Below are positions 1 through 64,000 of a stretch of DNA of 64,000 nucleotides, one piece after another (within the stretch, counting starts at the first letter, position 1; the number at the start of each line of letters is the position of its first letter). The DNA comes from Polyangium sp. 15x6 (GTDB lineage: Bacteria > Myxococcota_A > Polyangia > Polyangiales > Polyangiaceae), in assembly GCF_029960785.1 (NCBI RefSeq), contig NZ_JASBQE010000002.1:124001-188000 (forward strand), read 5' to 3'. The translations under genes and the position numbers were made by a program. The notes beneath the pieces were generated by a model, which was given only the letters and a program-made list of their open reading frames with translations, did not search any database and was not told the origin of the DNA.

Positions 1-2053
1 AGAGCGATGCCTCGATCCCGCGCTCCGACGGCCACACGGCCTGGCAGATGATCCGCGGCGCCGCCGCCGCGCGCGCGCCGAACTCGAGAAACGTCTTCTT
101 CAGCGGCTCGAATTGATCCGGCGTTTTACCGGACAAATTGAAATATCCCGATTGCTGCAGCAAGCTCCACATCGACTCCGGCGTCTCCGATCCGCCGAGC
201 GTCTTTTCGTGCAGCTCCTGGCTCACGAGCCGCATCCAAGGCCCCTCGTCCTTCGATGTGCGCGGCCCCACCTTGATCCCGCATCGCGCCTTCGCGCCAT
301 TGCGCGCCGGGAGCACGTACCGGACCTCGCCGTGCAGGTGCAGCGGCGTCTCCTCCCCCACGCAGACCTCGATGTCCGGCATCTCGAGGCCCGGGAACAC
401 GAGATCCTGGTCGGCTTCGATCTCGAAGCACAACCCCGCGAACGAGACGTCGAGCACCGGCCGCCCGGACACGACCACCTCGGGCCATATCGGATGCTTG
501 AACGACGCCGTGATCGGACGCTGCACCTTGCACCGCCGGAACCACCGGTGCCGCACCCGCTCGATCCGCGTCGGCATCGGCGTCGTGACGCGCCCATCGG
601 CCTCGAACTCGGCCTTGTCGAGGTGGATCCGATGAATCGAGTTGTACCCGCCCAGATCCACGATGTACGGCGGCGGGCCCCAGCTCTGCGCCGATTTCCA
701 CACGACCCGCGTGTCCTCGCGTGACTCGATCTTCTCGGCCTTGACCGGCACGTCCGACCCCACGACGAGCCCTTCGCTGCCCGCGTGGATCAGCGCCCGC
801 AGGATCGCCCGCACCCGGCCTGGATCGTCGATCTGCTCGCGGACGCGCGACAGGCTCCGCGCGAGATCCGCCTGCCCGACGACGTAGAGCTCCTGCAGGA
901 GGCCGAGGATCTTCCGGCCGAGATCCTGCGTGACCCGCTCGAACTGCACGCTGACGAGCACGTTGCCCTGCGGCCCCGTCGGCTCGATCGAGACCACCAC
1001 GCCCTCGACGGGCCCGACGGCGCCCTTGCCCGAGAGCATGTACGCCGTCACGCGCCCGCCGAGCCGCGGAATCAGCCCGTCGCCCGGGGAAAACCACACC
1101 GCCGAGGGCGAGAGCCGCACCACGGACGCGGGCAGGATCCAGCGCCCCTCGGTGGAAAGCGCGACCGCGCACGCCCCCTCGCGCAGCCGATATCCCGGCC
1201 CCGCCTCGCCGCTCACGCGCCGGAAGCGGACCGACGGCGGGCTCACCGAAGGCGGGTTCTCCGTGTAGTCCGAAGGCCGCGGCGCCTCCGAGGGCCGCGG
1301 CGGCCGCATGTCCGACAGGCGCCGCGACGGGAACCGCACCGACGCCGGCACCTCGCCGAGCGGCTCGTCCTCGCGCATCCCGAGCGCCGCGCGCCCCTCG
1401 GCCGTCAGGCGTGGGAGCCGCACCGACGCCGAGCCCTCGGAGAGCACCTCGTCGTCGCGCCCTGGCCCCCGCTCCGGCGCCGACGGCGCGATCGACCGCG
1501 GGAACCTGAGCGACGGCGGCGGCTCCGCGAGCCCCTCCTCGTCGCTGCGCAGCCCGAGCGGCGGCCCCGAGAGCGGCCGCGGGAACCTGAGCGACGGCGG
1601 CGGCTCGCTGAGCCCCTCGTCATCCCGCGGCGGCCCCCACGACGAATGCCGCGCCTCCGTCATCGGCCGTGGAAATCGCACCGACGGCGGCGGCTCCGTC
1701 AAATGGTCCTCGTCGCGCGGCGGCCCCCACGACGAGTGCCGCGCCTCGGGCATTGACCGCGGAAATCGCACCGACGGCGGCGGCTCCGTCAAATGGTCCT
1801 CGTCGCGCGGCGGGCCCCACGACGAGTGTCGCGCCTCCGGTATGGTCCTCGCAAACCGCACCGACGGCGGCGGCTCGCTCCGACGCTCCTCGTCCAGCAT
1901 TCCGAGCGCCGCTCGCCCATCCGCGGTAAGCCGAGGAAAACGCACCGACGACGGTCCGTCCGACAACGGATTGACGCTCGGCGGGGCGGGTGACTCCGTG
2001 GTCGAGACGGGTCGAGGCTCACCGCCTGCGCCTGGCGCCCGTTCGCTGCTCAC
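1..2053 (-). CDS. PilZ-domain protein with repetitive N-terminus (3' end off window)
   Basis: The reading frame is open from a GTG at 2053 to the window edge, so about 684 codons are visible and the C-terminus is missing. The first ~270 residues are low-complexity, Pro/Arg/Ser-rich, with about nine copies of a PPSVRFPR-like motif, partly from exact 90-bp DNA repeats. A folded segment follows from about residue 272. A second one at about 505-600 carries the PilZ signature DVSFAG near residue 535, with arginines upstream. PilZ domains typically bind cyclic di-GMP, so a signalling or gliding role is inferred. The GTG was chosen because it is preceded by a GAGG-rich stretch and nothing upstream reads in frame. 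The missing C-terminus could carry a further domain. Confidence 0.75.
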   Translation of the reverse strand, partial: MSSERAPGAGGEPRPVSTTESPAPPSVNPLSDGPSSVRFPRLTADGRAALGMLDEERRSEPPPSVRFARTIPEARHSSWGPPRDEDHLTEPPPSVRFPRSMPEARHSSWGPPRDEDHLTEPPPSVRFPRPMTEARHSSWGPPRDDEGLSEPPPSLRFPRPLSGPPLGLRSDEEGLAEPPPSLRFPRSIAPSAPERGPGRDDEVLSEGSASVRLPRLTAEGRAALGMREDEPLGEVPASVRFPSRRLSDMRPPRPSEAPRPSDYTENPPSVSPPSVRFRRVSGEAGPGYRLREGACAVALSTEGRWILPASVVRLSPSAVWFSPGDGLIPRLGGRVTAYMLSGKGAVGPVEGVVVSIEPTGPQGNVLVSVQFERVTQDLGRKILGLLQELYVVGQADLARSLSRVREQIDDPGRVRAILRALIHAGSEGLVVGSDVPVKAEKIESREDTRVVWKSAQSWGPPPYIVDLGGYNSIHRIHLDKAEFEADGRVTTPMPTRIERVRHRWFRRCKVQRPITASFKHPIWPEVVVSGRPVLDVSFAGLCFEIEADQDLVFPGLEMPDIEVCVGEETPLHLHGEVRYVLPARNGAKARCGIKVGPRTSKDEGPWMRLVSQELHEKTLGGSETPESMWSLLQQSGYFNLSGKTPDQFEPLKKTFLEFGARAAAAPRIICQAVWPSERGIEASL
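1628..1807. repeat. Two tandem 90-bp repeats inside the PilZ gene
   Basis: Two nearly identical 90-bp units (1628-1717 and 1718-1807) are followed by a third, diverged copy. Each encodes 30 residues ending in the PPPSVRFPR motif. The unit length keeps the frame, so copy-number change would lengthen or shorten the N-terminal linker without breaking the protein. Confidence 0.85.
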
Positions 2054-2347
2054 CCCGCACCCCCTCGGGGAGCCTTCGAAGCACGGAAGCGCCGACTCTT
2101 CGCGTCAAGCAAGGTGCGATGCCTCCAGCGGTCTCACGTTCGGGCAGTGAAAGGCCTCGGGGCCCGACCTCGGGTCCGACATTCGTCGTGGCCGGAGCGC
2201 GCTCACACGCGCTCGAGCCACGGACCAACACCCGTTTTTATCGAACGGCCCCGACAGCGTCAAGGCCGTCGTCATGCGCTTCCGGTGTAATTGTCAACAC
2301 CAAGGCATGATCGGGTTCGTCCCCTGGTCGCTCGGATTTCCGCGGAG

Positions 2348-2812
2348 TCAGCCCTCGTCGGGCATCGCCTTCGACGGCCCGCCGGCCTTCGCCTTCTTGA
2401 GCGCCAAGCGGAGCGTCTGGACCGCGGTCTTCATCGCAATGTGATACCGCGGCGGAACGTCGAGATACGTGAGCGCCTGATTGATGTGATCCGGCGGAAA
2501 AGCCGCGTACGCATCGTGGTAAAACCATCGGAGCGCCGTGAGCACGCCGCGGACGAACGAAGACGCGGTGACCGTCGCCACCTTCGGCTCTTTCTTGTTC
2601 GGCACGTAGCTCGGCGACGCGCGCAGCTCATCGACGCGCATTTTCAGGCGCTTACGTTGCGAGGCGGTCGGCGCTCCCCCGTCCGTGATGATGAGAATGG
2701 ACTCATACGTGTAGTGCTGCATCCATTCGTCCCACTCTTCGTCGGTGGGCGCCATGGCGTTGTGGACGAGGACGATGTAGTCGCCCACTTTCTGGAAGGC
2801 CATGTTCTTCAT
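2348..2812 (-). CDS. Hypothetical protein, 154 aa
   Basis: I do not recognise the family. The protein starts MKNMAFQKVGDY and alternates hydrophobic strands (YIVLVHN, SILIITDGG) with acidic and aromatic helices, suggesting a small alpha/beta soluble domain. It ends in a Lys/Ala-rich tail. The layout recalls STAS/SpoIIAA-like regulatory domains, but this is only an impression. The ATG at 2812 has GGAG eight bases upstream, so it is preferred over longer in-frame starts. The gene stands alone: 2054-2347 upstream of the PilZ gene shows no gene or clear signal, and the sigma-factor gene lies in the same orientation on the other side. Confidence 0.65.
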   Translation of the reverse strand: MKNMAFQKVGDYIVLVHNAMAPTDEEWDEWMQHYTYESILIITDGGAPTASQRKRLKMRVDELRASPSYVPNKKEPKVATVTASSFVRGVLTALRWFYHDAYAAFPPDHINQALTYLDVPPRYHIAMKTAVQTLRLALKKAKAGGPSKAMPDEG

Positions 2813-2974
2813 CCAGCTCGCTCCAGCCGCACCACCGACGCAACGCTGCCGCCCACTCCTCGCCTCGGTCAGCGTACAGGAGGGCCGAAAGCTTGGCAAG
2901 CAAGGGCCAAGCCCCGCGGGTTTCGCCGGACAAGACGCACCCAGGCCTTAAGGCACGTGACTACGGGACCTGGC

Positions 2975-3988
2975 TCACTTCTTCAGTAGCTCGACGTCAC
3001 CCTTCTTCCGCTGCTTCACGGAGGGCTTTTCGTTGTCCGTGCCCCGATCCAAAAGCTCCGGATCGAGCTTCGGCTTCGCGCTCGTGGGCGCGGGCTTCGG
3101 CGGCGGAGCGACCTTCGGCGGCGCCTTTACCTTCTCGTCGATCTCGCCCTTCTCGCCCTTCGTGTTCCGCTCGGTCGACGTGGGCACAGGCGGCGGCGTC
3201 GTGAGCGCCCGCCGCGCCTGCTCGCGCGCCGCCTGCACCTCGGGCGCCTGATCTCCCGTGGGATCGAGCTGCTTCGCCGCGTCGAGCTGCTCCACGCAGA
3301 CCCGGTACGACCCGCGCTCGCACCACCAGAGCGCGTCCGCCCGGAGCGCCCTCGCCCGATCGAGCGGCGTATCCGACGGCGCGGGTACCCGGTCCGGCAG
3401 CGGCAGGATCGCCTCTTCGGGATCCTCGGCGTCCTGGGCCACTCGCCAGAGCACGACCGCGAGGACCGCGAGCGCCGCCACGGCCGCGAGCTCCGCGAGC
3501 CACCGCTCCTTCATCCAGCGCCGCATGCGCGACACGCGTTGCCGCACCCGCGCCGCCGGGACCTGCTCTTCCTCCGCGATGCTCTCGAGCTTCTCGCCCT
3601 CGCCTTCCCGCGCCATCCAGGCGAGCGTCTTCTTGGCCTCCTCGGTCGCCGGGGCCTGACGCTCGGCCCAGCGCATGAGCGCCTCCTCCTCGACCGGCGG
3701 CGGGCTCGCCACGAGCTCCGGCGGATCCCGCACCTCCTCGCGCGCCGTGCGCCGGTGCGCGTCCGCGACCTTGTGCCGCGCGATCCCGAGCAGGTACTTG
3801 CGCAGCTCCGCGCCGTCGTCCGGGCGGTTCTTCGCAGTGAGCGCCTCGCAGAGGACGGTCTGGACGATATCGTCGGCGTCCGCGGGCGAGACCCTGCGGC
3901 GCACGAAATCGAGCAAGAATCGCCGCAGCTCCGGATCTGCCAGCGGTTCGGCAAGCCTCGGTTCGTCCATGGTCATCGGAGCGCTCAT
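2975..3988 (-). CDS. ECF-like sigma factor with C-terminal membrane anchor
   Basis: This 337-aa protein begins with a sigma-70 region 2 (roughly residues 15-80, core DADDIVQ). A region 4 helix-turn-helix follows (about 125-165, SIAEEEQVPAARVRQRVS, then MRRWMKERW). Next comes a single hydrophobic helix (AELAAVAALAVLAVVLW) and about 150 residues with a short Cys-containing helical stretch (WWCERGSYRVCVEQLDAAKQ) and a Pro/Lys/Thr-rich tail. ECF factors are normally soluble and end after region 4, so the anchor and extracytoplasmic tail are unusual. The tail may replace a separate anti-sigma factor, and none is encoded beside it. The ATG at 3988 follows GAGGGGGCG; an upstream in-frame ATG at 4063 lacks this. 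Confidence 0.8.
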   Translation of the reverse strand: MSAPMTMDEPRLAEPLADPELRRFLLDFVRRRVSPADADDIVQTVLCEALTAKNRPDDGAELRKYLLGIARHKVADAHRRTAREEVRDPPELVASPPPVEEEALMRWAERQAPATEEAKKTLAWMAREGEGEKLESIAEEEQVPAARVRQRVSRMRRWMKERWLAELAAVAALAVLAVVLWRVAQDAEDPEEAILPLPDRVPAPSDTPLDRARALRADALWWCERGSYRVCVEQLDAAKQLDPTGDQAPEVQAAREQARRALTTPPPVPTSTERNTKGEKGEIDEKVKAPPKVAPPPKPAPTSAKPKLDPELLDRGTDNEKPSVKQRKKGDVELLKK

Positions 3989-4092
3989 CGCCCCCTCATC
4001 GGAGAACGTACCCGGAGTGTGACAGCCGAAAAAATGATTTTTTTCGCGTGGGCCGATCGTCACGATCGCCGGGAGATCCCCGACAGCGGGGC

Positions 4093-4632
4093 ATGAACGC
4101 CCTCTTCGCGCTGCTCATGGTCCCGACGGTCCTCTTTTCCTCCCCGCTCCCCGGCGCGCCGGCCGCAAAGCCTGGCAAACCCGAGGCGGACGTCGTCTCG
4201 CTCGTCCGCGTCGACAAGAGCGAGCATCGGCTCGAGCTCATCGCCCAAGGCGGCCGCGTGCTCAAGACGTACCAGGTCGCGATCGGGAGCGGCGGCGCCG
4301 GCCCCAAGCGCTTCGAGGGCGACAAGGTCACGCCCGTCGGCACGTACCGCGTGAAGGGCCGCTTCAAGGGTCTGTTCCATCAGTTCCTGAACGTGACCTA
4401 CCCGAACGACGAGGACCGCGCGCGGTTCGCCGATCTGAAGCGCCGCGGCGAGGTGCCGCCCGGCCGTACGATCGGCTTTGGCATCGGCATCCACGGCGTG
4501 GGCCAGCGCGACTGGAACGGCGTGCACAAGCAATCGGACTGGACGCACGGCTGTATCGCGCTCGACGATGCCGAAATCGACGAGTTCTCCCGGCTCGTTC
4601 CCGACGACACGACGCTCGTGATCACGGACTGA
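4093..4632 (+). CDS. L,D-transpeptidase (YkuD family), secreted
   Basis: The 179-aa protein has an N-terminal signal segment (MNALFALLMVPTVLFSSPL). A YkuD catalytic domain follows with the typical IHGVG, then THGCIAL motif; the nucleophile is Cys154 with its partner His in HGVG. YkuD enzymes make 3-3 cross-links in peptidoglycan or attach proteins to it, acting in the periplasm. The G-x-x-TPxGxY region (VTPVGTYRV) of the substrate groove is present. Length is normal for single-domain members with no LysM or PG-binding domain. The start at 4093 gives the best signal peptide. It is divergent from the sigma-factor gene, about 100 bp away. Confidence 0.88.
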   Translation: MNALFALLMVPTVLFSSPLPGAPAAKPGKPEADVVSLVRVDKSEHRLELIAQGGRVLKTYQVAIGSGGAGPKRFEGDKVTPVGTYRVKGRFKGLFHQFLNVTYPNDEDRARFADLKRRGEVPPGRTIGFGIGIHGVGQRDWNGVHKQSDWTHGCIALDDAEIDEFSRLVPDDTTLVITD

Positions 4633-4679
4633 TTCCTGTTGTTGGATCGGGGAGTCGGGCTGTATGGTCCCGACGAACC

Positions 4680-5129
4680 ATGACGACGGAGACGCATTAC
4701 TGGCTCGTCAAGAGCGAGCCGTACAAATACTCGTTCGCTCAGCTCCTCGCCGACAAGCGGGCAGTCTGGGACGGCGTGCGCAACTACGAGGCCCGGAACA
4801 ACCTGCGCGCCATGAAGAAGGGCGATCTCCTGCTCTTCTATCACTCGAACGAGGGCAAGTCCGTCGTCGGCATCGCCCGCGTCGCCCGCGAGGCGTACCC
4901 CGATCCCACCGCCGAGGGCGAGGACTGGAGCGCCGTCGACGTCGAGCCCGTCGTCGCCCTCAAAGCCCCCGTCGAGCTCGAGGTCATCAAGAGCGACCCA
5001 GCCCTGGCCGACATCGCCCTGCTCAAGCGCTCGCGCCTCAGCGTGGTCCCCGTCTCCGCCCCACACTTCGAGCACGTGCTCGCGCTCGGAAAAACAAAAC
5101 TCCCGGTGAAGAAACCGCGCCGGACTTGA
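4680..5129 (+). CDS. EVE domain protein
   Basis: A 149-aa single EVE-domain protein. The N-terminal HYWLVKSEPYKYSFAQL, the WDGVRNYEARNNLRAMKKGD block and the LLFYHSNEGKSVVGIARV strand match the family closely. EVE domains belong to the PUA/YTH fold and are thought to bind modified bases in DNA or RNA; the cellular role is not settled. It starts 47 bp after the L,D-transpeptidase stop. A small inverted repeat (gtcggg...cccgac) precedes the ATG. It may be co-transcribed with its neighbours. Confidence 0.92.
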   Translation: MTTETHYWLVKSEPYKYSFAQLLADKRAVWDGVRNYEARNNLRAMKKGDLLLFYHSNEGKSVVGIARVAREAYPDPTAEGEDWSAVDVEPVVALKAPVELEVIKSDPALADIALLKRSRLSVVPVSAPHFEHVLALGKTKLPVKKPRRT

Positions 5130-5162
5130 CGAAAGGCCCCCCCCGGGGCGACGCTGCGCGCC

Positions 5163-5939
5163 GTGATCCGCCACAGCCTGCGCTCGCGCTCCGCGTTCGC
5201 CGCCCTCGCGCTCCTCGCGACCTCCCTCGTCGCCTGCTCCAACGCCCAGGTGACTTCGACCATCACGGGCGAGCCCGTCTGCGCCGATTTCACGCTCGGC
5301 GAGGCGAGCAAGATGCGCGGCGGCCTCCGTCAGCCAGTCCGGGTCACCGTGCTCGACGACGACGATCAGGTCGCCAAGGTCATGCTCCTCGGCAAACGCG
5401 CCGAGGGAGATCCAGGCGCACGGCTCGTCCTGCCAGACGCGAACGCCGAGTACAAGGTCGAGTGGGCGCAGTGCAGCAACGAGCGCGCGTCCGTTCCCCT
5501 CCGCGCAGGCAAGACCCAGGAGCGTGACCTCACGGCGTACGAGTGCGGCGAGGCCAAGGTCTACAAGACCGACCCGCTCGTGACGAAGAAGGGCGATCGC
5601 GCCTCGCACGCACTCACCTACCAGCCCCCGCCGAACGCAGCCTGCTGGACCGACGAACGCCCGGCAGAAGAGCCCCCGAAGCCCGTCCCCGAAGCCCCTC
5701 CGCCCGCCGAGCCAGTCGACGCAGGCGTCGAAGACGCCGCGACAGATGCCGCGACCGACGCCGCCCCGGCCGACGCAGGCACGGACGCAGGCGCCGCGAA
5801 GCCCGCAGGGCCGACGGAGAAGCCGACGGACGGCGCGAAGGACAAACCGGCCGAGGCCCCGAAGGCCGAGCCGCCGAAGCCTGCCCCGGCGGCGCCGAAG
5901 CCCCCCGAGGGTCCGAAGCCTCCGGCTGCGTCGCAGTAG
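5163..5939 (+). CDS. Lipoprotein with Ala/Pro/Lys-rich tail
   Basis: The 258-aa protein has a lipoprotein signal (ALALLATSLVAC, lipidated Cys near residue 25). About 130 residues of a soluble domain with several cysteines follow (VCADF, QCSNE, YECGE, ACWTDE). The last ~90 residues are Pro/Ala/Asp/Lys low complexity, common in myxobacterial secreted proteins. No named family is recognised. The start is a GTG at 5163 in a GC-rich stretch without a clear ribosome binding site. It lies 33 bp after the EVE gene and is the last gene before a multi-hairpin intergenic element. Confidence 0.75.
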   Translation: MIRHSLRSRSAFAALALLATSLVACSNAQVTSTITGEPVCADFTLGEASKMRGGLRQPVRVTVLDDDDQVAKVMLLGKRAEGDPGARLVLPDANAEYKVEWAQCSNERASVPLRAGKTQERDLTAYECGEAKVYKTDPLVTKKGDRASHALTYQPPPNAACWTDERPAEEPPKPVPEAPPPAEPVDAGVEDAATDAATDAAPADAGTDAGAAKPAGPTEKPTDGAKDKPAEAPKAEPPKPAPAAPKPPEGPKPPAASQ

Positions 5940-5955
5940 TTTCACGCGGAGGCCG

Positions 5956-6276
5956 TCGCGCCGGGGCTCTGCCCCGGACCCCGCGGGGGCTGTCCGCCCC
6001 TCGACCCGGACCAGGCACGGCCTGGACCGAGGGTGGAAGAACTGCGCTCCGCGCAGTTCTTCCAAGCGGGCCCGTTGGAAGACCAGGGACAGCGTTGCCG
6101 CCTGAAACGTCAGCGCGGCTGTCTCGGTTGGCAGGATCGCCCGCCAGTCTTGACTTGGCCTGTTCGATGAACTGCGCATCGCGCAGTTCATCGACCCCGG
6201 GTCCAGCCCCTGGCTGGTCCGGGTCCAGGGGCGGATAGCCCCTGGTGGGGCCTGGGGCGAAGCCCCAGCGAAACGC
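5956..6276. repeat. Multi-hairpin intergenic repeat, full (two-armed) copy A
   Basis: This fills the gap between two convergent genes. It is built of two inverted half-elements, each a string of short hairpins. The left arm has ggggctctgcccc, gggg...cccc, ccaggcacggcctgg and gaagaactgcgc/gcgcagttcttc. The right arm has the same in reverse, including gatgaactgcgc/gcgcagttcatc. It has no plausible coding content. Copies at 11243 and 17441 share the plan. A bidirectional transcription terminator or a mobile palindromic element are the main options. Confidence 0.8.
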
Positions 6277-6277
6277 C

Positions 6278-7096
6278 TCAGCCCGGCGGCGGCGTGATCG
6301 GCAGACTTGGCTGAAGCTTCGCCGGATTGAACATCCCTGCGCGCTTGTGGTGGTTTGCGTGCATGTAAATGCCGAACCACAGCCAGTTACCGACCTTGTA
6401 ATACCCGTGGTCGAGGTTCACCGGCTTGAAATCGTTGCTTGGCGAGAATGCGTTGTGCGTCGACCAGTTGAAGTGCACGAGGTGGACGAAGCCCACGATC
6501 GACGCTGGTACGAACAGGAAGAAGAAGCCTACCTTCCCCAGGAACAGGTACCACGTCGCGATCAAGAGCAGGTTCGTTCCGTAGCTCACGTATGCCCTCA
6601 GCCGCTCGTATCGCCGGTTCTCGGGCGTATCGCCGTACAGATCGAAATAAATCTGCTGGAGCTGATGCTCCACGTTCACGATCGTATTTACTAGAAACTT
6701 GAAGTAGCTCGGTAGTACCGGGTGTGGGTCTTTTGCGACGTCGTCCGAGTAGCGGTGATGGCGCTGGTGGATCACTTCCCAGGATGCGAACCGCGTCAGC
6801 ACCACCATCCCGCAGAGCTCTCCCACGATCCGGTTGATCGGGCGCGGGAAGTTGTTGTGCGTCGCGTTGTGGATGAACACGCTGCACAGGATCTGCAGAT
6901 GACAGGCTAGCGGCAGCACCAGCCACAGGCGCGCGTCCCAGACCGGCGCGAGTCCTTGGAAGCCCGTCGTCACCATCAGGGCGACCAGCGAGCCGCAGAG
7001 GACCAGGTAAAAACCGTCGTACCACAAGTAAAAATAGCGGTTTCGACGGAGCTGCGTGAACGGTAAGGAGGTTAAGGTCGATACGATGGCAGTCAC
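6278..7096 (-). CDS. Membrane fatty-acid desaturase
   Basis: The 272-aa protein has at least four hydrophobic segments and the three His boxes of membrane di-iron desaturases and hydroxylases: HNATHNN (HxxxH), HQRHH (HxxHH) and HANHH (HxxHH). It should introduce a double bond or hydroxyl into a lipid acyl chain in the inner membrane. The substrate cannot be told from sequence. It is divergent from a second desaturase at 7141 with only about 44-68 bp between starts, so the two probably share a control region. It ends two bases from repeat copy A. Confidence 0.85.
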   Translation of the reverse strand: MTAIVSTLTSLPFTQLRRNRYFYLWYDGFYLVLCGSLVALMVTTGFQGLAPVWDARLWLVLPLACHLQILCSVFIHNATHNNFPRPINRIVGELCGMVVLTRFASWEVIHQRHHRYSDDVAKDPHPVLPSYFKFLVNTIVNVEHQLQQIYFDLYGDTPENRRYERLRAYVSYGTNLLLIATWYLFLGKVGFFFLFVPASIVGFVHLVHFNWSTHNAFSPSNDFKPVNLDHGYYKVGNWLWFGIYMHANHHKRAGMFNPAKLQPSLPITPPPG

Positions 7097-7140
7097 GGCG
7101 TTCTGAACGTATCGGTTAACGCAAATCCGTCCGTTCGTCC

Positions 7141-8133
7141 ATGATTGTCGACTGGCCTGGACGGATGGTAGAAGCCGGAGCCGTGTCCTCTTCGCTTCCT
7201 GCCCGAAGCCCCTGGCTGGTCAAGCACCCGGCGGAATGGCGGCAGATCGGCATCGTTGCGGCCTATCTCGGCGTCCTTGCCTCGATGGTCTTCGTGCCGG
7301 CCTGCCGGAACGTCCTGTTCCTCGCTGCGGCTTGTTATTTGAGCTTCCTCAACACGGTGGTCATCCACAACCACCTGCACCAGGGCGTCTTCCAGAGCCG
7401 CCGGCTCAACATGATCTTCCGCGTCGTCCTCAGCTTCGGCGCCCTCTACCCGGCTTCCGCCAACATCCCCTCGCACAACCTCGTCCACCACCACTTCGAG
7501 GACGACGGCAAGCCCGACTGGGCCGCGCCGAACCACGTCTCCTTCAAGTGGAACCTCCTCAACCTGATCCACTTCCCCAACGTCGCTGGCCCGAACACCT
7601 TCGCGGGCGTCTCGCGCTGGGCCCGCATCAAGGGCCGCGAGGACTTCGTCCGGCAGTACCTCGTCGAGCAGGTCTTTGCCTTCGGCCTCACCGGCGTGCT
7701 CCTCGTCTACGACGTCTGGACCACCCTCTTCTTCGTCCTCGTCCCGCAGCTCTACGGCGCGCGCTGCATCCTGCGCATCAACCTCATCCAGCACGACCGC
7801 TGCGACACCACGAGCGAATGGAACCACTCGCGCAACTTCGTCGGTCGCGCCTTCAACTGGGTGATGTGCAACAACGGCTACCACACCATCCACCACAACC
7901 GCGCCGGCCTACACTGGTCCGCGCTCGCCGAGGCGCACCGGCGCGAGGTCGTCCCGCGCGTGGATCCGAGCCTCGACGAACCGAGCATGGTCCTCTACCT
8001 GCTCCGCACCTACCTCCTCCGCCCGAGCCGCCCGCGCATGCGTGACGTCGCCGAGGCCGAGGCCCGAGCCGCGCAGATCGAGCTCGCGCCGCGGGAGATC
8101 CGCCGCGCCGAAGCCGAAGCCGCGAGCGCATAA
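7141..8133 (+). CDS. Membrane fatty-acid desaturase, second copy
   Basis: A desaturase-superfamily protein of up to 330 aa, distinct in sequence from its divergent neighbour. His boxes are HNHLHQ, HNLVHHHFE and, near the C-terminus, HTIHHNRAGLHW, with hydrophobic segments between. The C-terminal ~40 residues are Arg/Glu/Ala-rich. The true start could be the ATG at 7141 or 7165; neither has a good ribosome binding site. It is followed after 5 bp by the GIDE-like gene and then by a type III polyketide synthase, so it may supply or tailor an acyl starter for that pathway (inference). Confidence 0.83.
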   Translation: MIVDWPGRMVEAGAVSSSLPARSPWLVKHPAEWRQIGIVAAYLGVLASMVFVPACRNVLFLAAACYLSFLNTVVIHNHLHQGVFQSRRLNMIFRVVLSFGALYPASANIPSHNLVHHHFEDDGKPDWAAPNHVSFKWNLLNLIHFPNVAGPNTFAGVSRWARIKGREDFVRQYLVEQVFAFGLTGVLLVYDVWTTLFFVLVPQLYGARCILRINLIQHDRCDTTSEWNHSRNFVGRAFNWVMCNNGYHTIHHNRAGLHWSALAEAHRREVVPRVDPSLDEPSMVLYLLRTYLLRPSRPRMRDVAEAEARAAQIELAPREIRRAEAEAASA

Positions 8134-8138
8134 GAAGG

Positions 8139-8990
8139 ATGACAAAACCTCTGCCCTACGAGCTCATGGGCCTCTTCGTCCTCGGGGTCCTCTGGGTGAA
8201 CACCCTGCTCGTCCTCGCCGCGGCGTACAAGGAGATCGCGGCCCTCTCTGCGCTCGCGCGGCGCTTCGTCCCCCTTGGCGCGACGAACGAAGGCACGGGC
8301 CTCCTCATCGGCCGCGTGACGCGCGGCGACGGCGAAGGCCGCGCCCTCGCGGCGCACCACGTCCCGCAGGTCGGAAGACTCGCACGTGGTGACGAGCCTC
8401 TCGTGCTCTTCGAGGACAGGCCCCCGGAAGGCGCGTCGTTCGGCGGCGCGATCGAGGCGGAGGGACGCGCCGTGGAGATCCCGCCGCTCGCGGGCCCCGG
8501 CGTCGAGGTCTGGCATGGCCCCGACGCGCTCCGCGCCGCCGCGGCCTGCCCCTCGCCCGAGGCCTTCGACGCGGCCCTGCCCGACGCCCGAAAAGCCCGC
8601 GGTTTTTCCCGCAAGGTCACGGCGAACATCCCCGAGGGCCGGGTCCTCTACGCCTTCGGCGCCCTCCGCAAGGACGGACCGACGTCGCGGCTCGCGCCCG
8701 CCGAGGACGGCACCCTGATCCTCTCCACGATCGATCCGCGATCCTTTTGTGGTCAAAAGACCCGCCTCGGCTGGCTCTTCCTCTTCGGTGTCCTCGCGCT
8801 CGCCGCGGGCGTGACGGCGCTCGCCCTGCACGAGCCGATCGTGTCGACGACGAGCAAGCTCGGAGGCGTGCTCGGGCTCGCGTTCTTCCTGATCGTGCAG
8901 CCCGCCGGCACCGGCCTCCGTGATGCCCTCGCGCGCCCGAGCGTGGCGGCTCTGCGCGGCGAATGGCGCCGCCCCGGACGCGCTTCCTGA
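8139..8990 (+). CDS. Membrane protein with GIDE-like domain
   Basis: The 283-aa protein has one N-terminal membrane helix (LMGLFVLGVLWVNTLLVL) and two near the C-terminus (LGWLFLFGVLALAAGVTALA and LGGVLGLAFFLIVQ). A ~170-residue extramembrane domain lies between. The block VTANIPEGRVLYAFGALRKD followed by LILST resembles the GIDE domain of bacterial proteins annotated as E3-ligase-like; this match is from memory and uncertain. No RING finger is visible. It is tightly spaced after the desaturase (5 bp), with 61 bp to the polyketide synthase, suggesting one transcript. Confidence 0.65.
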   Translation: MTKPLPYELMGLFVLGVLWVNTLLVLAAAYKEIAALSALARRFVPLGATNEGTGLLIGRVTRGDGEGRALAAHHVPQVGRLARGDEPLVLFEDRPPEGASFGGAIEAEGRAVEIPPLAGPGVEVWHGPDALRAAAACPSPEAFDAALPDARKARGFSRKVTANIPEGRVLYAFGALRKDGPTSRLAPAEDGTLILSTIDPRSFCGQKTRLGWLFLFGVLALAAGVTALALHEPIVSTTSKLGGVLGLAFFLIVQPAGTGLRDALARPSVAALRGEWRRPGRAS

Positions 8991-9051
8991 TCCGTGCGCC
9001 CTCTGCCCAGCGGCATCCCGCGCACGAAAGTTGCCGCTGTCGCCTGTTCGA

Positions 9052-10137
9052 ATGGCGATCATCGAACAGACGTGGACGTTCTTTCCGGGGCGCTCGTATA
9101 GCCAGGACGAGCTCTCCGAGGCGCTCCCTCGGTGGCTCGATGGACGCGCCCTCGGGCTCGCCCGCCAGCTCTTCCGCAGGAGCGCGGTCGAGCGCAGGAA
9201 CCTCGTCATCGCTCCGCACGAGCTGCTCGCCGTAGGCCGCTCGTTCGCCGTGAAGAACGAGCTCTACCGCACGACCGTCCGTGACGCCTGCGGCGCGCTC
9301 TCGCGGCGCATCGCCGAGGGGACGACCGAGGACGAGCGCGACAGCATCGACCTCGTCGTCACGGTCTCGTGCACGGGATTCCAGATTCCGGCGATGGACG
9401 CGACGCTCGTCGCGGCCCTCTCGCTCTCGCCGAACGTCCGCCGCATCAACCTCACGCAGCACGGCTGCGCGGGCGGCGCGGCGGCGCTCGCGATCGCGCA
9501 CGAATGGCTCGCCGGCCACCCTGCGGCCCGCGCGCTCGTCGTGTGCGTCGAGCTCTGCTCGGTGACGTTTTTGCCCGAGGATCGGAGCGAGGAGAACCTG
9601 GTCTCCGCGGCGATCTTCGCCGACGGGGCCGCGGCCGTGCTCCTCGCGGGCGAGCGAGCCGAGCGGCGGCCTTCGAAGGCGCCGGCGCTCTGGATCCGCG
9701 ACACCTTCCGCGAGCTCTTCGCGTGCACCGAGCACTTCATGGGCTTCGAGGTGCGCGAGGAGGGGCTCAAGATCAAGCTCTCGCGCGACGTCGTGCCCTT
9801 TGCCGAGCGCGGCTTGCCGGACGTCTTCGCGCGGGCGATCGCGCGGTTCCACGTCGAGGACCCGAGCCGGTTCTCGTTCGGCGCGGTGCACCCGGGGGGC
9901 CGGCGTGTGCTCGAGGCGCTGGAGGATCACGCGCGTTTGCCGAAGAGCGTCACGCGCACGAGCTGGGAGACGCTGGCGCGTCACGGCAACATGTCCTCGG
10001 TCACCGTGCTGGTGGCGCTCGATCGGCTCCTGCACGAGCACGCGCCGCTCGGGCCAGGCGCGCTCGGCCTCGTGACCGCGTTCGGCCCGGGGTTCTGCGC
10101 GGAGATCGGTCTGTTGGAGGCCACCTCTGGGCGATGA
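9052..10137 (+). CDS. Type III polyketide synthase (chalcone synthase-like)
   Basis: The 361-aa protein has the length and two-domain thiolase fold signature of type III polyketide synthases. The catalytic triad is intact: Cys139 in QHGCAGGAA, His280 in VHPGG and Asn313 in HGNMSS. These homodimeric enzymes extend a CoA- or ACP-bound acyl starter with malonyl-CoA to alkylpyrones, alkylresorcinols or similar. The ATG at 9052 gives the usual N-terminus. Its stop overlaps the start of the FAD oxidoreductase (ATGA), a common bacterial pairing. The flanking desaturases suggest a long-chain acyl starter (inference). Confidence 0.92.
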   Translation: MAIIEQTWTFFPGRSYSQDELSEALPRWLDGRALGLARQLFRRSAVERRNLVIAPHELLAVGRSFAVKNELYRTTVRDACGALSRRIAEGTTEDERDSIDLVVTVSCTGFQIPAMDATLVAALSLSPNVRRINLTQHGCAGGAAALAIAHEWLAGHPAARALVVCVELCSVTFLPEDRSEENLVSAAIFADGAAAVLLAGERAERRPSKAPALWIRDTFRELFACTEHFMGFEVREEGLKIKLSRDVVPFAERGLPDVFARAIARFHVEDPSRFSFGAVHPGGRRVLEALEDHARLPKSVTRTSWETLARHGNMSSVTVLVALDRLLHEHAPLGPGALGLVTAFGPGFCAEIGLLEATSGR

Positions 10138-11240
10138 GCGAACGACCTCCGCTCGGCGTCGTGGGAGGCGGGCTCGCCGGCCTCGCCGCGGCCATCGCGG
10201 CGGCCCAGCGCGGCCGCGAGGTGCTCGTCTGGGAGAGCGGCACGATCGGCCGTGACAAGGTCTGCGGCGAGTTCCTCTCGCCCGAGGCCGAAGAGGATCT
10301 CGACGCCCTCGGCTGCGGCGATCTCGCCTCCGTGCTGAAGCCCGCCGAGCTGCGCGCCGTGGCGCTCTTCGGCGCGGGCGGCGCGCGCCTCGATCTCACG
10401 CTGCCGGGCCGCCCCGCGCTCGGCATCACGCGCGCGGCCCTCGAAGCCTTCCTCGCTCACCGCGCGCGGGAAGCAGGCGCCAAGGTCCTCGAACGCACGC
10501 CCGTCCGCGCGATGGCGCCGAGGCCGCCGCGCGCGCTCGAGGTCCAGAGCCAAGCCGGCGCGCACGCCGTGCGAGGCCTGGTGCTGTCGATGGGCAAACG
10601 CTCGACGCTCGACGCGGCGCTCGCGCTCCCGCGCGCGAGCGCCGAGCGTCCGAGCTTCGTCGCGATCAAGGCCTACTGCGCGCCGACGCCGCTCGAAGCC
10701 GACGTGGAGCTCTACCTGGTGCCAGGCGGCTACGTCGGCGTGAACCCCGTGGAAGACGGTCGCATCGGCGTCTGCGCCCTCCTCGACGGCGACGCGCGCC
10801 CCGTCTGGCAAACCCTCGAAGACCAAGCCAAGCACCACCCCGCGCTCGCGCGTCGCCTCGCAGCCCTCGGCGCACCCACACAAAAACCCCGCGGCCTCGC
10901 CCGCTTCGGCTTCGGCGCGCAAGCCGTCGCACGCGCCTGCCCCACGACGGGCGTCCCCTTGCTCTTCGCAGGCGACGCAGCGCGTCTCGTCCCCTCGTTC
11001 ACAGGCGACGGCATGGCCATCGCGCTCCGCAGCGGCCGTCTCGCCTCACTCGCGACGTTCTCGCCGGACCCGATCTGCGCCTACACGCGCGCCTTTTCAC
11101 GCGCCTTCGCGCCCCGCTTCTTCGTCGCCGGCGCGCTTCACGGCCTGTTGCTGCGTCCGGGCGTCTTCGAGCTGCTCGCGCCGCTGGTAGGTCGCGCGCC
11201 GAGGATCGTGGACATGTTGTATCGCGCGACGCGGGGGTAG
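10134..11240 (+). CDS. FAD-dependent oxidoreductase (geranylgeranyl reductase/hydroxylase-like)
   Basis: The 368-aa protein has an N-terminal Rossmann FAD motif (GVVGGGLAGLAAAIAAA), a CGEFLSPEA block as in geranylgeranyl-reductase-like enzymes, and the second flavin motif FAGDAARLVPSFTGDG. It probably oxidises or reduces the product of the preceding type III synthase. Translation is coupled: its ATG overlaps the synthase stop by four bases. It is the last gene of the cluster; downstream is repeat half-copy B. The C-terminal ~60 residues are hydrophobic and may associate with the membrane. Confidence 0.87.
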   Translation: MSERPPLGVVGGGLAGLAAAIAAAQRGREVLVWESGTIGRDKVCGEFLSPEAEEDLDALGCGDLASVLKPAELRAVALFGAGGARLDLTLPGRPALGITRAALEAFLAHRAREAGAKVLERTPVRAMAPRPPRALEVQSQAGAHAVRGLVLSMGKRSTLDAALALPRASAERPSFVAIKAYCAPTPLEADVELYLVPGGYVGVNPVEDGRIGVCALLDGDARPVWQTLEDQAKHHPALARRLAALGAPTQKPRGLARFGFGAQAVARACPTTGVPLLFAGDAARLVPSFTGDGMAIALRSGRLASLATFSPDPICAYTRAFSRAFAPRFFVAGALHGLLLRPGVFELLAPLVGRAPRIVDMLYRATRG

Positions 11241-11242
11241 GC

Positions 11243-11362
11243 TGGAGCGTGGCGCCGGGGTTTCACCCCGGACCCCGAGCAGGGGCTGTCCGCCCCTGCA
11301 CCCGGACCAGGGCAAGCCCTGGACCGCTGGTGCATCGACCGCGATGCGGTCGATGCAAGGGG
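11243..11362 (+). repeat. Multi-hairpin intergenic repeat, single-arm copy B
   Basis: This is one half of the element seen in full at 5956 and 17441. It has gccggggtttcaccccgg, gcaggggctgtccgcccctgc, ccagggcaagccctgg and a terminal tgcatcgaccgc/gcggtcgatgca hairpin. It follows the only plus-strand gene here that is not facing a convergent neighbour. This fits a terminator-like unit placed once per transcript end. Confidence 0.75.
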
Positions 11363-11395
11363 ATGGGGGGTGGGAAGCGGGAGGTGAAGCGCATG

Positions 11396-11845
11396 GGGGG
11401 CCCCCCGGAGGGGGGTGAGGCGCATCGGTTTGCGTGTGAAAGGCCCCGCGAGGGTCGGGGTACGCAAGCCGATGCGATCGTGGTGCCTTCGAAGGGGTCT
11501 TTTGTAGGATGACGAACCGGCGGGAGGGGCCCTCGGAGGGTCGTCGGGCGCTCGTCGTTGCGGTGGGGGACGCTCCGGAGGGCATCACGCCGGTTCGATT
11601 TGCGTCGGCGAGGCTCCGCCGGGGGTGGCGATCGCAATCGGAAGCGCGTCGGAGGCCTCGGGAGGCTACGCATCTCACAAGACGGAGCCATTCTCGACCC
11701 CTTCGAAGGGGTCGTCACCGCTCGACGTTGCGTTGCCCGACCCTCCGAAGGCACAACGCACGCAACGGGAAGCGTTTCGACCCCCTCCGGGGGGTCCGTG
11801 GAACGCTCGGGCTTGCGTGGAGGGATGCCCGTCGAGGGGTGTCGA
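11396..11845. repeat. Array of ~11 degenerate palindromes with ~42-bp period
   Basis: Imperfect palindromes of the type GACCCCTTCGAAGGGGTC are centred near 11406, 11450, 11490, 11534, 11576, 11617, 11659, 11705, 11745, 11787 and 11831, a spacing of 40-46 bp. The best copies are at 11697-11713 and 11779-11798. Spacers differ but often contain GCAACG/CGTTGC-like words. The period is near 14 codons, so open frames exist on both strands, but the peptides are Pro/Arg/Gly-rich nonsense and are not called. Repeats are too divergent for CRISPR, and no cas genes are nearby. Confidence 0.75.
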
Positions 11846-12003
11846 GCGCGGACGAACCCGGCAAGCTCCGGGGGAAAGGTTGACGGAGCGCCAATCGCAC
11901 CTGTAGCCTTCCCCACCGCGCAAGAGGAAATGCACGGCGACGAGGGAGGGGTGGCTCCTGGGAGGGATTCTCGTCGTCAGCCGGGCCCGCATGGCCAAGC
12001 GTC

Positions 12004-12273
12004 ATGCAACCCATCGAGCTGGCCACCGTGAAGACGTCCAGGCTTTACAGCCGGGCACATGACCTCGCCCGACGCAGCGTTTCTTGCAAGCTCACCGGAG
12101 CGAGCTTATCACTTATTTTTGCAATTTTTGCACTCCTATTGACGTCGGCGAGCGACGTAACTGCCGATCCGGTCCCTCAGCAGTCGAAAATGGAAGCCCG
12201 AAAAAGGCGCTGCGACAGATTCCTCCGATACTGCATCGAGAAGTGCAATTACGAGTTCAAGCGCCCCTTGTGA
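12004..12273 (+). CDS. Possible small membrane/secreted protein
   Basis: An open frame of 89 codons has one hydrophobic stretch (LTGASLSLIFAIFALLLTSA) and then a short Cys- and Arg-containing tail (RRCDRFLRYCIEKCNYEF). The DNA is clearly less GC-rich than its surroundings. There is no good ribosome binding site for the first ATG, and a shorter start is possible. It may be a real small secreted protein or part of a recently acquired, decaying segment. Evidence is weak. Confidence 0.3.
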   Translation: MQPIELATVKTSRLYSRAHDLARRSVSCKLTGASLSLIFAIFALLLTSASDVTADPVPQQSKMEARKRRCDRFLRYCIEKCNYEFKRPL

Positions 12274-12314
12274 TCGACCCAATTGTTACAACGATGCAAC
12301 CAGGAGTATGCACG

Positions 12315-12704
12315 ATGTCTGCGAGACGCCGAGAAGGGGGGCGACGATTGAAGCCGGGCGGGAGAAGCATCCTCGCGGTCCGCACCTTGAAATATCGACA
12401 CGAGGATGGATCCGAAAGGGACCTATATCTGAGAGTTGGAATGCCGTACGTGGTGAAGGGCGGAGTATGGAGATGCGGGTTCGAACTGGGTGCCCCGCTC
12501 AATATCAATCCTCGCGAGGGCTACGGCGTGGATGCATTGCAGGCGCTCTTGCATTGTCTCGGCATCGTGCGTGCATCCATCGACGGCTCTCCGTTGCGGG
12601 GCAAGGTGCATTGGGGCGGCATGCTCTCTTGTGGTCTTCCCGATCTCAGGGACGGGCAGATTCAGCTGGACATGGCCGACCTCGAGTCCCCGTCGACCCC
12701 CTGA
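12315..12704 (+). CDS. DUF6968-like protein
   Basis: The 129-aa protein has the pattern RTLKYRHEDGSERDLYLRVG, an RCGFELGAPL strand and GYGVDALQALLHCLGIVRA. This matches my recollection of the DUF6968 family, whose function is unknown. The ATG at 12315 has AGGAG eight bases upstream, a convincing start. Codon use is somewhat lower in GC than the long host genes. It is followed 82 bp later by another small gene; the pair could form a small functional unit, but nothing in the sequence proves this. Confidence 0.7.
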   Translation: MSARRREGGRRLKPGGRSILAVRTLKYRHEDGSERDLYLRVGMPYVVKGGVWRCGFELGAPLNINPREGYGVDALQALLHCLGIVRASIDGSPLRGKVHWGGMLSCGLPDLRDGQIQLDMADLESPSTP

Positions 12705-12785
12705 TCGCGGGCGTTTCTGGCAGGGACGGCATCCGGCCAATGGCCTTGCCGCTACGATTTCGACAAGCAATGAGGGTACGGAGCC

Positions 12786-13103
12786 ATGACAAGTGATCGA
12801 GACATGGCAAACGCGATCGCCGAAGGCATCAATTGCATTGCTGCCTTCGTGATGGCGCTGCGGGATGATCCTTCCACGACTCCGGATCCCGAATGGGTGA
12901 CGCTCGTACACGAGACGGAGCGCGCCCTCGACGCTATCCTCGCAAAAGAGGTCTGGACGGACATGATCGTCCGCGAGGAAGACCGGAACCGCGTCCGGAC
13001 GCTGCGAGCGCTCGTCTCGGACTGGGTGGCGACGCGGAAGGCGCCCGATGAACTCCGATCGACAGCGGAATCCTTGTTGACGTCCTTCGGCATCACCGTG
13101 TGA
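12786..13103 (+). CDS. Hypothetical protein, 105 aa
   Basis: No family is recognised. The protein is predicted to be mostly helical and acidic (MANAIAEGINCIAAFVMAL, WVTLVHETERALDAILAKE, WTDMIVREEDRNRVRTLRAL), soluble, with no signal peptide. GAGGG lies about nine bases before the ATG. The position behind the DUF6968-like gene and the compact acidic helical make-up would suit an immunity or antitoxin-like partner, but that is speculation. Confidence 0.6.
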   Translation: MTSDRDMANAIAEGINCIAAFVMALRDDPSTTPDPEWVTLVHETERALDAILAKEVWTDMIVREEDRNRVRTLRALVSDWVATRKAPDELRSTAESLLTSFGITV

Positions 13104-13123
13104 CTGCCATGGGAGGTGCTTCG

Positions 13124-13216
13124 ATGTCGGATACGGATGACCCCACTGCGATGGCTACCCGAATCGCGCTCCTCCTTTCGACGCTCGCCCGGCTGTTCCG
13201 GCTCGATGGTAAGTAA
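13124..13216 (+). CDS. Possible 30-aa small protein
   Basis: A short frame starts at an ATG with a strong GGGAGG ten bases upstream, 20 bp after the previous stop, and ends in TAA. The peptide has an acidic start (MSDTDDPTAMATR) and a hydrophobic amphipathic helix (IALLLSTLARLFRL). It was reported for its ribosome binding site and position; conservation is unknown. Confidence 0.35.
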   Translation: MSDTDDPTAMATRIALLLSTLARLFRLDGK

Positions 13217-13556
13217 GCCCCCACCGCCCGTTCGTCCCGGAACCGAAAGTTTGTCCAAGGACTTGACACGCCCGTTTTTCCCCGGTAAGAGGGGACCTCG
13301 GAGGCTGGCGTTGGGCGTGCGCCCCCTGACCAGGATCGCCACGAAAGCTCGTGTCAGCCTCCCCTTTTCATCGCGTGGATTGCGGAATCTTTCTCCCCGT
13401 CGTGCCGCGCGTCGCAGCCCTTACTCCCCTCCTCTGCATCTCGCTCCTCGCGCCCATCGCTCACGCCACCGAGCCCGATGCGACGCGTCGATCTGGGTGA
13501 GCTCCGACGCACACGGGGCTAGACATCCTGTGTGGACGGCTGGTAGGGTCGCCGCC
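13217..13556. other. Intergenic region, possible signal-peptide remnant
   Basis: There is no convincing gene. Around 13410-13500 a frame starting at a GTG reads like a short secretion signal (LTPLLCISLLAPIAHA) and stops after about ten more codons. This could be the broken front end of a lost secreted protein. No clear terminator or promoter was seen. Confidence 0.35.
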
Positions 13557-14324
13557 ATGACAAGAGTGCTCGAACCCACCTCGGTGGTCACCCTTCCGCG
13601 CCTCGACGCGAACCAGGCCATGGTGCTCGCCCAGCAGCTCACGGCCGCTACGCTCGATGAGAAGGGGGATCCGCGCTCTCTTCCGGAAGCCGTCGAGGAG
13701 GCGCTCGACGACGTGAAGGTAGACCGCGCGGCCCTTCAAGACGTGCTCGGTCCCCAGACCCAAGGCGACGTCCGGGCCATCGACAAGCTGGAGGACAACG
13801 CCATCGCGGCGCTCATCCTCATTCTCGCAGGCTGGTCGCGCGTGCGCGGGCAGCTCGACCTCGGCGACGTCGCCGTGGAGGTGGGGACGCGCATCGGCGT
13901 CGAGGACGGGCTCGCCTTCGTCAACATGCGGCCGCGCGACGAGTATGGGATCGTCGATACCAAGCTGAAGACGATCTCGCGGGAAAACCTCGAAATGAAG
14001 CTCGAGAAGCTCGGCCTCGGCCCGCTGCTCGCGCACCTGCGCGAGGTCCACGAGCAATATGGGAAGGCGCTTGGAATGGTGCACGCCGTGCCCGTGGAGG
14101 AGCCCGCGGCCGTGCGCGCTCGCCTCGACGCGCTCACGGATTCGCTGCGCCATTACGTCACCGCCGTGCTCGGCTCCGTGCAACGGAAGAAGCCAGCCAC
14201 CAAGGAGCTCGCCGACGCGCTCCTGCGGCCCCTCGCCACGTGGCAGCAGGATCCGGTGAGGAAGGCGCCCAAGGAGGATGCCACGGAGGGCGCCGCCGAG
14301 GGCCCGTCGGACGATCAGGGCTAA
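13557..14324 (+). CDS. Hypothetical protein, 255 aa
   Basis: A soluble, mostly helical protein with no signal peptide. Features are an N-terminal LDANQAMVLAQQLTAAT segment, a central VRAIDKLEDNAIAALILILAGWSR helix pair and a charged C-terminal tail (KAPKEDATEGAAEGPSDD). It resembles uncharacterised proteins that recur in large myxobacterial genomes, but I cannot name a family. The ATG at 13557 follows a GC-rich leader without a strong ribosome binding site. It stands alone ahead of the RND exporter gene, about 170 bp away. Confidence 0.7.
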   Translation: MTRVLEPTSVVTLPRLDANQAMVLAQQLTAATLDEKGDPRSLPEAVEEALDDVKVDRAALQDVLGPQTQGDVRAIDKLEDNAIAALILILAGWSRVRGQLDLGDVAVEVGTRIGVEDGLAFVNMRPRDEYGIVDTKLKTISRENLEMKLEKLGLGPLLAHLREVHEQYGKALGMVHAVPVEEPAAVRARLDALTDSLRHYVTAVLGSVQRKKPATKELADALLRPLATWQQDPVRKAPKEDATEGAAEGPSDDQG

Positions 14325-14496
14325 AGCGCTCGATGTTCTAGCGGCTGCGGTTTGGGGGTGAGGATCCGCCTCGTTTGCACTATACCGGCGCTCCCACGAT
14401 TCCCCTGCTCCTCCGAGGTTTGCCCTGAGCGCTGAACCTTCCGCCTCGCCGCCGCCCAGCCGTTCGTCCGAGACCCTGTTCGACCGACTCGGCCGC

Positions 14497-16956
14497 GTGC
14501 AGTTCGAACGTCCGCTCGTGCCGCTCCTCGTCGCCGCGGCGCTCACGATCGTCTCGGTGGTCCTCGCCCTGCGATTGACCGTCCAGACCGGCTTCGAATC
14601 GCTCCTGCCCTCCTCCCGCCCGAGCGTGCAGGAGCTCAACCGGGTCGCCGCGCGCACGGCCGGCGTCTCCACGCTCTTCATCGTGCTCGAGGGCGGCCCG
14701 GACACGCCCACCTCGGCGCTCCGGCAGGCGGGTGACGCGCTCGTGCCCGCGCTCGCGGCCGTGGGCCCGCCCTGGGTCGGCAGCGTCGAGGACGGCGTGC
14801 ACGAGGCGCGCGCCTTCCTCTCGCCCCGCGCCGGCCTCTACGCCGACAAGAAGGACCTCGAAGGCCTGCGCGACGACATCGAGGCGCGGTATGCCTACGA
14901 GGTCAACAAGGCGACGGGCACGTTGCTCGACGAGACCGAAGAGCCCCCGGCCCTCGACGCGGACAGCATCAAGAAGCGCTTCCAGCTCGGCACCGAAGCT
15001 TCGCCTGACCGCTTCCCCGACGGCTACTACCAATCGAAGGACGGCAAGACGCTCGTCGTCGCGGTCCGCTCCAAGGTGCTCGGCAGCGATTTTTCACGAG
15101 GCACCGAGGCGCTGCGTCGTATCCGCGAGGCCGTCGATCGGGTGAACCCCGCCTCGTTCCACCCCGAGATCCGGTACGGCTTCGGCGGCGATCTCCAGAC
15201 GGGCATCTCCGAGTTCGCCGCGATCAACGCGGACCTCACCGAGGTCGGCCTCTTCGGGGCCGCGCTGCTCGCGGGCGTCGTGTTTCTTTATTACCTCCGC
15301 ATCCGCACGCTCTTCGCCATGCTGCTCACCATCGGCATCGGCGTCGCGTGGACGTTCGGCGTCACCGAGCTGCTGATTGGCCATTTGAACATGGCCACGG
15401 GCTTTCTCTTCACGATCGTCGCGGGCAACGGCATCAATTTCAGCATCATCTACATGGCGCGGTACCTCGAGGCGCGCAGGGACAAGGTCCCGCTCGCCGA
15501 GGCGCTCGCTCTCGCGCGTCGGGAGACCTGGCGGCCCACGCTCACGGCGGCCGCGGCGGCGGGCGCGGCGTACGGCTCGCTCATCGCGACGGAGTTCCGC
15601 GGCTTCCGTGATTTCGGCGTCATCGGCGGCATCGGCATGCTCCTCTGCTGGATCGCGACCTATCTCGCGCTGCCGAGCATCCTCACGCTCATGGAGCGGC
15701 TCCTGCCGCTCGATCGCGAGGCCAAAGGCGTCTGGGGCCGCGTCCAGCGCGCCACGCAGGGCGGCATCGCGTTCGGCCGTCCCTTCGCGGTCTTCGCCCA
15801 GCGCGCCCCCCGCCTGCTCACGGTCCTCGGCGTCGCCGTGGCCCTCGCCGGCGCCATCGCGGTGGTCTTCTACGTGAAGAGCGACCCGATGGAGTACGAC
15901 ATGCGCAACCTGCGCACCGACGCGAGCAGGCGGGCCGAGGAGATCCGCCTGAGCCAGCTCGGCGAGCAGATCACCGGGTACGTCGGGACGGACGGCATGG
16001 CGATCCTCGTGGATCGCCCCGAGCAGGTCGAACCATTGCGCGCGGCGCTCTACGCGAAGCGCGACGCGGCCCCACCGGGGGAAAAACCCTTCGAAAAGGT
16101 GCACGCGCTCCAGGACTTCGTGCCCGCGGAGCAGGCCGAGAAGCTCCCGATCCTCGAAGAGATCAAGCAAAAGGTCCTCAAAGCGCGGCGCCGCGGCGTC
16201 ATCCCGGACGCGGACTGGAAGACGATCGAGCAGGTCCTGCCCCCGGACGATCTGAAACCGTTCGGCATCGAGGAGCTGCCCGCGGGTCTGGCGCGGGCGT
16301 TCACCGAGACCGACGGCACGCGCGGCCGCATCGTCTACATCAGCCCGACCGAGGGCGAGACCGTGGACGACGCGCATTACCTCTTCCGCTGGGCGAATGC
16401 GTATCGACGCACGGTCCTGCCGGACGGCAGCGTGATCCTCGGCTCGGGCCGCGCGGTCATTTACGCCGACATGTGGGAAGCCGTGATCGACGACATCCCG
16501 CCCGCGGTGCTCCTCTCGCTCTTCGGCACGATCCTCGCAGTGCTCATCGCGTTCCGCCGAGGTCGGCCCTCGATGTACGTGATCGCAGCCTTGGTGGTCG
16601 GCATCGGGTGGATGGCGCTCGCGCTCGTGGTGATGAAGGTCAAGCTGAACTTCTTGAACTTCATCGCATTGCCGCTGACGTTCGGCATCGGCGTCGATTA
16701 CGCGGTGAACATCGTGCAGCGGTATACCCGCGAGGGCACGGGCGGGGCGATCGCCGCGGTGCGCGAGACGGGCGGCGCGGTGGTGCTCTGCAGCCTGACC
16801 ACCGCGCTCGGGTACATGGCGCTCGTGCGATCGGATAATTTCGCCGTGCGCAGCATGGGCGTCGCCGCAGTCATCGGCGAGGTCACCTGCCTCTTCGCCT
16901 CCGTGATCGTCCTGCCCGCAGCGCTCGTGTGGATGGATCACCGCAAGCGGGTGTGA
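14497..16956 (+). CDS. RND/MMPL-family exporter (HpnN-like)
   Basis: An 819-aa protein with the duplicated plan of RND/MMPL transporters. It has an N-terminal helix (VPLLVAAALTIVSVVLALRL), a large periplasmic domain, five helices including GFLFTIVAGNGINFSIIYMA and a second half repeating the plan, with LPLTFGIGVDYAVNIVQRY. Such proteins export lipids or hydrophobic metabolites and, in the HpnN group, move hopanoids to the outer membrane. The exact cargo is unknown. The first in-frame GTG is at 14497. Reading upstream stays open to 14359 with only a CTG at 14425 (after AGG), so the real N-terminus may be about 24 residues longer. Confidence 0.85.
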   Translation: MQFERPLVPLLVAAALTIVSVVLALRLTVQTGFESLLPSSRPSVQELNRVAARTAGVSTLFIVLEGGPDTPTSALRQAGDALVPALAAVGPPWVGSVEDGVHEARAFLSPRAGLYADKKDLEGLRDDIEARYAYEVNKATGTLLDETEEPPALDADSIKKRFQLGTEASPDRFPDGYYQSKDGKTLVVAVRSKVLGSDFSRGTEALRRIREAVDRVNPASFHPEIRYGFGGDLQTGISEFAAINADLTEVGLFGAALLAGVVFLYYLRIRTLFAMLLTIGIGVAWTFGVTELLIGHLNMATGFLFTIVAGNGINFSIIYMARYLEARRDKVPLAEALALARRETWRPTLTAAAAAGAAYGSLIATEFRGFRDFGVIGGIGMLLCWIATYLALPSILTLMERLLPLDREAKGVWGRVQRATQGGIAFGRPFAVFAQRAPRLLTVLGVAVALAGAIAVVFYVKSDPMEYDMRNLRTDASRRAEEIRLSQLGEQITGYVGTDGMAILVDRPEQVEPLRAALYAKRDAAPPGEKPFEKVHALQDFVPAEQAEKLPILEEIKQKVLKARRRGVIPDADWKTIEQVLPPDDLKPFGIEELPAGLARAFTETDGTRGRIVYISPTEGETVDDAHYLFRWANAYRRTVLPDGSVILGSGRAVIYADMWEAVIDDIPPAVLLSLFGTILAVLIAFRRGRPSMYVIAALVVGIGWMALALVVMKVKLNFLNFIALPLTFGIGVDYAVNIVQRYTREGTGGAIAAVRETGGAVVLCSLTTALGYMALVRSDNFAVRSMGVAAVIGEVTCLFASVIVLPAALVWMDHRKRV

Positions 16957-16999
16957 CAGCGCGCTTCCCTTCAGGGCCAGCTCGTTTTATCGTGGCCCC

Positions 17000-17434
17000 G
17001 TGGCAAAACCCGAGGATCGAAGTGGGGGAGCGTCGGAGGGCAGCAGCTCGGGGCTGCGCTCCGCGGCGAGCCTCCTGTTCACGGTAGCGCTGCTCGCGGC
17101 GACAGGCGCGGCGCTTTACAACGTGTACGGCGTGAGCGTGGAGGTCGAGGCGCTCGCCTCGGAAGCCGCATGCCAGGGCCAAGCGCAGCCGTGCAAGGCG
17201 CAATTCACGTTCTGGGAGCGCTCGCCCATCGCGCACACGTTCACGATGCAGACGCCAAGCGGCGCGCACCCCGTGACGTGCCAGCGCGCATACATCCTGT
17301 TCGGCGCATATACCTGCAAGAGCAAGGACGGCACGGCAACCGCGGAGCCAAGCCCCTCCGCGTCGGCGTCGGCCGCGACCTCGGCGAAGGCGCCGCCAGC
17401 CAAGGCGGTGCCTGCGAAGGCGAAGGCGCCGTGA
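17000..17434 (+). CDS. Small membrane-anchored protein with Cys pairs
   Basis: The 144-aa protein has a Ser/Gly-rich cytoplasmic start, one membrane helix (SLLFTVALLAATGAALYNVY) and a short extracytoplasmic domain with four cysteines (ACQGQ, PCKAQ, TCQRA, TCKSK) likely to form disulfides. An Ala/Pro/Ser/Lys tail follows. No family is recognised. The GTG at 17000 lies 43 bp after the RND exporter stop, so it may be an accessory subunit of the exporter. It is followed immediately by repeat copy C. Confidence 0.65.
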   Translation: MAKPEDRSGGASEGSSSGLRSAASLLFTVALLAATGAALYNVYGVSVEVEALASEAACQGQAQPCKAQFTFWERSPIAHTFTMQTPSGAHPVTCQRAYILFGAYTCKSKDGTATAEPSPSASASAATSAKAPPAKAVPAKAKAP

Positions 17435-17440
17435 GTGGAG

Positions 17441-17729
17441 CGTAGCGCCGGGGTTTCACCCCGGACCCGACCAGGGGTTGTCCACCCCTGGACCCGGACC
17501 AGCGCAAGCGCTGGACCCGGGGTCGATGAACTGCGCGATGCGCAGTTCATCGAACGGGCCGAGGCAAGACCGGCGACGATGGTTCTACCGGCAAGGCGGT
17601 CTCACCGGCCTGTGGGAAGAACTGCGCATCGCGCAGTTCTTCCCCAAATGGTCCAGGGCTTGCCCTGGTTCGGGTCGAGGGGCGAATAGCCCCCGCGGGG
17701 CCCGGGGCAGCGCCCCGGCGAAGCGGTCC
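17441..17729. repeat. Multi-hairpin intergenic repeat, full (two-armed) copy C
   Basis: The same two-armed structure as copy A, again exactly filling a convergent gene junction. The left arm has gccggggtttcaccccgg, ccaggggttgtccacccctgg, ccagcgcaagcgctgg and gatgaactgcgc/gcgcagttcatc. The right arm is inverted, with gaagaactgcgc/gcgcagttcttc, ccagggcttgccctgg and ggggcagcgcccc. The middle ~60 bp differs from copy A, so the arms, not the centre, are conserved. Confidence 0.8.
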
Positions 17730-17732
17730 CTG

Positions 17733-19337
17733 TCAACCGAGGAACGCGCCCTCGAATTCGCCGTAGCCGCCGGGGATGAAGAAATCCTTGCCTGGTTCGA
17801 GGCCGAAGGCGCGGATCACGGTGGCTGCGATGTCCTGCGACGTTGGGGGGCGCGTCACCTTTTCGCCGGATTCCTCGATGATGTTGACGGGGGCGCCGAG
17901 GGGCGAGCCTTGCGCTGTTTCGTCGTAGCCTCCGAGCATCTGGTTTCCCTTTACGCTCCCGCCGACCAGGATGCCGCACGTCGCTGGATGATGGTCGGTC
18001 CCGTCCTGCGGGCTCCGCGCGAATGTGCGCCCGAAATCGCTGTAAATGTAGACCAGCGTCTCGTCGAGCAGTGAACCTTGCCCTGAGGATGCGGGCGTGA
18101 GTTGCATCTCGTTGAGCAACTGGCCGAGGGCTTCGAGTGCGATACGCAGGTGGCTCGTCTGCGCGCGCGCGCCGCCCGAGTAATGCACGTCGAATCCCGT
18201 GTTCGCGATGCTCGTCGCGCGCAGGGTCACGCTCGTCACGAGGTTCGACTTGAGCAGACGCAAGGCGAAATCGAATGAGCCTCCCGAGAGCACGCTCCCG
18301 CAGACGTCGGCCGATCCGATGCACGCGGTCTGGAACGGCCCGCCCGCATAGAGCGGGTCGGCCTTCAGGAATTCGAACCCCTTCGTCTGATCGAGCACGG
18401 TGAGCACGTCGCGCGCCACGGTCTTGCTGATGCCTGCGTACGTGTCGTGGATCTGCCGATAGAGATCGTCCGTCCCCTTCGTCGAAATGCCCTTTCGCTC
18501 GCGGATTGCTTCGAGCACCGCGCGATCCGTGATCGTGAGGGGCAGCGTCTGGCCGGTGGGCGTTCCGTCGAATGCCATTCCCTCGACATCCGTCCGGGTG
18601 CGCAGACCGTCCCATGCGCTATTGCGACGATCCGAGACCGTGGACTCGACGAGCGCGAGGCTCGTGAGCGAATACGGCGTCGCGAGCGCGGGCAGGTCGA
18701 CCGCGGCTGGCAACATGCCGCCGAGCGTCGCGTTCGGCACGGGCCTGTCCGGGAAATGCGCCGCCATGTAGTTCGCGATCACGGCCTGCACGCTCGGCGC
18801 GCGGAACGACGAGCCCGCGACGCCGCACATGCTCGCGACGATGCCGCTCGCGTGGGACGCCGTGCCCTGATCGGCGCCGACGAGCACGCAGGTGCGGTCA
18901 TATAGCTTGTACTTCGGATCCACCCACGAATATCCCCAGGGGCGATAGTTCTGCGTGCCGCCGGAGAGCGGATTCGTGCCCGTCGTGTCGGCGGGGTTCG
19001 CGTCGTTCCACGAAACGGGGCCGCGGAGCTTCCGGGTCGGGTTCGTGGAGCCGAGATCCGCGGCCGTCCCGTCGAAGTTCCGCACCTGCTCCTTGGAATA
19101 ACCGAACGGGTGCACGCCCCCGTCGGGCGGCTGGATGAACTTGTCGATGCCGCCGCCCGTGAGCGGGGTGAAGAAATGCTCCCAGTTGCATCCGCCGTCG
19201 AGCCAGATGCAAAGGAGCTTCGTGGGGCCGTTCGGCGGCGGCGCGGCGGATGCGCTGCGCACGGCGAAGCGGCCGAGCAGCGCGAGCTGGGAGGCCCCGA
19301 GGGCGGCGAGAAGGAGTTTTCTGCGGCTCGTTTTCAT
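17733..19337 (-). CDS. DUF1501 family secreted protein (Tat signal)
   Basis: The 534-aa protein opens with a twin-arginine signal (TSRRKLLLAALGASQLALLG) and continues with LLCIWLDGGCNWEHFF, SHASGIVASMCG and YIYSDFGRTF, as in DUF1501. This family belongs to the alkaline phosphatase/sulfatase-like superfamily. DUF1501 proteins are usually paired with CXXCH-containing DUF1549/1588/1592-type proteins, as here. It acts outside the cytoplasm; its substrate is unknown. It is the last gene of a six-gene operon, nine bases after the preceding stop. Confidence 0.88.
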   Translation of the reverse strand: MKTSRRKLLLAALGASQLALLGRFAVRSASAAPPPNGPTKLLCIWLDGGCNWEHFFTPLTGGGIDKFIQPPDGGVHPFGYSKEQVRNFDGTAADLGSTNPTRKLRGPVSWNDANPADTTGTNPLSGGTQNYRPWGYSWVDPKYKLYDRTCVLVGADQGTASHASGIVASMCGVAGSSFRAPSVQAVIANYMAAHFPDRPVPNATLGGMLPAAVDLPALATPYSLTSLALVESTVSDRRNSAWDGLRTRTDVEGMAFDGTPTGQTLPLTITDRAVLEAIRERKGISTKGTDDLYRQIHDTYAGISKTVARDVLTVLDQTKGFEFLKADPLYAGGPFQTACIGSADVCGSVLSGGSFDFALRLLKSNLVTSVTLRATSIANTGFDVHYSGGARAQTSHLRIALEALGQLLNEMQLTPASSGQGSLLDETLVYIYSDFGRTFARSPQDGTDHHPATCGILVGGSVKGNQMLGGYDETAQGSPLGAPVNIIEESGEKVTRPPTSQDIAATVIRAFGLEPGKDFFIPGGYGEFEGAFLG

Positions 19338-19346
19338 CGGGGCCTC

Positions 19347-20357
19347 TCAGTAGAAGATCCAGTCGGGGTGGCGGATGAAATAGGAGCACGTGCCGACGTA
19401 GGCGTTGCGCGCGTCCTTCTCCATCTCGAGGGGGACGAACACCGTGGAGAACACGCGATCGATGTCCGCGTCGGTCGCGTCCACGGCGTGGAAATGCAGG
19501 TACCAGGCGCGAATGACCGACTTCACGCTTGCCGCGTCGGCGCTGCCCGTCTGGACCGAGGCGCCGGCGGGCAGGAGCGCCGTATTGCCCGGTTTGTCGA
19601 GCGAGAGCGCGCACCAGCGCTGCGAGAGCTGCGTGATCAGGCCGAGGAAGCTCGGGGAAACCGTGCCGTCGGCCTTCATCTGGTTCGGCGCCGAGCCGCC
19701 CCCGAGCGCGGCGAACCGCTCGACGGGCAAGTTTTCATAAGGCGCCGGGATCGAATCCGGCGACGTGAACGGATACGTGTCGTCGTTCTGGCTCGTCTTG
19801 TGCGGGATGTCGAAGCTCGACGCGGCAACGTAAAAATCGTCGTCCGACAGGCCGAGCTGCTGGTAGAGGGCGCGCCCGACGTCCTCCGCGGAGAGCCGGG
19901 TGATGCGGCGGGCCTCGATGGACGGGAGCGGATCGGCGGTCCGGGATTCGAGGTTCGTCACCCACGCGCGGATCTGGGCCATGGTCATCTTCGTGGAGCC
20001 GCTCGCCGCGATCTCGGCGAATGGCGGCCCCGCGATGGGCATTTGCTTGAACGCGCGGGTCCCCTTCCCTTCGAGGAGGCGAATGAGCTCGCTCTCGTCG
20101 GGTTTGCCCGGGACGACCGCCGCGGAGTTGTAGACGACGAGGGATTCGAAGGCCTCGATCGACGCGAAATACCCGCGCGCCCCCGTGACGTGGCATCCCT
20201 GGCAGGACGGGGCGAGCGCGTCGAACACCGCCTGATTTTGCGCCCGCTCCTCGGGCGTCGGTCCGCCGCAGGTGTTTCCTTCGTCCCCGTCGCAGCTCGC
20301 GGCCCCGAGGGCGACGACGAAGGGGGCGACGATCTTGAAAAGGATTCGTTTTCGCAT
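19347..20357 (-). CDS. Secreted CXXCH protein
   Basis: The 336-aa protein has a short lipoprotein-like signal (MRKRILFKIVAPFVVALGAASC). A cytochrome-c-type motif CQGCH (about residues 49-53) follows in a segment like planctomycete cytochrome c domains (PGKPDESELIRLLEG). The C-terminal half is a DUF1549-like helical region ending in CSYFIRHPDWIFY. Covalent haem at CXXCH would make it an electron carrier or a redox-linked surface protein (inference). Its ATG at 20357 is one base past the stop of the upstream gene, and it is followed by the DUF1501 gene. Confidence 0.8.
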   Translation of the reverse strand: MRKRILFKIVAPFVVALGAASCDGDEGNTCGGPTPEERAQNQAVFDALAPSCQGCHVTGARGYFASIEAFESLVVYNSAAVVPGKPDESELIRLLEGKGTRAFKQMPIAGPPFAEIAASGSTKMTMAQIRAWVTNLESRTADPLPSIEARRITRLSAEDVGRALYQQLGLSDDDFYVAASSFDIPHKTSQNDDTYPFTSPDSIPAPYENLPVERFAALGGGSAPNQMKADGTVSPSFLGLITQLSQRWCALSLDKPGNTALLPAGASVQTGSADAASVKSVIRAWYLHFHAVDATDADIDRVFSTVFVPLEMEKDARNAYVGTCSYFIRHPDWIFY

Positions 20358-20358
20358 G

Positions 20359-22143
20359 TCAGTGCCCCCTGCGGAACGACGTGGACTGCGTGAGGGACTT
20401 GATGAAGGGCCGCACGAGCCGGCCGTTCGCGATGAACGAGGCCGTGAGCGTCTCGAGATAGCCGTTTTCCGCCGCCGGATCGATGTCGCGCCCGAGGACA
20501 CGCTCGTGCACGCGGCGCACGACGCACCGATCGAAGGATCCCGCGGCCACGATGAGCTTGGCGAACCCGAGCGGCCCCACGGTCCCGTCGCTGGTTTGCC
20601 CGAGCAGGGTGTACTCCGGCGGCAGGAAATCGAGGAAGAGCGCGTAGGGATTGGCGTTCGCCTCTTCCTCGGTGGCGGGCGTGAGCAGCGAGCCCGGGAG
20701 GTACCACTTGTTCCATTGCGCGAACGGCTCGCTGCCGTAGGGCCATGCGCCCGTGCGCCACACGGGATCCCATTGCCACTTGCCCACGCCGGGCATGTAG
20801 TATTGCGCGCCCCAGCCCTCGAACGCGTGGTCGGCCTTCGCGTACCGCTTGAAATGCACCGCCGCGGTGTCGATCCGGGCGTGGCAGTGCTGGCAAGGCC
20901 CTTCGCGGCCGGGATCGGTCTCGTACGCGTTGAACGGGATGTCGCCGCCCGGCGGCAAGAGCTGCTCGCAAGCGAGGGTTTCGAGCGCGCGCGCCGCGCG
21001 CAGGCGCTCACGCGGATACGTGTCGAGGAAGCCGAGCGAGGTGAGCATGCCAGCCGAGGGGAAGCCGGAAGGCGTGCCCGGATCCTTGCGCGGATCGAAC
21101 GTGTAATCACGTTCCTTCAAAAAGAACGCGTTTCGCGCGGAGATCGAATACTCGCGCCACGCCTTCGGATCACTCGGCTCGTGGAGCGGATCCACGGCCG
21201 CGCCGCCGAAGCTCGCCGGGTTCCACCAGCTCTCGTCGTCGAGCACGTCGAGCGCGCCGCCGGCGAGGGATTGATTGATGTGGGCCGCCTGGACCTCGGT
21301 CGGGCCGACGGAGTAATCCGAGAGGATGAGGTCGGTCGCGGGCCGATCGTGCCAGACGATGTGCGCGAACAGGCGCGCCGGCTCCTCGGCGAGCAGGCGC
21401 CGCTGGCCGTCCGGGTTCGCCGCGATGTACGCGCCCCAGCCGGGATAGGTGCCGGGGTCGTGCCAGCAGCTCACGGCATTCTTGCCGCATCCGCACGTGC
21501 CCTCCGCCCGCTGATTGCACTCGATGTCGACCGGCGAGCCGTTCGGCTTGATCTGGCCGGTGTTCGTGGTGTTCGCCGCGCTCCCGACGAGCGTCACGGT
21601 CGTCCCCGGCGCCCACCAGGGCTCGACCGTGGTCTTCGCGGCGCCCGCGGCGCACGCCACGTCCTCGGGGACGTCGTCGCGGAAATAACGAAGCGCGCCC
21701 TCGTTCGCGGTACCCGCCTTGCACGCCGTCAGCACGCGCTGCTGCTTGGCGCCGTACTCGGGCGCGTCGGCCGTGCGCGGGATCAGCGGGATGTTGAACC
21801 ACTTGCGCGCAAACTCGAACGTGATGTCGTAAAACCGCGGGTCTTCGAGCGCCTCGTCGATGAAATCATCGACGTACGCGAACTGCTCCTCGGGCGTCGG
21901 CCTCGCGAGGAGCTCTTGCATTCGCTCATCGGTCGGGGGCACGCCGAGCAGCGCGATGCTGGCGCGCCGCAACAAACGGAGGGGGGTGAGCTCGTCCTCG
22001 GGCTCCTCGCGCACCGGGACGCCGTCACCAGGATCGACCGTGCAATCGGCGTTTTCCGAGGATGAAGACGGATCCCCCTGGGAGCACGCGACGAGCGCGA
22101 CCCCGAAAAGGAATGTGTACCTTCGCATGTTGCAGCGCAACAT
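20359..22143 (-). CDS. DUF1588/DUF1592-type secreted lipoprotein with CXXCH
   Basis: The 594-aa protein has a lipoprotein signal (YTFLFGVALVAC, Cys20 in this start). The central part has LTSLGFLDTYPRERLRAARA and a CQHCH motif (residues near 425) preceded by DPGREGP. The C-terminus reads CVVRRVHERVLGRD and ends in STSFRRGH, typical of the DUF1588/1592/1585 group. These proteins are abundant in myxobacteria and planctomycetes and always accompany DUF1501/1552 proteins; their function is not established. Starts at 22143 and 22128 are both possible. The longer one gives a more normal signal length. Confidence 0.82.
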   Translation of the reverse strand: MLRCNMRRYTFLFGVALVACSQGDPSSSSENADCTVDPGDGVPVREEPEDELTPLRLLRRASIALLGVPPTDERMQELLARPTPEEQFAYVDDFIDEALEDPRFYDITFEFARKWFNIPLIPRTADAPEYGAKQQRVLTACKAGTANEGALRYFRDDVPEDVACAAGAAKTTVEPWWAPGTTVTLVGSAANTTNTGQIKPNGSPVDIECNQRAEGTCGCGKNAVSCWHDPGTYPGWGAYIAANPDGQRRLLAEEPARLFAHIVWHDRPATDLILSDYSVGPTEVQAAHINQSLAGGALDVLDDESWWNPASFGGAAVDPLHEPSDPKAWREYSISARNAFFLKERDYTFDPRKDPGTPSGFPSAGMLTSLGFLDTYPRERLRAARALETLACEQLLPPGGDIPFNAYETDPGREGPCQHCHARIDTAAVHFKRYAKADHAFEGWGAQYYMPGVGKWQWDPVWRTGAWPYGSEPFAQWNKWYLPGSLLTPATEEEANANPYALFLDFLPPEYTLLGQTSDGTVGPLGFAKLIVAAGSFDRCVVRRVHERVLGRDIDPAAENGYLETLTASFIANGRLVRPFIKSLTQSTSFRRGH

Positions 22144-22201
22144 ACGGGCGGCGCGAACATCGGAGCAAGAAAACCGCCTCGATCCCCGCAGGGGCGCTCA
22201 C

Positions 22202-23314
22202 TCACTCGCCTGGAAGGAATCGTGGCGCGCGCAGCAAGCTGCTCGTCGTCTCGCCGGTCTCGTTCGCAACCCGGGTGGTCATGTAGTACAGGCATGACGT
22301 ATCGACCGTGAGCTGGTTGATGGCATCCGGCGACGTGAAGAGCTCCACCGCCTCGCCCCCGGTCTTGGGGACACGGTTCATGCTCCGCGCCTTGCCCCTG
22401 GCCCAGTACAGGTAGTCCCCGTCCTGCGCCATTCCGGCCGCGAGATCGCTGTTGGAGTCGAATGTCCACTCCTTGAGGGTCTTCGCCTCACTCCCGTCCT
22501 TCCGGGTGCGCACCAGGCGGACGGGGCTCGCGTTCGTTGCAATCCAGAAGAGGAACATCGAATCGGCGACGAAATGCGTGGTGGCGGCGCCCTCGACGAA
22601 GAGGAGCGCGCCGCCCTCCTTCGGCGTCGCGTGAAAGCCCGGCATCGACCAGAGCCCGCTGGCCGACCAGTACAGCTTGCTCTCGTCCGCGATCATGCGC
22701 GGCACCATGTCCGGCGTGAGCTCCTCGTCCTTGGCCAGGGTCTCCGGCGTGCCGCCGGATTTCGAGACCCGCCGCACGGCCTGATCTGCCGGCGTGATCC
22801 AGTATGCGAACGACGCGTCCACCGCGATCGACATCGATCCCTCCTGGTTGTCCGCGACGAGGCTCGCCCCGCTCCCGTCCTTCGAGGCGCGCATGACCCG
22901 ATCGCCGTCCAGGAAATAAAGCGAATTCGCGTCCGCGACGAGGGACTCGGTCCAGCTCGACGCCGGGACCACCGTCTCGATCGCCCCGCCGGCCTTGGGC
23001 ACGCGCAGCACCGCGCCGCCTGCGCCGTAATGGGTGAAATACACGTGATCGCCATCGGCGAGCAGGCCCGAGAGCCGCTCCGCGCCGCTGACGAGGACCA
23101 CCGGCGCCTCGCCCGCCGTGCAGAGCGGAGCCTCGCAGACGCCCGCGTTGCATGTCCCGCCGCCGCAACACGCCGCCGACGTGCGGCACGCTTCCCCCAC
23201 GGTCGCGCAGACCTCCTCGCTCCTGCGGCTCTCCGGCAGATCCGTCCGCGCCCCGCACCCGGCCCCGACAACCCCCACGGCGAGCGCCGCCGCCACCACC
23301 TTGCCGTTCGTCAT
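22202..23314 (-). CDS. Lipoprotein with propeller-like repeats
   Basis: The 370-aa protein has a lipoprotein signal (AAALAVGVVGAGC). A short Cys-rich knot comes next (EVCATVGEACRTSAACCGGG, then TCNAGVC), and about six repeats of the type DGDHVYFTHY...VLRVPKAGG, with ANSLYFLDGDRVMRASKDG and DGDYLYWARG. This pattern is typical of myxobacterial surface beta-propellers. The function is unknown; protein or polysaccharide binding outside the cell is plausible. The ATG at 23314 has GGGAGC four to nine bases upstream. It lies 13 bp after the formylglycine-enzyme-like gene, in the same operon. Confidence 0.8.
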   Translation of the reverse strand: MTNGKVVAAALAVGVVGAGCGARTDLPESRRSEEVCATVGEACRTSAACCGGGTCNAGVCEAPLCTAGEAPVVLVSGAERLSGLLADGDHVYFTHYGAGGAVLRVPKAGGAIETVVPASSWTESLVADANSLYFLDGDRVMRASKDGSGASLVADNQEGSMSIAVDASFAYWITPADQAVRRVSKSGGTPETLAKDEELTPDMVPRMIADESKLYWSASGLWSMPGFHATPKEGGALLFVEGAATTHFVADSMFLFWIATNASPVRLVRTRKDGSEAKTLKEWTFDSNSDLAAGMAQDGDYLYWARGKARSMNRVPKTGGEAVELFTSPDAINQLTVDTSCLYYMTTRVANETGETTSSLLRAPRFLPGE

Positions 23315-23327
23315 GAAAGCTCCCGCG

Positions 23328-24275
23328 TCAAAGATCCTTGCAACATCGAACGCCGGTCGAATAATCGAAATAATCGAACGGATGGGCCCGGACCATGGAG
23401 GCACAACCATCCTTCTTCGATCGCGCGTAAAACCCGCCGACGAACGTCCCCTCCGGATCGTCGATCCACTCGTCGATGTTGCCGACCATGTCGGCGATGC
23501 CATCGCCCTCCCACCGGCTCACGCAGGCCCGCGTCTCGCCCGTCCGGCGGAGGAGCGGCTTGTCCCCGGCCTTCACCGTGTTGAGACGCGGATCGCTGTG
23601 ACCGATGCTCGGATTGCCGTGCAAGAGCCCCGCGGGGTGCGCCTCGCGGAAGATGTTGCATTTGCCCGGTTCGTACGTGTCGCCATAAGGAAAGTCGCGC
23701 TCGTCCTCGCCCCGGCAAGCCGTCTGCCACTCCGCGAGCGAGCAAAGGCGCTTGCCCGCATTCTTGCAAGCGAGCGCGGCGAGCGGACCCGTGAGGTAGC
23801 CCTGGGGGATGCGGCTCTTCTTCGAGACGGCCTTCGGCTCGAAATTGCGCTGCGATTGCCACGGCGGCAGCGGCGGCAGCTCGATCGTGCGCGCCTCGAC
23901 GGGCCCCACGGCGAGGCGCTCCTGCTCCCACAATTTCTGGATCGAGAGCGCCTGCTTGCGGGAGGGCACGTAATAAGGTGAAAGCTCCTGCCCCGTCTCC
24001 ACGTCGACCAGGCTCGCCTCGTATCGATCGACGCAATAACTCTTCTTCACGCGCACCATCTCCGGCGGACACGTGGGCGTCGCCGGCTCGACGAGCGCAA
24101 AATCGTCGGGCCGCTCGGGAAGCGCCACGGGAGCCGAGGCGGAGGCGGGCGCAGGCGCGGCAGCGGAGGCGGGTGCGGCGGCGGAAGCGGACGGGGGCGC
24201 GTCGCCGGGCTTTTCGTCGTCGCAAGCCGTGACGAGGAGCGAGCCGAAAAGGACGATTCGGACCAGACGGTTCAT
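23328..24275 (-). CDS. Formylglycine-generating-enzyme-like (SUMF1) lipoprotein
   Basis: The 315-aa protein has a lipoprotein signal (MNRLVRIVLFGSLLVTAC), an Ala/Pro-rich linker and an FGE/SUMF1 domain. Motifs include CVDRYEASLVD, GKRLCSLAEWQTACRG, NPSIGHSD and MVGNIDEWIDD...FVGGFYA, ending in GVRCC. True FGEs convert a sulfatase Cys to formylglycine. Many secreted SUMF-domain proteins of myxobacteria have other or unknown roles, and no clear CxPSR sulfatase is nearby. Its ATG overlaps the metalloprotease stop (ATGA), so translation is coupled. Confidence 0.82.
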   Translation of the reverse strand: MNRLVRIVLFGSLLVTACDDEKPGDAPPSASAAAPASAAAPAPASASAPVALPERPDDFALVEPATPTCPPEMVRVKKSYCVDRYEASLVDVETGQELSPYYVPSRKQALSIQKLWEQERLAVGPVEARTIELPPLPPWQSQRNFEPKAVSKKSRIPQGYLTGPLAALACKNAGKRLCSLAEWQTACRGEDERDFPYGDTYEPGKCNIFREAHPAGLLHGNPSIGHSDPRLNTVKAGDKPLLRRTGETRACVSRWEGDGIADMVGNIDEWIDDPEGTFVGGFYARSKKDGCASMVRAHPFDYFDYSTGVRCCKDL

Positions 24276-25261
24276 TGAAATGCATGCCCCCACGGATCGC
24301 GGCCCGAGGGCTCCGGGCAGAGGTAACGTCGGACCACGATCCAGTGGTGCATCGGATAGAGGATCGTGTCTTCCTTCATCGACAAACCCATCCGGCTCGT
24401 ATGCGCGCCGGGGAACGGCGTCTTCGGGTAGAACGGCACGATCCCCGAGAGCGCCTCGTACTCGTCCATGAGCCCCAGCAAATGCCCCACCTCGTGCGCG
24501 ATCACCGGCAGCGACCAGCCGCTCCGCAAGGACCAAAAATACGGCGTCCGCCCGCACGTCGTCGACAGCGGCAACGTGAGATCGACCGGCACGCCCTCCC
24601 GCGCCGCCTGGTCATGCGGCAAGAAGGTGAAATCGTACCGCACCGGCAATCCATATCGCTCGGCGTCCCGGTTCCAGTACCGCTCCGCCTCCTCGGACCA
24701 GCGCGCGAGCAGCGCCTCCATGTTGCGCCGCGTCGCCGGCGCCCGGAACTCCCCCGACGAGGGACACGCCTCCGTCGTGTTCGATCGGGAAAACGGCACG
24801 CCCCGGCACACGACCTCCCCCTCGTACCGATCTTTCCCGTCGCAATCCGCGAGCCCGAGCGTCCCGCCCTCGCGCGGCAGCACCACCGCGAACGTCGCAG
24901 ACACCTCCCAGCGCCCCGGCGCGCCCCCGCGCGGCCCCAGCCGTCGCACGTGGTAATGCATCGGTCCGAAAAACAGACGATAATGCGGCATGGCCCCGCG
25001 GATCGTGCGCTCGCCTTCCTCCACGTCGCCAAAAAAGACCTCCCGCGGCGACGGCGAACAGGTGTAAGCGTCCTCCGCGAGGGTCGTCGAGAGTACGTCC
25101 CGGAACGTCGCGCGCGCTTCCGCGCCGAGCCCCGGCGTCATCGACGCGAGCTCGAGCGCGACGTCGTCCGTCGGCAAATAACGCGCGTCGAACCGCGACG
25201 CGACGCATCCCGACGCGAAGGTCGCGCCGAGGGCGACGAAGGCTGCGACGTGGGCCAGCAT
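24272..25261 (-). CDS. Secreted zinc metalloprotease
   Basis: The 329-aa protein has a signal segment with a Cys (AFVALGATFASGC, probably a lipoprotein). A zinc-binding motif HEVGHLLGLMDEYE sits at about residues 256-269: HExxH with a following Gly-x-x-Asp/Glu, in metzincin-like fashion. Several cysteines likely form disulfides. It may be an extracellular or surface protease useful to a predatory bacterium (inference). It is the first gene of the minus-strand operon that runs to 17733. The ATG at 25261 was chosen for the signal peptide. It is divergent from the RiPP precursor gene. Confidence 0.82.
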   Translation of the reverse strand: MLAHVAAFVALGATFASGCVASRFDARYLPTDDVALELASMTPGLGAEARATFRDVLSTTLAEDAYTCSPSPREVFFGDVEEGERTIRGAMPHYRLFFGPMHYHVRRLGPRGGAPGRWEVSATFAVVLPREGGTLGLADCDGKDRYEGEVVCRGVPFSRSNTTEACPSSGEFRAPATRRNMEALLARWSEEAERYWNRDAERYGLPVRYDFTFLPHDQAAREGVPVDLTLPLSTTCGRTPYFWSLRSGWSLPVIAHEVGHLLGLMDEYEALSGIVPFYPKTPFPGAHTSRMGLSMKEDTILYPMHHWIVVRRYLCPEPSGRDPWGHAFQ

Positions 25262-25503
25262 CGCCCCTTCCCTTCCGGCACTTTTCCTTGCTTCGCCCCT
25301 TCGCATCGGGCTACCAACATGGCTCCCGAGGGCGCTGCTCGGCAATCCGGATCCGGACGACGAGCACGCACGTAGGTGGGAAACCCCAGCACCCCGGGGG
25401 GAGACGATACATGGCGGGGGGGAGGTTTCGCACGAAGCGCTCGATGTCGCGACTTCCTCGGGGTGCCTACTCAGAAAAGAACCGCTTGGAACGGAGATTG
25501 ACC
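25262..25503. promoter_or_regulatory. Divergent control region
   Basis: A gene-free stretch of 242 bp between the metalloprotease operon (left) and the RiPP precursor (right) must hold both promoters. GGGAAACC and CGATAC words near 25379-25410 recall ECF-sigma promoter elements, but the spacing (about 19-20 bp) is too long to be convincing. A GGAG sits seven bases before the precursor ATG. Confidence 0.4.
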
Positions 25504-25764
25504 ATGAACATGAACAAGATGATGGCGTCGCTTGCGGTGGGCGGGATGATCGCGGGTCTCGCGGCGTGTGGCGGCAGCCAGGCGCAGCCCGAGAACGCCG
25601 ACAGCAAGGCGGGCGCCGAGTCGGGCGCGCAGGCCTCGTGCAGCGGTCAGAAGACCGACGGCGCGGCGCACTCCTGCAAGGCCGGCGCCTGCAGCGGCAA
25701 GAAGGAAGGCGAGGCCGCGCCGGCCGACGGCGCCGCCCCCGCTCCGGCCGACGCGCCGAAGTGA
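25504..25764 (+). CDS. Cys-containing lipoprotein-type precursor peptide of the DUF692 system
   Basis: The 86-aa peptide has a lipoprotein-like signal (LAVGGMIAGLAAC, then GG). A hydrophilic mature part carries three more cysteines in ASCSGQ and HSCKAGACSGKKEG, and an Ala/Pro tail. It sits directly upstream of DUF692 and DUF2063 genes, the place of precursors modified by multinuclear non-haem iron oxidases such as bufferins. The C-x-x-G-x-C-x-G layout resembles the bufferin repeat, where Cys residues are modified to bind copper. Alternatively it is an unmodified small lipoprotein. ATG 25504 has GGAG seven bases upstream. Confidence 0.75.
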   Translation: MNMNKMMASLAVGGMIAGLAACGGSQAQPENADSKAGAESGAQASCSGQKTDGAAHSCKAGACSGKKEGEAAPADGAAPAPADAPK

Positions 25765-25795
25765 TTCGAGCGGCCCCCCGCGCCGCTTGAGCCCG

Positions 25796-25844
25796 AAGGG
25801 CCGCCGTTTCCACCCCAGGGTGGCGCGAGCGGCCCTTCGTCTTT
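25796..25844 (+). terminator. Attenuator between precursor and DUF692 gene
   Basis: A nine-base-pair stem AAGGGCCGC/GCGGCCCTT closes a GC-rich inner loop and is followed by CGTCTTT. It lies between the precursor stop and the DUF692 start. Partial termination here would give more precursor than enzyme mRNA, as is common in RiPP operons. Confidence 0.6.
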
Positions 25845-25869
25845 AGACCGCTTCTTCGGAGACACCGCG

Positions 25870-26724
25870 ATGACCGCACCCGCCCGCATGCGCCTCGGCC
25901 TCCCCGACCTCGGGATCGGCGTGGGCCTGCGCCTGCCGCACTACGAGGAGATCTTCGAGACCCGGCCCAAGGTCGACTGGTTCGAGATCATCAGCGAGAA
26001 CTTCCTCGTCCCCGGCGGCGTGCCGCTCGCGAACCTCGACCGCGCCCTCGCCCACTACCCCGTGATCCAGCACGGCGTCACGCTCTCGATCGGCGGCACG
26101 ACCCCGCTCGACTTCGAGTTCCTCCGTGATCTCCGGACGCTGCTCCGCCGAACGAAATCTCCGTGGGTGAGTGATCACCTCTGCTGGACCGGCACCGCCA
26201 CGCTGAACACGCACGACCTCTTGCCCCTGCCCTACACCGCCGAGGTCATCCGCCACGTGGCCGCCCGCGCCCGCATCGTTCAGGACACGCTGGAGGTGCC
26301 GCTCGTCCTGGAGAACGTGTCGAGCTACCTCACGTACACGTCGAGCGACATGACCGAGTGGGACTTTCTCACCGCCGTCGTCGAAGAGGCGAACTGCGGG
26401 ATCCTGCTCGACGTCAACAACATCTACGTCTCGTCGGAAAACCACGGCTTCGACCCGCGCGCGTACGTCGACGCCGTCCCGGCCGAGCGCGTCGTGCAGA
26501 TCCACCTCGCCGGCCACACGAACTACGGCGACTACATCATCGACACGCACTCGGGCCCGGTGATCGATCCGGTCTGGGACCTCTACCGCCAGGCGATTCG
26601 CCGCGTCGGTCCGGTCTCCACGCTGATCGAGTGGGACGAGGACATCCCGCCGCTCGCCACGCTCCTCGCCGAGGCAGAGCGGGCGCGCGTCGTCCGCGAG
26701 GAGGCCCTGTCCCATGCGAAATGA
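25870..26724 (+). CDS. DUF692 multinuclear non-haem iron oxidase (MNIO)
   Basis: The 284-aa TIM-barrel protein has the family's residues in order: GVGLRLPHYEEI, WFEIISENF, HGVTLSIGG, WVSDHLCW, LENVSSY, LDVNNIYVSSENHGFDP, IHLAGH, IDTHSGPV and IEWDEDIP. The His, Asp and Glu residues in these blocks bind two or three iron ions. Characterised members (MbnB, TglH, bufferin enzymes) modify Cys in ribosomal peptides. The start at 25870 is the first ATG after the attenuator. It overlaps DUF2063 by 11 bp. Confidence 0.93.
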   Translation: MTAPARMRLGLPDLGIGVGLRLPHYEEIFETRPKVDWFEIISENFLVPGGVPLANLDRALAHYPVIQHGVTLSIGGTTPLDFEFLRDLRTLLRRTKSPWVSDHLCWTGTATLNTHDLLPLPYTAEVIRHVAARARIVQDTLEVPLVLENVSSYLTYTSSDMTEWDFLTAVVEEANCGILLDVNNIYVSSENHGFDPRAYVDAVPAERVVQIHLAGHTNYGDYIIDTHSGPVIDPVWDLYRQAIRRVGPVSTLIEWDEDIPPLATLLAEAERARVVREEALSHAK

Positions 26725-27556
26725 TCTCGCCTCGGTGCAAGCGTTCCTCGCGAGCGTGATCCCCGGCCACGCGCCGATCCCCGACGAACCGGCCCTCGCA
26801 GAGACGGCGGCGCGGTTCGTCACGGGAAACGGTCGCCTCACGCCGGCCGCGCAGGTCGACATCTACCGACGCCAGTTCTGGCTCCGCCACCGCGAGATCC
26901 TGCGCGACGATTTTCCCGCGCTCGCGCGTCTGCTCGGCGAGGACAAGTGGAACGCGTTCTGCCGCGACTTCCTCGGCGTCCATCCTCCTGCGCACGCCGC
27001 GTTCGAGAAGTTGATCGAGCCCGTGCCGCGCTTCGCCGAGACATGGACCGGCCTCGAAACGCAAGCCGAGCGCACGTTCGCCGCGGACCTCGCGCGCTAC
27101 GAGATCGCGCTCCTCGAGGTGCGTACGGGCCCCGACGCGCCGCCGCTCGATCCGCAGATGCTCGCGCGTCTGCCCGAGGACGCCTGGGAGCGCGCGCGGA
27201 TCGTGCTGCACCCCGCGATGCGACGGCTCTCGTTCGCCTACCCCGTGCACCGCCTCCGCAAGGCGTGGCTCGTCTCCGGCGAGCCGGCCGTCTTCCCCGA
27301 CGCACCCTCGCCCGCGCACATCGCGCTCTACCGCAACCGCGAGCTCGTCACGCACTTCGAGGAGCTCGAGCCCGAGGCCGCCACGCTGCTCGACCTCCTC
27401 GCCGAGGGTGTGCCGCTCGTGCCTGCGCTGGGCCGCCTCGCCGAGCCCTTGCCCGAGGATCGACAGGCCCACGTGGCGGCGAGCGTCGGGCGCTGGTTTC
27501 AGCAGTGGACGGCCCTCGGCATCGTGGCTTCGGTCGACCTCCCCTCATCTTCGTAG
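26714..27556 (+). CDS. DUF2063 partner protein
   Basis: The 280-aa protein has the N-terminal DUF2063 domain (LASVQAFLASVIPG, VDIYRRQFWLRHREIL, DDFPALARLLGEDKW). It continues into a C-terminal domain with HPAMRRLSFAYPVHRLRKAW. In known systems this protein works with DUF692, probably presenting the precursor peptide to the enzyme as MbnC does for MbnB. The gene overlaps DUF692 by 11 bp, indicating translational coupling. It is the last gene of the RiPP unit; 59 bp separate it from the YjbQ-family gene. Confidence 0.9.
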   Translation: MRNDLASVQAFLASVIPGHAPIPDEPALAETAARFVTGNGRLTPAAQVDIYRRQFWLRHREILRDDFPALARLLGEDKWNAFCRDFLGVHPPAHAAFEKLIEPVPRFAETWTGLETQAERTFAADLARYEIALLEVRTGPDAPPLDPQMLARLPEDAWERARIVLHPAMRRLSFAYPVHRLRKAWLVSGEPAVFPDAPSPAHIALYRNRELVTHFEELEPEAATLLDLLAEGVPLVPALGRLAEPLPEDRQAHVAASVGRWFQQWTALGIVASVDLPSSS

Positions 27557-27615
27557 TTGCAGAGAACCCCGACCATCGGACACGTTAGGAGCCACGTGCG
27601 GGGGGAAACGTGCCG

Positions 27616-28050
27616 ATGAGGGAGAGCGTCCACCAGAAGACCCTCGACATCCGCACCCGCGGGCGGGGTCTCTACGACGTCACGAGCGCGGTCGCGGCCG
27701 TGCTCGACGACGCGGGCATCACGATCGGCCTCTGCTCGCTCTTCCTCCAGCACACCTCGGCGAGCCTCGTCGTGCAGGAGAACGCCGATCCGGCCGTGCT
27801 CCGCGATCTCGATCGCTGGATGGCGCGCGTCGCGCCCGACGGCGCCGGCTACGAGCACGACGCCGAGGGCCCGGACGACATGCCCGCGCACATCCGCGCG
27901 GCCATCACGAGCACGAGCCTCACGATCCCGGTCACCGCGGGCAAGCTCGCGCTCGGCACCTGGCAAGCCATCTACGTCTGGGAGCACCGAACGAGCCCGC
28001 ACACGAGGCGCCTCGTGATCACCTTGCTCGGCGCCTCCGGAGGCCCATGA
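27616..28050 (+). CDS. YjbQ/UPF0047 family protein
   Basis: The 144-aa single-domain protein has the family's signature LFLQHTSASLVVQENADP and a C-terminal LALGTWQAIYVWEHR strand. UPF0047 proteins form trimers with a metal-binding His cluster; some have weak thiamine-phosphate synthase activity, and the role is unclear. ATG 27616 is preferred over GTG 27610 because GGGGGA lies nine bases upstream of it. The stop overlaps the next start (ATGA). It is probably expressed with the two following genes. Confidence 0.9.
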   Translation: MRESVHQKTLDIRTRGRGLYDVTSAVAAVLDDAGITIGLCSLFLQHTSASLVVQENADPAVLRDLDRWMARVAPDGAGYEHDAEGPDDMPAHIRAAITSTSLTIPVTAGKLALGTWQAIYVWEHRTSPHTRRLVITLLGASGGP

Positions 28051-28466
28051 ACGCACGTACTTCGATCTTCGCCCGCGCCCTTTTCGTCCTTCCTTTGGCC
28101 CTCGCGTTCGCCGCGACGCTCGTCTCCGCCTGCGCCGGCAGCCTGCCGACGAGCCTCGAAGACGGCCGCTTTCAGACGTGCGAGACGAACGAAGACTGCG
28201 CCGCGCGCGACGCCGGGGTCGGGGGCGGGATCTGCTGGAACCTGCGCTGCGTGCAGTGCCGCTACGACACGGACTGCGCCGCGGGCTCGTACTGCGCCGA
28301 CAACCTCTGCAAGACGCTCGATCCGAAGCCGGCCGAGGAGAAGGACCCGACGGACCAGAACGCGAAGAACATCGACGAGTGCATCAAGGCCTGCACCGAC
28401 AAGGAGTGCATCGACACGTGCAACGCGCGTTTCCCCGACGCGAAGAAGAAGCGGAGGGGGCGATGA
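28047..28466 (+). CDS. Cys-rich lipoprotein
   Basis: The 139-aa protein has a signal ending in a lipobox (ALAFAATLVSAC). About twelve cysteines follow, in a pattern common to myxobacterial surface proteins (TCETNEDCAARDA, CRYDTDCAAGSYCADNLC, CIKACTDKECIDTC). It probably forms several disulfides outside the cytoplasm. No enzyme function is apparent. Both ends overlap neighbours by ATGA, so the three genes 27616-29170 are translationally coupled. Confidence 0.8.
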   Translation: MNARTSIFARALFVLPLALAFAATLVSACAGSLPTSLEDGRFQTCETNEDCAARDAGVGGGICWNLRCVQCRYDTDCAAGSYCADNLCKTLDPKPAEEKDPTDQNAKNIDECIKACTDKECIDTCNARFPDAKKKRRGR

Positions 28467-29170
28467 CGCTCGTCGAGACGGCCAAGGGCATCCTCGACAC
28501 GGCACGCATCAGCGTGCCCACGGTCGTCGACGCGGCGATGGGACGTCTCGACGCCGAGACGTGCGACGAGCGGCTCGCGTGGTGGTCGCGCAAGCTCTTC
28601 GCGGACGCGGAGGTCAGCCTCGTCGTGCGCGGGCGCGAGCACCTCGGCGATGGACGCGAGACGTTCATCGTGATGTCGAACCACCAGAGCCTCTACGACA
28701 TCCCGGCGCTCTACCGCGCGATCCCGGATCGAAGGCTGCGCATGGTGGCGAAGGCGGAGCTCTTCGACGTGCCGGTCTGGGGCCACGCGATGAAGGCCGC
28801 GGGGTTCGTCCGCGTCGAGCGCGGCAACCGCACGCAGGCCGTCGATGCGCTGCGCACGTCGAGCAGCATCCTGGAGGAAGGCTCGCTGCTCTGGATCGCG
28901 CCCGAGGGGACACGCAGCGCGACGGGGATCGTGGGGAGTTTCAAGAGCGGAGGGTTTCACCTGGCGCTCGAGACGGGCCACCGCATCTTGCCGGTGGCGA
29001 TCGACGGCACGCGCGACGTGCTGCCGGCGCGTGGGACGATCGTACGCAAGGGCAAACGCGTGGTCGTGACGATCCTGCCGCCGATCGATCCGAAGGCGTA
29101 CGGCAAGGAGCACCGCAAGGAGCTCACGGTCGCGGTGCACGACGCGATCGTCGAGGCGATGAGCCGCTAG
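28463..29170 (+). CDS. 1-acylglycerol-3-phosphate acyltransferase-like (PlsC)
   Basis: The 235-aa protein has the acyltransferase motifs in order: NHQSLYDIP (HX4D), FVRVERGNR, PEGTRS and ILPVAIDGT. This family adds an acyl chain to lysophosphatidic acid or related lipids at the inner membrane. No strong membrane helix is visible. It is coupled to the lipoprotein gene by ATGA. Its TAG stop overlaps the TAG stop of the convergent SGNH hydrolase gene in a shared CTAG. A generic PlsC call is safer than a specific gene name. Confidence 0.88.
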   Translation: MTLVETAKGILDTARISVPTVVDAAMGRLDAETCDERLAWWSRKLFADAEVSLVVRGREHLGDGRETFIVMSNHQSLYDIPALYRAIPDRRLRMVAKAELFDVPVWGHAMKAAGFVRVERGNRTQAVDALRTSSSILEEGSLLWIAPEGTRSATGIVGSFKSGGFHLALETGHRILPVAIDGTRDVLPARGTIVRKGKRVVVTILPPIDPKAYGKEHRKELTVAVHDAIVEAMSR

Positions 29171-30078
29171 GGCTGCGTCTGCGCGGTCTTCTGCGGGCTC
29201 GGGCTCGGGCCTCCGGCGTTCTTCTCCGGGCGCAGGCGCCAGGGGTTCACGGCGTGGCGGCCGGATCCCTTGGGCAGCGCCTCGCCGTCCTTGGGCGCGG
29301 GCGCGCGCTCGGCGAGCAGCCATCGGAAGAACGCGTCGGCCCACGCGGCGCCGCCGGGGTTATCGGGGTGGATCCCGTCGGGTTGCCGCGAGATCGGGCC
29401 GGCGACCGCGTCCGAGTCGAAGAAGCGGCAGGGCGAGATGTGCTTGCGGAAGACCTCGATGATGCCCGTGTCCTTGCGCCAGAGCGGCGGCGAGACCCAC
29501 ACGCACGGCCTGTCTCCGACGATCTTGACCAGCCGCTCGACCGCGTCCGCGCGCGCGGCGGGATCGGTCAACGTCACCTCGTTCGCGCCGAGGTTGATGA
29601 TCACGAGATCCGGGTGGTAGTCGCCGACGAGCTTCGCGAGCTTGAGGTGCCAGCTCGTCGTGTACGAGGCCTGCTCGGAGCGGACCTCGTAGAGCGCGCC
29701 GACGGCCTTCATCTTGGGCCGAAGCGCCTGTGAAAAGCCGGCCATGAGGAACGAGTCGCCGATGTGCAGGACCACGGTGCGAGGCTCGATCGGCGGCGCC
29801 GCTTCGGGTTTGACTGCCGATCCACCGGAAGCAGGAACCGCAGCCTCGGCGCTGGAAGCAGGAGACGCAGCGTCGACCTCTCCAGAAGTCCCTGCGGGAG
29901 GCGTGGGGGGCAGAGGAAGGGCCGCATCGCGGCCCGACCGGAGCCCATCACCGCTGGCAACGTGCGTGGTGCTTGCTGGCGTGGCAGGCTGCGCGTCCGG
30001 AGGCGCTGCGGAGGCGCACGCGCCAACGAGGGAAAGAAGCGTGGGCGCGAGGATCGGAGCGAAGCTCGAAGAGCGCAT
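29167..30078 (-). CDS. SGNH/GDSL-type hydrolase, lipoprotein
   Basis: The 303-aa protein has a lipoprotein-like signal (LAPTLLSLVGAC) and an Ala/Pro/Ser linker of about 80 residues. An SGNH hydrolase domain follows: block I HIGDSFLMAG (catalytic Ser), INLGANE for block III, and DGIHPDNPGG for the catalytic Asp-His. Such enzymes are esterases or acyl-transfer enzymes, often on cell-wall sugars (compare DUF459 proteins). The C-terminal ~45 residues are Pro/Lys-rich. It is divergent from the site-2 protease gene (96 bp). Confidence 0.82.
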   Translation of the reverse strand: MRSSSFAPILAPTLLSLVGACASAAPPDAQPATPASTTHVASGDGLRSGRDAALPLPPTPPAGTSGEVDAASPASSAEAAVPASGGSAVKPEAAPPIEPRTVVLHIGDSFLMAGFSQALRPKMKAVGALYEVRSEQASYTTSWHLKLAKLVGDYHPDLVIINLGANEVTLTDPAARADAVERLVKIVGDRPCVWVSPPLWRKDTGIIEVFRKHISPCRFFDSDAVAGPISRQPDGIHPDNPGGAAWADAFFRWLLAERAPAPKDGEALPKGSGRHAVNPWRLRPEKNAGGPSPSPQKTAQTQP

Positions 30079-30174
30079 CGGAGGTCTCAGGGCTCCGCAC
30101 TCTACGGCACACTTCGTCCGAGCCGCAAAGAAACGGCCCGCCTCGGGCGGGCGTGCACTAGGATATTCGAGGGC

Positions 30175-31605
30175 ATGAATTTCAGGCTGTTCGGCATCGA
30201 CGTCGAGGTCCAGGCGAGCTTCTGGTTCAGCACAGTGCTGCTCGGCATCAGCTTCGTGGACCTGTCGCGCGGCCCCGCCGGGCTCGTGCCGCTCGCCTTG
30301 TGGGCGTTCGTCGTGCTCGTGAGCGTCCTCATGCACGAGTTCGGGCACGCCCTGGCGATCCGACGGTACCGCATCCAGCCGGAGATCACGCTCTTCCTCA
30401 TGGGCGGGGTGACCCGCTGGCAGCAGGTCCTCCCGCTCCGGCGCATCGATCACATCTTCATCAGCCTGGCCGGTCCCCTCGCTGGATTTGCCTTCGCGGG
30501 CCCGTTCCTCGCGCTCGATTACTGGCTCGACCACCACGCGTCGACCGAGATCGTCGCGCGTGTCCCCTCGCTCGTCCGCTCCACGATCACCCTCTTCATC
30601 TACGTGAACGTGCGCTGGGGGCTCATCAACCTCCTGCCCGTCCTGCCGCTCGACGGCGGACACGTGCTCGAGCACGCGCTCGGCCCGCGGCGCGTCCGCC
30701 TCGTGGCGGGGCTGTCGATGCTCGCGGGCTTCGCCGTGGCGCTCTACGGCCTCCGCACGCACAACATGTTGCTGGCCATGATGTTCGGCATGCTCGCGTT
30801 CCAGAGCCTGCGCCGCATGCAGATGCTCGGCCCCGGCGAGGCCGAGGAGGATCCGCGGCCGCACGCGCCGGCGCCGGACACGGAGCCCGCGCTCTCGGGC
30901 GAGCAGCTCTCGCTCCTGCTTCGCGCTCGCCAGGCGGTCGCGGACGAGGACCTCGGCCGCGCGCGGAGCCTCGTCCAGGAAATTTTCTCGTACGAGCAGC
31001 GCACGGGCGAGCCGCTCCCGCCGCGCGCGCGCCGCGAGGCGTTCGAGGTGCTCGGCTGGGTCGCGCTCGTGAGCGACCACGTCGACGAGGCGGCGCAACG
31101 CGTGGCCGAGGCGCGCAAGCTCGGCGAGGTCGATCCGGCGCTCGTGGGCGCGGTGCACTTCGCCAAGCGCGAGCTCAACGCGGCGAGGCGCGTGCTCGAA
31201 GCCGCGCGCGCGGCCGGCGACGATCGCAAGGAGATCGTCGGCCCGCTCGTGCAGATCCTCCTCGAGCAGGGCGAGGTCGCGCGCGCCGCGGCGATCGCCT
31301 ACGACATCGTCGACTCGCTCAGCGAGGACGACGCGCGCAAGATGGCGAAGCTCGCCTTCGAGGGCCGCGCGTTCGACTGGTCGGCGCGCCTCTCGGAGGC
31401 CGTCTTCGAGCGGCAGAAGAGCGCCGAGGACGCCTACGAGGCGGCGCGCGCGCACGCGCAGGACGGCGCCTACGAGCGCGCGCTCGACATGCTGCGCAAG
31501 GCCGTCGAGGCCGGCTTCAGCGACCGAGGCCGCGTCTGGTCGGACAAAGCGCTCGAAGCGCTGCGCACGCGAAGCGGGCTCGAAGCCGTCGTCCCGCGTC
31601 CGTAA
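30175..31605 (+). CDS. Site-2 protease (M50) with C-terminal TPR-like region
   Basis: The 476-aa protein has an N-terminal membrane domain with the zinc motif HEFGH (residues 54-58) and the second motif NLLPVLPLDGGH (third ligand Asp near 158). It belongs to the M50 group that cuts membrane-embedded substrates such as anti-sigma factors. Residues ~240-470 form helical repeats like TPRs (ARQAVADEDLGRARSLVQEI, AAAIAYDIVDSL), probably for binding partners. No PDZ or CBS domain is present. It stands alone, between a divergent hydrolase and a convergent dUTPase gene. Confidence 0.88.
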   Translation: MNFRLFGIDVEVQASFWFSTVLLGISFVDLSRGPAGLVPLALWAFVVLVSVLMHEFGHALAIRRYRIQPEITLFLMGGVTRWQQVLPLRRIDHIFISLAGPLAGFAFAGPFLALDYWLDHHASTEIVARVPSLVRSTITLFIYVNVRWGLINLLPVLPLDGGHVLEHALGPRRVRLVAGLSMLAGFAVALYGLRTHNMLLAMMFGMLAFQSLRRMQMLGPGEAEEDPRPHAPAPDTEPALSGEQLSLLLRARQAVADEDLGRARSLVQEIFSYEQRTGEPLPPRARREAFEVLGWVALVSDHVDEAAQRVAEARKLGEVDPALVGAVHFAKRELNAARRVLEAARAAGDDRKEIVGPLVQILLEQGEVARAAAIAYDIVDSLSEDDARKMAKLAFEGRAFDWSARLSEAVFERQKSAEDAYEAARAHAQDGAYERALDMLRKAVEAGFSDRGRVWSDKALEALRTRSGLEAVVPRP

Positions 31606-31607
31606 AA

Positions 31608-31637
31608 CTCCCCTCCCCCGCTGGCGGGAGAGGGGCT
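31608..31637. terminator. Bidirectional terminator hairpin
   Basis: The stem CCCCTCCCCCGC/GCGGGAGAGGGG lies between the convergent site-2 protease and dut genes. It belongs to a common repeat type in high-GC genomes; a diverged copy appears near 33240-33297 after the tRNA. Confidence 0.55.
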
Positions 31638-31650
31638 CGGGGTGAGGGTC

Positions 31651-32106
31651 TCACCGCCCCGTCGAACCGTACCCGCCTTCGCCTCGCGCCGTCTCGTCGA
31701 GCGACTCCACGACGACGAGCTCGGCGCGCGCCACGGGACAGATCACGAGCTGCGCGATCCTCTCCCCGCGCCGCACGACGAACGGCGCGTCGCCGTGGTT
31801 CACGAGCAGCACCATCAGCTCGCCGCGGTAGTCCGGATCGATCGTCCCGGGCGCGTTCAGCACCGTGATCCCGTGCTTCAACGCGAGCCCCGAGCGCGGC
31901 CGCACCTGCCCCTCGTAGCCCTCGGGGATGGCGACACGCACGCCCGTCGGCACGAGCTTGCGCTGCCCGGGGCCGATCGAGACGTCCTCGACCACCGCGG
32001 CGCACAGATCGAGGCCCACGGCGCCTGCGGACTGATACGCCGGCAGCGGCACGTCCGCGCCGCCCACGCGCACGCACGCGATGCGCACGGATGCTCCGTG
32101 GGTCAC
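31651..32106 (-). CDS. dut: dUTP diphosphatase
   Basis: The 151-aa protein has all five conserved dUTPase motifs, including AGAVGLDL (I), [11 protein letters not shown] (III), [14 protein letters not shown] (II/III) and the C-terminal [10 protein letters not shown] (V). It hydrolyses dUTP to dUMP and pyrophosphate, keeping uracil out of DNA and feeding dTMP synthesis; the active form is a trimer. It starts with GTG at 32106, overlapping the S1-protein stop (GTGA). Length is normal. Confidence 0.95.
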
Positions 32107-32882
32107 TTCTTCTTCTTCGACAGCAGATCGCCGAGCGTCCCGAACCCGCGCGGCTCGGGCTTCTTCGCGGCGCCTTGCGGGGCCTTCTTGCCGTCGGCCT
32201 TGGGTTTGTCCGTCCCGGCCTCGGCCGCTTCGGCGCCGCCTTGATCCTTGAACTTCTCGAACGAGCTGCGCTCCTCGTCGCGCGCGACCGCGGACACCGA
32301 CAGGCGGATCTTGCCCTCCTGATCGATGTTCACGATCTTCGTCTCGACCTCCTGGCCGACGGTGAAGTGCTTCTTCAGGTCGGCGCCGCGCGGCGTGCCG
32401 GTCTCCGCGGTGGGGATGAGCCCGCGGCCGCTGCGGCCCTGAGTGCCTGCAATCTGCACGAACACGCCGTAGCGCTCGACGCCGGTGACGCTGCCCTTGA
32501 CGCGCGCGCCCTCGACGAGGACGGGGGCCTGGCCCTTGGCGCCAAGGCCGATGGAGGTGGTGAGCGCCTCACCTTCCGCGTTGCGGATGAAGAGGGGGCT
32601 CAAGCGGACCTGGCCGGTGCCGCGATCGATGGCGGCGACGGTGGCGCTGACCTTGTTGCCGACGGCGACGAGCAACTTGCCGTCGGGATCGGTGAGGTCG
32701 ATCCGTTCGAAGTAGCCCTCTTGCTTGCCGCCGAGATCAGCGAACACGGCGTTCTGGGCGACGACGACGATGGTCACTTCGACCTTGTCGCCCACATGGA
32801 AGCGGCGTCGCTCCTGGCGACCGCCGCCCGCTTGCTCGAACAGGGCCCCGAAGGACTCCGACGTTTCCCGGCGCTCGGACAT
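32103..32882 (-). CDS. S1 RNA-binding domain protein (two S1 domains)
   Basis: The 259-aa protein has a first S1 domain (about residues 28-90, [26 protein letters not shown]) and a second one (about 115-195, [40 protein letters not shown]). A Lys/Ala-rich tail follows. It is expected to bind RNA in the cytoplasm and resembles truncated ribosomal S1-like proteins. It is the first gene of a two-gene unit with dut. The 216 bp upstream, to the tRNA, hold its promoter; no clear element was identified. Confidence 0.85.
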
Positions 32883-33098
32883 GGTGGACCGCCTCTTAGC
32901 GCGGCTGCGCCGGGAAGGCGAGGGAACGGATGCGGAGGCGAGGCGCGAAGGTGAGCGCGGCGACGGGCGTGAGCGCGGAGGCGGAGGCGGGAGAGGGTGG
33001 ACGGAGGGAAGGATCGTTTCCTGCTTGTCGCAGACGGGCCGGATCGTGCTAGGGTGCCGCCCGCGATGCGCCGGAGGGAGTTCTCGCCGGAACGTCCA

Positions 33099-33171
33099 GG
33101 GTCGATAGCTCAGTCGGTAGAGCTGCGGGCTTTTAACCCGTAGGTCCAGGGTTCGAGTCCCTGTCGACCCA
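33099..33171 (+). tRNA. tRNA-Lys (anticodon UUU)
   Basis: The cloverleaf is complete. The acceptor GGGTCGA pairs with TCGACCC, the D-arm is GCTCAGTCGGTAGAGC, and the anticodon stem-loop is GCGGG-CTTTTAA-CCCGT with anticodon TTT. The T-arm is CCAGG-GTTCGAG-TCCCTG-like. Discriminator A171 is followed by CC but not CCA. DNA composition changes right after it and prophage genes begin, so its 3' half is the likely integration site (attL). Confidence 0.95.
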
Positions 33172-33794
33172 CCTAATAGTACGATACAATACAATTTCGT
33201 AAGTACGCGGAATTGTTGAGAAAACCGGCGCTCAATACCCTCTCCCCGGGGCGACCTAACAGAGGTCGTCTCGAACCGCTCCCGCCTCGGGAGAGGGCCA
33301 TGCGACGACGCCACGGTAACAGCGCGGTAACGCTCCGAGGGCCCTTCTGGGCCTCATCCCTCCCCCTCCGCGCCCTCACGGCCATGCCCTCACCACGGGG
33401 CCGAGCCACGGTCGTCGTCCTCCAGGAAGACGGCTGATGGCCCAGCTCCATCCTCCACTCGTCCTCGATGACGCTCGGTCCCCTCGACCCGAGCGGGCGC
33501 CGACGTGTGTCCATCGTCCGTCCGTCGGCACGGACGATCCATGGTCGGGTGTCCATGGTCGGGCGGCTCGGGTGTTTGGGTGAGACCAACGAGTCCCTTT
33601 CACCATACCATTAAGCAATTAATCATTAAACAATTACCTAGTTTCCTATCGCAATAACTGCAAACTGACTGACGAGTCAGTCACAAGGAAAGTTACATGG
33701 TCATGTCGATTTTGCTTGACATATACTCAGTATAATTTGACATGTAGCCGTGTGGGCTAGCGAGGTGTCCGCGCTCGGGTAGAGTGCCCCGGCC
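33172..33794. promoter_or_regulatory. Prophage left-end control region with AT-rich island and operator-like palindrome
   Basis: No gene is visible in 620 bp. The stretch just after the tRNA (33172-33225) and 33600-33750 are AT-rich against a GC-rich background. At 33666-33683 a near-perfect palindrome TGACTGAC-GA-GTCAGTCA looks like a repressor operator. At 33717-33745 there are two TTGACAT words and a TATAAT, but the TTGACA-TATAAT spacing (9 bp) is not that of a standard promoter. Start of the DUF2806-like gene follows. Confidence 0.5.
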
Positions 33795-34871
33795 ATGGGT
33801 GACCCCTCCCCCTTCAGCGTCAACATCCCCATCAAGGGGTTCAGCAAGCTGTTCGACATCCTCAAGAGCTACTTCGGCACGAAGCTGATTCGTCCCACCG
33901 CGGAGGCCGAAGCCCACGCGAAGCTCCTTACTGCGCAAACGGACGCCCAGGTGAAACCCCTCCTCGCGCAAACGGACGCCCAGGTGAGGCTCATCGCGGT
34001 TCAGGCCGAGCTTGCGGAGAGGAAAGCGCGGCTCCAGGGCGAACACGAGCTTCGGGCCCTCGAAGAGGAGCTTCGAGCGAAGGCCCTTCCTGCCCCTGTC
34101 GAAGACATCATCGACGTCATGTGGGAACCGGCTGCTGCCGAGATCGTGGTCGATACTCCTCAACAGAAGCCCTTCGAGCACGTCGAGCAGAAGCGATTCC
34201 GGAACATCAAGCAGGTGACGGCACACGCCATGAGGGCTCTCCCCGAGCACCAGGAAGTTTCGGACGAGCCCGTCGACCCCGATTGGACTGCAAGATTCTT
34301 CGACAACGTGAAGGACGTGTCGAACGAGGACATGCAGAAGCTTTGGGCCCAGCTCCTTGCGGGCGAGATTGCTCAGCCTGGCAGGTTCTCTCTGCGTACC
34401 CTGGAGACGCTGCGGAACCTCACCTCTGCGGAGGCGCAGCTCTTCCATCGCTACCTGACCTTTTGCGACGACAGCGGACAGATATTCCTTCCAGGCGACG
34501 ATGTACTGCCGGCGCGCTGCGGGATGCACCACTCTGAGATGTTGCAGCTCGTGGACTGCGGCCTGCTGCTTCCAGAGAAGGATTTCATGTTCGGAAACAC
34601 CGAGGGCGCGGAGCTACGCATTCGTTATCGAGGGAAGATTCTCCGTATCTACGGCTCGGGATCGCAGAAGAGAATCCTACCCAAGTTCTGGGGTGGTGTG
34701 GCTTTCACTCTGACTGGAGCCGGGCGCGAATTGGGCAACTTGCAAGTTCCACCCGTGGACGAGCGTTACCTCCGCGCCCTCATCGATTCAGCGGCGGCCG
34801 TCGAGCTGAAGGGCGAATACGTCGACGCTCCCGCCACGCCTCCTGCGACAGGTTCGCCCACGTCTACCTGA
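33795..34871 (+). CDS. DUF2806-like protein
   Basis: The 358-aa protein starts with a coiled-coil-like region with the repeated phrase LLAQTDAQV and many charged residues (about 35-100). It then has RFRNIKQVTAHAMRALPE and the family block WTARFFDNVKDVSNEDMQKL, then WAQLLAGEI, followed by FSLRTLETLRNLTSAEAQLF. This block is shared by DUF2806 and related Abi-alpha-like proteins found on phages and in defence islands. There is no signal peptide. It stands alone at the prophage edge, a usual place for a lysogenic moron gene. A role in superinfection exclusion is a hypothesis only. Confidence 0.7.
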   Translation: MGDPSPFSVNIPIKGFSKLFDILKSYFGTKLIRPTAEAEAHAKLLTAQTDAQVKPLLAQTDAQVRLIAVQAELAERKARLQGEHELRALEEELRAKALPAPVEDIIDVMWEPAAAEIVVDTPQQKPFEHVEQKRFRNIKQVTAHAMRALPEHQEVSDEPVDPDWTARFFDNVKDVSNEDMQKLWAQLLAGEIAQPGRFSLRTLETLRNLTSAEAQLFHRYLTFCDDSGQIFLPGDDVLPARCGMHHSEMLQLVDCGLLLPEKDFMFGNTEGAELRIRYRGKILRIYGSGSQKRILPKFWGGVAFTLTGAGRELGNLQVPPVDERYLRALIDSAAAVELKGEYVDAPATPPATGSPTST

Positions 34872-34929
34872 GCCCACGCGCAAGGACGTGGCTCCTCTCC
34901 ACGTGGGCCGGTAGTGGGCGATGCTCTTC

Positions 34930-35328
34930 CTAGCTCGACTGCCCGTGCGGGGCGGCCTCTGACGCGGGGGCCACGTCGGGCTCCTGGCCGATGAGGTAGC
35001 TGTCCTTGCTCTCAAGCACTCTCTTCGCCGGGATTGCACTGTCGGAGCCATGTTCTGTTTGGCGCCAGAGCACGTGCTCACCTGTCATACCGGCCACTAC
35101 CAAGATGCGCCCATGCTGCTTGAAGCGCCAAACCTGGCCCTTCTTGATCTCCTTCGGTTTCTGCGCGGCAGCCAAGCGAGCCTCTTTCGCGAGAAGCCGT
35201 TCGTACGCCGCGTCAGCGAGGCTCTCGGCCCGTTCAGCGACCACGGCCGCTGGCTCCTGGGCGCTCGACGTGGTCAAGCCCGTCAACGCCGACACGAAAC
35301 ACTCGTACCACCTGGGATCGACAATCAT
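34930..35328 (-). CDS. Hypothetical phage protein, 132 aa
   Basis: No family is recognised. The N-terminal half is an Ala/Glu-rich helix (AAVVAERAESLADAAYERLL). The second half has a small beta-rich domain (KKGQVWRFKQHGRILVVAGM, EHVLWRQTEHG) of a type often found in short regulatory or DNA-binding phage proteins. ATG 35328 has GGAGG nine bases upstream. It is convergent with the DUF2806-like gene and is preceded by a hairpin at 35465. Confidence 0.65.
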   Translation of the reverse strand: MIVDPRWYECFVSALTGLTTSSAQEPAAVVAERAESLADAAYERLLAKEARLAAAQKPKEIKKGQVWRFKQHGRILVVAGMTGEHVLWRQTEHGSDSAIPAKRVLESKDSYLIGQEPDVAPASEAAPHGQSS

Positions 35329-35464
35329 CTTGCATCCTCCAATCTGAAGGAGCCGGTAGCGCGTCCCCCATCAACGAGCAAGGATCATTCGATCGGGTGC
35401 GGGATGTGGAAAAGATGGGGGCGCGGGGCTCGGTCGGTCGAAGGAACACCGGCTTGTTCTCTTG

Positions 35465-35493
35465 GCCCGGCCCGCCCAGGTGATGGGCCGGGC
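35465..35493 (-). terminator. Hairpin between two minus-strand genes
   Basis: A perfect nine-base stem GCCCGGCCC/GGGCCGGGC lies just downstream of the 35503-35940 gene. It has no long U-run, so it could be a weak terminator or a processing site. Confidence 0.5.
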
Positions 35494-35502
35494 TCTCGTC
35501 GT

Positions 35503-35940
35503 TCAGATGTCGGTGTCCAGGTCGACGCCGTCTCTCTTCGCGATTGCCAAGCCCTTCTCCAGATCCTCGGCAAGACACGTCTTGTCTGCCAGCCTTCGAG
35601 CGATCTCCGCGTGACCCTCGTCTTGCCTCAGCCGAGACGCCGCGAGGATGTCGTCATCGGCGCAGCCCGCACACCATACGATGTAGACCCTCCGAAGATC
35701 CTCCGGGTCGAGGCCCTGGAGCCAGTGCCACAGAGCGTAATCATGCGGGCGCTGGGCTTTCCAGGCGTCCGGATCACTGCGAAATCTGATCGATTCCATC
35801 GCTTCGCGAACCACGTCGGCTGAATTCCGAAGGGGGTATGGCCCCTTCAGGTTGGCGTCGTACTCCTCGGCTCGCCTCGTCGCGAGCACGATGGTGTGCC
35901 GGAGGATCGCCACGATCCGCGTCTCGTGTCCCTTGCCCAT
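35503..35940 (-). CDS. Hypothetical phage protein, 145 aa
   Basis: A soluble, helical protein with no recognised family. It begins ETRIVAILRHTIVLATRRAE. The centre has WHWLQGLDPEDLRRVYIVWC and AGCADDDILAASRLRQDEGH, which look like a helical protein-binding or regulatory domain. ATG 35940 is preceded by AGGAGG. A 32-bp motif shared with position 44079 lies 114 bp upstream and may be its promoter. Confidence 0.65.
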   Translation of the reverse strand: MGKGHETRIVAILRHTIVLATRRAEEYDANLKGPYPLRNSADVVREAMESIRFRSDPDAWKAQRPHDYALWHWLQGLDPEDLRRVYIVWCAGCADDDILAASRLRQDEGHAEIARRLADKTCLAEDLEKGLAIAKRDGVDLDTDI

Positions 35941-36053
35941 CGACCATGACCTCCTGGGCCGCGTCCCCTGGACTGGCCCGCATCGAGCGCGAGACCTTCT
36001 CCCGCCCGTACAGAGGTCATGCCGCGGTCGATCGGCATCCCGCGACGATTTTC

Positions 36054-36085
36054 AAAAAAGGTAGGACAGGTGCCCACACGAGGAG
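36054..36085 (-). promoter_or_regulatory. Shared phage motif, copy 1
   Basis: The plus strand reads caaaaaag-gtaggacaggtg-cccacacgagga. A close match (caaaaataagtaggacacg...cccacacgtgag) is at 44079-44110. Both copies lie about 90-145 bp upstream of minus-strand genes and have the same orientation relative to them. This suggests a phage-specific promoter or activator site. Confidence 0.5.
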
Positions 36086-36136
36086 CCGGTGACGGCAACC
36101 CGGGTTGCGGCGGCGTCCGAGTCCAGACGCCGAGCT

Positions 36137-36448
36137 GGTTCCCGCGAAGGTTCCCGCGGTTCCCGCCGGTTCCCAAGCCGCGGGAACCAAGAATCCTCTG
36201 CGATTACAGGCACTTCCGAGTCAGGTTCCCGCGGTTCCCACTTTTTGAGAGGTATAGATACGTACGTGAGGCTCGAAAAATCGTTGGGGGCCTGGAGAGA
36301 CTTTCTCGGAGAGGGGTCCGAACGTGTCTCTACCCTCCCGAAAGCGGGAACCGCGGGAACCGAACCCGCAAGTGCATGATATGAAAGGTGATTCTCGGTT
36401 CCCACCCTCTGGGAACCGACGGGAACCCGTGGGAACCGTCCGGGAACG
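36137..36448. other. Array of 13 GGTTCCC/GGGAACC boxes, candidate replication origin
   Basis: Boxes GGTTCCC start at 36137, 36149, 36158, 36168, 36224, 36233 and 36397. Boxes GGGAACC start at 36182, 36346, 36355, 36411, 36421 and 36431, with a variant GGGAACG at 36442. Within clusters they are 9-12 bp apart, one helix turn. Left boxes mostly point one way and right boxes the other, around a more AT-rich core (36240-36290). The pair at 36397/36411 forms a perfect hairpin. The array lies in the only sizeable gap near the primase gene, so an origin with iterons, or a repressor array, is likely. Confidence 0.65.
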
Positions 36449-36453
36449 CGGGG

Positions 36454-36873
36454 TCAGTCGGCGGCGCGCCTCCCGCAGCGACACCGCTGTGCAGCCGTCT
36501 CCGTGAACTGGTAACTGGGCTGCATGACCGTTGGCACGTTGGGGCAGAGCCCCAGCGGCTTGCCCAACGCGATGCCGCTGAGTGACGTCATGAGATAGCT
36601 GAGCACCACCTCGTCGTCGGCGCCGGGCGCAAAGGTGAGTTCGAAGCTCTCGCCTGTCGGACGTACGAACGTCATGCCGCGCCGAACTTGCATCATGCCC
36701 ACCTGGAACCGAACGCTTCCGCACGTGCATCCGCTGACCCGCACCACCGCAATCGTGGTCCTGAAGCCGTCACGCTCCACGACAAGGGTCTCTTCACGGC
36801 CAACCTTCCACCCGGCCTCGACAAGCATCTCGCGTACCCGTCGGCGCCAGGCCGTCAGCTCTGCATCTCGCAC
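36454..36873 (-). CDS. Hypothetical phage protein, 139 aa
   Basis: No family is recognised. It has a helical start (LTAWRRRVREMLVEAGW), a beta-rich middle (TLVVERDGFRTTIAVVRVS, then CTCGSVRFQVGMM) and a C-terminal Cys/Arg cluster (AAQRCRCGRRAAD) that may bind metal or nucleic acid. It starts with GTG at 36873, with GGAGG about seven bases upstream. It points towards the box array and ends six bases from it, so it might encode a protein that acts on the array (speculative). Confidence 0.6.
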   Translation of the reverse strand: MRDAELTAWRRRVREMLVEAGWKVGREETLVVERDGFRTTIAVVRVSGCTCGSVRFQVGMMQVRRGMTFVRPTGESFELTFAPGADDEVVLSYLMTSLSGIALGKPLGLCPNVPTVMQPSYQFTETAAQRCRCGRRAAD

Positions 36874-37024
36874 GCATCACCTCCGCCCCCCTGGCTTACC
36901 ACGGGAGCCGCCTCGATGAGCTTCGCCCCGCTGGTCGTACGATTTTTCGTCGACCCGTGAACCACATCACCAAAACCTCGCGATAGTTCTCTTGTGAAAT
37001 CGCTCGGGGAGAAAGGAGGCCGTC

Positions 37025-37207
37025 ATGGGCCGCCACGATCCCCTGAGCAAGTCCAAGCCCGTCGTCCCCGTCGACGACGACGTCCACACCCGTATCCGCG
37101 TTCTCAGCGCGCAGAAGAACGTGACGATGAAGCTCATCGTCCGCGAAATGCTCGACCTCTACGAGGCGCACCTCGCCACGGCGCAGCAGGCCACCTCGAC
37201 CCCCTGA
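37025..37207 (+). CDS. Ribbon-helix-helix (Arc/CopG-like) small protein
   Basis: The 60-aa protein has a short strand (KPVVPVDDDVHTRIRVLSAQ) followed by VTMKLIVREMLDLYEAHL, the beta-alpha-alpha pattern of ribbon-helix-helix repressors. These bind DNA as dimers of dimers. The ribosome binding site is strong (AAAGGAGG, seven bases before ATG). It precedes the primase-helicase gene with a hairpin in between, so it is probably its autoregulating partner or a phage regulator. Confidence 0.7.
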   Translation: MGRHDPLSKSKPVVPVDDDVHTRIRVLSAQKNVTMKLIVREMLDLYEAHLATAQQATSTP

Positions 37208-37213
37208 AACGCG

Positions 37214-37239
37214 AAGACCCGCCGGGCAGGGCGGGTCCT
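37214..37239 (+). terminator. Attenuator before the primase-helicase gene
   Basis: The stem GACCCGCC/GGCGGGTC with loop GGGCA sits between the ribbon-helix-helix gene and the primase-helicase gene, followed by a weak CCTCGTGTG. It is a likely partial terminator. Confidence 0.5.
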
Positions 37240-37269
37240 CGTGTGCTCCCACGTAGGAGATTTGCTTCA

Positions 37270-40200
37270 ATGAATTCTACACCGGAAACGCAGAATGTCG
37301 AGGATGTCGCCGTGGGTGATGCTCCCGAGGCCCCGAAGTCGCGACTCATTCGCTTCTCCATGGGTCTGTCGAAGGAGACGTCCTCCTGGACGATGACGGC
37401 CCCCATGAGCTTCGAGGAGATGTCGAAGCTCTTCGAGGGGGCCAAGCCCGCCACGAAGTCGAAGGACGACCTCCCCGGTTGGTGCGCCGGTCATCTCACG
37501 GGTGCGCGAAACAAGGGCAACGCCACCGGTTCGGACGTGCTCGTCGTCGAGTACGATCAGCACGAGCTCGTCAAGACGGGCGAGCTGGACGACCGCGGCC
37601 GTGCGGTCCGCGAGAAGCGCCTTCTTCCCGAGGAGCGCCGTACGAGCATGGACACGGCCCTCTCCCGCTGGGATGGCGTCGAGCGCTTCCTCGTCACCTC
37701 GTTCTCCCACACCCCCGAGGTGCCGCGATTCCGGGTCGTTCTCGCCCTCTCCCGCCGCGTGAACCCCCAGGAATTCGATTGTCTCATCCATTGGGCTCTG
37801 CACAAGCTCATGGACGCGGGCGACACGGTGGACACGAGCTGCAAGGACATCTCGCGCCTGTGGTTCGTCCCGTGCATCCCCCCGTCGGGGCACTTCAACC
37901 ACAGGTACGTCGCGGGGAATTCCCTCGATGTGGATTTGATCCTCAAGAGCATTCCCACGGCAACCCCCAAAAAGTCCGAAGGGTTCGCCGCCGATTCGCG
38001 GATCGGGGAACGCATCGAGGAAATCAAGCATCGGGTCGACTTCGAGGACGTGCTTCGCGCGGACGGCATCCCCTTCTCCATCAAGGGATCGCATCGCGTC
38101 TACAACCTCCGCGGTGAGCGCACCCCGAGCGCCGTCTACTTCGAGGACGGGCACATCTACGATTTCGGATCGTCGGAAGTCTGGGACGTCATCTCCTACT
38201 GGCGCGAGCGTCACGCGAACGACGATTTCAAGCGGACCCTCGACGACCTCTCGGAGCGTGCCGGCTTGCCCGCGTTTTCGTGGAAGCTCGCGTCCAAGCC
38301 GCGCAAGGTGGACCCCACGCCCATCATCGCGGCTCTCCCGGCCGAGCTGCCGGACACGGGGCGCATGGGCGTCCTCGCACCTGCTCTCAAGGCGATTTCG
38401 ACGCAAGACGCGCTCGACCAAAAGACCTTCATCGACGCGCTTTTGGCGAAGTTTCCGAAGAAGGTCACCCGAAAGGACGTCGAGCGCGCTCTCCGCGAAA
38501 TCGCCGACACGGACGAGCAGGAGAACGAGACGAGCGACGGGACGTACGAGCTGCGGGACGGCGCCCTCTACCACGGGGATACGAAGCTCGTGAACGGCAA
38601 CATCGAGGTCATCGAGGCCGTGCGTCACGACGACGGGGCGGAGACGCGTGACTATTTCCGTGTCCGTGCGACGACGGAGAGCGGAACCGTCCTCCCCGAG
38701 TTCGAGGTCCCCATGGGGGAGTTCGACCTCATGTCTTGGCTCACCCCCAAGACGTTCGGCAATCTCCGCGTGGAGCCCGGGAAGACGACCCGAGATCGTC
38801 TTCGCCACGCCATTCTCACGCGCTCGTCCTTCGGGCAGAGCGTGACCTACGGCGACTACGGCTGGCGCCTCATCGACGGTCGTCACGTGTTCATTCACGC
38901 GGACGGCGCCATCGGGACCGATGCCCCCATCCGCGTCGAGCCACCGAGCGAGAAGCTCCGGAAGTACACCCTCTCGCCCATCGATGCGCGAAAGGGTCTC
39001 GACCCCAAGCAGGCGCTCCGTCTCGCCATCTACGAGTCTCTGGAGTTCTTGAGGGTCGGCAAGTCGACCATCACCCATCCGCTCTACGCGAGCATCTGGC
39101 ACGCCCCCGTGCTCGATGTGCTCCCCCACCGTTCGGCCGTGACCATCATCGGGGAGACCGGCTCCTTGAAGTCGAGCCTCTCCTTCGAGGCCCAGCGTCA
39201 TTTCGGCTCCGGGTTCCTCACGATTCGCGATTTCGTTGCGAACTTCGAGAGCACGTCGACGGCCATGGAGATCATGGGCCACTCGCTCCACAACATGCTG
39301 CTCGTGGTCGACGATGCATGGCCGAAGGCGGGCCGCGAGGGCGACAAGCAGCGGGACCTGTGCCGTCGGATGATTCACACGTACGGGAACGGCTCGTCGC
39401 GGGAACGTGCCACCCCCGACGTCAAGCTCCGGGCCTCGCGGGAAATCCGCTCCGTCCTGTGGCTGACGGCGGAGACTGACCTCGCGTCCGCATCCGAGGG
39501 CGCGAGCACGGCAAACCGCGCCCTCAAGATTCACGTGCAGAAGGGGGACATCGACGGGAAGAAGCTCGCGTCTCTCCAGCTCTCGAAAAACCCCCATGCC
39601 GTCACGAGGGCCTACATTCAGTGGCTCGCGGACAATCCTTCGTGGCGGACGACGCTCCCCAATCGCCATCGCGACACCCTCTTCGAGCTGCGGGAGCTGG
39701 CCGCCAAGGGACAGATTCAGGCCCGCCAGCCCGAGGTTCTCGCGTCCCTTATCGTCGCGATGGGATCCTTCTTGGAGTTCTGCGTCGCAGTCGAGGCCAT
39801 CACCCAGGAATCGGCGGACAAGATCCTCGCCGAGACGCGAGCGGCCCTCATCGAGGTGGCCTCGGAGCAGACGGAAATCAGCAAGGCCACGTCTCCCGTC
39901 GCCCGCTACATGAGGCTCATCAAGTCGGCCCTCAACACGGGCCGGGCTCGTATCCGGCTTCCCGAGGAGCCCCTCAAGTCCGAGCCCGGGTGTGCGGACA
40001 TCGGGTGGGCGGAGTCCACGGGCACGCACGTCTGTCTCCAGCCCGAGGCGATGCACTCCCTGCTTGTCTCCACGGACAGCGAGAAGGCGGGCATCGCGCC
40101 TCTCCGCGACGTCTACCAGCAGATGGTGAGCGAGCTGGGGGCCACGCTGCCTACCGCAAGCGAGAAGGGCCGCACGGGCGTCAAGAGGGACCGCGGCGGC

Positions 40201-40536
40201 GTCAAGCAGAGGGTCATCGAGATCCCCATCGAGCACTTCGAGGGCGTCCGTCTGCCTGACCGCGATGCGTCCCCGTCGACGGACGAGGTGAACCCCCAGG
40301 TGGCGCGGAAGACGAACGAAGACCTCACGCCATACCTGGACCCCCTCCGCGCCCGAGTCGAACCCCAAGGTGAGGATCGCGTAAAGCTCATCCCCCTCAA
40401 CAATGCAGACCTTGGGGCGGCGGAATACCCTCTTGGGTATGCCGAGTTCCGGGCCATCTACGCAGTCGAGAACGACACCGTCTCGCTCATCGAGCAGGAC
40501 GGCATGTATCTGCCGATGAGGCGCGCGGTTCACTGA
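37270..40536 (+). CDS. Phage replication primase-helicase
   Basis: A 1088-aa protein. Residues ~15-230 resemble the archaeo-eukaryotic primase (prim-pol) part of phage replication proteins (DVLVVEYDQ, FRVVLALSRRV, DTSCKDISRLWFVPC). Residues ~250-325 look like a CHC2-type primase domain (GERTPSAVYFEDGHIYDFG), but all zinc-binding Cys are absent. The C-terminal helicase has Walker A GETGSLKSS (about 627-635) and Walker B MLLVVDDA (about 676-683), in the DUF927 style. ATG 37270 has GGAG ten bases upstream. It should initiate phage DNA replication near the box array. Confidence 0.8.
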   Translation: MNSTPETQNVEDVAVGDAPEAPKSRLIRFSMGLSKETSSWTMTAPMSFEEMSKLFEGAKPATKSKDDLPGWCAGHLTGARNKGNATGSDVLVVEYDQHELVKTGELDDRGRAVREKRLLPEERRTSMDTALSRWDGVERFLVTSFSHTPEVPRFRVVLALSRRVNPQEFDCLIHWALHKLMDAGDTVDTSCKDISRLWFVPCIPPSGHFNHRYVAGNSLDVDLILKSIPTATPKKSEGFAADSRIGERIEEIKHRVDFEDVLRADGIPFSIKGSHRVYNLRGERTPSAVYFEDGHIYDFGSSEVWDVISYWRERHANDDFKRTLDDLSERAGLPAFSWKLASKPRKVDPTPIIAALPAELPDTGRMGVLAPALKAISTQDALDQKTFIDALLAKFPKKVTRKDVERALREIADTDEQENETSDGTYELRDGALYHGDTKLVNGNIEVIEAVRHDDGAETRDYFRVRATTESGTVLPEFEVPMGEFDLMSWLTPKTFGNLRVEPGKTTRDRLRHAILTRSSFGQSVTYGDYGWRLIDGRHVFIHADGAIGTDAPIRVEPPSEKLRKYTLSPIDARKGLDPKQALRLAIYESLEFLRVGKSTITHPLYASIWHAPVLDVLPHRSAVTIIGETGSLKSSLSFEAQRHFGSGFLTIRDFVANFESTSTAMEIMGHSLHNMLLVVDDAWPKAGREGDKQRDLCRRMIHTYGNGSSRERATPDVKLRASREIRSVLWLTAETDLASASEGASTANRALKIHVQKGDIDGKKLASLQLSKNPHAVTRAYIQWLADNPSWRTTLPNRHRDTLFELRELAAKGQIQARQPEVLASLIVAMGSFLEFCVAVEAITQESADKILAETRAALIEVASEQTEISKATSPVARYMRLIKSALNTGRARIRLPEEPLKSEPGCADIGWAESTGTHVCLQPEAMHSLLVSTDSEKAGIAPLRDVYQQMVSELGATLPTASEKGRTGVKRDRGGVKQRVIEIPIEHFEGVRLPDRDASPSTDEVNPQVARKTNEDLTPYLDPLRARVEPQGEDRVKLIPLNNADLGAAEYPLGYAEFRAIYAVENDTVSLIEQDGMYLPMRRAVH

Positions 40537-40794
40537 CCCCCAAGAACCCACCAGGCCCCCCGGCATCCCCGTCCCGCGCGACACGGGCGTCGATGCCGAG
40601 GGCCTGACCCCCCAAGATGCAAATCGTCATGGGGCCGGTTGATCGGGTGGGAGCGGCGCTTGTAGAGGCCGACAGACTCACCCCGAGGCCCCTTCGTTTA
40701 CGTTCCGCCGTCACTGTAACCCATAATCCTTTTGTGCCTCGGAGAAGGGTGTAACGAGCGAAAGAATCGTAACGCCCCGGTGTAGGAGAGGGAC

Positions 40795-41148
40795 ATGGCG
40801 AAGCAGACCAAGCAGACCAAGAAGAAGACGAACCCCAACCTGGAGGCCGTGTTCGCCGTGGCCAGGGATATCGGCCTGTACGACCGCCTGATCGCGGCCT
40901 ACCAGGCGGATCGGCAGCGCCCCATCGCGCTCCGATACGATATCCCTGGGACGGGCGTCCATGTGCCGCACTCTGACGCCGCCTCGGAGCACGGCCGCAC
41001 CTGGGCGGGGATGATCCGGTTCTACGTGGCCCAGGTCGAGACCCGGTGCCCACGTCTGCGGTGTGATGGGCGTCGCCTGCTTGGGGACGTGTGCTCGAAG
41101 TGCGGACACCAGATGTCGCCCCTCGCCGTGCCACCGCCGGAGTGGTGA
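40795..41148 (+). CDS. Small zinc-ribbon-like phage protein
   Basis: The 117-aa protein has a Lys/Thr-rich start (AKQTKQTKKKTNPN) and a C-terminal pair of Cys motifs, RCPRLRC and VCSKCGHQ, spaced like a zinc ribbon (C-x4-C...C-x2-C). Nucleic-acid binding is likely. GTAGGAGAG lies six bases upstream of the ATG. The 258 bp before it (40537-40794) hold no gene. It is followed two bases later by another small gene. Confidence 0.65.
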   Translation: MAKQTKQTKKKTNPNLEAVFAVARDIGLYDRLIAAYQADRQRPIALRYDIPGTGVHVPHSDAASEHGRTWAGMIRFYVAQVETRCPRLRCDGRRLLGDVCSKCGHQMSPLAVPPPEW

Positions 41149-41150
41149 CC

Positions 41151-41318
41151 ATGGACGACCAGCCCCCCAAGAACAAGACCAGGTCCCTCCTCATCCACGT
41201 GTCGGAGGAGGAATACCGTAGGTTCGCGGTCGGTCGAGCTGAAAAAGGGGTCAAGACGGCGGAGTACCTGACGTATCTGCTCGATCTGGCTGATAGGCGC
41301 GACGACGATCCGTCCTGA
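41151..41318 (+). CDS. Small ribbon-helix-helix-like protein
   Basis: The 55-aa protein has RSLLIHVSEEEYRRFAVGRA followed by VKTAEYLTYLLDLADRR, a plausible ribbon-helix-helix. It is the second prophage gene of this kind. Two bases after the zinc-ribbon gene and just ahead of a strong terminator, it ends a small operon. Confidence 0.6.
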   Translation: MDDQPPKNKTRSLLIHVSEEEYRRFAVGRAEKGVKTAEYLTYLLDLADRRDDDPS

Positions 41319-41337
41319 CCCCCAAGACCAATACCAA

Positions 41338-41388
41338 AAAACGAAGAGGGCCCCGGATGCACCACCGCTCCGGGGCCCTCTTCGTTTT
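41338..41388. terminator. Strong bidirectional terminator
   Basis: A perfect 19-bp stem, AAAACGAAGAGGGCCCCGG paired with its complement, has a 13-base loop and A and T runs on both flanks. It closes the replication operon. Confidence 0.9.
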
Positions 41389-41414
41389 GATAGTCCTTCT
41401 ATACGGCACCTCTA

Positions 41415-41445
41415 CTGACACCGGAGAGTTTCGTCCCGGTGTCAG
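41415..41445. promoter_or_regulatory. Operator-like inverted repeat before lipoprotein gene
   Basis: The inverted repeat CTGACACCGG/CCGGTGTCAG with an 11-base centre lies ten bases before the lipoprotein ATG and covers its ribosome binding region. It could be a repressor site or an mRNA hairpin that controls translation. Confidence 0.55.
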
Positions 41446-41454
41446 AGGGGAACC

Positions 41455-41811
41455 ATGAAGAAGTACATCGCGGCGATCATCGCGGCTCTGACGCTCACCT
41501 TCACGGCTTGCGTCGGGGAGCCGGAAACCGAGACGGAGTGCGCCGTCGCCATCTACCCGGGGGCGCATACTCAGGGGTGCATCACGTGCGGGGAGATGAT
41601 CTGGTCGGGCGGGGATCCCGCCGACCTCTGCCCGGACGCGGTGGTGCCGTACGACGACCTCATGACGTGCTTCTACAACGAGGCGGTCGTGGGGTGCCCG
41701 TACGAGTGGGGCGTCCGATTGGAACTGGCGTGCTTGACCAATATCGGCAAGGCGCCGAACTGCTGGCCGTTCTACCAGGCGTGCCGTGGCCCTTCGGGGG
41801 AGGAGGAGTGA
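41455..41811 (+). CDS. Prophage-encoded lipoprotein, Cys-rich
   Basis: The 118-aa protein has a textbook lipoprotein signal (MKKYIAAIIAALTLTFTAC). Eight or more cysteines follow in pairs (ECAVAI, GCITCGEM, LCPDA, TCFYNE, GCPYE, ACLTN, NCWPF, ACRG). It would be anchored in a membrane of the lysogen and held by disulfides. Phage lipoproteins often block superinfection, but the function here is unknown. It begins after a terminator and an inverted repeat, so it has its own control. The next gene starts two bases after its stop. Confidence 0.75.
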   Translation: MKKYIAAIIAALTLTFTACVGEPETETECAVAIYPGAHTQGCITCGEMIWSGGDPADLCPDAVVPYDDLMTCFYNEAVVGCPYEWGVRLELACLTNIGKAPNCWPFYQACRGPSGEEE

Positions 41812-41813
41812 TC

Positions 41814-42041
41814 ATGGCGATCAAGTTTTCCCGCGGCGAGGAGGGCGAGTTCGTCGTCACCGACTCGGCAACGGGTGAGACGAGGATCTACGTGGATCGA
41901 GACGCGTGGCTCGCCGATGCTCTCGGCGAGGTGCTTCGCGCGACGGAGCGGATTGACGCGGGCCTCGTTCGCCTCGAAAAGAGCTACGCCCGCAGCTCCT
42001 CGGCGGCGGACGACGACGTCGAGGTCCCCACGTGGCCGTGA
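41814..42041 (+). CDS. Hypothetical phage protein, 75 aa
   Basis: No family is recognised. It has a beta-rich start (IKFSRGEEGEFVVTDSATG) and a helical acidic middle (DAWLADALGEVLRATERIDA). GGAGGAG is seven bases before the ATG. It overlaps the next gene by ten bases in a small operon that runs to 42757. Confidence 0.6.
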   Translation: MAIKFSRGEEGEFVVTDSATGETRIYVDRDAWLADALGEVLRATERIDAGLVRLEKSYARSSSAADDDVEVPTWP

Positions 42042-42226
42042 TCAAGAACCCCCAGCTCGCCGAAGAGCTGCGTCGGACGGTCGAGACGTGCGGGATCCGA
42101 GATACCGCACGGGCATTTCACGTGTCGATCCCCCAGCTCAAGGCGCTCCTCAAGTCCGAGGAGTTCGAGCCGGAGCAGCTCCGGCTCGCGGTCGCGCTCG
42201 GGCTCCTGGAGCTGTGGGAGGAGTAG
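42032..42226 (+). CDS. Small HTH-like protein, 64 aa
   Basis: An all-helical small protein, IKNPQLAEELRRTVETCGIR then DTARAFHVSIPQLKALLKSE. It looks like a short helix-turn-helix of the homeodomain-like type. It starts with GTG at 42032 (or 42038) inside the end of the previous gene, so translation is coupled. It may be a regulator. Confidence 0.55.
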   Translation: MAVIKNPQLAEELRRTVETCGIRDTARAFHVSIPQLKALLKSEEFEPEQLRLAVALGLLELWEE

Positions 42227-42230
42227 CTTC

Positions 42231-42404
42231 GTGAGCTACGCCGGATACAAGATCCTTCGACGACGGGCGACGTTCTGGATCGCCCGCCGTCGAACCAAGA
42301 CGGCGATCCACCAGATCGGCCCCGCCCGATCTCTGCGCGAGATCCAGGCGGAGATCGACCGACGAAATGCTGAACTCCCATGGGAGGAGCTGATCGAGCA
42401 ATGA
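42231..42404 (+). CDS. Small basic protein, 57 aa
   Basis: A GTG start at 42231, with GGGAGGAG about nine bases upstream, opens a 57-residue frame. The protein is basic at the start (ILRRRATFWIARRRTKTA) and acidic at the end (EIDRRNAELPWEELIEQ). It overlaps the next ATG by four bases (ATGA). No family is recognised. Confidence 0.55.
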   Translation: MSYAGYKILRRRATFWIARRRTKTAIHQIGPARSLREIQAEIDRRNAELPWEELIEQ

Positions 42405-42757
42405 ACCCCAAGGAGCAAGCTCGGGCCCGAGCCTTCGTCGCCGCCGTCGTGGCGGAGCCCGTCGGGCCCGGCCTCGTTTCCCGTGTTCGCGAGCGACAGG
42501 AGGCGATCCTCAGCCGTGGCACGCGCGGGAAATGGGGGTCGCTCCCTGCTGAGGAGATCACCCGTATCTTCGACCAGCTCGGCGGGGTCGCCTCTGCGGC
42601 CAGGCATCTCGGCGTGAGGCATACGACGCTCCATCGCTGGAGACGAGCGGCGAGGATGCCGCTCGCAGCCTGGACGCTGGCGATCGATCTGATCGCATCG
42701 GGGGCACGGCCGATCCGAAAAAACCTGCACAATCGCCGCACCGGACACACCCGATGA
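42401..42757 (+). CDS. HTH protein, 118 aa
   Basis: It has a helical N-terminus, EQARARAFVAAVVAEP, and a helix-turn-helix GGVASAARHLGVRHTTLHRW of the YdaS/terminase-small-subunit or Cro-like kind near residues 63-82. It is likely a DNA-binding phage regulator. It is the last gene of the 41814-42757 operon and is followed by a terminator at 42800. Confidence 0.65.
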   Translation: MNPKEQARARAFVAAVVAEPVGPGLVSRVRERQEAILSRGTRGKWGSLPAEEITRIFDQLGGVASAARHLGVRHTTLHRWRRAARMPLAAWTLAIDLIASGARPIRKNLHNRRTGHTR

Positions 42758-42799
42758 TCGGTGTAGTGGACGAGTCCCGGCGATCGACAACAAAGGGGC

Positions 42800-42848
42800 G
42801 GCGGGGCGTCGACCTCGACATTTCGGTCGAGCGACACCCCGCCGTTTT
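42800..42848 (+). terminator. Terminator after the HTH gene
   Basis: A long GC stem (GGCGGGG...CCCCGCC, continued by GTCG/CGAC-type and TCGA/TCGA pairs) is followed by GTTTTTC. It ends the 41814-42757 operon. It also lies inside the longest open frame that would start at 42754, arguing for the shorter start of the next gene. Confidence 0.75.
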
Positions 42849-42867
42849 TCTTGGGGGGATGTATACT

Positions 42868-43134
42868 GTGAGCAACGTGAACGAACTTCTCCTCGAAGGT
42901 GGCGCCCGATTCAGCGTCGATCACTGGGAGGAACAGGATGACTTCGTCGACGTGATCGTCATCGGCGCGGTCGACGAGGGAACGGTGCAACCCGCGACGC
43001 TCACGCTCCGCGAGGGAGACACCGAGCGTCAGCTTCGTGGAGTCGCTAGGGCCATCTCCGTCGAGGACCGTGATGACGAGACCACGAGGACGCTCGTGGA
43101 ATTGCATGGGGTCGTCGTCGTGCCGCGTGGATGA
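42868..43134 (+). CDS. Hypothetical phage protein, 88 aa
   Basis: An acidic, beta-rich protein (NELLLEGGARFSVDHWEE, DDFVDVIVIGAVDEG, TLREGDTERQLRGVARAISV) of unknown family. The frame is open back to 42754, but a terminator at 42800-42848 lies inside that extension. The ATG at 42859 abuts the GGGGGG box. The GTG at 42868, nine bases after it, is therefore the best start. It is followed by its own terminator. Confidence 0.55.
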   Translation: MSNVNELLLEGGARFSVDHWEEQDDFVDVIVIGAVDEGTVQPATLTLREGDTERQLRGVARAISVEDRDDETTRTLVELHGVVVVPRG

Positions 43135-43145
43135 CTTGGGAAAGC

Positions 43146-43172
43146 GAAAACCCGTAAGATTCACGGGTTTCG
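43146..43172 (+). terminator. Terminator
   Basis: The stem GAAAACCCGT/ACGGGTTTCG with a seven-base loop lies just downstream of the 42868-43134 gene. A second small hairpin, GGCCGGT/ACCGGCC, follows before the next start. Confidence 0.7.
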
Positions 43173-43193
43173 TGGCCGGTGTAACCGGCCATC

Positions 43194-43796
43194 ATGACGA
43201 CCATCAAGAGAATTTCTCTCGCCGCCGCCATTCTCCTCGCCGCCTGTACGACCCCTCCTCCGTCGACCGAGTGCGCCACCGGGTCGGGTGTCTCCTCGTC
43301 CTCGGCTGGCGGCGGTGACGCTGGAATGGGCGGGGCTGGCGGCTCCGAGCCGTGCATCGAGTGTACGAGCTGTTCCGATGGCAAGCTGAACGGCATGGAG
43401 ACGGACGCCGACTGCGGCGGGAGCTGGAACGGGATGCCGTGGGGCGATTGCCCCCGCTGCCAGCTCGGGCAGGGCTGCTACTTCCCGAGCGATTGCGCGA
43501 GCGGGTACTGCGAGGCCGACCAGCCCGGCTCGTATGGGGCCTGCACGGAGCGTCCCGAGTGCTTGACGTGTCGTCAGTCGCTCTCTCTGCACGAGCAGGA
43601 AGAGCACTGCTCCGAGGACGACGCCATCGAGTATCAGGCGCTCATCGAGTGCGCCTGCGACGCGGATTCCTTCTACGAGATCCCCGAGTGCGCCGACTTC
43701 TGCGACGGCCTCCCTGCGACTTCTGCATGCTCGCAAGCCCTCGCGGCCGAATTCAGCGGCGGCTGTCACCTTCAGTTCGAGGCTTGCATGCAGTGA
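43194..43796 (+). CDS. Prophage-encoded lipoprotein, very Cys-rich
   Basis: The 200-aa protein has a lipoprotein signal (RISLAAAILLAAC), a Gly/Ser linker (SSSSAGGGDAGMGGAGG) and about 20 cysteines in pairs (CIECTSCSDG, DCPRCQLGQGC, CEADQ, CLTCRQ). This resembles host-type myxobacterial surface proteins. It may have been picked up from a host, or be a lysogenic conversion factor. It is bounded by terminators on both sides, so it is a single-gene unit. Confidence 0.75.
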   Translation: MTTIKRISLAAAILLAACTTPPPSTECATGSGVSSSSAGGGDAGMGGAGGSEPCIECTSCSDGKLNGMETDADCGGSWNGMPWGDCPRCQLGQGCYFPSDCASGYCEADQPGSYGACTERPECLTCRQSLSLHEQEEHCSEDDAIEYQALIECACDADSFYEIPECADFCDGLPATSACSQALAAEFSGGCHLQFEACMQ

Positions 43797-43803
43797 CCGC
43801 CAA

Positions 43804-43832
43804 CGGCCGGGGGAGGTGCTCTCCCCCGGCCG
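43804..43832. terminator. Terminator
   Basis: A perfect 12-bp stem CGGCCGGGGGAG/CTCCCCCGGCCG with a five-base loop lies between convergent genes (lipoprotein plus, small membrane protein minus). Confidence 0.85.
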
Positions 43833-43845
43833 CGGTCTTCATCCG

Positions 43846-43986
43846 TTAAGCCGCGATGCGCAGCCGGAGGCGGGAGCCGTCCCCGCCAGACGGCCCGCCG
43901 TACTGAAACAGAACCCACGTCACGACCAGCAGCGTGATCTGCACACCGCTCTGCACACCCATCCAGAAGATCTCGATCGCGTTCAT
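43846..43986 (-). CDS. Small membrane protein, 46 aa
   Basis: It has a single membrane helix (SGVQITLLVVTWVLFQY) after a short amphipathic start (NAIEIFWMGVQ), with an Arg-rich tail (SRLRLRIAA). AGGGACCAGG precedes the ATG. The size and one helix would suit a pinholin-type or other lysis protein, and it lies in line with the minus-strand lysis/fibre genes, but this is inference. The copy-2 shared motif lies about 93-124 bp upstream. Confidence 0.55.
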   Translation of the reverse strand: MNAIEIFWMGVQSGVQITLLVVTWVLFQYGGPSGGDGSRLRLRIAA

Positions 43987-44078
43987 CCTGGTCCCTTCTT
44001 GCCTCGGAGAGGAACTCCCCTCTCGTCGGCCCATAGGTCGAGGATGCCCAGCTCGATCTACGCCCGAGAGGGTGATGC

Positions 44079-44110
44079 AAAAATAAGTAGGACACGCCCC
44101 CACACGTGAG
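44079..44110 (-). promoter_or_regulatory. Shared phage motif, copy 2
   Basis: It matches the 36054-36085 motif in its core gtaggaca...cccacacg and preceding A-run. It lies in the divergent gap between the 46-aa membrane protein and the plus-strand gene at 44156. Confidence 0.5.
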
Positions 44111-44155
44111 AGATCACGCAAGAATCTACTTGTTCTCGGTGTACCTGTAGGAGGC

Positions 44156-44293
44156 ATGACCGACATGATCTTCAACGAGACTTTCGCGGCGCCGCGAAAC
44201 TCGACCGACGACCCCAGGGAAGAGCCGAAGCCCACCCCCGCGCCCCAGCCTGCCCCCGACGAGCTGCCGAACGGCCCGCCCATCAAGGGCTGA
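44156..44293 (+). CDS. Small Pro-rich protein, 45 aa
   Basis: A strong ribosome binding site (GTAGGAGGC) directly precedes an ATG. The 45-residue product is acidic and Pro-rich (DDPREEPKPTPAPQPAP, then DELPNGPPIKG), probably disordered. It ends ten bases before the membrane protein gene and is likely its partner or leader. No family is recognised. Confidence 0.6.
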   Translation: MTDMIFNETFAAPRNSTDDPREEPKPTPAPQPAPDELPNGPPIKG

Positions 44294-44303
44294 GCACCCG
44301 CCC

Positions 44304-44900
44304 ATGCTCCCGCTCCTCCAGGGAGCCGCCTACGCCGGGCGGCTCCTCTTCCTCGTCGCCGCCTGGAGGTTCCCCCGCCTGCGGACCTACCTCCTCTCGT
44401 CGTTCGCCGCCGAGCTGGTCAGGCTCCCGCTCCCGAGCCTCCTCGGAGGCCCCCCGCCGTTCACCGGCGCCGACAAGCTGTTGTTCTTGATGGACGGCGC
44501 GCTCTTCACCGTCGGCCCCGTCCTGCTCGGATGGGCCGTCGGGCTGTGGAAGCCCTTGGCGGGCTTCTGGGCGACCGTGATGGTGGGAGTGGCGTCGGCG
44601 TACCCGCGCGTCCGGGGAGACGCCCTGGTGACGCTCTACGTAGCGGAGCACGTGACGATGCACGCGGCCCTCGTCGGGACGTGCATCGTCATGGCGGTGA
44701 AGGAGAGGGAGAGGCGGGGGCGGGAGGACAAGGCGCTCCTCGTCCTCGCCCTACTTGGCTTGACGGGGGCAGTCCTCGCGCTCGCATGCCCCGACGACTG
44801 GGCCGTCGTCACGGTGGCCAACGCGAGCGCGTATGCGCTCCTCGGCGGCTTGTGCCTCTTCTGCGAGGGCGGCGATGGCACTCAGAAGGGCGATCTCTGA
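44304..44900 (+). CDS. Multi-pass membrane protein, 198 aa
   Basis: About six hydrophobic segments are visible (AAYAGRLLFLVAAW, LLFLMDGALFTVGPVLLGWA, FWATVMVGVASAY, ALVGTCIVMAV, LLVLALLGLTGAVLALA, AYALLGGLCLF). Loops are Arg-rich. The function is unknown; a holin-like or phage membrane transport role is possible. The last 150 bases overlap a minus-strand gene (44751-45026) in antisense. Both frames look coding. Confidence 0.6.
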   Translation: MLPLLQGAAYAGRLLFLVAAWRFPRLRTYLLSSFAAELVRLPLPSLLGGPPPFTGADKLLFLMDGALFTVGPVLLGWAVGLWKPLAGFWATVMVGVASAYPRVRGDALVTLYVAEHVTMHAALVGTCIVMAVKERERRGREDKALLVLALLGLTGAVLALACPDDWAVVTVANASAYALLGGLCLFCEGGDGTQKGDL

Positions 44901-45026
44901 CTGGCGTAGAAGCCGGTCATGCCGGCGCCGAAGCCTCCAGGATCGAAAACCATCGGCGATAGAGAACCCGAGCCATCCGAGCCCCACGGCACACAGCCCC
45001 AGCAGAATGGCCACGGCATAGCTCAC
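44751..45026 (-). CDS. Small membrane protein with coiled-coil (spanin-like candidate)
   Basis: The 91-aa protein has an N-terminal membrane helix (VAILLGLCAVGLGWLGFSIA) and a charged helical region (SWRLRRRHDRLLRQSEIALL, AALAEEAQAAEERIRARV), then a hydrophilic tail with two Cys. This is the layout of inner-membrane spanins (Rz-like) or other lysis accessories. It starts with GTG at 45026 with GGGGGAGCC upstream. It overlaps the plus-strand membrane protein by 150 bp. Confidence 0.55.
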   Translation of the reverse strand: MSYAVAILLGLCAVGLGWLGFSIADGFRSWRLRRRHDRLLRQSEIALLSAIAALAEEAQAAEERIRARVGHRDDGPVVGACEREDCPRQAK

Positions 45027-45044
45027 GGCTCCCCCGCATGATCA

Positions 45045-45515
45045 TCACTGCTTCCGTACGCCCCGTGGAGGCACCGACACGGGGGGTGGGGTGTCCTCGT
45101 CCATTCCCACCCCCGGGAGGGTGCCGTTCCTCGCGATCTTCGCGACACGGGAGTCGATCTTGTCGATCCGCTTGTCGAAGATGTCTTCCTTGAGGGCCGC
45201 GACGGCATTGTCGATCTTGGCCGAGATACGCCCCTCGGTTTGGGCGAGGTCGGCCGAGAATCGAGTCTCTGATCCGGTGATGGCCTCGCGCATCGAGTCG
45301 CGGATCCCGCTCATCATGTCGGGGATCTTGATCATCGTGGCCGTGGTGGCCTCGATGAGGGCCGTCTCCTTGGCTTTCTTGTCGATGTACGCCTGAGCGA
45401 CCTTCGGCAGAAGAGCCTCCATGGCCTTCTTGATCGAGTATCCGATGAGGATGACGATCGACCCGAAGACGCCCAGCTCTTTGATGTTCGCGTTGAGGAA
45501 GGCCCAGATGTCCAT
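45045..45515 (-). CDS. Holin-like membrane protein with coiled coil
   Basis: The 156-aa protein has one membrane helix near the N-terminus (ELGVFGSIVILIGYSIKKAM). A long helical region follows (YIDKKAKETALIEATTATM, DSMREAITGSETRFSADL, AKIDNAVAALKEDIFDKRID) and a Pro-rich tail. It is the first small gene after the tail fibres in the minus-strand late operon, where holins and lysis genes sit. The exact role is unproved; no endolysin is recognisable in the window. Confidence 0.6.
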   Translation of the reverse strand: MDIWAFLNANIKELGVFGSIVILIGYSIKKAMEALLPKVAQAYIDKKAKETALIEATTATMIKIPDMMSGIRDSMREAITGSETRFSADLAQTEGRISAKIDNAVAALKEDIFDKRIDKIDSRVAKIARNGTLPGVGMDEDTPPPVSVPPRGVRKQ

Positions 45516-45524
45516 GCGTCCCCT

Positions 45525-46865
45525 TCAATCGACCCCGATTTGCGAACCGGCGAGCCGCGTGTACGTCACGCGCCCCCAGAGGTAGATCGTACCCGCAAGG
45601 GCGTTCGCGCCGTACTCGGGCGATAGCCGCACGAAGTACCGGTATGCCGTGGTGTCGACCACCTCGTTGATGCTCGACGCCGAAATCGTGTGCGCCGTGT
45701 CGTACGACCCGCCCCCGGGGTCCGACGCGATAGCGATGAGCGAACCCGCGGAAGAAAACTCACCCCAGCGGTAGACTTCCAGCACGGGGAAGTTCGCGGG
45801 CGGAGACCCACCGTGGGCCGGCGGGTCGATTTTCACGACGACGCTATCGAGCCGGCATCCGTTGGGGAGGTTCAATGGTATCACGAGCTTCGCGGAGTTC
45901 GTAGCCGACAGGTTCACCCACGTCGAATCGATCTGCCCCTCCCATGCCGTCACGGGGCAGTGCGGCGTGTTCGCGAGGTATCTCGTCACCGTGACATCGG
46001 CAGACAACCGATAGGACGGCGCCGTCGTGAATCCGTAGAACCGGGCCTCCGCGGGGTCGTCGTAGAGTTCGAGCACGGTGACGCCGAGCGCGCTCAGGAT
46101 CAGCGGAGGCGTGCCCGATTCGATGAAATTCGCCGAGAGGTTCTCGAAGGCCGCCCCCCCAGCAACGTCGCGAATAACGATCGTGCTCGGCGTTGGGAGC
46201 GACGTCGCGTTGTCGAGCTTCCCCTTGTCGGCGGCGGCCATGAAACCGGCCGTCGCACCCGTGGCCGCCGAATGGAGCGAGCCCCCCGAGAGATTCCCGT
46301 GGTTCGCGTCGCCGATGACGCCGACCTGGATCGAGTTGGGGTTGACGACGATCGAACCATCGGCCGCCACGACGTTGTAGCCGCCGCCCGAAAATACGAG
46401 CCCCGCCCCGGCGCTCGCAGGGTCGACAACGCCGCCCGAGGTGCGGATCACCTCATTGATTTTGGTGATCCACCCGAAGGAGGCAGAGCCCTCGGTCTTC
46501 TCGTCGAATGCGAGGACGCGCTGGCCCGTTGCCCCCGTCAGCACGTAGACGCCGAACGTCGTCGCCCATTCCTCGACGTACCGACCGTTCACGTCGCGCT
46601 GGTTGTTGATGATCGACCGGAAGATGAGCGCCGCTCCGTCGGAGTCTGCGGGAGCCGTGAACGTCGCGGTCTTGGTGACGTGGTTGATCGACAGGCTTGC
46701 GTTGATGGTCGCAGCGTCGTGGAGGTCATCCGTGTTGATGGCCGCGATCGACCACGTGGTGACGCCCGCGAGGTCGGCGAGCTGGATCGTGACCGTGGCG
46801 CCACCAACCACGTCGACCCCGTCGACCGTGCTGTTGCCGTCGACCGTGCAAATCGGGGATGCCAT
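45525..46865 (-). CDS. Tail fibre / receptor-binding protein 2
   Basis: The 446-aa protein is rich in Ala, Gly, Thr and Val, with beta-type repeats (AADGSIVVNPNSIQVGVIGD and GNLSGGSLHSAATGATAG are common phage fibre phrases). Its C-terminal ~160 residues (NLPNGCRLDSVVVKI...GTIYLWGRVTYTRL) are paralogous to those of the preceding fibre. It should form a trimeric fibre at the baseplate that binds the host surface. It starts three bases after the other fibre gene. Confidence 0.8.
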   Translation of the reverse strand: MASPICTVDGNSTVDGVDVVGGATVTIQLADLAGVTTWSIAAINTDDLHDAATINASLSINHVTKTATFTAPADSDGAALIFRSIINNQRDVNGRYVEEWATTFGVYVLTGATGQRVLAFDEKTEGSASFGWITKINEVIRTSGGVVDPASAGAGLVFSGGGYNVVAADGSIVVNPNSIQVGVIGDANHGNLSGGSLHSAATGATAGFMAAADKGKLDNATSLPTPSTIVIRDVAGGAAFENLSANFIESGTPPLILSALGVTVLELYDDPAEARFYGFTTAPSYRLSADVTVTRYLANTPHCPVTAWEGQIDSTWVNLSATNSAKLVIPLNLPNGCRLDSVVVKIDPPAHGGSPPANFPVLEVYRWGEFSSAGSLIAIASDPGGGSYDTAHTISASSINEVVDTTAYRYFVRLSPEYGANALAGTIYLWGRVTYTRLAGSQIGVD

Positions 46866-46868
46866 GAA

Positions 46869-48110
46869 TCAACCCTCGTCGTACGAAGAAACGGTGTACG
46901 TCGCGGACCACCCGAGGACCTTCCATCCCGCGAGCGAGTCCGCGCCACCTTCCGCGGCCACGCTGATGTAATACTTGGTGGTCGTGTTATCGATCGTCAC
47001 TGAAAGACCTGAGACCTCAATGTAGTCGGTCACGCCGTTATAGTTCGCGATGTTGCCCCCATAGTCGCCGGAGGACTTCGAGGCCGTCCCCAAGGACGAC
47101 GCCGTGTACGAGCTGTACGGAGCCGACGTCACGTAAATGGCCCCGAGAGTGATCGGAAAAACGGCGTGACCCGTTGGCGCTCGAAAATAGAGGCGCACGG
47201 ACGTCAGCGTGGAGCCGTTCGGCAGTGACAGCATGCACTGTGCCCTGGCACCACCCGTAACTGCCGTCTGCATCACGGCGGCGTCGTCCAACGCGCCCTC
47301 CCACGAATCCGGGTTCGTCGGGAGGAAGATATACGGCTGAACCCTCGTGATGGACCGCGAGCTGAGCTGAATGCGATTGCTCGCTCCCTGGACGGTCAGA
47401 GTCCCAGCCACATTGAGCGTCGACCCGCTGGAGAACGTCGTCGTCGACCCACTGGAAAACGTTGCTGCGCCGGCGAAGGTCGTGGTGGAGCCCGACGAAT
47501 GCGTGCAAGCGGCGCCGCTCTGGTAGGTATGGTTGGAGAGGTTCGCGTGGGTGAGCGAGGCCCCGCCCTCGACCAACGCGCCCGCCCCCGGACGCAGATC
47601 GAGCACTCCGGACTCGATGATCAGGCCGGAGTTGCACGTCACCGAGTCATTGTGCGTGACAGGGTCGTTCGTCGTGAGCGTCCCGTTCGTGGTGACGGCA
47701 CCGTTCGTCGTGACCGTGTTGTTCGTCGTGAGCGCCCCCGTGACCGTGGTCGCGCCGTTCAGGACCGCGGCACCATTGATCGTCAGGGCTCCGAGCGTTG
47801 TCGCTCCAGCGACCGAGAGGGTCCCGCCGAAGCTTACCGGGCTCGTTGCGTCCGTGGTGAGGCTCGCGCCCGAGAGGAGGTTGATCGAGTTGCCGGCGCC
47901 GGAGATGTTGAGCGACCCGCCCGAGATCGTGAGAAATCCGCCGGTCGCGATCGTGATCCCGCCGCCGCCCTGAAAGGTGATCGACCCCTCGACCGTGTCG
48001 CCCGTCTTGTCGACCGCGTTCGCATGGTCGATGTCGAGCGCGTTCATCTGCGCTGACGTGAGCTTTTCGTTGACGGACCAGTTGCCTGGCTTGATTCGCG
48101 TGAAGCTCAT
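46869..48110 (-). CDS. Tail fibre / receptor-binding protein 1
   Basis: A 413-aa protein. The N-terminal part (SFTRIKPGNWSVNEKLTSAQ) is a typical fibre attachment region. Residues ~50-240 are a beta-solenoid-like repeat of hexads, TTNNTVTTNGAVTTNG and SSGSTTTFSSGST. The C-terminal domain (SLPNGSTLTSVRLYF...GWKVLGWSATYT) is shared with the next fibre. It is placed after the gp48-like baseplate gene, as in Mu-like phages. Confidence 0.82.
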   Translation of the reverse strand: MSFTRIKPGNWSVNEKLTSAQMNALDIDHANAVDKTGDTVEGSITFQGGGGITIATGGFLTISGGSLNISGAGNSINLLSGASLTTDATSPVSFGGTLSVAGATTLGALTINGAAVLNGATTVTGALTTNNTVTTNGAVTTNGTLTTNDPVTHNDSVTCNSGLIIESGVLDLRPGAGALVEGGASLTHANLSNHTYQSGAACTHSSGSTTTFAGAATFSSGSTTTFSSGSTLNVAGTLTVQGASNRIQLSSRSITRVQPYIFLPTNPDSWEGALDDAAVMQTAVTGGARAQCMLSLPNGSTLTSVRLYFRAPTGHAVFPITLGAIYVTSAPYSSYTASSLGTASKSSGDYGGNIANYNGVTDYIEVSGLSVTIDNTTTKYYISVAAEGGADSLAGWKVLGWSATYTVSSYDEG

Positions 48111-48116
48111 ACTGCC

Positions 48117-48842
48117 TCAGATGTCGAAGCGCTGATTGTCGAGGTTGAAGTCCTCGTCCAAGTAAAATCCGGCACCGTTCACGCCGTCTCTAACCCAATC
48201 GAATGCGACCCACGCGGCGAAAAGGTTGTCCGCGTCCTCGTAGATTCGGCCTGCCGTCGCGTAGAACTCCTCCTCGCTCATCGAATCGGGCTTCGCGAGG
48301 AGGATGGCGACGTAGGCGACCGTCGAGTAGTACGGCGACAGTTGAGGATCGATCGTGTCGCCGTCGAGGAGAACGATCCCGCCATCGATGGTGCCGCCCC
48401 CAGGACAGTAGGCCGTGGCCTCCAAAGGACTTGTGAAAACAAGTCCTTGGTAGACATCGCCGAGAATCGTCGTGAGGTAGTCGTTGACGACCTGATAATT
48501 GCCGCCCTTGCCGATGAGGGAGAGCTTCGCGGCGACCCTTCGACGACGGTCTTGCAGGTCATCGAATCGGCTTGGCGTGATGCCGAGGATTGCCTCCCAC
48601 CTCGGCAAAAAGTCGGTCATCTTCTCGGGAAGCCATTGGTTCGCGAGCTTCTGCGTCGCGCCGAATAGCTCCCACAGGACGCGGGCCGTCGCGTGGTTCT
48701 CGACCCACTTGACCGTCCCTTTGATGACGGCGAGGCTCGTCCCCTCGGCTTCCGCAACCGCGTTCTGTATGGCCTCCAGGTCGGTCTGGGACGCCGCCCC
48801 GAACTTCATCGGGAACGGGTTGAAGCCGCCGAGACCGGCCAT
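48117..48842 (-). CDS. Baseplate protein, Mu gp48-like (DUF2313)
   Basis: The 241-aa protein has features of the DUF2313/YmfQ family: FLPRWEAILGITPS, DDLQDRRRRVAAKLSLIGKG and LLAKPDSMSEEEFYATAGRI. In Mu-like phages this protein sits between gp47 and the fibres and helps attach them. The N-terminal ~70 residues are an extra helical part. Its start overlaps the stop of the 48842-49318 gene by one base. Confidence 0.7.
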   Translation of the reverse strand: MAGLGGFNPFPMKFGAASQTDLEAIQNAVAEAEGTSLAVIKGTVKWVENHATARVLWELFGATQKLANQWLPEKMTDFLPRWEAILGITPSRFDDLQDRRRRVAAKLSLIGKGGNYQVVNDYLTTILGDVYQGLVFTSPLEATAYCPGGGTIDGGIVLLDGDTIDPQLSPYYSTVAYVAILLAKPDSMSEEEFYATAGRIYEDADNLFAAWVAFDWVRDGVNGAGFYLDEDFNLDNQRFDI

Positions 48843-49318
48843 CAGTAGACCCTCGTGAGGATATTCGAGCCCGCGAAATCAGACGCGGCCCCCGCGGCGT
48901 CGAAGAGGTACGCATCGACGATGTTCGGCGCGACCTTCACCACCTGGACGGTCCCGAACGTCGAGGAAAGCATGCAGCCGGTGCCGTAGCGGAAGTTCCA
49001 GTATTGGGTTTGCGCGAGGAAGTCCGTGACGCTCGCGCTGAACGTCATCCTCCAATGCCCCGTCGCCTGCTTGGAGAACGTCGGGTAGTAGGACGAGGAG
49101 TTCCCGACCACGCTGTCGAACGTGACGACCGTGCCGTCGGTCCCGTCGTTCGTCCAGATGACGACCGCGCGAGCGCAAATGCGGGTCATGGCTGCAACGT
49201 CGGCCCGAACCTGATTGCTGGCGAGTGCCGGGAGGTCCGTCGTCGGGTCGACGACCTCCGTGTAGTCCTGGAGGACGCCGCCGAATGTCGACAGATCATC
49301 GATTGCGGGGAGGGTCAT
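48842..49318 (-). CDS. Tail/baseplate protein, 158 aa
   Basis: A beta-rich protein with no recognised family (VVTFDSVVGNSSSYYPTFSK, GTVQVVKVAPNIVDAYLFDA). It lies between the gp47-like and gp48-like baseplate genes, so it is almost certainly a virion baseplate component. It has no close counterpart in the Mu order and could be an extra baseplate or fibre-docking protein. Confidence 0.6.
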   Translation of the reverse strand: MTLPAIDDLSTFGGVLQDYTEVVDPTTDLPALASNQVRADVAAMTRICARAVVIWTNDGTDGTVVTFDSVVGNSSSYYPTFSKQATGHWRMTFSASVTDFLAQTQYWNFRYGTGCMLSSTFGTVQVVKVAPNIVDAYLFDAAGAASDFAGSNILTRVY

Positions 49319-49324
49319 GCATCC

Positions 49325-50818
49325 TCACTGCGGGTAAAACGCGAGCTGCCCAGGAACGGCGATGAACGGGGCGAGCTGATACCCGGGGTTGACCGGCACG
49401 GTTGCGGGCGACGTGAGGAAGCCGGCGTCGAAGACCTCTTCCCCCGACTCGTAGAGCGCCCTCAAGAAGTACGAGTCGACCTGAGACGGCCACGAAAATT
49501 CCTTCTGCGGTTTGCGGTACGCCCGCGGAAGCAGGCCGGGAATCGTGGTCTTCTCCGCGGGACCCATCGACGAGAAGGCGCTCAGCACGGCCGCGACATA
49601 GACATCCATGCGCTCCGCATCTGGGAAGACCCAGTCGCCGACCTGAATCGAGGTGTTCGTCGCGTCGTTGAGGAAGAAACCCGTGTCGACCACGACGCGA
49701 TAGGGAGAGCCACCGCCAAACACCTGCGTGATCTTTGCCCTGTAGAATTTGAAATTCGCTGGGCTCACGTAGCAAATCTGCTGACCCACGATCGGAGCCG
49801 CGTCCGCCGCGACGAAGAAATCGACGGATGAGTTGGTCGCCGTCACGGGGGCGGGGCCGCCGCTCTTCGTGGGCCACGGCGTACCGTCGAGCCATCCCCC
49901 ACCGGGGCCCGGCGGCGACGCCTTGCGGCTCGAAGGCAGCGAGAGCGTAAACGCGACGCTCACGACGTAGGAATCGGCCGAGGTGACGACGATGTCCGCG
50001 TATTCGGGATGCGCGCCGATGACGGCCGGCTTCACGGCCGTCTCGACAACGTCGCTCGGAACAGTCCGGCTCTTGTTCGTTGCCGTCGGCGCTCCCACGA
50101 CAACGACGTGCATCGTGCTCGGCCCGTAGACGGCCGGGTACGTGAAGCCCTTCTGGACGAACGTGGACGAGTTCTCGGCCGTCAGGTTGACCTGGGACCA
50201 ATTGCCGCCGCCGGGCGGGTTTCGGTAGTAGTCGAGCAGGCGCGCCCGAAGGCCCTCGATGGTCTCCTGGTCGACGCCGCCGAGAAGGCCCCCAGACGCC
50301 ACGAGAGCGACGGCAGACACGAAGGGAGGGGCAGAGGACCACCGGAGGGTCGTCCCCTCGGGAAGGTTCGTCCTCGCGCCCGTGTCGACGGCCCTGATGG
50401 GGACCAGCTCCCCCGAGGCGTACGCGCCGCCTACGAGGACCTCGTAGCTGAGCCCGGCCGGGTCGAGGAGCTGCGCCCCTCCGGGGATGGCCACGGGGAC
50501 CGTCACCGACGTCTGGAGGACCAAAAAGCCTTGCGACGGACCGGCTGGCCGGAGGTCCAACCCCACAATCTTCGCGAGGCGGATGAGGTCATCGTCGAGC
50601 GCGCTGTCCGGGAGCTGGGCATTCGCTTTGATGCTGACGAGGTTGTAGATCTCCTCGCCGAAGGCTCCGAGCGCGTCCCCGCGGATGTAGTCGAGCGACC
50701 CCTCGGAAACGTTGGGGTTCGCGATCCCGAGGTTGATGAGCCCGTTCTTGACCGTCCGCGTGTAGTCCCCGCGGATTTGCTCGCGGGTCTTGACGACAAA
50801 CTCTTTGGGGTCAGCCAT
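49325..50818 (-). CDS. Baseplate J-like protein (Mu gp47)
   Basis: The 497-aa protein has the wedge-protein signature of the baseplate J family (NVSEGSLDYIRGDALGAFGE, PIRAVDTGARTNLPEGTTLR, GGLLGGVDQETIEGLRARLL). It is longer than average (about 350-400 aa), with an extra central domain around residues 290-400. It builds the wedges around the hub of the contractile tail. It overlaps the gp46-like gene by eight bases. Confidence 0.88.
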   Translation of the reverse strand: MADPKEFVVKTREQIRGDYTRTVKNGLINLGIANPNVSEGSLDYIRGDALGAFGEEIYNLVSIKANAQLPDSALDDDLIRLAKIVGLDLRPAGPSQGFLVLQTSVTVPVAIPGGAQLLDPAGLSYEVLVGGAYASGELVPIRAVDTGARTNLPEGTTLRWSSAPPFVSAVALVASGGLLGGVDQETIEGLRARLLDYYRNPPGGGNWSQVNLTAENSSTFVQKGFTYPAVYGPSTMHVVVVGAPTATNKSRTVPSDVVETAVKPAVIGAHPEYADIVVTSADSYVVSVAFTLSLPSSRKASPPGPGGGWLDGTPWPTKSGGPAPVTATNSSVDFFVAADAAPIVGQQICYVSPANFKFYRAKITQVFGGGSPYRVVVDTGFFLNDATNTSIQVGDWVFPDAERMDVYVAAVLSAFSSMGPAEKTTIPGLLPRAYRKPQKEFSWPSQVDSYFLRALYESGEEVFDAGFLTSPATVPVNPGYQLAPFIAVPGQLAFYPQ

Positions 50819-51290
50819 TCGGGCTAAACCTCGTGGTGTTCGTCTCGCCGTTGGTCAGGTTCTTCCACACGACGAGGATCGAGATGGCTGTGACCTTCAC
50901 GCGCTCGACGTCGATTCGCTCGACGGAGATGAGGCGACGGAGCACGAGGTCTTTCAGAGCCTCGTTCACGGCGTCGCGGACCTTCTGCGCCGTCGTCTCG
51001 GAGATGACGCGGAACTTGAACGCAAAGCCCAGGTTCTTGACGACCGAGCTACCCCGGAGCGTGCGGAGCGCGAGATAGACTTGCTGCGCCACCGACTCCA
51101 TCCCGCGGTGCATCCCCGTCTGGGGGTCGCGAACGAGGTCACCGGTCACCGTGTCAATGGCTGCGGCGTTCTGCTGGACTCGCTGGTCGTCGAGGTAGAG
51201 CTGGCCGGCGCTCGAATTCAGGCCGTACGCCTCCCCGACCCCTGCTCCCGTGCTTCCAGCAGAGCAGGCGCCGAGTCCGAGGTAAGGCAT
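50811..51290 (-). CDS. Baseplate protein, Mu gp46 / gp25-like
   Basis: The 159-aa protein's second half (DAVNEALKDLVLRRLISVER, DVERVKVTAISILVVW) fits the gp46/gp25 family of baseplate wedge proteins that start the sheath. The N-terminal 40 residues are an additional loop (LYLDDQRVQQNAAAIDTVTG). It is in the expected place between the spike and the J-like protein. Confidence 0.75.
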   Translation of the reverse strand: MPYLGLGACSAGSTGAGVGEAYGLNSSAGQLYLDDQRVQQNAAAIDTVTGDLVRDPQTGMHRGMESVAQQVYLALRTLRGSSVVKNLGFAFKFRVISETTAQKVRDAVNEALKDLVLRRLISVERIDVERVKVTAISILVVWKNLTNGETNTTRFSPNG

Positions 51291-51294
51291 TGCG

Positions 51295-51630
51295 TCAGAG
51301 TCCGGGGCAGGTAGGGGTCGGCGGAGCGATGGTCGGCAGCGACGGCAGCCCCGGGACGGGAATCGTCACCGGAGGAACCGAGAAGCTCAGGGACGGCAAC
51401 CCGGGGAGCCCCATAGAGGTTGTTGGCACCGCGAGGTCGAAACCAGCCAGACCGGGCACGCTCGGAATCGGGATGCTCACCGGGGGAACCGAGAAGCTCG
51501 GGGAAGGCAGCCCAGGGATTCCTATAGGTGATGTGGACACCCCAATCGCGAAACCCAGCGGAAGCGAGTATCCCGGGACGGGGATGGTCACCGGCGGAAG
51601 CGAAAATGCCGGGAAATCGCACGCGCCCAT
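51295..51630 (-). CDS. Pro-rich repeat protein in the baseplate operon
   Basis: The 111-aa protein has three spaced copies of FSVPPVTIPVPG-like motifs at about residues 9, 47 and 83, separated by Gly/Pro/Ser segments. No family is recognised. It lies between the spike (gp45-like) and gp46-like genes, where a spike-tip (PAAR-type) or a connector would be. The alternating Pro pattern suggests an elongated, extended or beta-spiral structure. Confidence 0.6.
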   Translation of the reverse strand: MGACDFPAFSLPPVTIPVPGYSLPLGFAIGVSTSPIGIPGLPSPSFSVPPVSIPIPSVPGLAGFDLAVPTTSMGLPGLPSLSFSVPPVTIPVPGLPSLPTIAPPTPTCPGL

Positions 51631-51635
51631 GGTGT

Positions 51636-52457
51636 TCAGGTCGCCGCGAAGACGCTCGTGGACGGGACCTGAGCCACGTTTCCCGAGAGGCTTGCGACGG
51701 CCGTGAGGGCAGCCGTCAGCGTGGCGAGCGTGGGCCCTGGAATGGTGACGACGCCCGTGCCGAGAGCCCCGGCCAGGGCCGCAAATGCCGCCTGGTAGGC
51801 CGCGAGGAGAGCGACGAGCTGCGTGGCGAGAGCGACGGGGTTCGTCGCGTTCGCCCCGATGGAGACGTTCGCCGCGTTGAGGGCCAGGCTTTGGCCGATG
51901 AGCGTGGTGTTACCCGACGCGCCGAGCTGAAGGTCGGAGTTCGAGACGAGCTTGATGCCGTCGCTGTCGATGCTCACCGCTCCGTGCTGCCCCGCGGAGA
52001 CGATGATCTTCCCCTCGCTCGAAATCTGGATCAGCACGGGGGCACCGCTCGACGTGTTCCCCTGCTGGACGAGGATGGTCGTCGTGGCCGTCTCGCCGTT
52101 GTCCTTGAGCAGGATTCGGCTCGTCCCCTGCCCTTCGGGACCCGCGGCGTAAACGCACGTCTCGCCGTTCGCCAGCGTGCCGTAGATGTTCGTGACCCGG
52201 AGGTCACGCGAGGCGTAGCAGACGTCGCGGTCCGCCTCTTCCAGGGAGAGCACCTGGCAGGCCGGCTTGCCGGGCTCGGCCCGGCTTGGAATCGAGGCAA
52301 AGCCAACGTGCTGCCACCATTCGGCGTTGTCGCACGTCACCTCGCCGTTGACCGAATCGCCGAGCTGCACGGAGAGGGCACCGTTCGTGGGATTGCGTGC
52401 GGCTCCGAGGACGTCGCCCCCGACGTCGCCGTAGCTCGCGAGGCTCTTTGCAGGCAT
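51636..52457 (-). CDS. Baseplate spike protein, Mu gp45-like (gpV family)
   Basis: The 273-aa protein has an N-terminal OB-like domain (VQLGDSVNGEVTCDNAEWWQ) and then a beta-helix region (ILVQQGNTSSGAPVLIQISS, IIVSAGQHGAVSIDSDGIKL) as in trimeric membrane-piercing spikes. The C-terminal ~80 residues are Ala/Val-rich. It lies after the hub gene in the Mu order. Confidence 0.8.
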   Translation of the reverse strand: MPAKSLASYGDVGGDVLGAARNPTNGALSVQLGDSVNGEVTCDNAEWWQHVGFASIPSRAEPGKPACQVLSLEEADRDVCYASRDLRVTNIYGTLANGETCVYAAGPEGQGTSRILLKDNGETATTTILVQQGNTSSGAPVLIQISSEGKIIVSAGQHGAVSIDSDGIKLVSNSDLQLGASGNTTLIGQSLALNAANVSIGANATNPVALATQLVALLAAYQAAFAALAGALGTGVVTIPGPTLATLTAALTAVASLSGNVAQVPSTSVFAAT

Positions 52458-52458
52458 G

Positions 52459-53814
52459 TCACACCCCGAGCTGTAGCGTGTACGGTTTGATGAGCTTGAG
52501 CTGCGTCAGCGTCCCCTCGGACCTGGACTTGATGAACGTCCGCTCGACACACCAGAGGGGCTCGTGGATCCCCAGGTAGTCGTCGTCGACGTCCACGAGG
52601 ACATTCATCGCCCACGGGTATCGGCCGTCGTACGTGTGACCCATGACCGTGTAGGTCGCGACGAGGTAATCCTTCTGCTTCATCGCGAGCTGCCTGCGGC
52701 AGAAAGCCGCGAGCTGGTCGATGGTCTTCGACTCGTCGTCCTTGACGAACATCGGCTTCTGCGTGAAAACCGAGACGATGCGGTCCTCCTTCGGGACAAG
52801 CTCTTGCCGAATCGGCAGGACCCGCACGCCGGGATACCGCGCGATGATGTTCGCGGCCGATTTCACCGGCTGCCCCGCCGAGTTGACGGCGACGAGTTCG
52901 TTCACCGCGATGACCTTGAGCTTCGTCTTCCCAAGGTCGGCCCCGCTCGAATGGCCCACCGCGACGATGCACGAGGGCTGAATCTCCGCGTTGATGGTCG
53001 ACTCGCCATCGATGACGTTGTTCGCGGCCCCGCCGAACTGCCGGATGACCTTGTGAATCGGGGACGTCGAGAAGTCCGGGGCGTCGACGATGACGCCGCT
53101 CCCATCGGCCGCTGCCCAACAGTGCAGGCCGAGCCGCGAGAGAATCCGGTCGATGAGCTGATACGCTCCCTCGCCAATCCTGGGCTTCAGTTGGTCGAGC
53201 GGTAGCGTCTTGAGATCGGGCCGGTTCCGCGAGATCACCTGCGTCACCGTGCTCGTGCTGAACTGAACCTCGGCGCTCTTGCCGTCCGAGGAGACAACGC
53301 GGCTCGTCGCCTCCTTGACGGTGAACGTCTGCGTTTGGGCCTTGCCCCGGCCCTTGGGGTATCCGGTGACGATGTTGTAGTTCTTGTCGTCGCCGACGTA
53401 GATCGTCGAGATGCCGAACTGCCCCAAGATGCTGTAGAGGAAATCAGCGACCGTCTGGTTGCTCGTGATCTTGATCTTCGGGTCGATGCTCGCCGAGACG
53501 ACGGGCCCGAGGATGTCACGCCCGCTGATCTGGTACGTCGTGCCGCCGCCCCGGTTCTGAGACTTCCGGACGCGCTCGATGTACCCGGTACTCTGGAGGC
53601 GATCGTTGATGGCGATCTCGATCTTGGCGCCTGCGATGAATATCTGGTTGTAGAGCGTGGGGTCGTTCGTCGAGAGGGTGAAATCGAATGCCGCCGTCGG
53701 GGAGACGAAATCCTCCCGAATCGTGCATTTGTCCCACGTCTTGATCTCGAAGGACAGGCCCTCGACCCGAAGGACCGCGGTGTCCAGTTCGGATTGACCG
53801 TCACGCAAAGCCAT
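52459..53814 (-). CDS. Baseplate hub protein, Mu gp44-like (gpD family)
   Basis: The 451-aa protein has the hub architecture: an N-terminal beta domain (SFEIKTWDKCTIREDFVSP), NQTVADFLYSILGQFG and a central GEGAYQLIDRILSRLGLHCW domain. A C-terminal domain reads KDYLVATYTVMGHTYDGRYP. It forms the trimeric hub that connects tube and spike. It starts right after the DNA-circularisation gene. Confidence 0.85.
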   Translation of the reverse strand: MALRDGQSELDTAVLRVEGLSFEIKTWDKCTIREDFVSPTAAFDFTLSTNDPTLYNQIFIAGAKIEIAINDRLQSTGYIERVRKSQNRGGGTTYQISGRDILGPVVSASIDPKIKITSNQTVADFLYSILGQFGISTIYVGDDKNYNIVTGYPKGRGKAQTQTFTVKEATSRVVSSDGKSAEVQFSTSTVTQVISRNRPDLKTLPLDQLKPRIGEGAYQLIDRILSRLGLHCWAAADGSGVIVDAPDFSTSPIHKVIRQFGGAANNVIDGESTINAEIQPSCIVAVGHSSGADLGKTKLKVIAVNELVAVNSAGQPVKSAANIIARYPGVRVLPIRQELVPKEDRIVSVFTQKPMFVKDDESKTIDQLAAFCRRQLAMKQKDYLVATYTVMGHTYDGRYPWAMNVLVDVDDDYLGIHEPLWCVERTFIKSRSEGTLTQLKLIKPYTLQLGV

Positions 53815-53817
53815 GGG

Positions 53818-54792
53818 TCACGACCTCGGGTAATACTTGACGAGCGTGTAGGCGGGGATCACGGGACGCGCGCGTGGCAATGTGGGGTTCAGCTCCAGCA
53901 GCTCGGCCACCGTGTTCTTGAGCTGGATCGAGAGCGCGACGAGCATCGCCGGCCTCTCCAAGATGTACGTGGCGACGTCCCTGTTCGTGTTCGCGAGGAG
54001 CTTCGAGCGAATCTCACGAAGAGACGTCGCGAGGTTCTGGCAGTTCTGCCAGATGCGGGCAGCTCCGGCCCCGAGCGGCCCGAGGTTCGTCGTCGTCCCC
54101 GTCGTCGCGTCGGTCACGACGACGCTCGACGCTCGGTTGATGCTGTTCGAGAGCCTTTGGAGCTTCCCGATCCCAGCGTCGATCTTCGCGATGGCCCGCT
54201 GCCCCTGGAGGGTCGTGGAATCGACGACGGCCGTGAGGCTGTCGACGAGCTCGCTGAAGCTCTGCTCCTCGTCCTGGGGCGCGAAGACCTCGGGAGAGGG
54301 CGAGAGCGTCCCGAGCTGCGCGTCGAGGTCAGCGGCCGTAGCCTTCGCGAACGACCTCTCCGACGGCGTGAACGCTGGCGTCTCGGCGTCATCGTTCGTC
54401 TCCACAAACGACATGTCGACGAAGACGCCGCCCCGGATCTCCGGGTCGAGCACGACGTCCCACGTGGCCGGCTTGCAGCGGACAGGCCCGTAGATGGGAT
54501 GCACGAGCGTCCCCGTGGTGCGGTCCATCCATGCATCGCGGATGCGCAAGAACGTCGCGGGGAAGAGGTCGTCCCACGTCTCGTTCTTGCCCCTCGCAAT
54601 GGTCCCCGCGATGAAGACGCCGCGAACCTTGTAGACGAAGGGAGCGCGGCCCGTGCCTTCGACGAACGCACCGTCCCTGTCCGCTCGCTTGTGCTGGGGT
54701 GCGTCTTGCTGTCCGCTCTCCTGAATGCTCGCGATGGGGAACGGGATATCCCGCCACGAGCACTCCTGGAGGGTCGAAAGGATATCGCTCAT
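53818..54792 (-). CDS. DNA circularisation protein, Mu gp43-like
   Basis: The 324-aa protein begins with LQECSWRDIPFPIASIQE, then VRGVFIAGTIARGKNE and a HPIYGPVRCKPATWDV block typical of the DNA-circulation N-terminal family (Mu gp43/N). Despite the name, these proteins are mostly tail or baseplate components. It starts one base after the tape measure stop, in the Mu order. Confidence 0.82.
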   Translation of the reverse strand: MSDILSTLQECSWRDIPFPIASIQESGQQDAPQHKRADRDGAFVEGTGRAPFVYKVRGVFIAGTIARGKNETWDDLFPATFLRIRDAWMDRTTGTLVHPIYGPVRCKPATWDVVLDPEIRGGVFVDMSFVETNDDAETPAFTPSERSFAKATAADLDAQLGTLSPSPEVFAPQDEEQSFSELVDSLTAVVDSTTLQGQRAIAKIDAGIGKLQRLSNSINRASSVVVTDATTGTTTNLGPLGAGAARIWQNCQNLATSLREIRSKLLANTNRDVATYILERPAMLVALSIQLKNTVAELLELNPTLPRARPVIPAYTLVKYYPRS

Positions 54793-54793
54793 G

Positions 54794-56686
54794 TCACCTC
54801 TCCGTCAGCGGCTTGTTCCGCGCGACGTCGACGCCAGCTTCGGCCAGTTTCTCGAACACGATTCCAAGCGTCTTTCCCTTGGCCGATAGCTGGTCCATCT
54901 GATCGCTCAGCGCCTTGAGCTTCGGGTCTGTCGGGGCCTGGCCCTGTGCTGGAGCCGCAGCATTCGCAGGGGTGGCGAGCGTGGAGAGCACGGGGAAAGG
55001 GACCCCCGGGGCCGCGGTGGGAATCTCGGCCTTGGCCTGCTCCGCCTTCTTCGGCTCCTCGACGGGCTTGCCGGAAAGTGACATCCCAGGCTGGAAGGGA
55101 ATCGCCGCTTCCGAAGCCTTCTTCTCTTCGTTGAGCTTCGACTGCGGGGTGAACTCGAATTGGCCCGTCTCGAAGTTCATGCGATACTCGCCGCGAGCCT
55201 GCCCCGTCGAGTCCGTGTCGACGTCCGTCTCGTCGCCGAAGAGGCCGGCGAGGAAGTTCGCGAGCTTGACCATGACCTTCGCCAGGGTCACGAGCGCATC
55301 GCCGAATTGAGGCGCGATCTCCGTGAATTTAGACACGAACTTGTCGACCTCGGGCATGATGACGAGGAGACGGTCCTTCAGCTTGGCAATCGTGGCGTTC
55401 CACTTCTCGCCCGACGTCTGGAGAACCTTGCGTTCGTTCTCGCGTTCGGACTCGATGCTCGTCCGCGCCTTCATGAACGAACGGATGAGGTCTTCGACTG
55501 CCTTGGCGCCTTCGGCCCCGCCGCCCTTCTCGTTCAAGGTCGGTAGGTACGCCTTGACGAGCTTCGAGGCCGGGTCGGAGAGGCCGAGGGCTCCTATCTT
55601 CTTCGCGTCGCCCTTCGTCTCTTTCAGAATGCCGGCGATGAGGCTCCCGACGTCCCCAATCTGACCCTCGGCATTGAGGTACTTCTTCGAGCCGACCATC
55701 TTCTGGCTCGACACCTCGTTGATGAGGTTGCCGATGCCGGTCGCGAGTTCGTCCGTCGAGCCGAAGCCCTTCCTTGCCGTCTGGAGGAGCGCGCCCATGC
55801 TCGCCATCCGGACGTCGGTGTTGCCTGCCAGGAAGGCGGCAGGGGCCGTCAAACGGCCGCCCAGGCGTGCGGCTTCCTTGAGGGGGACGGAGCCCTTGTC
55901 GCCCTGCGCGAGCTGCGTGAGGAGCAGGTTGTTGATGTCCGCCGTCGTGGCGTTGGGGTCGAAGTTCTTGAGAGTCGCGGCGAACTCCGCCAGCTCCTCC
56001 GTGTTCGCCCCACGGGCCTTGGCCAGCGTGCCGATGGTGTCGAGAACCTCGAAGGCTTGCTTGGGGTCGCCCGTGAGGTCGATGAACTTCTCCGCCGCGC
56101 CGAGGAGCTGGTCGGACGCCATGTTGTGCTTCAGGGCCGCCGCTCGGGTCTTGTCCTGAATGTCCTTGGCGCTGATCGCCCCGCCGCTCGCGTTCGAGAT
56201 TTGCTGCGACTTCGTCTCCAGCTCGAACGCGGGCTTGATGACGTCCGAGATGAGAAAGCCACCGAATTGCTTGAGCGCATCCGTCGCGAGGTCGAGCCCG
56301 CTCTTGAAGAGGCCGATGGCAGCGCCGACGAGCCCCGCCTTCGCCGCGAGACTCCCGAGGTTCCCTCCGAGCCCTCCCGTACCCCCGGAGCCGAGGAACG
56401 AACCACCGCCGGACGCCTGGCTGACCGTTGGTCCTGATGTAGCGCGCCGGGTGTCCTGTCGCCCGAGGGTCCGATTGAGTTCTTGCTCCTTCGCCAGGTA
56501 GGACTTGAGGAGCTTCTCTCGCTCGGCGAACTCGGCACGAACGGCCTTGATTCGCCCCTTGAACAGGTTCCCGCCCGATTTGCCCGCCACCTGGTCGAGG
56601 CGGACCATGGCTTCCGTGACGTCACGGAGGGCCGCTTTGACCTCATCGACACCCTTGTGTCGAAGGGCAATCGTAATCGGGTCCAC
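54794..56686 (-). CDS. Tape measure protein
   Basis: The 630-aa, mostly helical protein has an N-terminal coiled coil (REKLLKSYLAKEQELNRTLG), Gly/Ala hydrophobic stretches (SLAAKAGLVGAAIGLFKSGL) and long helices to the end. The length would set a tail of roughly 95 nm at 0.15 nm per residue. No lysozyme or peptidase domain is visible. It follows the chaperone gene, as expected. Confidence 0.88.
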   Translation of the reverse strand: MDPITIALRHKGVDEVKAALRDVTEAMVRLDQVAGKSGGNLFKGRIKAVRAEFAEREKLLKSYLAKEQELNRTLGRQDTRRATSGPTVSQASGGGSFLGSGGTGGLGGNLGSLAAKAGLVGAAIGLFKSGLDLATDALKQFGGFLISDVIKPAFELETKSQQISNASGGAISAKDIQDKTRAAALKHNMASDQLLGAAEKFIDLTGDPKQAFEVLDTIGTLAKARGANTEELAEFAATLKNFDPNATTADINNLLLTQLAQGDKGSVPLKEAARLGGRLTAPAAFLAGNTDVRMASMGALLQTARKGFGSTDELATGIGNLINEVSSQKMVGSKKYLNAEGQIGDVGSLIAGILKETKGDAKKIGALGLSDPASKLVKAYLPTLNEKGGGAEGAKAVEDLIRSFMKARTSIESERENERKVLQTSGEKWNATIAKLKDRLLVIMPEVDKFVSKFTEIAPQFGDALVTLAKVMVKLANFLAGLFGDETDVDTDSTGQARGEYRMNFETGQFEFTPQSKLNEEKKASEAAIPFQPGMSLSGKPVEEPKKAEQAKAEIPTAAPGVPFPVLSTLATPANAAAPAQGQAPTDPKLKALSDQMDQLSAKGKTLGIVFEKLAEAGVDVARNKPLTER

Positions 56687-56703
56687 GGGCTACTCTCCCC
56701 TGT

Positions 56704-57333
56704 TCAAACGGTCGTGATGCCGTTTTCGGGCTGCGTACCAGGCGAGGAGTTGGCCTTCCGTGAGGCGTGCAATTGGGAGGCCATATACACGAGCAGGGTC
56801 GTCAGTTGCACCGACGACAGCAAATCTAAAGGGTAGGCGTTCCCTCCCTCGGCGAGCATTTCAACCCACGCGTCCATCTCCTCCTGGGACATGTTCGACA
56901 CGATGGGGCCCAGCTCGCTCTGAACCCTCATGTAATGGTTCATGAGGACGGCGACCTCGTCGGTCGTCAGCCGTTGTCCGATGGCCTCCCGCGACGGGAA
57001 GAACGCCTTCTCCACGTCGTCGACCTTGCGACAGGCGCGGAAGAGAATTTCGGTCGAGGCTCGCGAGCTGAAGAGGTTCGCGTACCCTTCCGACTTCTCG
57101 TTGACCATGGGGATTTCCCCCACGTTGTCCTTGAAGGTCTTCCGGACGTACTTCTCCGCCGAGATGTTCGCGGCCGTCACCTCTTCCTGCGTCAGGACGA
57201 CCATGGCGATATCCCCGAGAGACTCGCCATCCTCATTGAACCGAGGGAAAGGAACGACCCGATGCGGCCGAGGGAGGGCCGTGATTTGCTCCCACAGATC
57301 GTACGGCTTGATGTCCTTGGGAGGCATGCCCAT
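56704..57333 (-). CDS. Tail assembly chaperone, Mu gp41-like
   Basis: The 209-aa, helical, soluble protein has IKPYDLWEQITALPRPHRVV, QEEVTAANISAEKYVRK and a hydrophobic C-terminal helix. It lies between tube and tape measure, the place of tail chaperones. There is only a 17-bp gap to the tape measure, with no room for a frameshifted second product as seen in many phages. The ATG at 57333 follows GGGGTGAG. Confidence 0.7.
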   Translation of the reverse strand: MGMPPKDIKPYDLWEQITALPRPHRVVPFPRFNEDGESLGDIAMVVLTQEEVTAANISAEKYVRKTFKDNVGEIPMVNEKSEGYANLFSSRASTEILFRACRKVDDVEKAFFPSREAIGQRLTTDEVAVLMNHYMRVQSELGPIVSNMSQEEMDAWVEMLAEGGNAYPLDLLSSVQLTTLLVYMASQLHASRKANSSPGTQPENGITTV

Positions 57334-57355
57334 TGAAGTCTCACCCCTTCTACGC

Positions 57356-57398
57356 AAAAGGGCCGGACAGGTAGACCATTGCCCACCCATCCGGCCCT
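57356..57398 (-). terminator. Attenuator after the tail tube gene
   Basis: On the minus strand the stem GGGCCGGA/TCCGGCCC is followed by TTTTGC. It sits between the tube and chaperone genes and would keep tube and sheath mRNA higher than that of downstream genes. Confidence 0.7.
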
Positions 57399-57422
57399 CG
57401 GTTGGCCCTCACGGGCCGGCTG

Positions 57423-57797
57423 TCACTGCCAGTCGGACGGGCCGCCGCGGAAGTTGAACTCCAGCTTGGCCTCGGAATCGACTGCGTGTGAGAAGTTGTC
57501 GTCGATGATCGAGCCCTTCACCGTCAGCGTTCGACCCGCTGCGAAGATCGTCACCTCGACGATGTCCAGCAGGTTGATGTACTGGCCGGGATTCAGCTCG
57601 AAGTCGGCGCTGGGGACTGCGTTCGAGACCGTGATTTCGGTCATGGGGCTGCCGGGGCTCTCGCCCGCATACCCCTTGGCGACCGTCTTCACGGGCTGGG
57701 AGCCCGACGTGCGCTTGATGGTGACGCTCGCCTCTTCCGAGAGGACCGACGAGTTCACGTACACGACGGCCTTCGTGTATTGTTGAAGGTTTGCCAT
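57423..57797 (-). CDS. Tail tube protein, Mu gpM-like
   Basis: The 124-aa beta-rich protein (KAVVYVNSSVLSEEASVTIK, DIVEVTIFAAGRTLTVKGSI) has the size and position of the Mu gpM tail tube, just downstream of the sheath gene. Hexameric rings of it form the inner tube of the contractile tail. Confidence 0.82.
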   Translation of the reverse strand: MANLQQYTKAVVYVNSSVLSEEASVTIKRTSGSQPVKTVAKGYAGESPGSPMTEITVSNAVPSADFELNPGQYINLLDIVEVTIFAAGRTLTVKGSIIDDNFSHAVDSEAKLEFNFRGGPSDWQ

Positions 57798-57814
57798 GGT
57801 CTACTCGCCTTTCC

Positions 57815-59326
57815 TCACGCCACCTGGTCGACGCGGAATGCCACCTGGTCGAGGATGTCGACCGGCTGAAGCGGGATCTTCGCGCTCATTCGCGTCTTGT
57901 TCGCGCTGTCCCGGAGAACGAGCGTCTGCGACTTGATGGTCGAGACGTTCTGGAGGAGGTCATCCTCCCCGTAATCGTCGCTCAGGCGATCGACGAGCGC
58001 CTTGACGATGCGCGGCGTGGCCACGTTCGGGCCCGGCGTGGGCTCGTTCTTCTTCGGGTCGTCGCCGATGATCTTGCCGCGGAGCTGGGTCGCCGCCTTC
58101 GCGATGAGGTCGTCGGCGAATCTGTCGCAGATCGTGACCTTGTGCGAATCACGGATGCGGTAGTCGACGATCGAGCCGTTCTTGTACCGAGTCGTGACCC
58201 TCTTGACGAGGTACGTCTTCCCGCTCGTCCTGACCCCGATGGGCGTCACGCCGGCATTGAGGGCCGCGTATACCTGCGAGCGGGTCGGAGCCGTGCCCGA
58301 TAGCGGCGCCTTGATGCGCCACTGGTCCGAATCGGCGTCGCCGTAGAAATCGAAGTTGAGCCTCGGCGGGAAGGGCGCCTCCTCCAGGGCGTAGACGGCC
58401 GCGTTGTGGGCGGAAAGCTCGCAGGGCGGCATGTCGCTGTTCTGGAGCCAGACCATTTCGGCCCGGGCCCCGTTCAGCGCGTCCACGATGGTGATGGTGT
58501 TCGCCAGCGTATCGACGGACGCCGCGACCATCCGCTGGCGAATCCCGTTCACCGGGAGCGCCTGCGTGTTGATTTGCGTCAGGAGCGCAGAGAGCTGGGT
58601 CGAGTCGCTCGCAGCCGGGGCGATGTAGTAGAACCGGCGGGCCACGATGGTCGTGAGGACCGTCGAGATGTCGTCCGAGACCGTGCCACCCGTGACGAGG
58701 GTCGAGGTCGTCGGAGTGACGCCGACACCCGAGCCGGAAAACGGGATGACCTTCGCGAAGTACCGCACAAAATTCGCGCGGAGCCCCTTCTGCTTCGAGG
58801 TCAAGGTGATGACGCCCGCGAGGTTCGAGGCCGTGACGGGCCAGTGGGTCTTCGCGTTGATTTGCGTCACCGCCGACGTGGCGATGGTCGTGGCGCTGTC
58901 CCCAGTCACGAACCCGACGTCTACGAACTCGTCGGCAATGAAGATGCGGAGCGTCCCCGCCGACGTGGCCGGACCCGTGACCGTGATGGTCCCCGTCGCG
59001 GCCGTGGCGGAATCACCCTCGGCGACGGCGATGACGTAGAGGGGCGTCGTCGTGTTGACCTGGAGGAAGCGCCGAACTTGACGGTGAAGCTCGGAGCCCG
59101 CGCCGAAGAGCGTGATGGCATCCTGCTCGGAGGTCATCGAGACGGCGGTATCGGGACCGTAGAGCGTGTTGGTCGAGCCCGCGCCCGTGGAGAGAAGGTT
59201 GCCGATGAGCAGGGCGTAGTATTGCCCCGTGCCGAGAGACGCCTCGCCCTGGGCGAAAGCCACCTCGACATACTCGCCGGGGACCGGGTCGTTCGCGGCC
59301 AAACCCGTGAGGACGATGTCTGCCAT
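57815..59326 (-). CDS. Tail sheath protein, Mu gpL-like
   Basis: The 503-aa protein has the sheath family pattern VPGEYVEVAFAQGEASLGTG at the start and an RRFYYIAPAASDSTQLSALL block. The C-terminal half reads LVKRVTTRYKNGSIVDYRIR, then SHKVTICDRFADDLIAKA. It forms the contractile outer tail, so the phage is a myovirus. It starts 35 bp downstream of the DUF2635-like gene. Confidence 0.9.
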   Translation of the reverse strand: MADIVLTGLAANDPVPGEYVEVAFAQGEASLGTGQYYALLIGNLLSTGAGSTNTLYGPDTAVSMTSEQDAITLFGAGSELHRQVRRFLQVNTTTPLYVIAVAEGDSATAATGTITVTGPATSAGTLRIFIADEFVDVGFVTGDSATTIATSAVTQINAKTHWPVTASNLAGVITLTSKQKGLRANFVRYFAKVIPFSGSGVGVTPTTSTLVTGGTVSDDISTVLTTIVARRFYYIAPAASDSTQLSALLTQINTQALPVNGIRQRMVAASVDTLANTITIVDALNGARAEMVWLQNSDMPPCELSAHNAAVYALEEAPFPPRLNFDFYGDADSDQWRIKAPLSGTAPTRSQVYAALNAGVTPIGVRTSGKTYLVKRVTTRYKNGSIVDYRIRDSHKVTICDRFADDLIAKAATQLRGKIIGDDPKKNEPTPGPNVATPRIVKALVDRLSDDYGEDDLLQNVSTIKSQTLVLRDSANKTRMSAKIPLQPVDILDQVAFRVDQVA

Positions 59327-59361
59327 TTGTTTCTACTCCCAAGGAAGGTAAGCGAAGCGAA

Positions 59362-59598
59362 TCAGGAAGCCTTGCCGGGCCTCTCGTCCTCTGCCGGTTC
59401 GAGATTGCCCGCCTGAAGCTCTTGCAGGTATTCGAGGCGGTACGGGACCTCGATGGCTTGCTCCGTCGGCACCCACCCGCCGTTCGGCCCCGCCTTCGGG
59501 TCGTGACGCCGTCCGATGAACCGGAGAACGCCTTGCTCGATGGCCTCGTAATCGGGCACGAGGACCGCGCCCACCGCCTTCACCTTGAGCTTCTTCAC
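59362..59598 (-). CDS. DUF2635-like protein, Mu gp38
   Basis: A 78-aa protein with VKAVGAVLVPDYEAIEQGVL and a WVPTEQAIEVPYRLEYLQEL block. It fits the short DUF2635 (Mu gp38) protein in size and in place just upstream of the sheath gene. The function is unknown. Its ATG overlaps the stop of the 59595-60308 gene. Confidence 0.65.
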   Translation of the reverse strand: MKKLKVKAVGAVLVPDYEAIEQGVLRFIGRRHDPKAGPNGGWVPTEQAIEVPYRLEYLQELQAGNLEPAEDERPGKAS

Positions 59599-60308
59599 GT
59601 CAAATCCTCTTGGAACTCCGCAACGGGGAGTTCTTCGGCCGGCGTGCCGTTCGCGACGTCGACCTCTCCGTCGAGCCGCTCGAACACGAGCAATCCGGGG
59701 TTGAGCTGTTCGCGCTCTTCGACCTGGAACGTCATCTCCAAGGTCGGAAACACGAGGTCGGTGCGCGGGTTGACCAGATGGCCGAATTGGTAGGAGTCCG
59801 GCGCAATCGAGGCGATTCCGCCATCCCCAACGACGAGCGCGCCGTCCTGGTAGCTCGGGTCGTACCCCTGCTGGGTCCGGTCATTGAGGACCCTCAAGAC
59901 GGCCCATTGGAACGGCGCCATCGAGAGCATCTGGGCCGCCGTGAGGGTCGGGAGCGCGTAGAGGAGCTTCCACTCCGTCTTCAGGCGATACCAGGCGACC
60001 GTCTTGTCCCGGATGTCCCCGCGGACCCTGTAGAGCGCGAGCAACGGGAACCGGTACTGCGCCTCTTGGAGGTAGAGCGCGGGGTCGTACGTGACCGCCT
60101 CGGCGACGAGCTTCCCCGCGAGGTCCGAGAGCCCGATTTGCGCCACGAGCGCGTCCCAGTACGCCCCCAGATGGAGGTTCAGGACTGCCCGGAAGTAATC
60201 GAGGGCCGTGGCGAGCGCAGGGTCGAGAACGGTCTTGGCCGGCAGGACGGGCGACGCGGGAACCGGGAACGATACCGCGCCAACCTTGAATTGGTCGTAG
60301 TCGGCCAT
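59595..60308 (-). CDS. Head-tail joining / tail terminator candidate, 237 aa
   Basis: No firm family. It has a helical part (ALDYFRAVLNLHLGAYWDAL, YRFPLLALYRVRGD) and a beta-rich part (FPTLEMTFQVEEREQLNPGL). It lies between the gp10-like protein and gp38-like protein, where Mu and related phages encode the tail terminator. The length is greater than usual, so a direct assignment is uncertain. Confidence 0.6.
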   Translation of the reverse strand: MADYDQFKVGAVSFPVPASPVLPAKTVLDPALATALDYFRAVLNLHLGAYWDALVAQIGLSDLAGKLVAEAVTYDPALYLQEAQYRFPLLALYRVRGDIRDKTVAWYRLKTEWKLLYALPTLTAAQMLSMAPFQWAVLRVLNDRTQQGYDPSYQDGALVVGDGGIASIAPDSYQFGHLVNPRTDLVFPTLEMTFQVEEREQLNPGLLVFERLDGEVDVANGTPAEELPVAEFQEDLT

Positions 60309-60349
60309 CTATAGGGTATGCGGTACAGCGAATCGCGAAAACACGCGGT

Positions 60350-60757
60350 TCACCGCCACAGCCGTCGAAGGGAGCGAGCGACGACGCTCACCGACTTCTG
60401 CATGTACTCCCCAGCGGGTGCCATGAAGGGACGTGCTGCCGCAGGACCGACACGACGACGGAAGACGGTCTCGCCGTTGATGACGAACCGTAGGGCCTTG
60501 CCCTTGGCCACGACGGGCCCGCGGCCGTGCTCGACCCAATGGGCGTACTCTGCACCGGCCACGAGGGAGACTTTCGGCCCCGTTCGCTCGACGTCGATGC
60601 TCTTCTCCAGAGCGCCACTCTTCCGCGGGACGAGGCGCTTTGCCTCCATCGCGCCGAGCTTGGCGAGGTCCTCCAGGCCGTCGGCCACGGCATCGTCGAG
60701 CCCGTTGATGATGCGGTCGAGGTCGGCGATGGCGTCCTTGGCGTCGACCGTGATCAT
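60350..60757 (-). CDS. HK97 gp10-like head-tail protein
   Basis: The 135-aa protein has DLDRIINGLDDAVADGLEDL, MEAKRLVPRKSGALEKSI and RRVGPAAARPFMAPAGEYMQ, the signature of the HK97-gp10 family (tail connection or completion). Starting at ATG 60757, it overlaps the previous gene by four bases. Confidence 0.82.
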   Translation of the reverse strand: MITVDAKDAIADLDRIINGLDDAVADGLEDLAKLGAMEAKRLVPRKSGALEKSIDVERTGPKVSLVAGAEYAHWVEHGRGPVVAKGKALRFVINGETVFRRRVGPAAARPFMAPAGEYMQKSVSVVARSLRRLWR

Positions 60758-61230
60758 GGGTCGCGCGTCGAGGTCTTCCGGACCGTGAAGTAGTAGGACC
60801 AGTTGCGGTCCGTCTCCTGCGCGATCTTCTTGAACCAGGCGCCATCCTCGATTCCGGGGCCCGTAATCCGGTAGTAGACCGAGCGTGGGGTCGTCACCAC
60901 GGGAGGATTGAAATCCTCGACCATGAGACCGCCGACGATGAAGGGCGGAAAGGCGCCGGTGAAGCTCGGCGTGAAGGGGCCGACGCGGTAGTCGATGTCC
61001 TCCCACGTGCCGCCGCTCGCGACGACGTCCTCCTGCTTGACGCGTCGAACCTTCACGGGCCGCCCCTGAATCTCCAGGGGGTAGTCGGTCACCGTCTTGG
61101 TCCCGTCGCCGACCGTGTCTCCCGACCAGTCGACGATGCGCATCACGACGTCGTATCGTCGAAATCCGAGGTCGGCGAGAAGCACCCGCGCGCCCTCGAA
61201 GATGGGCTTGCAATCGTCGACCAGGCTCAT
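60754..61230 (-). CDS. Head-tail connector candidate, 158 aa
   Basis: A beta-rich soluble protein (YDVVMRIVDWSGDTVGDGTK, TDYPLEIQGRPVKVRRVKQE, SVYYRITGPG) between two head-tail genes. No family is recognised with confidence. Position suggests a head completion or stopper protein. Confidence 0.6.
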   Translation of the reverse strand: MSLVDDCKPIFEGARVLLADLGFRRYDVVMRIVDWSGDTVGDGTKTVTDYPLEIQGRPVKVRRVKQEDVVASGGTWEDIDYRVGPFTPSFTGAFPPFIVGGLMVEDFNPPVVTTPRSVYYRITGPGIEDGAWFKKIAQETDRNWSYYFTVRKTSTRDP

Positions 61231-61234
61231 GGGC

Positions 61235-61699
61235 TCACATGTTCATGAGGAAGCCGAAGCCGTTCGACATCCCGTTCGTCTGCGACCATTGGTCGCCCAC
61301 GTACCCACCCTTGCCGAACACGTTGCTCGCGATGGGCACCCCCATGAAGCTCGACAGGGCGGAGACGAGCATGCGGCCGTAGTCCGAGACGCTGTTGAGC
61401 GACGAGCTGCTGTACGTGCCCTCCCCGCTCGAATCACCGAACTCGATACGGTCGTCCGCGCTCTCCACGGCTTTGAGGCCCGCGTTCTGGAGCGCCTTGT
61501 CGATTTGCGCCGGGTCACCAGCATTCGCGCCCATCACGTTCGCGAGGAGCGACAGGAGCAGCTCGACCTTGGCTTGGGATTCGGGCCGTCCGCCGACAAC
61601 CTCGATGGCGTTTTCGAGCCTCGGGTTCGCGTATCGGTAGACGTCCGGATACCCGAGGTAGAACCGGATGTCCGTCTTCTGAGCTTCGCTGAACGCCAT
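61235..61699 (-). CDS. Head-tail adaptor candidate, 154 aa
   Basis: The helical N-terminus (FSEAQKTDIRFYLGYPDVYR, ENAIEVVGGRPESQAKVELL) resembles gp6/DUF1320-type adaptors, with the short Tyr-rich repeat typical of them. A Ser/Gly-rich C-terminus follows. It comes directly after the capsid region. It begins after a strong hairpin. Confidence 0.65.
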   Translation of the reverse strand: MAFSEAQKTDIRFYLGYPDVYRYANPRLENAIEVVGGRPESQAKVELLLSLLANVMGANAGDPAQIDKALQNAGLKAVESADDRIEFGDSSGEGTYSSSSLNSVSDYGRMLVSALSSFMGVPIASNVFGKGGYVGDQWSQTNGMSNGFGFLMNM

Positions 61700-61714
61700 G
61701 GGACCTCAAGAAGG

Positions 61715-61756
61715 GGGACGAGAGAGCCGCCGGGGGAGGAGCGGCTCTCTCGTCCC
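61715..61756 (-). terminator. Hairpin downstream of the capsid-region genes
   Basis: A perfect 16-bp stem GGGACGAGAGAGCCGC paired with its complement, with a ten-base loop, lies between the repeat protein and the adaptor gene. It probably attenuates transcription after the highly expressed capsid genes. Confidence 0.8.
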
Positions 61757-61763
61757 GAGGGAA

Positions 61764-62282
61764 TCAGGGGGAGACGAGCTCGATGGCCTCGGAGACGAAC
61801 GCTGCCGCGAAGTGCGCGTTCAGCTTCGTCTTGATGGCGTTCGCGAGGGTTTGCGTGGAGGCAAGGTCCGTCGCGTCCGCGGTCGCCACCGTGTTCGTCG
61901 AGTCGGCCACGGGGTGGCTCGACGTCATGGCGCAGTGCAGGTTGTACTTCGCCTTGAGATCGTTCACCGCCGTGATGCACGACGCGAGGTCCGTCGGCGT
62001 GGGGGCCGTCAGGGCGTTCGTGGAATCGGCAGCCATGTGCGCCCCCACTCCCGACGTCGCGGAGCAGGCAGAGGCGATGTGCGCCGTGTAGGCCGCCTGA
62101 AGTGCCGTGATCAGAGCGATCGACGTTGCGAGGTTGGTCGCGTTCGCCGTCGAGACGGCCGTGGACGCCGAAGCGTGGAAGACGAGCCCGGCCCGAAGGC
62201 GGAGCATGTCGAGGCGCAGCTTGTTGAGCTGCGAGACGACCGCGTCCGCCTTGAGCCCCGTCAGTTTTCGGACAGTGGCCAT
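61764..62282 (-). CDS. Ala-rich tandem-repeat virion protein candidate
   Basis: The 172-aa protein is made of about three and a half repeats of ~40 residues: H-x-A-DSTN-x-x-x-ATDLAS-x-x-x-L-x-N-x-LK-x-K-x-NAH (for example ADSTNALTAPTPTDLASCIT and ADSTNTVATADATDLASTQT). It sits directly after the capsid gene, in the place of a decoration or head protein, and ahead of a strong hairpin, so it is probably abundant. No family is recognised. Confidence 0.6.
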   Translation of the reverse strand: MATVRKLTGLKADAVVSQLNKLRLDMLRLRAGLVFHASASTAVSTANATNLATSIALITALQAAYTAHIASACSATSGVGAHMAADSTNALTAPTPTDLASCITAVNDLKAKYNLHCAMTSSHPVADSTNTVATADATDLASTQTLANAIKTKLNAHFAAAFVSEAIELVSP

Positions 62283-62297
62283 GGCTCTTCCTCGCTA

Positions 62298-63329
62298 TCA
62301 GGCGATGTCGACGTTCTTGCGGACGCCACACGCGTTCGGACGACGAACGGCGAGCTGCACGTACGTCTTCATCTGCGCCTTGTCGGAGTCGCCGGTCTTG
62401 GCCAGCATCTCCATGCGGAGGCCGAGCGGGATGTCCTCGAACCCGTCGCTCATCCCCATGTCCATGACCTCGTCGTTCATGCCGAGGACGGGCGCCGCGA
62501 GGGGCAGGTATTCGATCTCGACGAACTCGGAGTTCACGTAGAAGATCGTCGACTCCGTCGCGTCCTTGTCCTCGATGAAGACGCACCCGTCGAACTTGAT
62601 GGCGCCGACGCCGCCTTCGAGCTGGACTTGCCCCTTCGCCGTGACGACGCGGTCCGTCGAGTACATGTAGAACTTCTGCGGGTCGAAGAGCGACCCGAGC
62701 TTGTTCAGCACGAAGGGCGAGCAGAATGCCACGTCGGGACGCGAGCCGCTGTTCGTGTAGATGGTCGCGAGGTCCGTGCGAATCTGGTCGAACGTGAGCG
62801 CCGTGGCGGAGCCGGGGTCGGCCACGTAGGGCTGCCAGTATTCGTTGCCGGAGACCGTGCGGTCGATGGTCGCGTACGTGTTGTTCGTGAGGCCGATGGC
62901 CTGACCGAGCCCGACGAACTTGTTCGCCGCGTTGCCCGAGTAAAGCTCCTGGTTCATGAGGTCGGCGAGGGCCATCACGCCGTTCATCATGTTCCGGCGC
63001 CACAGGTCGATGTTGCCCGCGGGCGTGCGGCTCGTACGAGAGGCCGCCTGGGCAAGGCCCGAGACGTGGAAGTTCGAGCGGTACTGACCCCACGTGAGGA
63101 TGGCCTGGTCCTGCCCGTCGGAGCCGAAGTTCGAAGCGTCCGCGCCCTCGGCGAAGGACTCGGCCAGAGCGCCGGACTTCTCCGCTGCCCACGCCACGTT
63201 CTTCCCCTCGCCCGGGACGGCGCGAAGGGTCGAAAGCAGGACAGACCGGCGGTTGATCTGTCGAACGATGTCGCCCTTGAAGTTCTGCGCGAGAATCAGC
63301 AGGGCAAGGGTCTGCGTCACGTCTGCCAT
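62298..63329 (-). CDS. Major capsid protein
   Basis: The 343-aa protein has an N-terminal helix region, RRSVLLSTLRAVPGEGKNV, a VAWAAEKSGALAESFAEGAD stretch, and the beta-rich body of HK97-fold capsids (GAIKFDGCVFIEDKDA, FVEIEYLPLAAPVLGMNDEV). It follows a scaffold gene. It is the main head subunit. Confidence 0.82.
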   Translation of the reverse strand: MADVTQTLALLILAQNFKGDIVRQINRRSVLLSTLRAVPGEGKNVAWAAEKSGALAESFAEGADASNFGSDGQDQAILTWGQYRSNFHVSGLAQAASRTSRTPAGNIDLWRRNMMNGVMALADLMNQELYSGNAANKFVGLGQAIGLTNNTYATIDRTVSGNEYWQPYVADPGSATALTFDQIRTDLATIYTNSGSRPDVAFCSPFVLNKLGSLFDPQKFYMYSTDRVVTAKGQVQLEGGVGAIKFDGCVFIEDKDATESTIFYVNSEFVEIEYLPLAAPVLGMNDEVMDMGMSDGFEDIPLGLRMEMLAKTGDSDKAQMKTYVQLAVRRPNACGVRKNVDIA

Positions 63330-63372
63330 TGCGACGTCCTTTCAGTCGAAAGCTAAGAAAGCGTTGGGAGGC

Positions 63373-64000
63373 TCAGAGACGGAGGCCGAGCTTCGTCAGC
63401 ATCATCTCCGTCTTGGCCAGGGGGTCGATTTCGCCGGATTCGCTCGACGTGCGAGCCGGGGCCTTTACCCCGTAGTTCGGCTTCTTGGCCGCATTGCTGC
63501 GGGGGTTCGGAGGCGGGGCGAACATCGACCCCTCTCGCGACTTGAGCCACTCGGACAGACCCTCATCGAGGTCCATTTCCCCGTCCTCGTGGAGGAACGC
63601 GACGGAGCCGTCCCGCTTGAGCGAGATGCGGCCGTCGTGCTTCAGAACCTTGAGGACCGTATCGAGAGCCTCGGGCCGGACCTTGTCGGCGAGCTTGGCC
63701 TTGAGTTCGGCGTACGCTTCCTTCTCCCGCGCCTTCTGCTTCTCGCTCTTGAGCTGGTCCTTGAGGGCGGACAGCTCCTTGCGGAGATCGTCGTCGGGCT
63801 TGGGGTCGGATTCGTCGGCCTTCTTGGGCGCGCTCTGCTGGAGTCCTGCGAGCTTCTCGGCGAGGGACGTCTCGATGGTCTCGGAGAGCTTGCCGAGGTG
63901 GCGCTTCAGATGGGCGCTCACCGCGGAGTTCACGAGGTTCGCGAGCTTCTTGTCGTCCGCCGAGGGCTCGTTGCCCTGGGTGCTATCCGCCGAGGTATCG
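63373..64000 (-). CDS. Capsid scaffold-like protein (5' end off window)
   Basis: Only the C-terminal ~208 residues are visible; the frame is open to the window edge. It has an acidic helical part (LGKLSETIETSLAEKLAGLQ) and a long coiled coil (DDDLRKELSALKDQLKSEKQ, then REKEAYAELKAKLADKV). The end is a basic, Pro/Ser-containing tail. This is the usual design of a capsid scaffold, often fused to or after a protease, whose part would lie off the window. Confidence 0.75.
   Translation of the reverse strand, partial: DTSADSTQGNEPSADDKKLANLVNSAVSAHLKRHLGKLSETIETSLAEKLAGLQQSAPKKADESDPKPDDDLRKELSALKDQLKSEKQKAREKEAYAELKAKLADKVRPEALDTVLKVLKHDGRISLKRDGSVAFLHEDGEMDLDEGLSEWLKSREGSMFAPPPNPRSNAAKKPNYGVKAPARTSSESGEIDPLAKTEMMLTKLGLRL

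What the first reader, a model, noticed from the sequence alone, without database searches (positions are those of the whole stretch)
25504..27556. Candidate RiPP operon: Cys-rich lipoprotein precursor + DUF692 + DUF2063
The sequence shows a short Cys-containing secreted peptide with SCKAGACSGKK-type spacing, an attenuator hairpin, then coupled DUF692 and DUF2063 genes. DUF692 enzymes modify Cys in peptides such as bufferins and methanobactin precursors. Here the precursor carries a lipoprotein signal rather than a plain Sec signal, so the product could be a surface-anchored metal-binding peptide. It lies in an operon-like row with YjbQ, a second Cys-rich lipoprotein and an acyltransferase.
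Basis: partly seen in the sequence, partly recalled or inferred. Interest (0 to 1): 0.78.

Follow-up and report, generated by a model that had tools for sequence, protein, structure and literature searches.

The report
Lipid-anchored bufferin-type peptide operon, shrunken core
A soil bacterium of the genus Polyangium carries a small gene set that very probably makes a membrane-tethered, chemically modified metal-binding peptide of the known bufferin type, but with its cysteine core cut from about eight to three and its export signal kept almost unchanged.

Summary
A lipoprotein-type precursor (25504-25764), a terminator-like hairpin, an MNIO/DUF692 enzyme and an overlapping DUF2063-RRE partner sit in the bufA-bufB-bufC order. 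The MNIO passes NCBI's bufferin-maturase model; the partner's predicted fold matches NGO1945 and TglHI. The precursor lies beside the enzyme in all six Polyangium genomes examined. Polyangium keeps three, fails the BufA2 model and has largely lost the Cys-Lys motif. Core reduction needs at least three changes on a 54-enzyme tree. The signal peptide is the conserved part: 59% identical between Polyangium and the five other genomes, against 9-25% for four neighbouring lipoproteins; dN/dS 0.11 against 0.76 for the mature part. Lipoprotein bufferins are already in print, so this is a new variant of a known kind. Thiooxazole formation, lipidation and copper binding are inferred, not shown. The YjbQ/acyltransferase block is conserved synteny without evidence for a functional link.

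The parts
25420..25444 (+). genus-specific invariant 25-nt element in the 5' leader of the precursor gene
   Evidence: identical in 6 of 6 Polyangium genomes examined; a 19-nt part of it has one exact match in the own genome and at best 2 mismatches elsewhere; no match with fewer than 8 mismatches upstream of the precursor in 18 other loci
25504..25764 (+). BufA-like lipoprotein precursor, 86 aa, 4 Cys (1 lipobox, 3 core)
   Evidence: no Pfam family and no NCBIfam model over its cut-off
25504..25569 (+). lipoprotein signal peptide with lipobox LAAC (codons 1-22)
   Evidence: dN/dS 0.11; 59% identity Polyangium versus five other genomes against 9-25% for four control lipoproteins
25636..25704 (+). 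core region with three conserved Cys (residues 46, 58, 63)
   Evidence: three core Cys in 6 of 6 species with changing spacing and flanks
25795..25838 (+). terminator/attenuator-like hairpin followed by a T-rich stretch
25870..26724 (+). MNIO (DUF692) peptide-modifying enzyme, BufB type
   Evidence: PF05114 E 4.3e-109; NF050167 357.6 bits over cut-off 310; solved relatives 3bww, 8hci
26714..27556 (+). DUF2063 + RRE partner protein (BufC / PME-type 1)
   Evidence: PF09836 and PF22106 over cut-off; AlphaFold2 model pLDDT 86.3, best PDB matches 3dee and chain A of the TglHI entries 8hi7 and 8hci
27610..28050 (+). YjbQ/UPF0047 protein, syntenic neighbour, role in the pathway not shown
28047..28466 (+). 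Cys-repeat lipoprotein (Myxo_Cys_RPT-like), neighbour, probably not a RiPP precursor
   Evidence: TIGR04201 E 0.0018, below cut-off; synteny
28463..29170 (+). 1-acylglycerol-3-phosphate acyltransferase-like protein, neighbour
   Evidence: PF01553 E 3.6e-28; synteny

Best explanation
A bufferin-type (captophorin-class) RiPP gene cluster whose precursor is a lipoprotein. The MNIO (BufB-like) and the DUF2063-RRE protein (BufC-like) bind the precursor in the cytoplasm, probably through the conserved signal peptide acting as leader, and oxidise one or more of the three core Cys (by family precedent to 5-thiooxazole, -4 Da each). The peptide is then exported by Sec, lipidated on Cys22 and held in the envelope as a small metal (most likely copper) ligand. 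The hairpin between precursor and enzyme genes lets more precursor than enzyme be made. In Polyangium the core has shrunk in place from a Buf2-like ancestor with about eight core Cys. Shown here: gene content, family membership of the enzymes, synteny, conservation, conserved hairpin. Inferred: modification, its chemistry, lipidation, metal binding, attenuation, direction of the core change.
For: MNIO over the BufB cut-off and DUF2063 + NGO1945_C over theirs; partner fold matches 3dee and TglHI chain A. HGVTLS, SDHLCW, LENVSS, LDVNNIY, IHLAGH and DTHSGPV align with matching motifs of 3bww (that these carry the metal ligands is recalled). Precursor next to the MNIO in 6 of 6 Polyangium genomes examined. 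A lipoprotein precursor at the syntenic place in 5 of 5 other genomes: eight core Cys in four, four core Cys in G036. MNIO dN/dS 0.21, signal peptide 0.11, mature part 0.76 with three core Cys kept in 6 of 6. Signal peptide far more conserved between genera than four control signals. No fuller Buf2 precursor elsewhere in the own genome (best E 0.03). Hairpin conserved; a stem of 8 or more with 4 or more T in the next 7 in 14 of 34 gaps examined.
Against: The precursor fails the BufA2 model. It has 3 core Cys rather than 6; Cys is followed by Lys at 1 of 3 core Cys in three species and 0 of 3 in the other three. The residue after the catalytic Asp is still acidic (EWDE), as in Cys-Lys enzymes, so no matching enzyme change was seen. 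The MNIO of one of six Polyangium genomes (G005) has a frame break near residue 250. No DoxX or copper gene was found among the 12 genes scanned. Within the genus the signal peptide is not much more conserved (0.96) than two of the four controls (0.79, 0.84). In Microbulbifer a related thiooxazole peptide was not induced by copper (PMC12538549, passages).
Confidence: 0.65

Rival explanations
1. Decaying cluster: the core is a remnant that has lost its metal-binding role, and the enzymes persist for now.
For: Three core Cys where relatives have eight; mature part dN/dS 0.76; MNIO of G005 has a frame break; core reduction needs at least 3 changes on the tree.
Against: MNIO dN/dS 0.21 and intact in 5 of 6 species; three core Cys kept in 6 of 6 although spacing and flanks change; hairpin and signal peptide conserved.
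Confidence: 0.15
2. The MNIO pair modifies another substrate elsewhere; the lipoprotein beside it is an unmodified metal- or redox-active lipoprotein.
For: Precursors encoded away from MNIO genes are known (PMC12452194, section 14); the core has largely lost the Cys-Lys motif.
Against: No better Buf2-type candidate in the own genome; the same position holds a Buf2-like precursor in four of five syntenic genomes; the second MNIO has its own precursor.
Confidence: 0.1
3. Changed chemistry: the KCSG/SCSG cores are turned into something other than 5-thiooxazole (for example oxazolone-thioamide), the substrate rule having moved from Cys-Lys to a small residue after Cys.
For: Cys+1 is Ser at 2 or 3 of 3 core Cys in Polyangium and at 4 of 4 in G036; a Lys-Cys enzyme (FonB) strongly prefers a small residue after Cys (PMC13097082, section 12).
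Against: The enzyme clusters with Buf2-associated enzymes and keeps an acidic residue at the specificity site.
Confidence: 0.1

Closest known systems
Buf2 (Buf_6/12Cys, BufA2) bufferins, the Cys-Lys group of captophorins
   Same: gene order precursor-MNIO-DUF2063; Sec-type N-terminus, about 16% lipoprotein; enzyme of the BufB model; the relatives with 7-8 core Cys that were tried hit NF050166 (below its cut-off)
   Different: 3 core Cys instead of 6 or 12, mostly Cys-Ser instead of Cys-Lys, no NF050166 hit, no DoxX gene among the 12 neighbours scanned
NedA, lipidated oxazolin of Neisseria dentiae (PMC12636315)
   Same: lipoprotein precursor modified by an MNIO and its partner protein
   Different: NedA has EGKCG repeats; here no such repeat (the second Polyangium MNIO locus, whose precursor ends in ACGEGSCG, is nearer to it)
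DybA/ChrA DAG-RiPPs (PMC12636315)
   Same: lipoprotein signal on an MNIO substrate (DybA)
   Different: ChrH-type enzyme, conserved C-terminal CPxCGxG motif that serves recognition; here a BufB-type enzyme with a DUF2063 partner

Membership tests
Buf2 / BufA2 bufferin precursor | match to NCBIfam NF050166 over cut-off 60 | tested here: not met
   no match for P0001 or for the Polyangium 6x1 copy; Legionella control 84.4 bits; Sorangium 33.6, Minicystis 40.8, Labilithrix 29.7 (all three below cut-off)
Buf2 / BufA2 bufferin precursor | 6 (or 12) conserved Cys, Cys-Lys motifs | tested here: not met
   3 core Cys in 6 of 6 species; CK at 1 of 3 or 0 of 3 core Cys
Bufferin BGC | MNIO of the BufB family | tested here: met
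   NF050167 357.6 bits over 310
Bufferin BGC | PME-type 1 partner: DUF2063 fused to an RRE domain | tested here: met
   PF09836 52.8 and PF22106 39.6 bits, both over cut-off; structure match 3dee and TglHI chain A, weak match to TbiB1. NF050145 HvfC hit is below its cut-off (88.6 of 142); no sequence match in the PDB
Bufferin BGC | order precursor-MNIO-partner | tested here: met
Bufferin BGC | DoxX gene (common, not universal) | tested here: not met
   not among the 12 genes scanned in frame between 22205 and 32106
Bufferin / captophorin product | Cys-derived 5-thiooxazole, Cu binding | not testable with these tools
   needs mass spectrometry, NMR and metal titration
DAG-RiPP (RiPP-lipoprotein hybrid) | lipobox signal peptide on the precursor | tested here: met
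   LAAC in 6 of 6 Polyangium precursors; judged by motif, no SignalP available; lipidation not tested
Oxazolin (Buf_EGKCG) | EGKCG repeats | tested here: not met

The most novel reading that the evidence does not exclude
The lipoprotein signal peptide doubles as the RiPP leader: the MNIO-RRE complex recognises the signal peptide itself and must finish before Sec and the lipid-attaching enzyme take over. With recognition held in the signal, the core is free to change, and Polyangium and its relatives have repeatedly rebuilt it, here into a minimal three-Cys lipid-anchored metal ligand with a Cys-Ser rather than Cys-Lys rule.
Probability: 0.4. Interest if true: 0.6.

Novelty: new variant of a known kind. 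Interest (0 to 1): 0.42.

Why it matters
Bufferin-type clusters are among the most numerous RiPP clusters (PMC13097082, conclusions passage), yet it is open how the enzyme complex gets hold of a precursor that also carries an export signal. Antoine et al. (PMC12452194, discussion passage) mention only preliminary results that the signal is part of the recognition sequence. Polyangium and relatives offer a natural series with 1 to 8 core Cys and related signal peptides, in which this can be tested by swapping signals and cores, and in which the smallest core that still binds metal can be found.

Tried and rejected
Matching change in the enzyme: the residue that PMC13097082 (passages) ties to Cys-Lys versus Lys-Cys choice is Glu in the five Polyangium enzymes that could be read there (the G005 reading stops before it), and also Glu in some Cys-Lys enzymes, so no co-change.

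Copper link through neighbours: an FGE-sulfatase lipoprotein gene lies at 23328-24284, and FGE domains are fused to some Buf1 bufferins in print (PMC12452194, section 14), but the genome holds 42 FGE matches, so the neighbour means little. A divergent gene with an HEVGHLLGLMDEYE stretch (24272-25264) had no Pfam match.

RNA element in the 5' leader: no Rfam family reached its threshold (best PhotoRC-I, at 25827-25863, 16.2 bits of 45 needed); the aligned fold has 1 of 71 pairs with changes on both sides, so no covariation support; not found in other loci. Hairpin in the gap: conserved but without covariation, 0 pairs changed on both sides.

Slips. One search read the wrong frame of the second lipoprotein. 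One search aligned two loci from the wrong strand and was replaced. In one search the queries for the FGE lipoprotein, the GDSL-lipase-like lipoprotein and the M50 gene were read in wrong frames; those rows are not used (the first two were read in frame). In one search the M50 gene was read in a wrong frame and gave nothing; one search read it right (PF02163). In one search the G036 precursor was given short by its last residues, so its lack of a match is not used. The automatic precursor finder found no candidate in several loci, and seven tree rows without a precursor were not counted. L061 was left out of the tree although it is not a duplicate.

Full report
Setting. The window lies in contig C198 of a 13.4-Mb genome; its nearest named relatives are Polyangium species, with a 97% identical MNIO in Polyangium sp. 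y55x31.

What is there. Reading 25504-29170 gives, on the + strand: an 86-aa lipoprotein-type precursor, a 105-bp gap with a hairpin, a 284-aa MNIO, a 280-aa DUF2063 protein overlapping it by 11 bp, then after a gap of 53 bp YjbQ, a Cys-repeat lipoprotein and an acyltransferase whose genes overlap one another by 4 bp. The MNIO matches PF05114 at E 4.3e-109 and the BufB model NF050167 over its cut-off; the DUF2063 protein matches PF09836 and the RRE-like NGO1945_C over their cut-offs; the precursor matches no family over cut-off. An AlphaFold2 model of the partner (pLDDT 86.3) is closest in the PDB to NGO1945 (3dee, E 9.3e-06) and to chain A of the TglHI entries 8hi7 and 8hci (taken as TglI, since chain D of 8hci is the DUF692 chain), with a weak match to the leader-bound RRE protein TbiB1 (E 1.1). 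A sequence search of the PDB with the partner found nothing at E up to 1.

Relatives. A search of 59 genomes, the own one included, found the precursor with strong scores in the own genome and the five others of the genus (E 8.4e-29 or better); ten further genomes had only weak matches, E 4.2e-4 or worse. The MNIO was found at E up to 1e-40 in 47 of 59. Of the 80 best MNIO loci from named genomes (a capped list; 570 confirmed), 76 had 400 bp or more upstream and 68 had a candidate small Cys peptide with a hydrophobic N-terminus; 26 of the 68 had a lipobox-like motif by a crude pattern with false hits in both directions. 63 of the 68 have two or more Cys-Lys pairs (counted from the list; the finder asked for two Cys followed by K, S, A or G, so this leans towards such peptides).

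Synteny and core reduction. In five other genomes (three unnamed, Minicystis, Sorangium; at least three genera, since named and unnamed ones may share a genus) the order divergent gene - precursor - MNIO - DUF2063 - YjbQ is kept in 5 of 5, the acyltransferase in 4 of 5 and the second lipoprotein in 3 of 5 (the precursor there was read, as it is too different for that blast except in G036). Counting Cys after the lipobox Cys, Polyangium precursors have 3 in 6 of 6, G036 has 4 (GCSGAK-like repeats), and the other four have 8, such as CCKGKNECKGKGGCK.... On a tree of 54 MNIOs (24 picked by hand from the 80 named loci for spread, plus 30 from the relatives; duplicates and L061 dropped) Polyangium lies in a clade of 18 (support 89/91, not starred) whose other readable members, apart from G036, have 8 core Cys. 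The group labels count from residue 23 and so include the lipobox Cys in several rows; one search gives the corrected counts. Scoring full or reduced cores, with seven rows left out because no precursor was found, needs at least three changes. Holding all 11 reduced rows together is rejected at p_AU 0.0136, but the group was named after seeing the sequences and includes long branches, and Polyangium + G036 may be one event (support 37/79). That reduction, not gain, is the direction in Polyangium is inferred from its nested place.

Where the conservation sits. Across six Polyangium species the signal peptide has 2 of 22 variable residues; the neighbouring second lipoprotein has 10 of 29 (Fisher p 0.048). 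Anchored by eye at the lipobox Cys, without gaps, mean identity over up to 16 residues between Polyangium and the other genomes is 0.59 for the precursor (5 genomes), 0.19 for the divergent lipoprotein (5), 0.25 for the second lipoprotein (3), 0.09 for the FGE lipoprotein (3) and 0.14 for the GDSL-lipase-like lipoprotein (2). Within Polyangium the same figures are 0.96, 0.41, 0.79, 0.41 and 0.84, so there two controls come close. The pairs are not independent. Within Polyangium dN/dS is 0.11 for the signal, 0.76 for the mature part, 0.21 for the MNIO and 0.46 for the DUF2063 protein. Three core Cys are kept in 6 of 6 while their spacing and neighbours change. A conserved leader with a variable core is ordinary RiPP anatomy; here the leader is an export signal. 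Recognition by the signal is inferred; the published hint is one sentence on preliminary results (PMC12452194, discussion passage seen).

Hairpin. The gap folds at -55.6 kcal/mol, z -4.5. In six Polyangium genomes the main helix has one pair that varies (C-G to U-G) and one inner pair that is gapped in four; the rest is invariant. It lacks covariation, so conservation fits an RNA role but does not prove it. Of 34 gaps examined in relatives, picked by hand, 14 (six of them Polyangium) have a perfect stem of 8 or more with 4 or more T in the next 7; no shuffle control was run for that count.

Own genome. A full Sorangium precursor as query found nothing better than E 0.03 in the own genome, where the precursor of this window itself scores only E 0.22; so a fuller Buf2 precursor is unlikely, but another reduced one could be missed. 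The genome has four MNIO matches; the second has its own lipoprotein precursor, seen in part in the own genome and whole in two relatives.

Comparison with print. Papers were found by five searches. PMC12452194: outline with abstract, passages and sections 13, 14, 15 and 17 read. PMC12636315: outline with abstract, section 12 and passages. PMC13097082: sections 12 and 13 and passages. PMC12538549: passages. Lipoprotein bufferins and oxazolins are known. Supplementary tables could not be opened, so this Polyangium precursor may be listed in Table S2 of PMC12452194; I did not find a description of it in the parts read. The PNAS bufferin paper is not held.

Verdict. A real RiPP operon of bufferin type with a lipoprotein precursor; a new variant of a known kind because of the shrunken, mostly Cys-Ser core. 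The chemistry and the metal are inferred from family precedent.

Noticed in passing
L142 (own genome G000:C85, cut at the contig end); complete in L151:1079-1456 and on the reverse strand of L152: A second Polyangium MNIO locus (below both the HvfB and BufB cut-offs) has its own lipoprotein precursor: a long Ala/Pro-rich linker ending in ACGEGSCG, like a single worn EGKCG repeat held far from the membrane.
   Followed up: partly
L153:1290-1421 and L154:1040-1414 (coordinates on the reverse strand): Two Polyangium genomes (G003, G005) have another MNIO with a signal-less small peptide about 1 kb upstream carrying CKCECKCKSF or CKCKCKCKSF near its C-terminus, and an unassigned 288-aa gene between, perhaps a different RiPP type.
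   Followed up: no
25420-25444: A 25-nt stretch in the 5' leader of the precursor gene is identical in six Polyangium genomes and not found upstream of the precursor in 18 other loci; function unknown, no Rfam match.
   Followed up: partly
L143 and L144 (own genome C67, C57): Two further MNIO-like genes in the own genome: one nearest the ChrH model, one remote from all models; both below cut-offs.
   Followed up: no
L147 (G005), around 6461: The MNIO gene of one Polyangium genome has a frame break near residue 250; sequencing error or real loss cannot be told.
   Followed up: no
24272-25264, - strand: Divergent lipoprotein gene with a metzincin-like HEVGHLLGLMDEYE stretch (label recalled) and no Pfam match, conserved beside the cluster in 5 of 5 other genomes.
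   Followed up: partly
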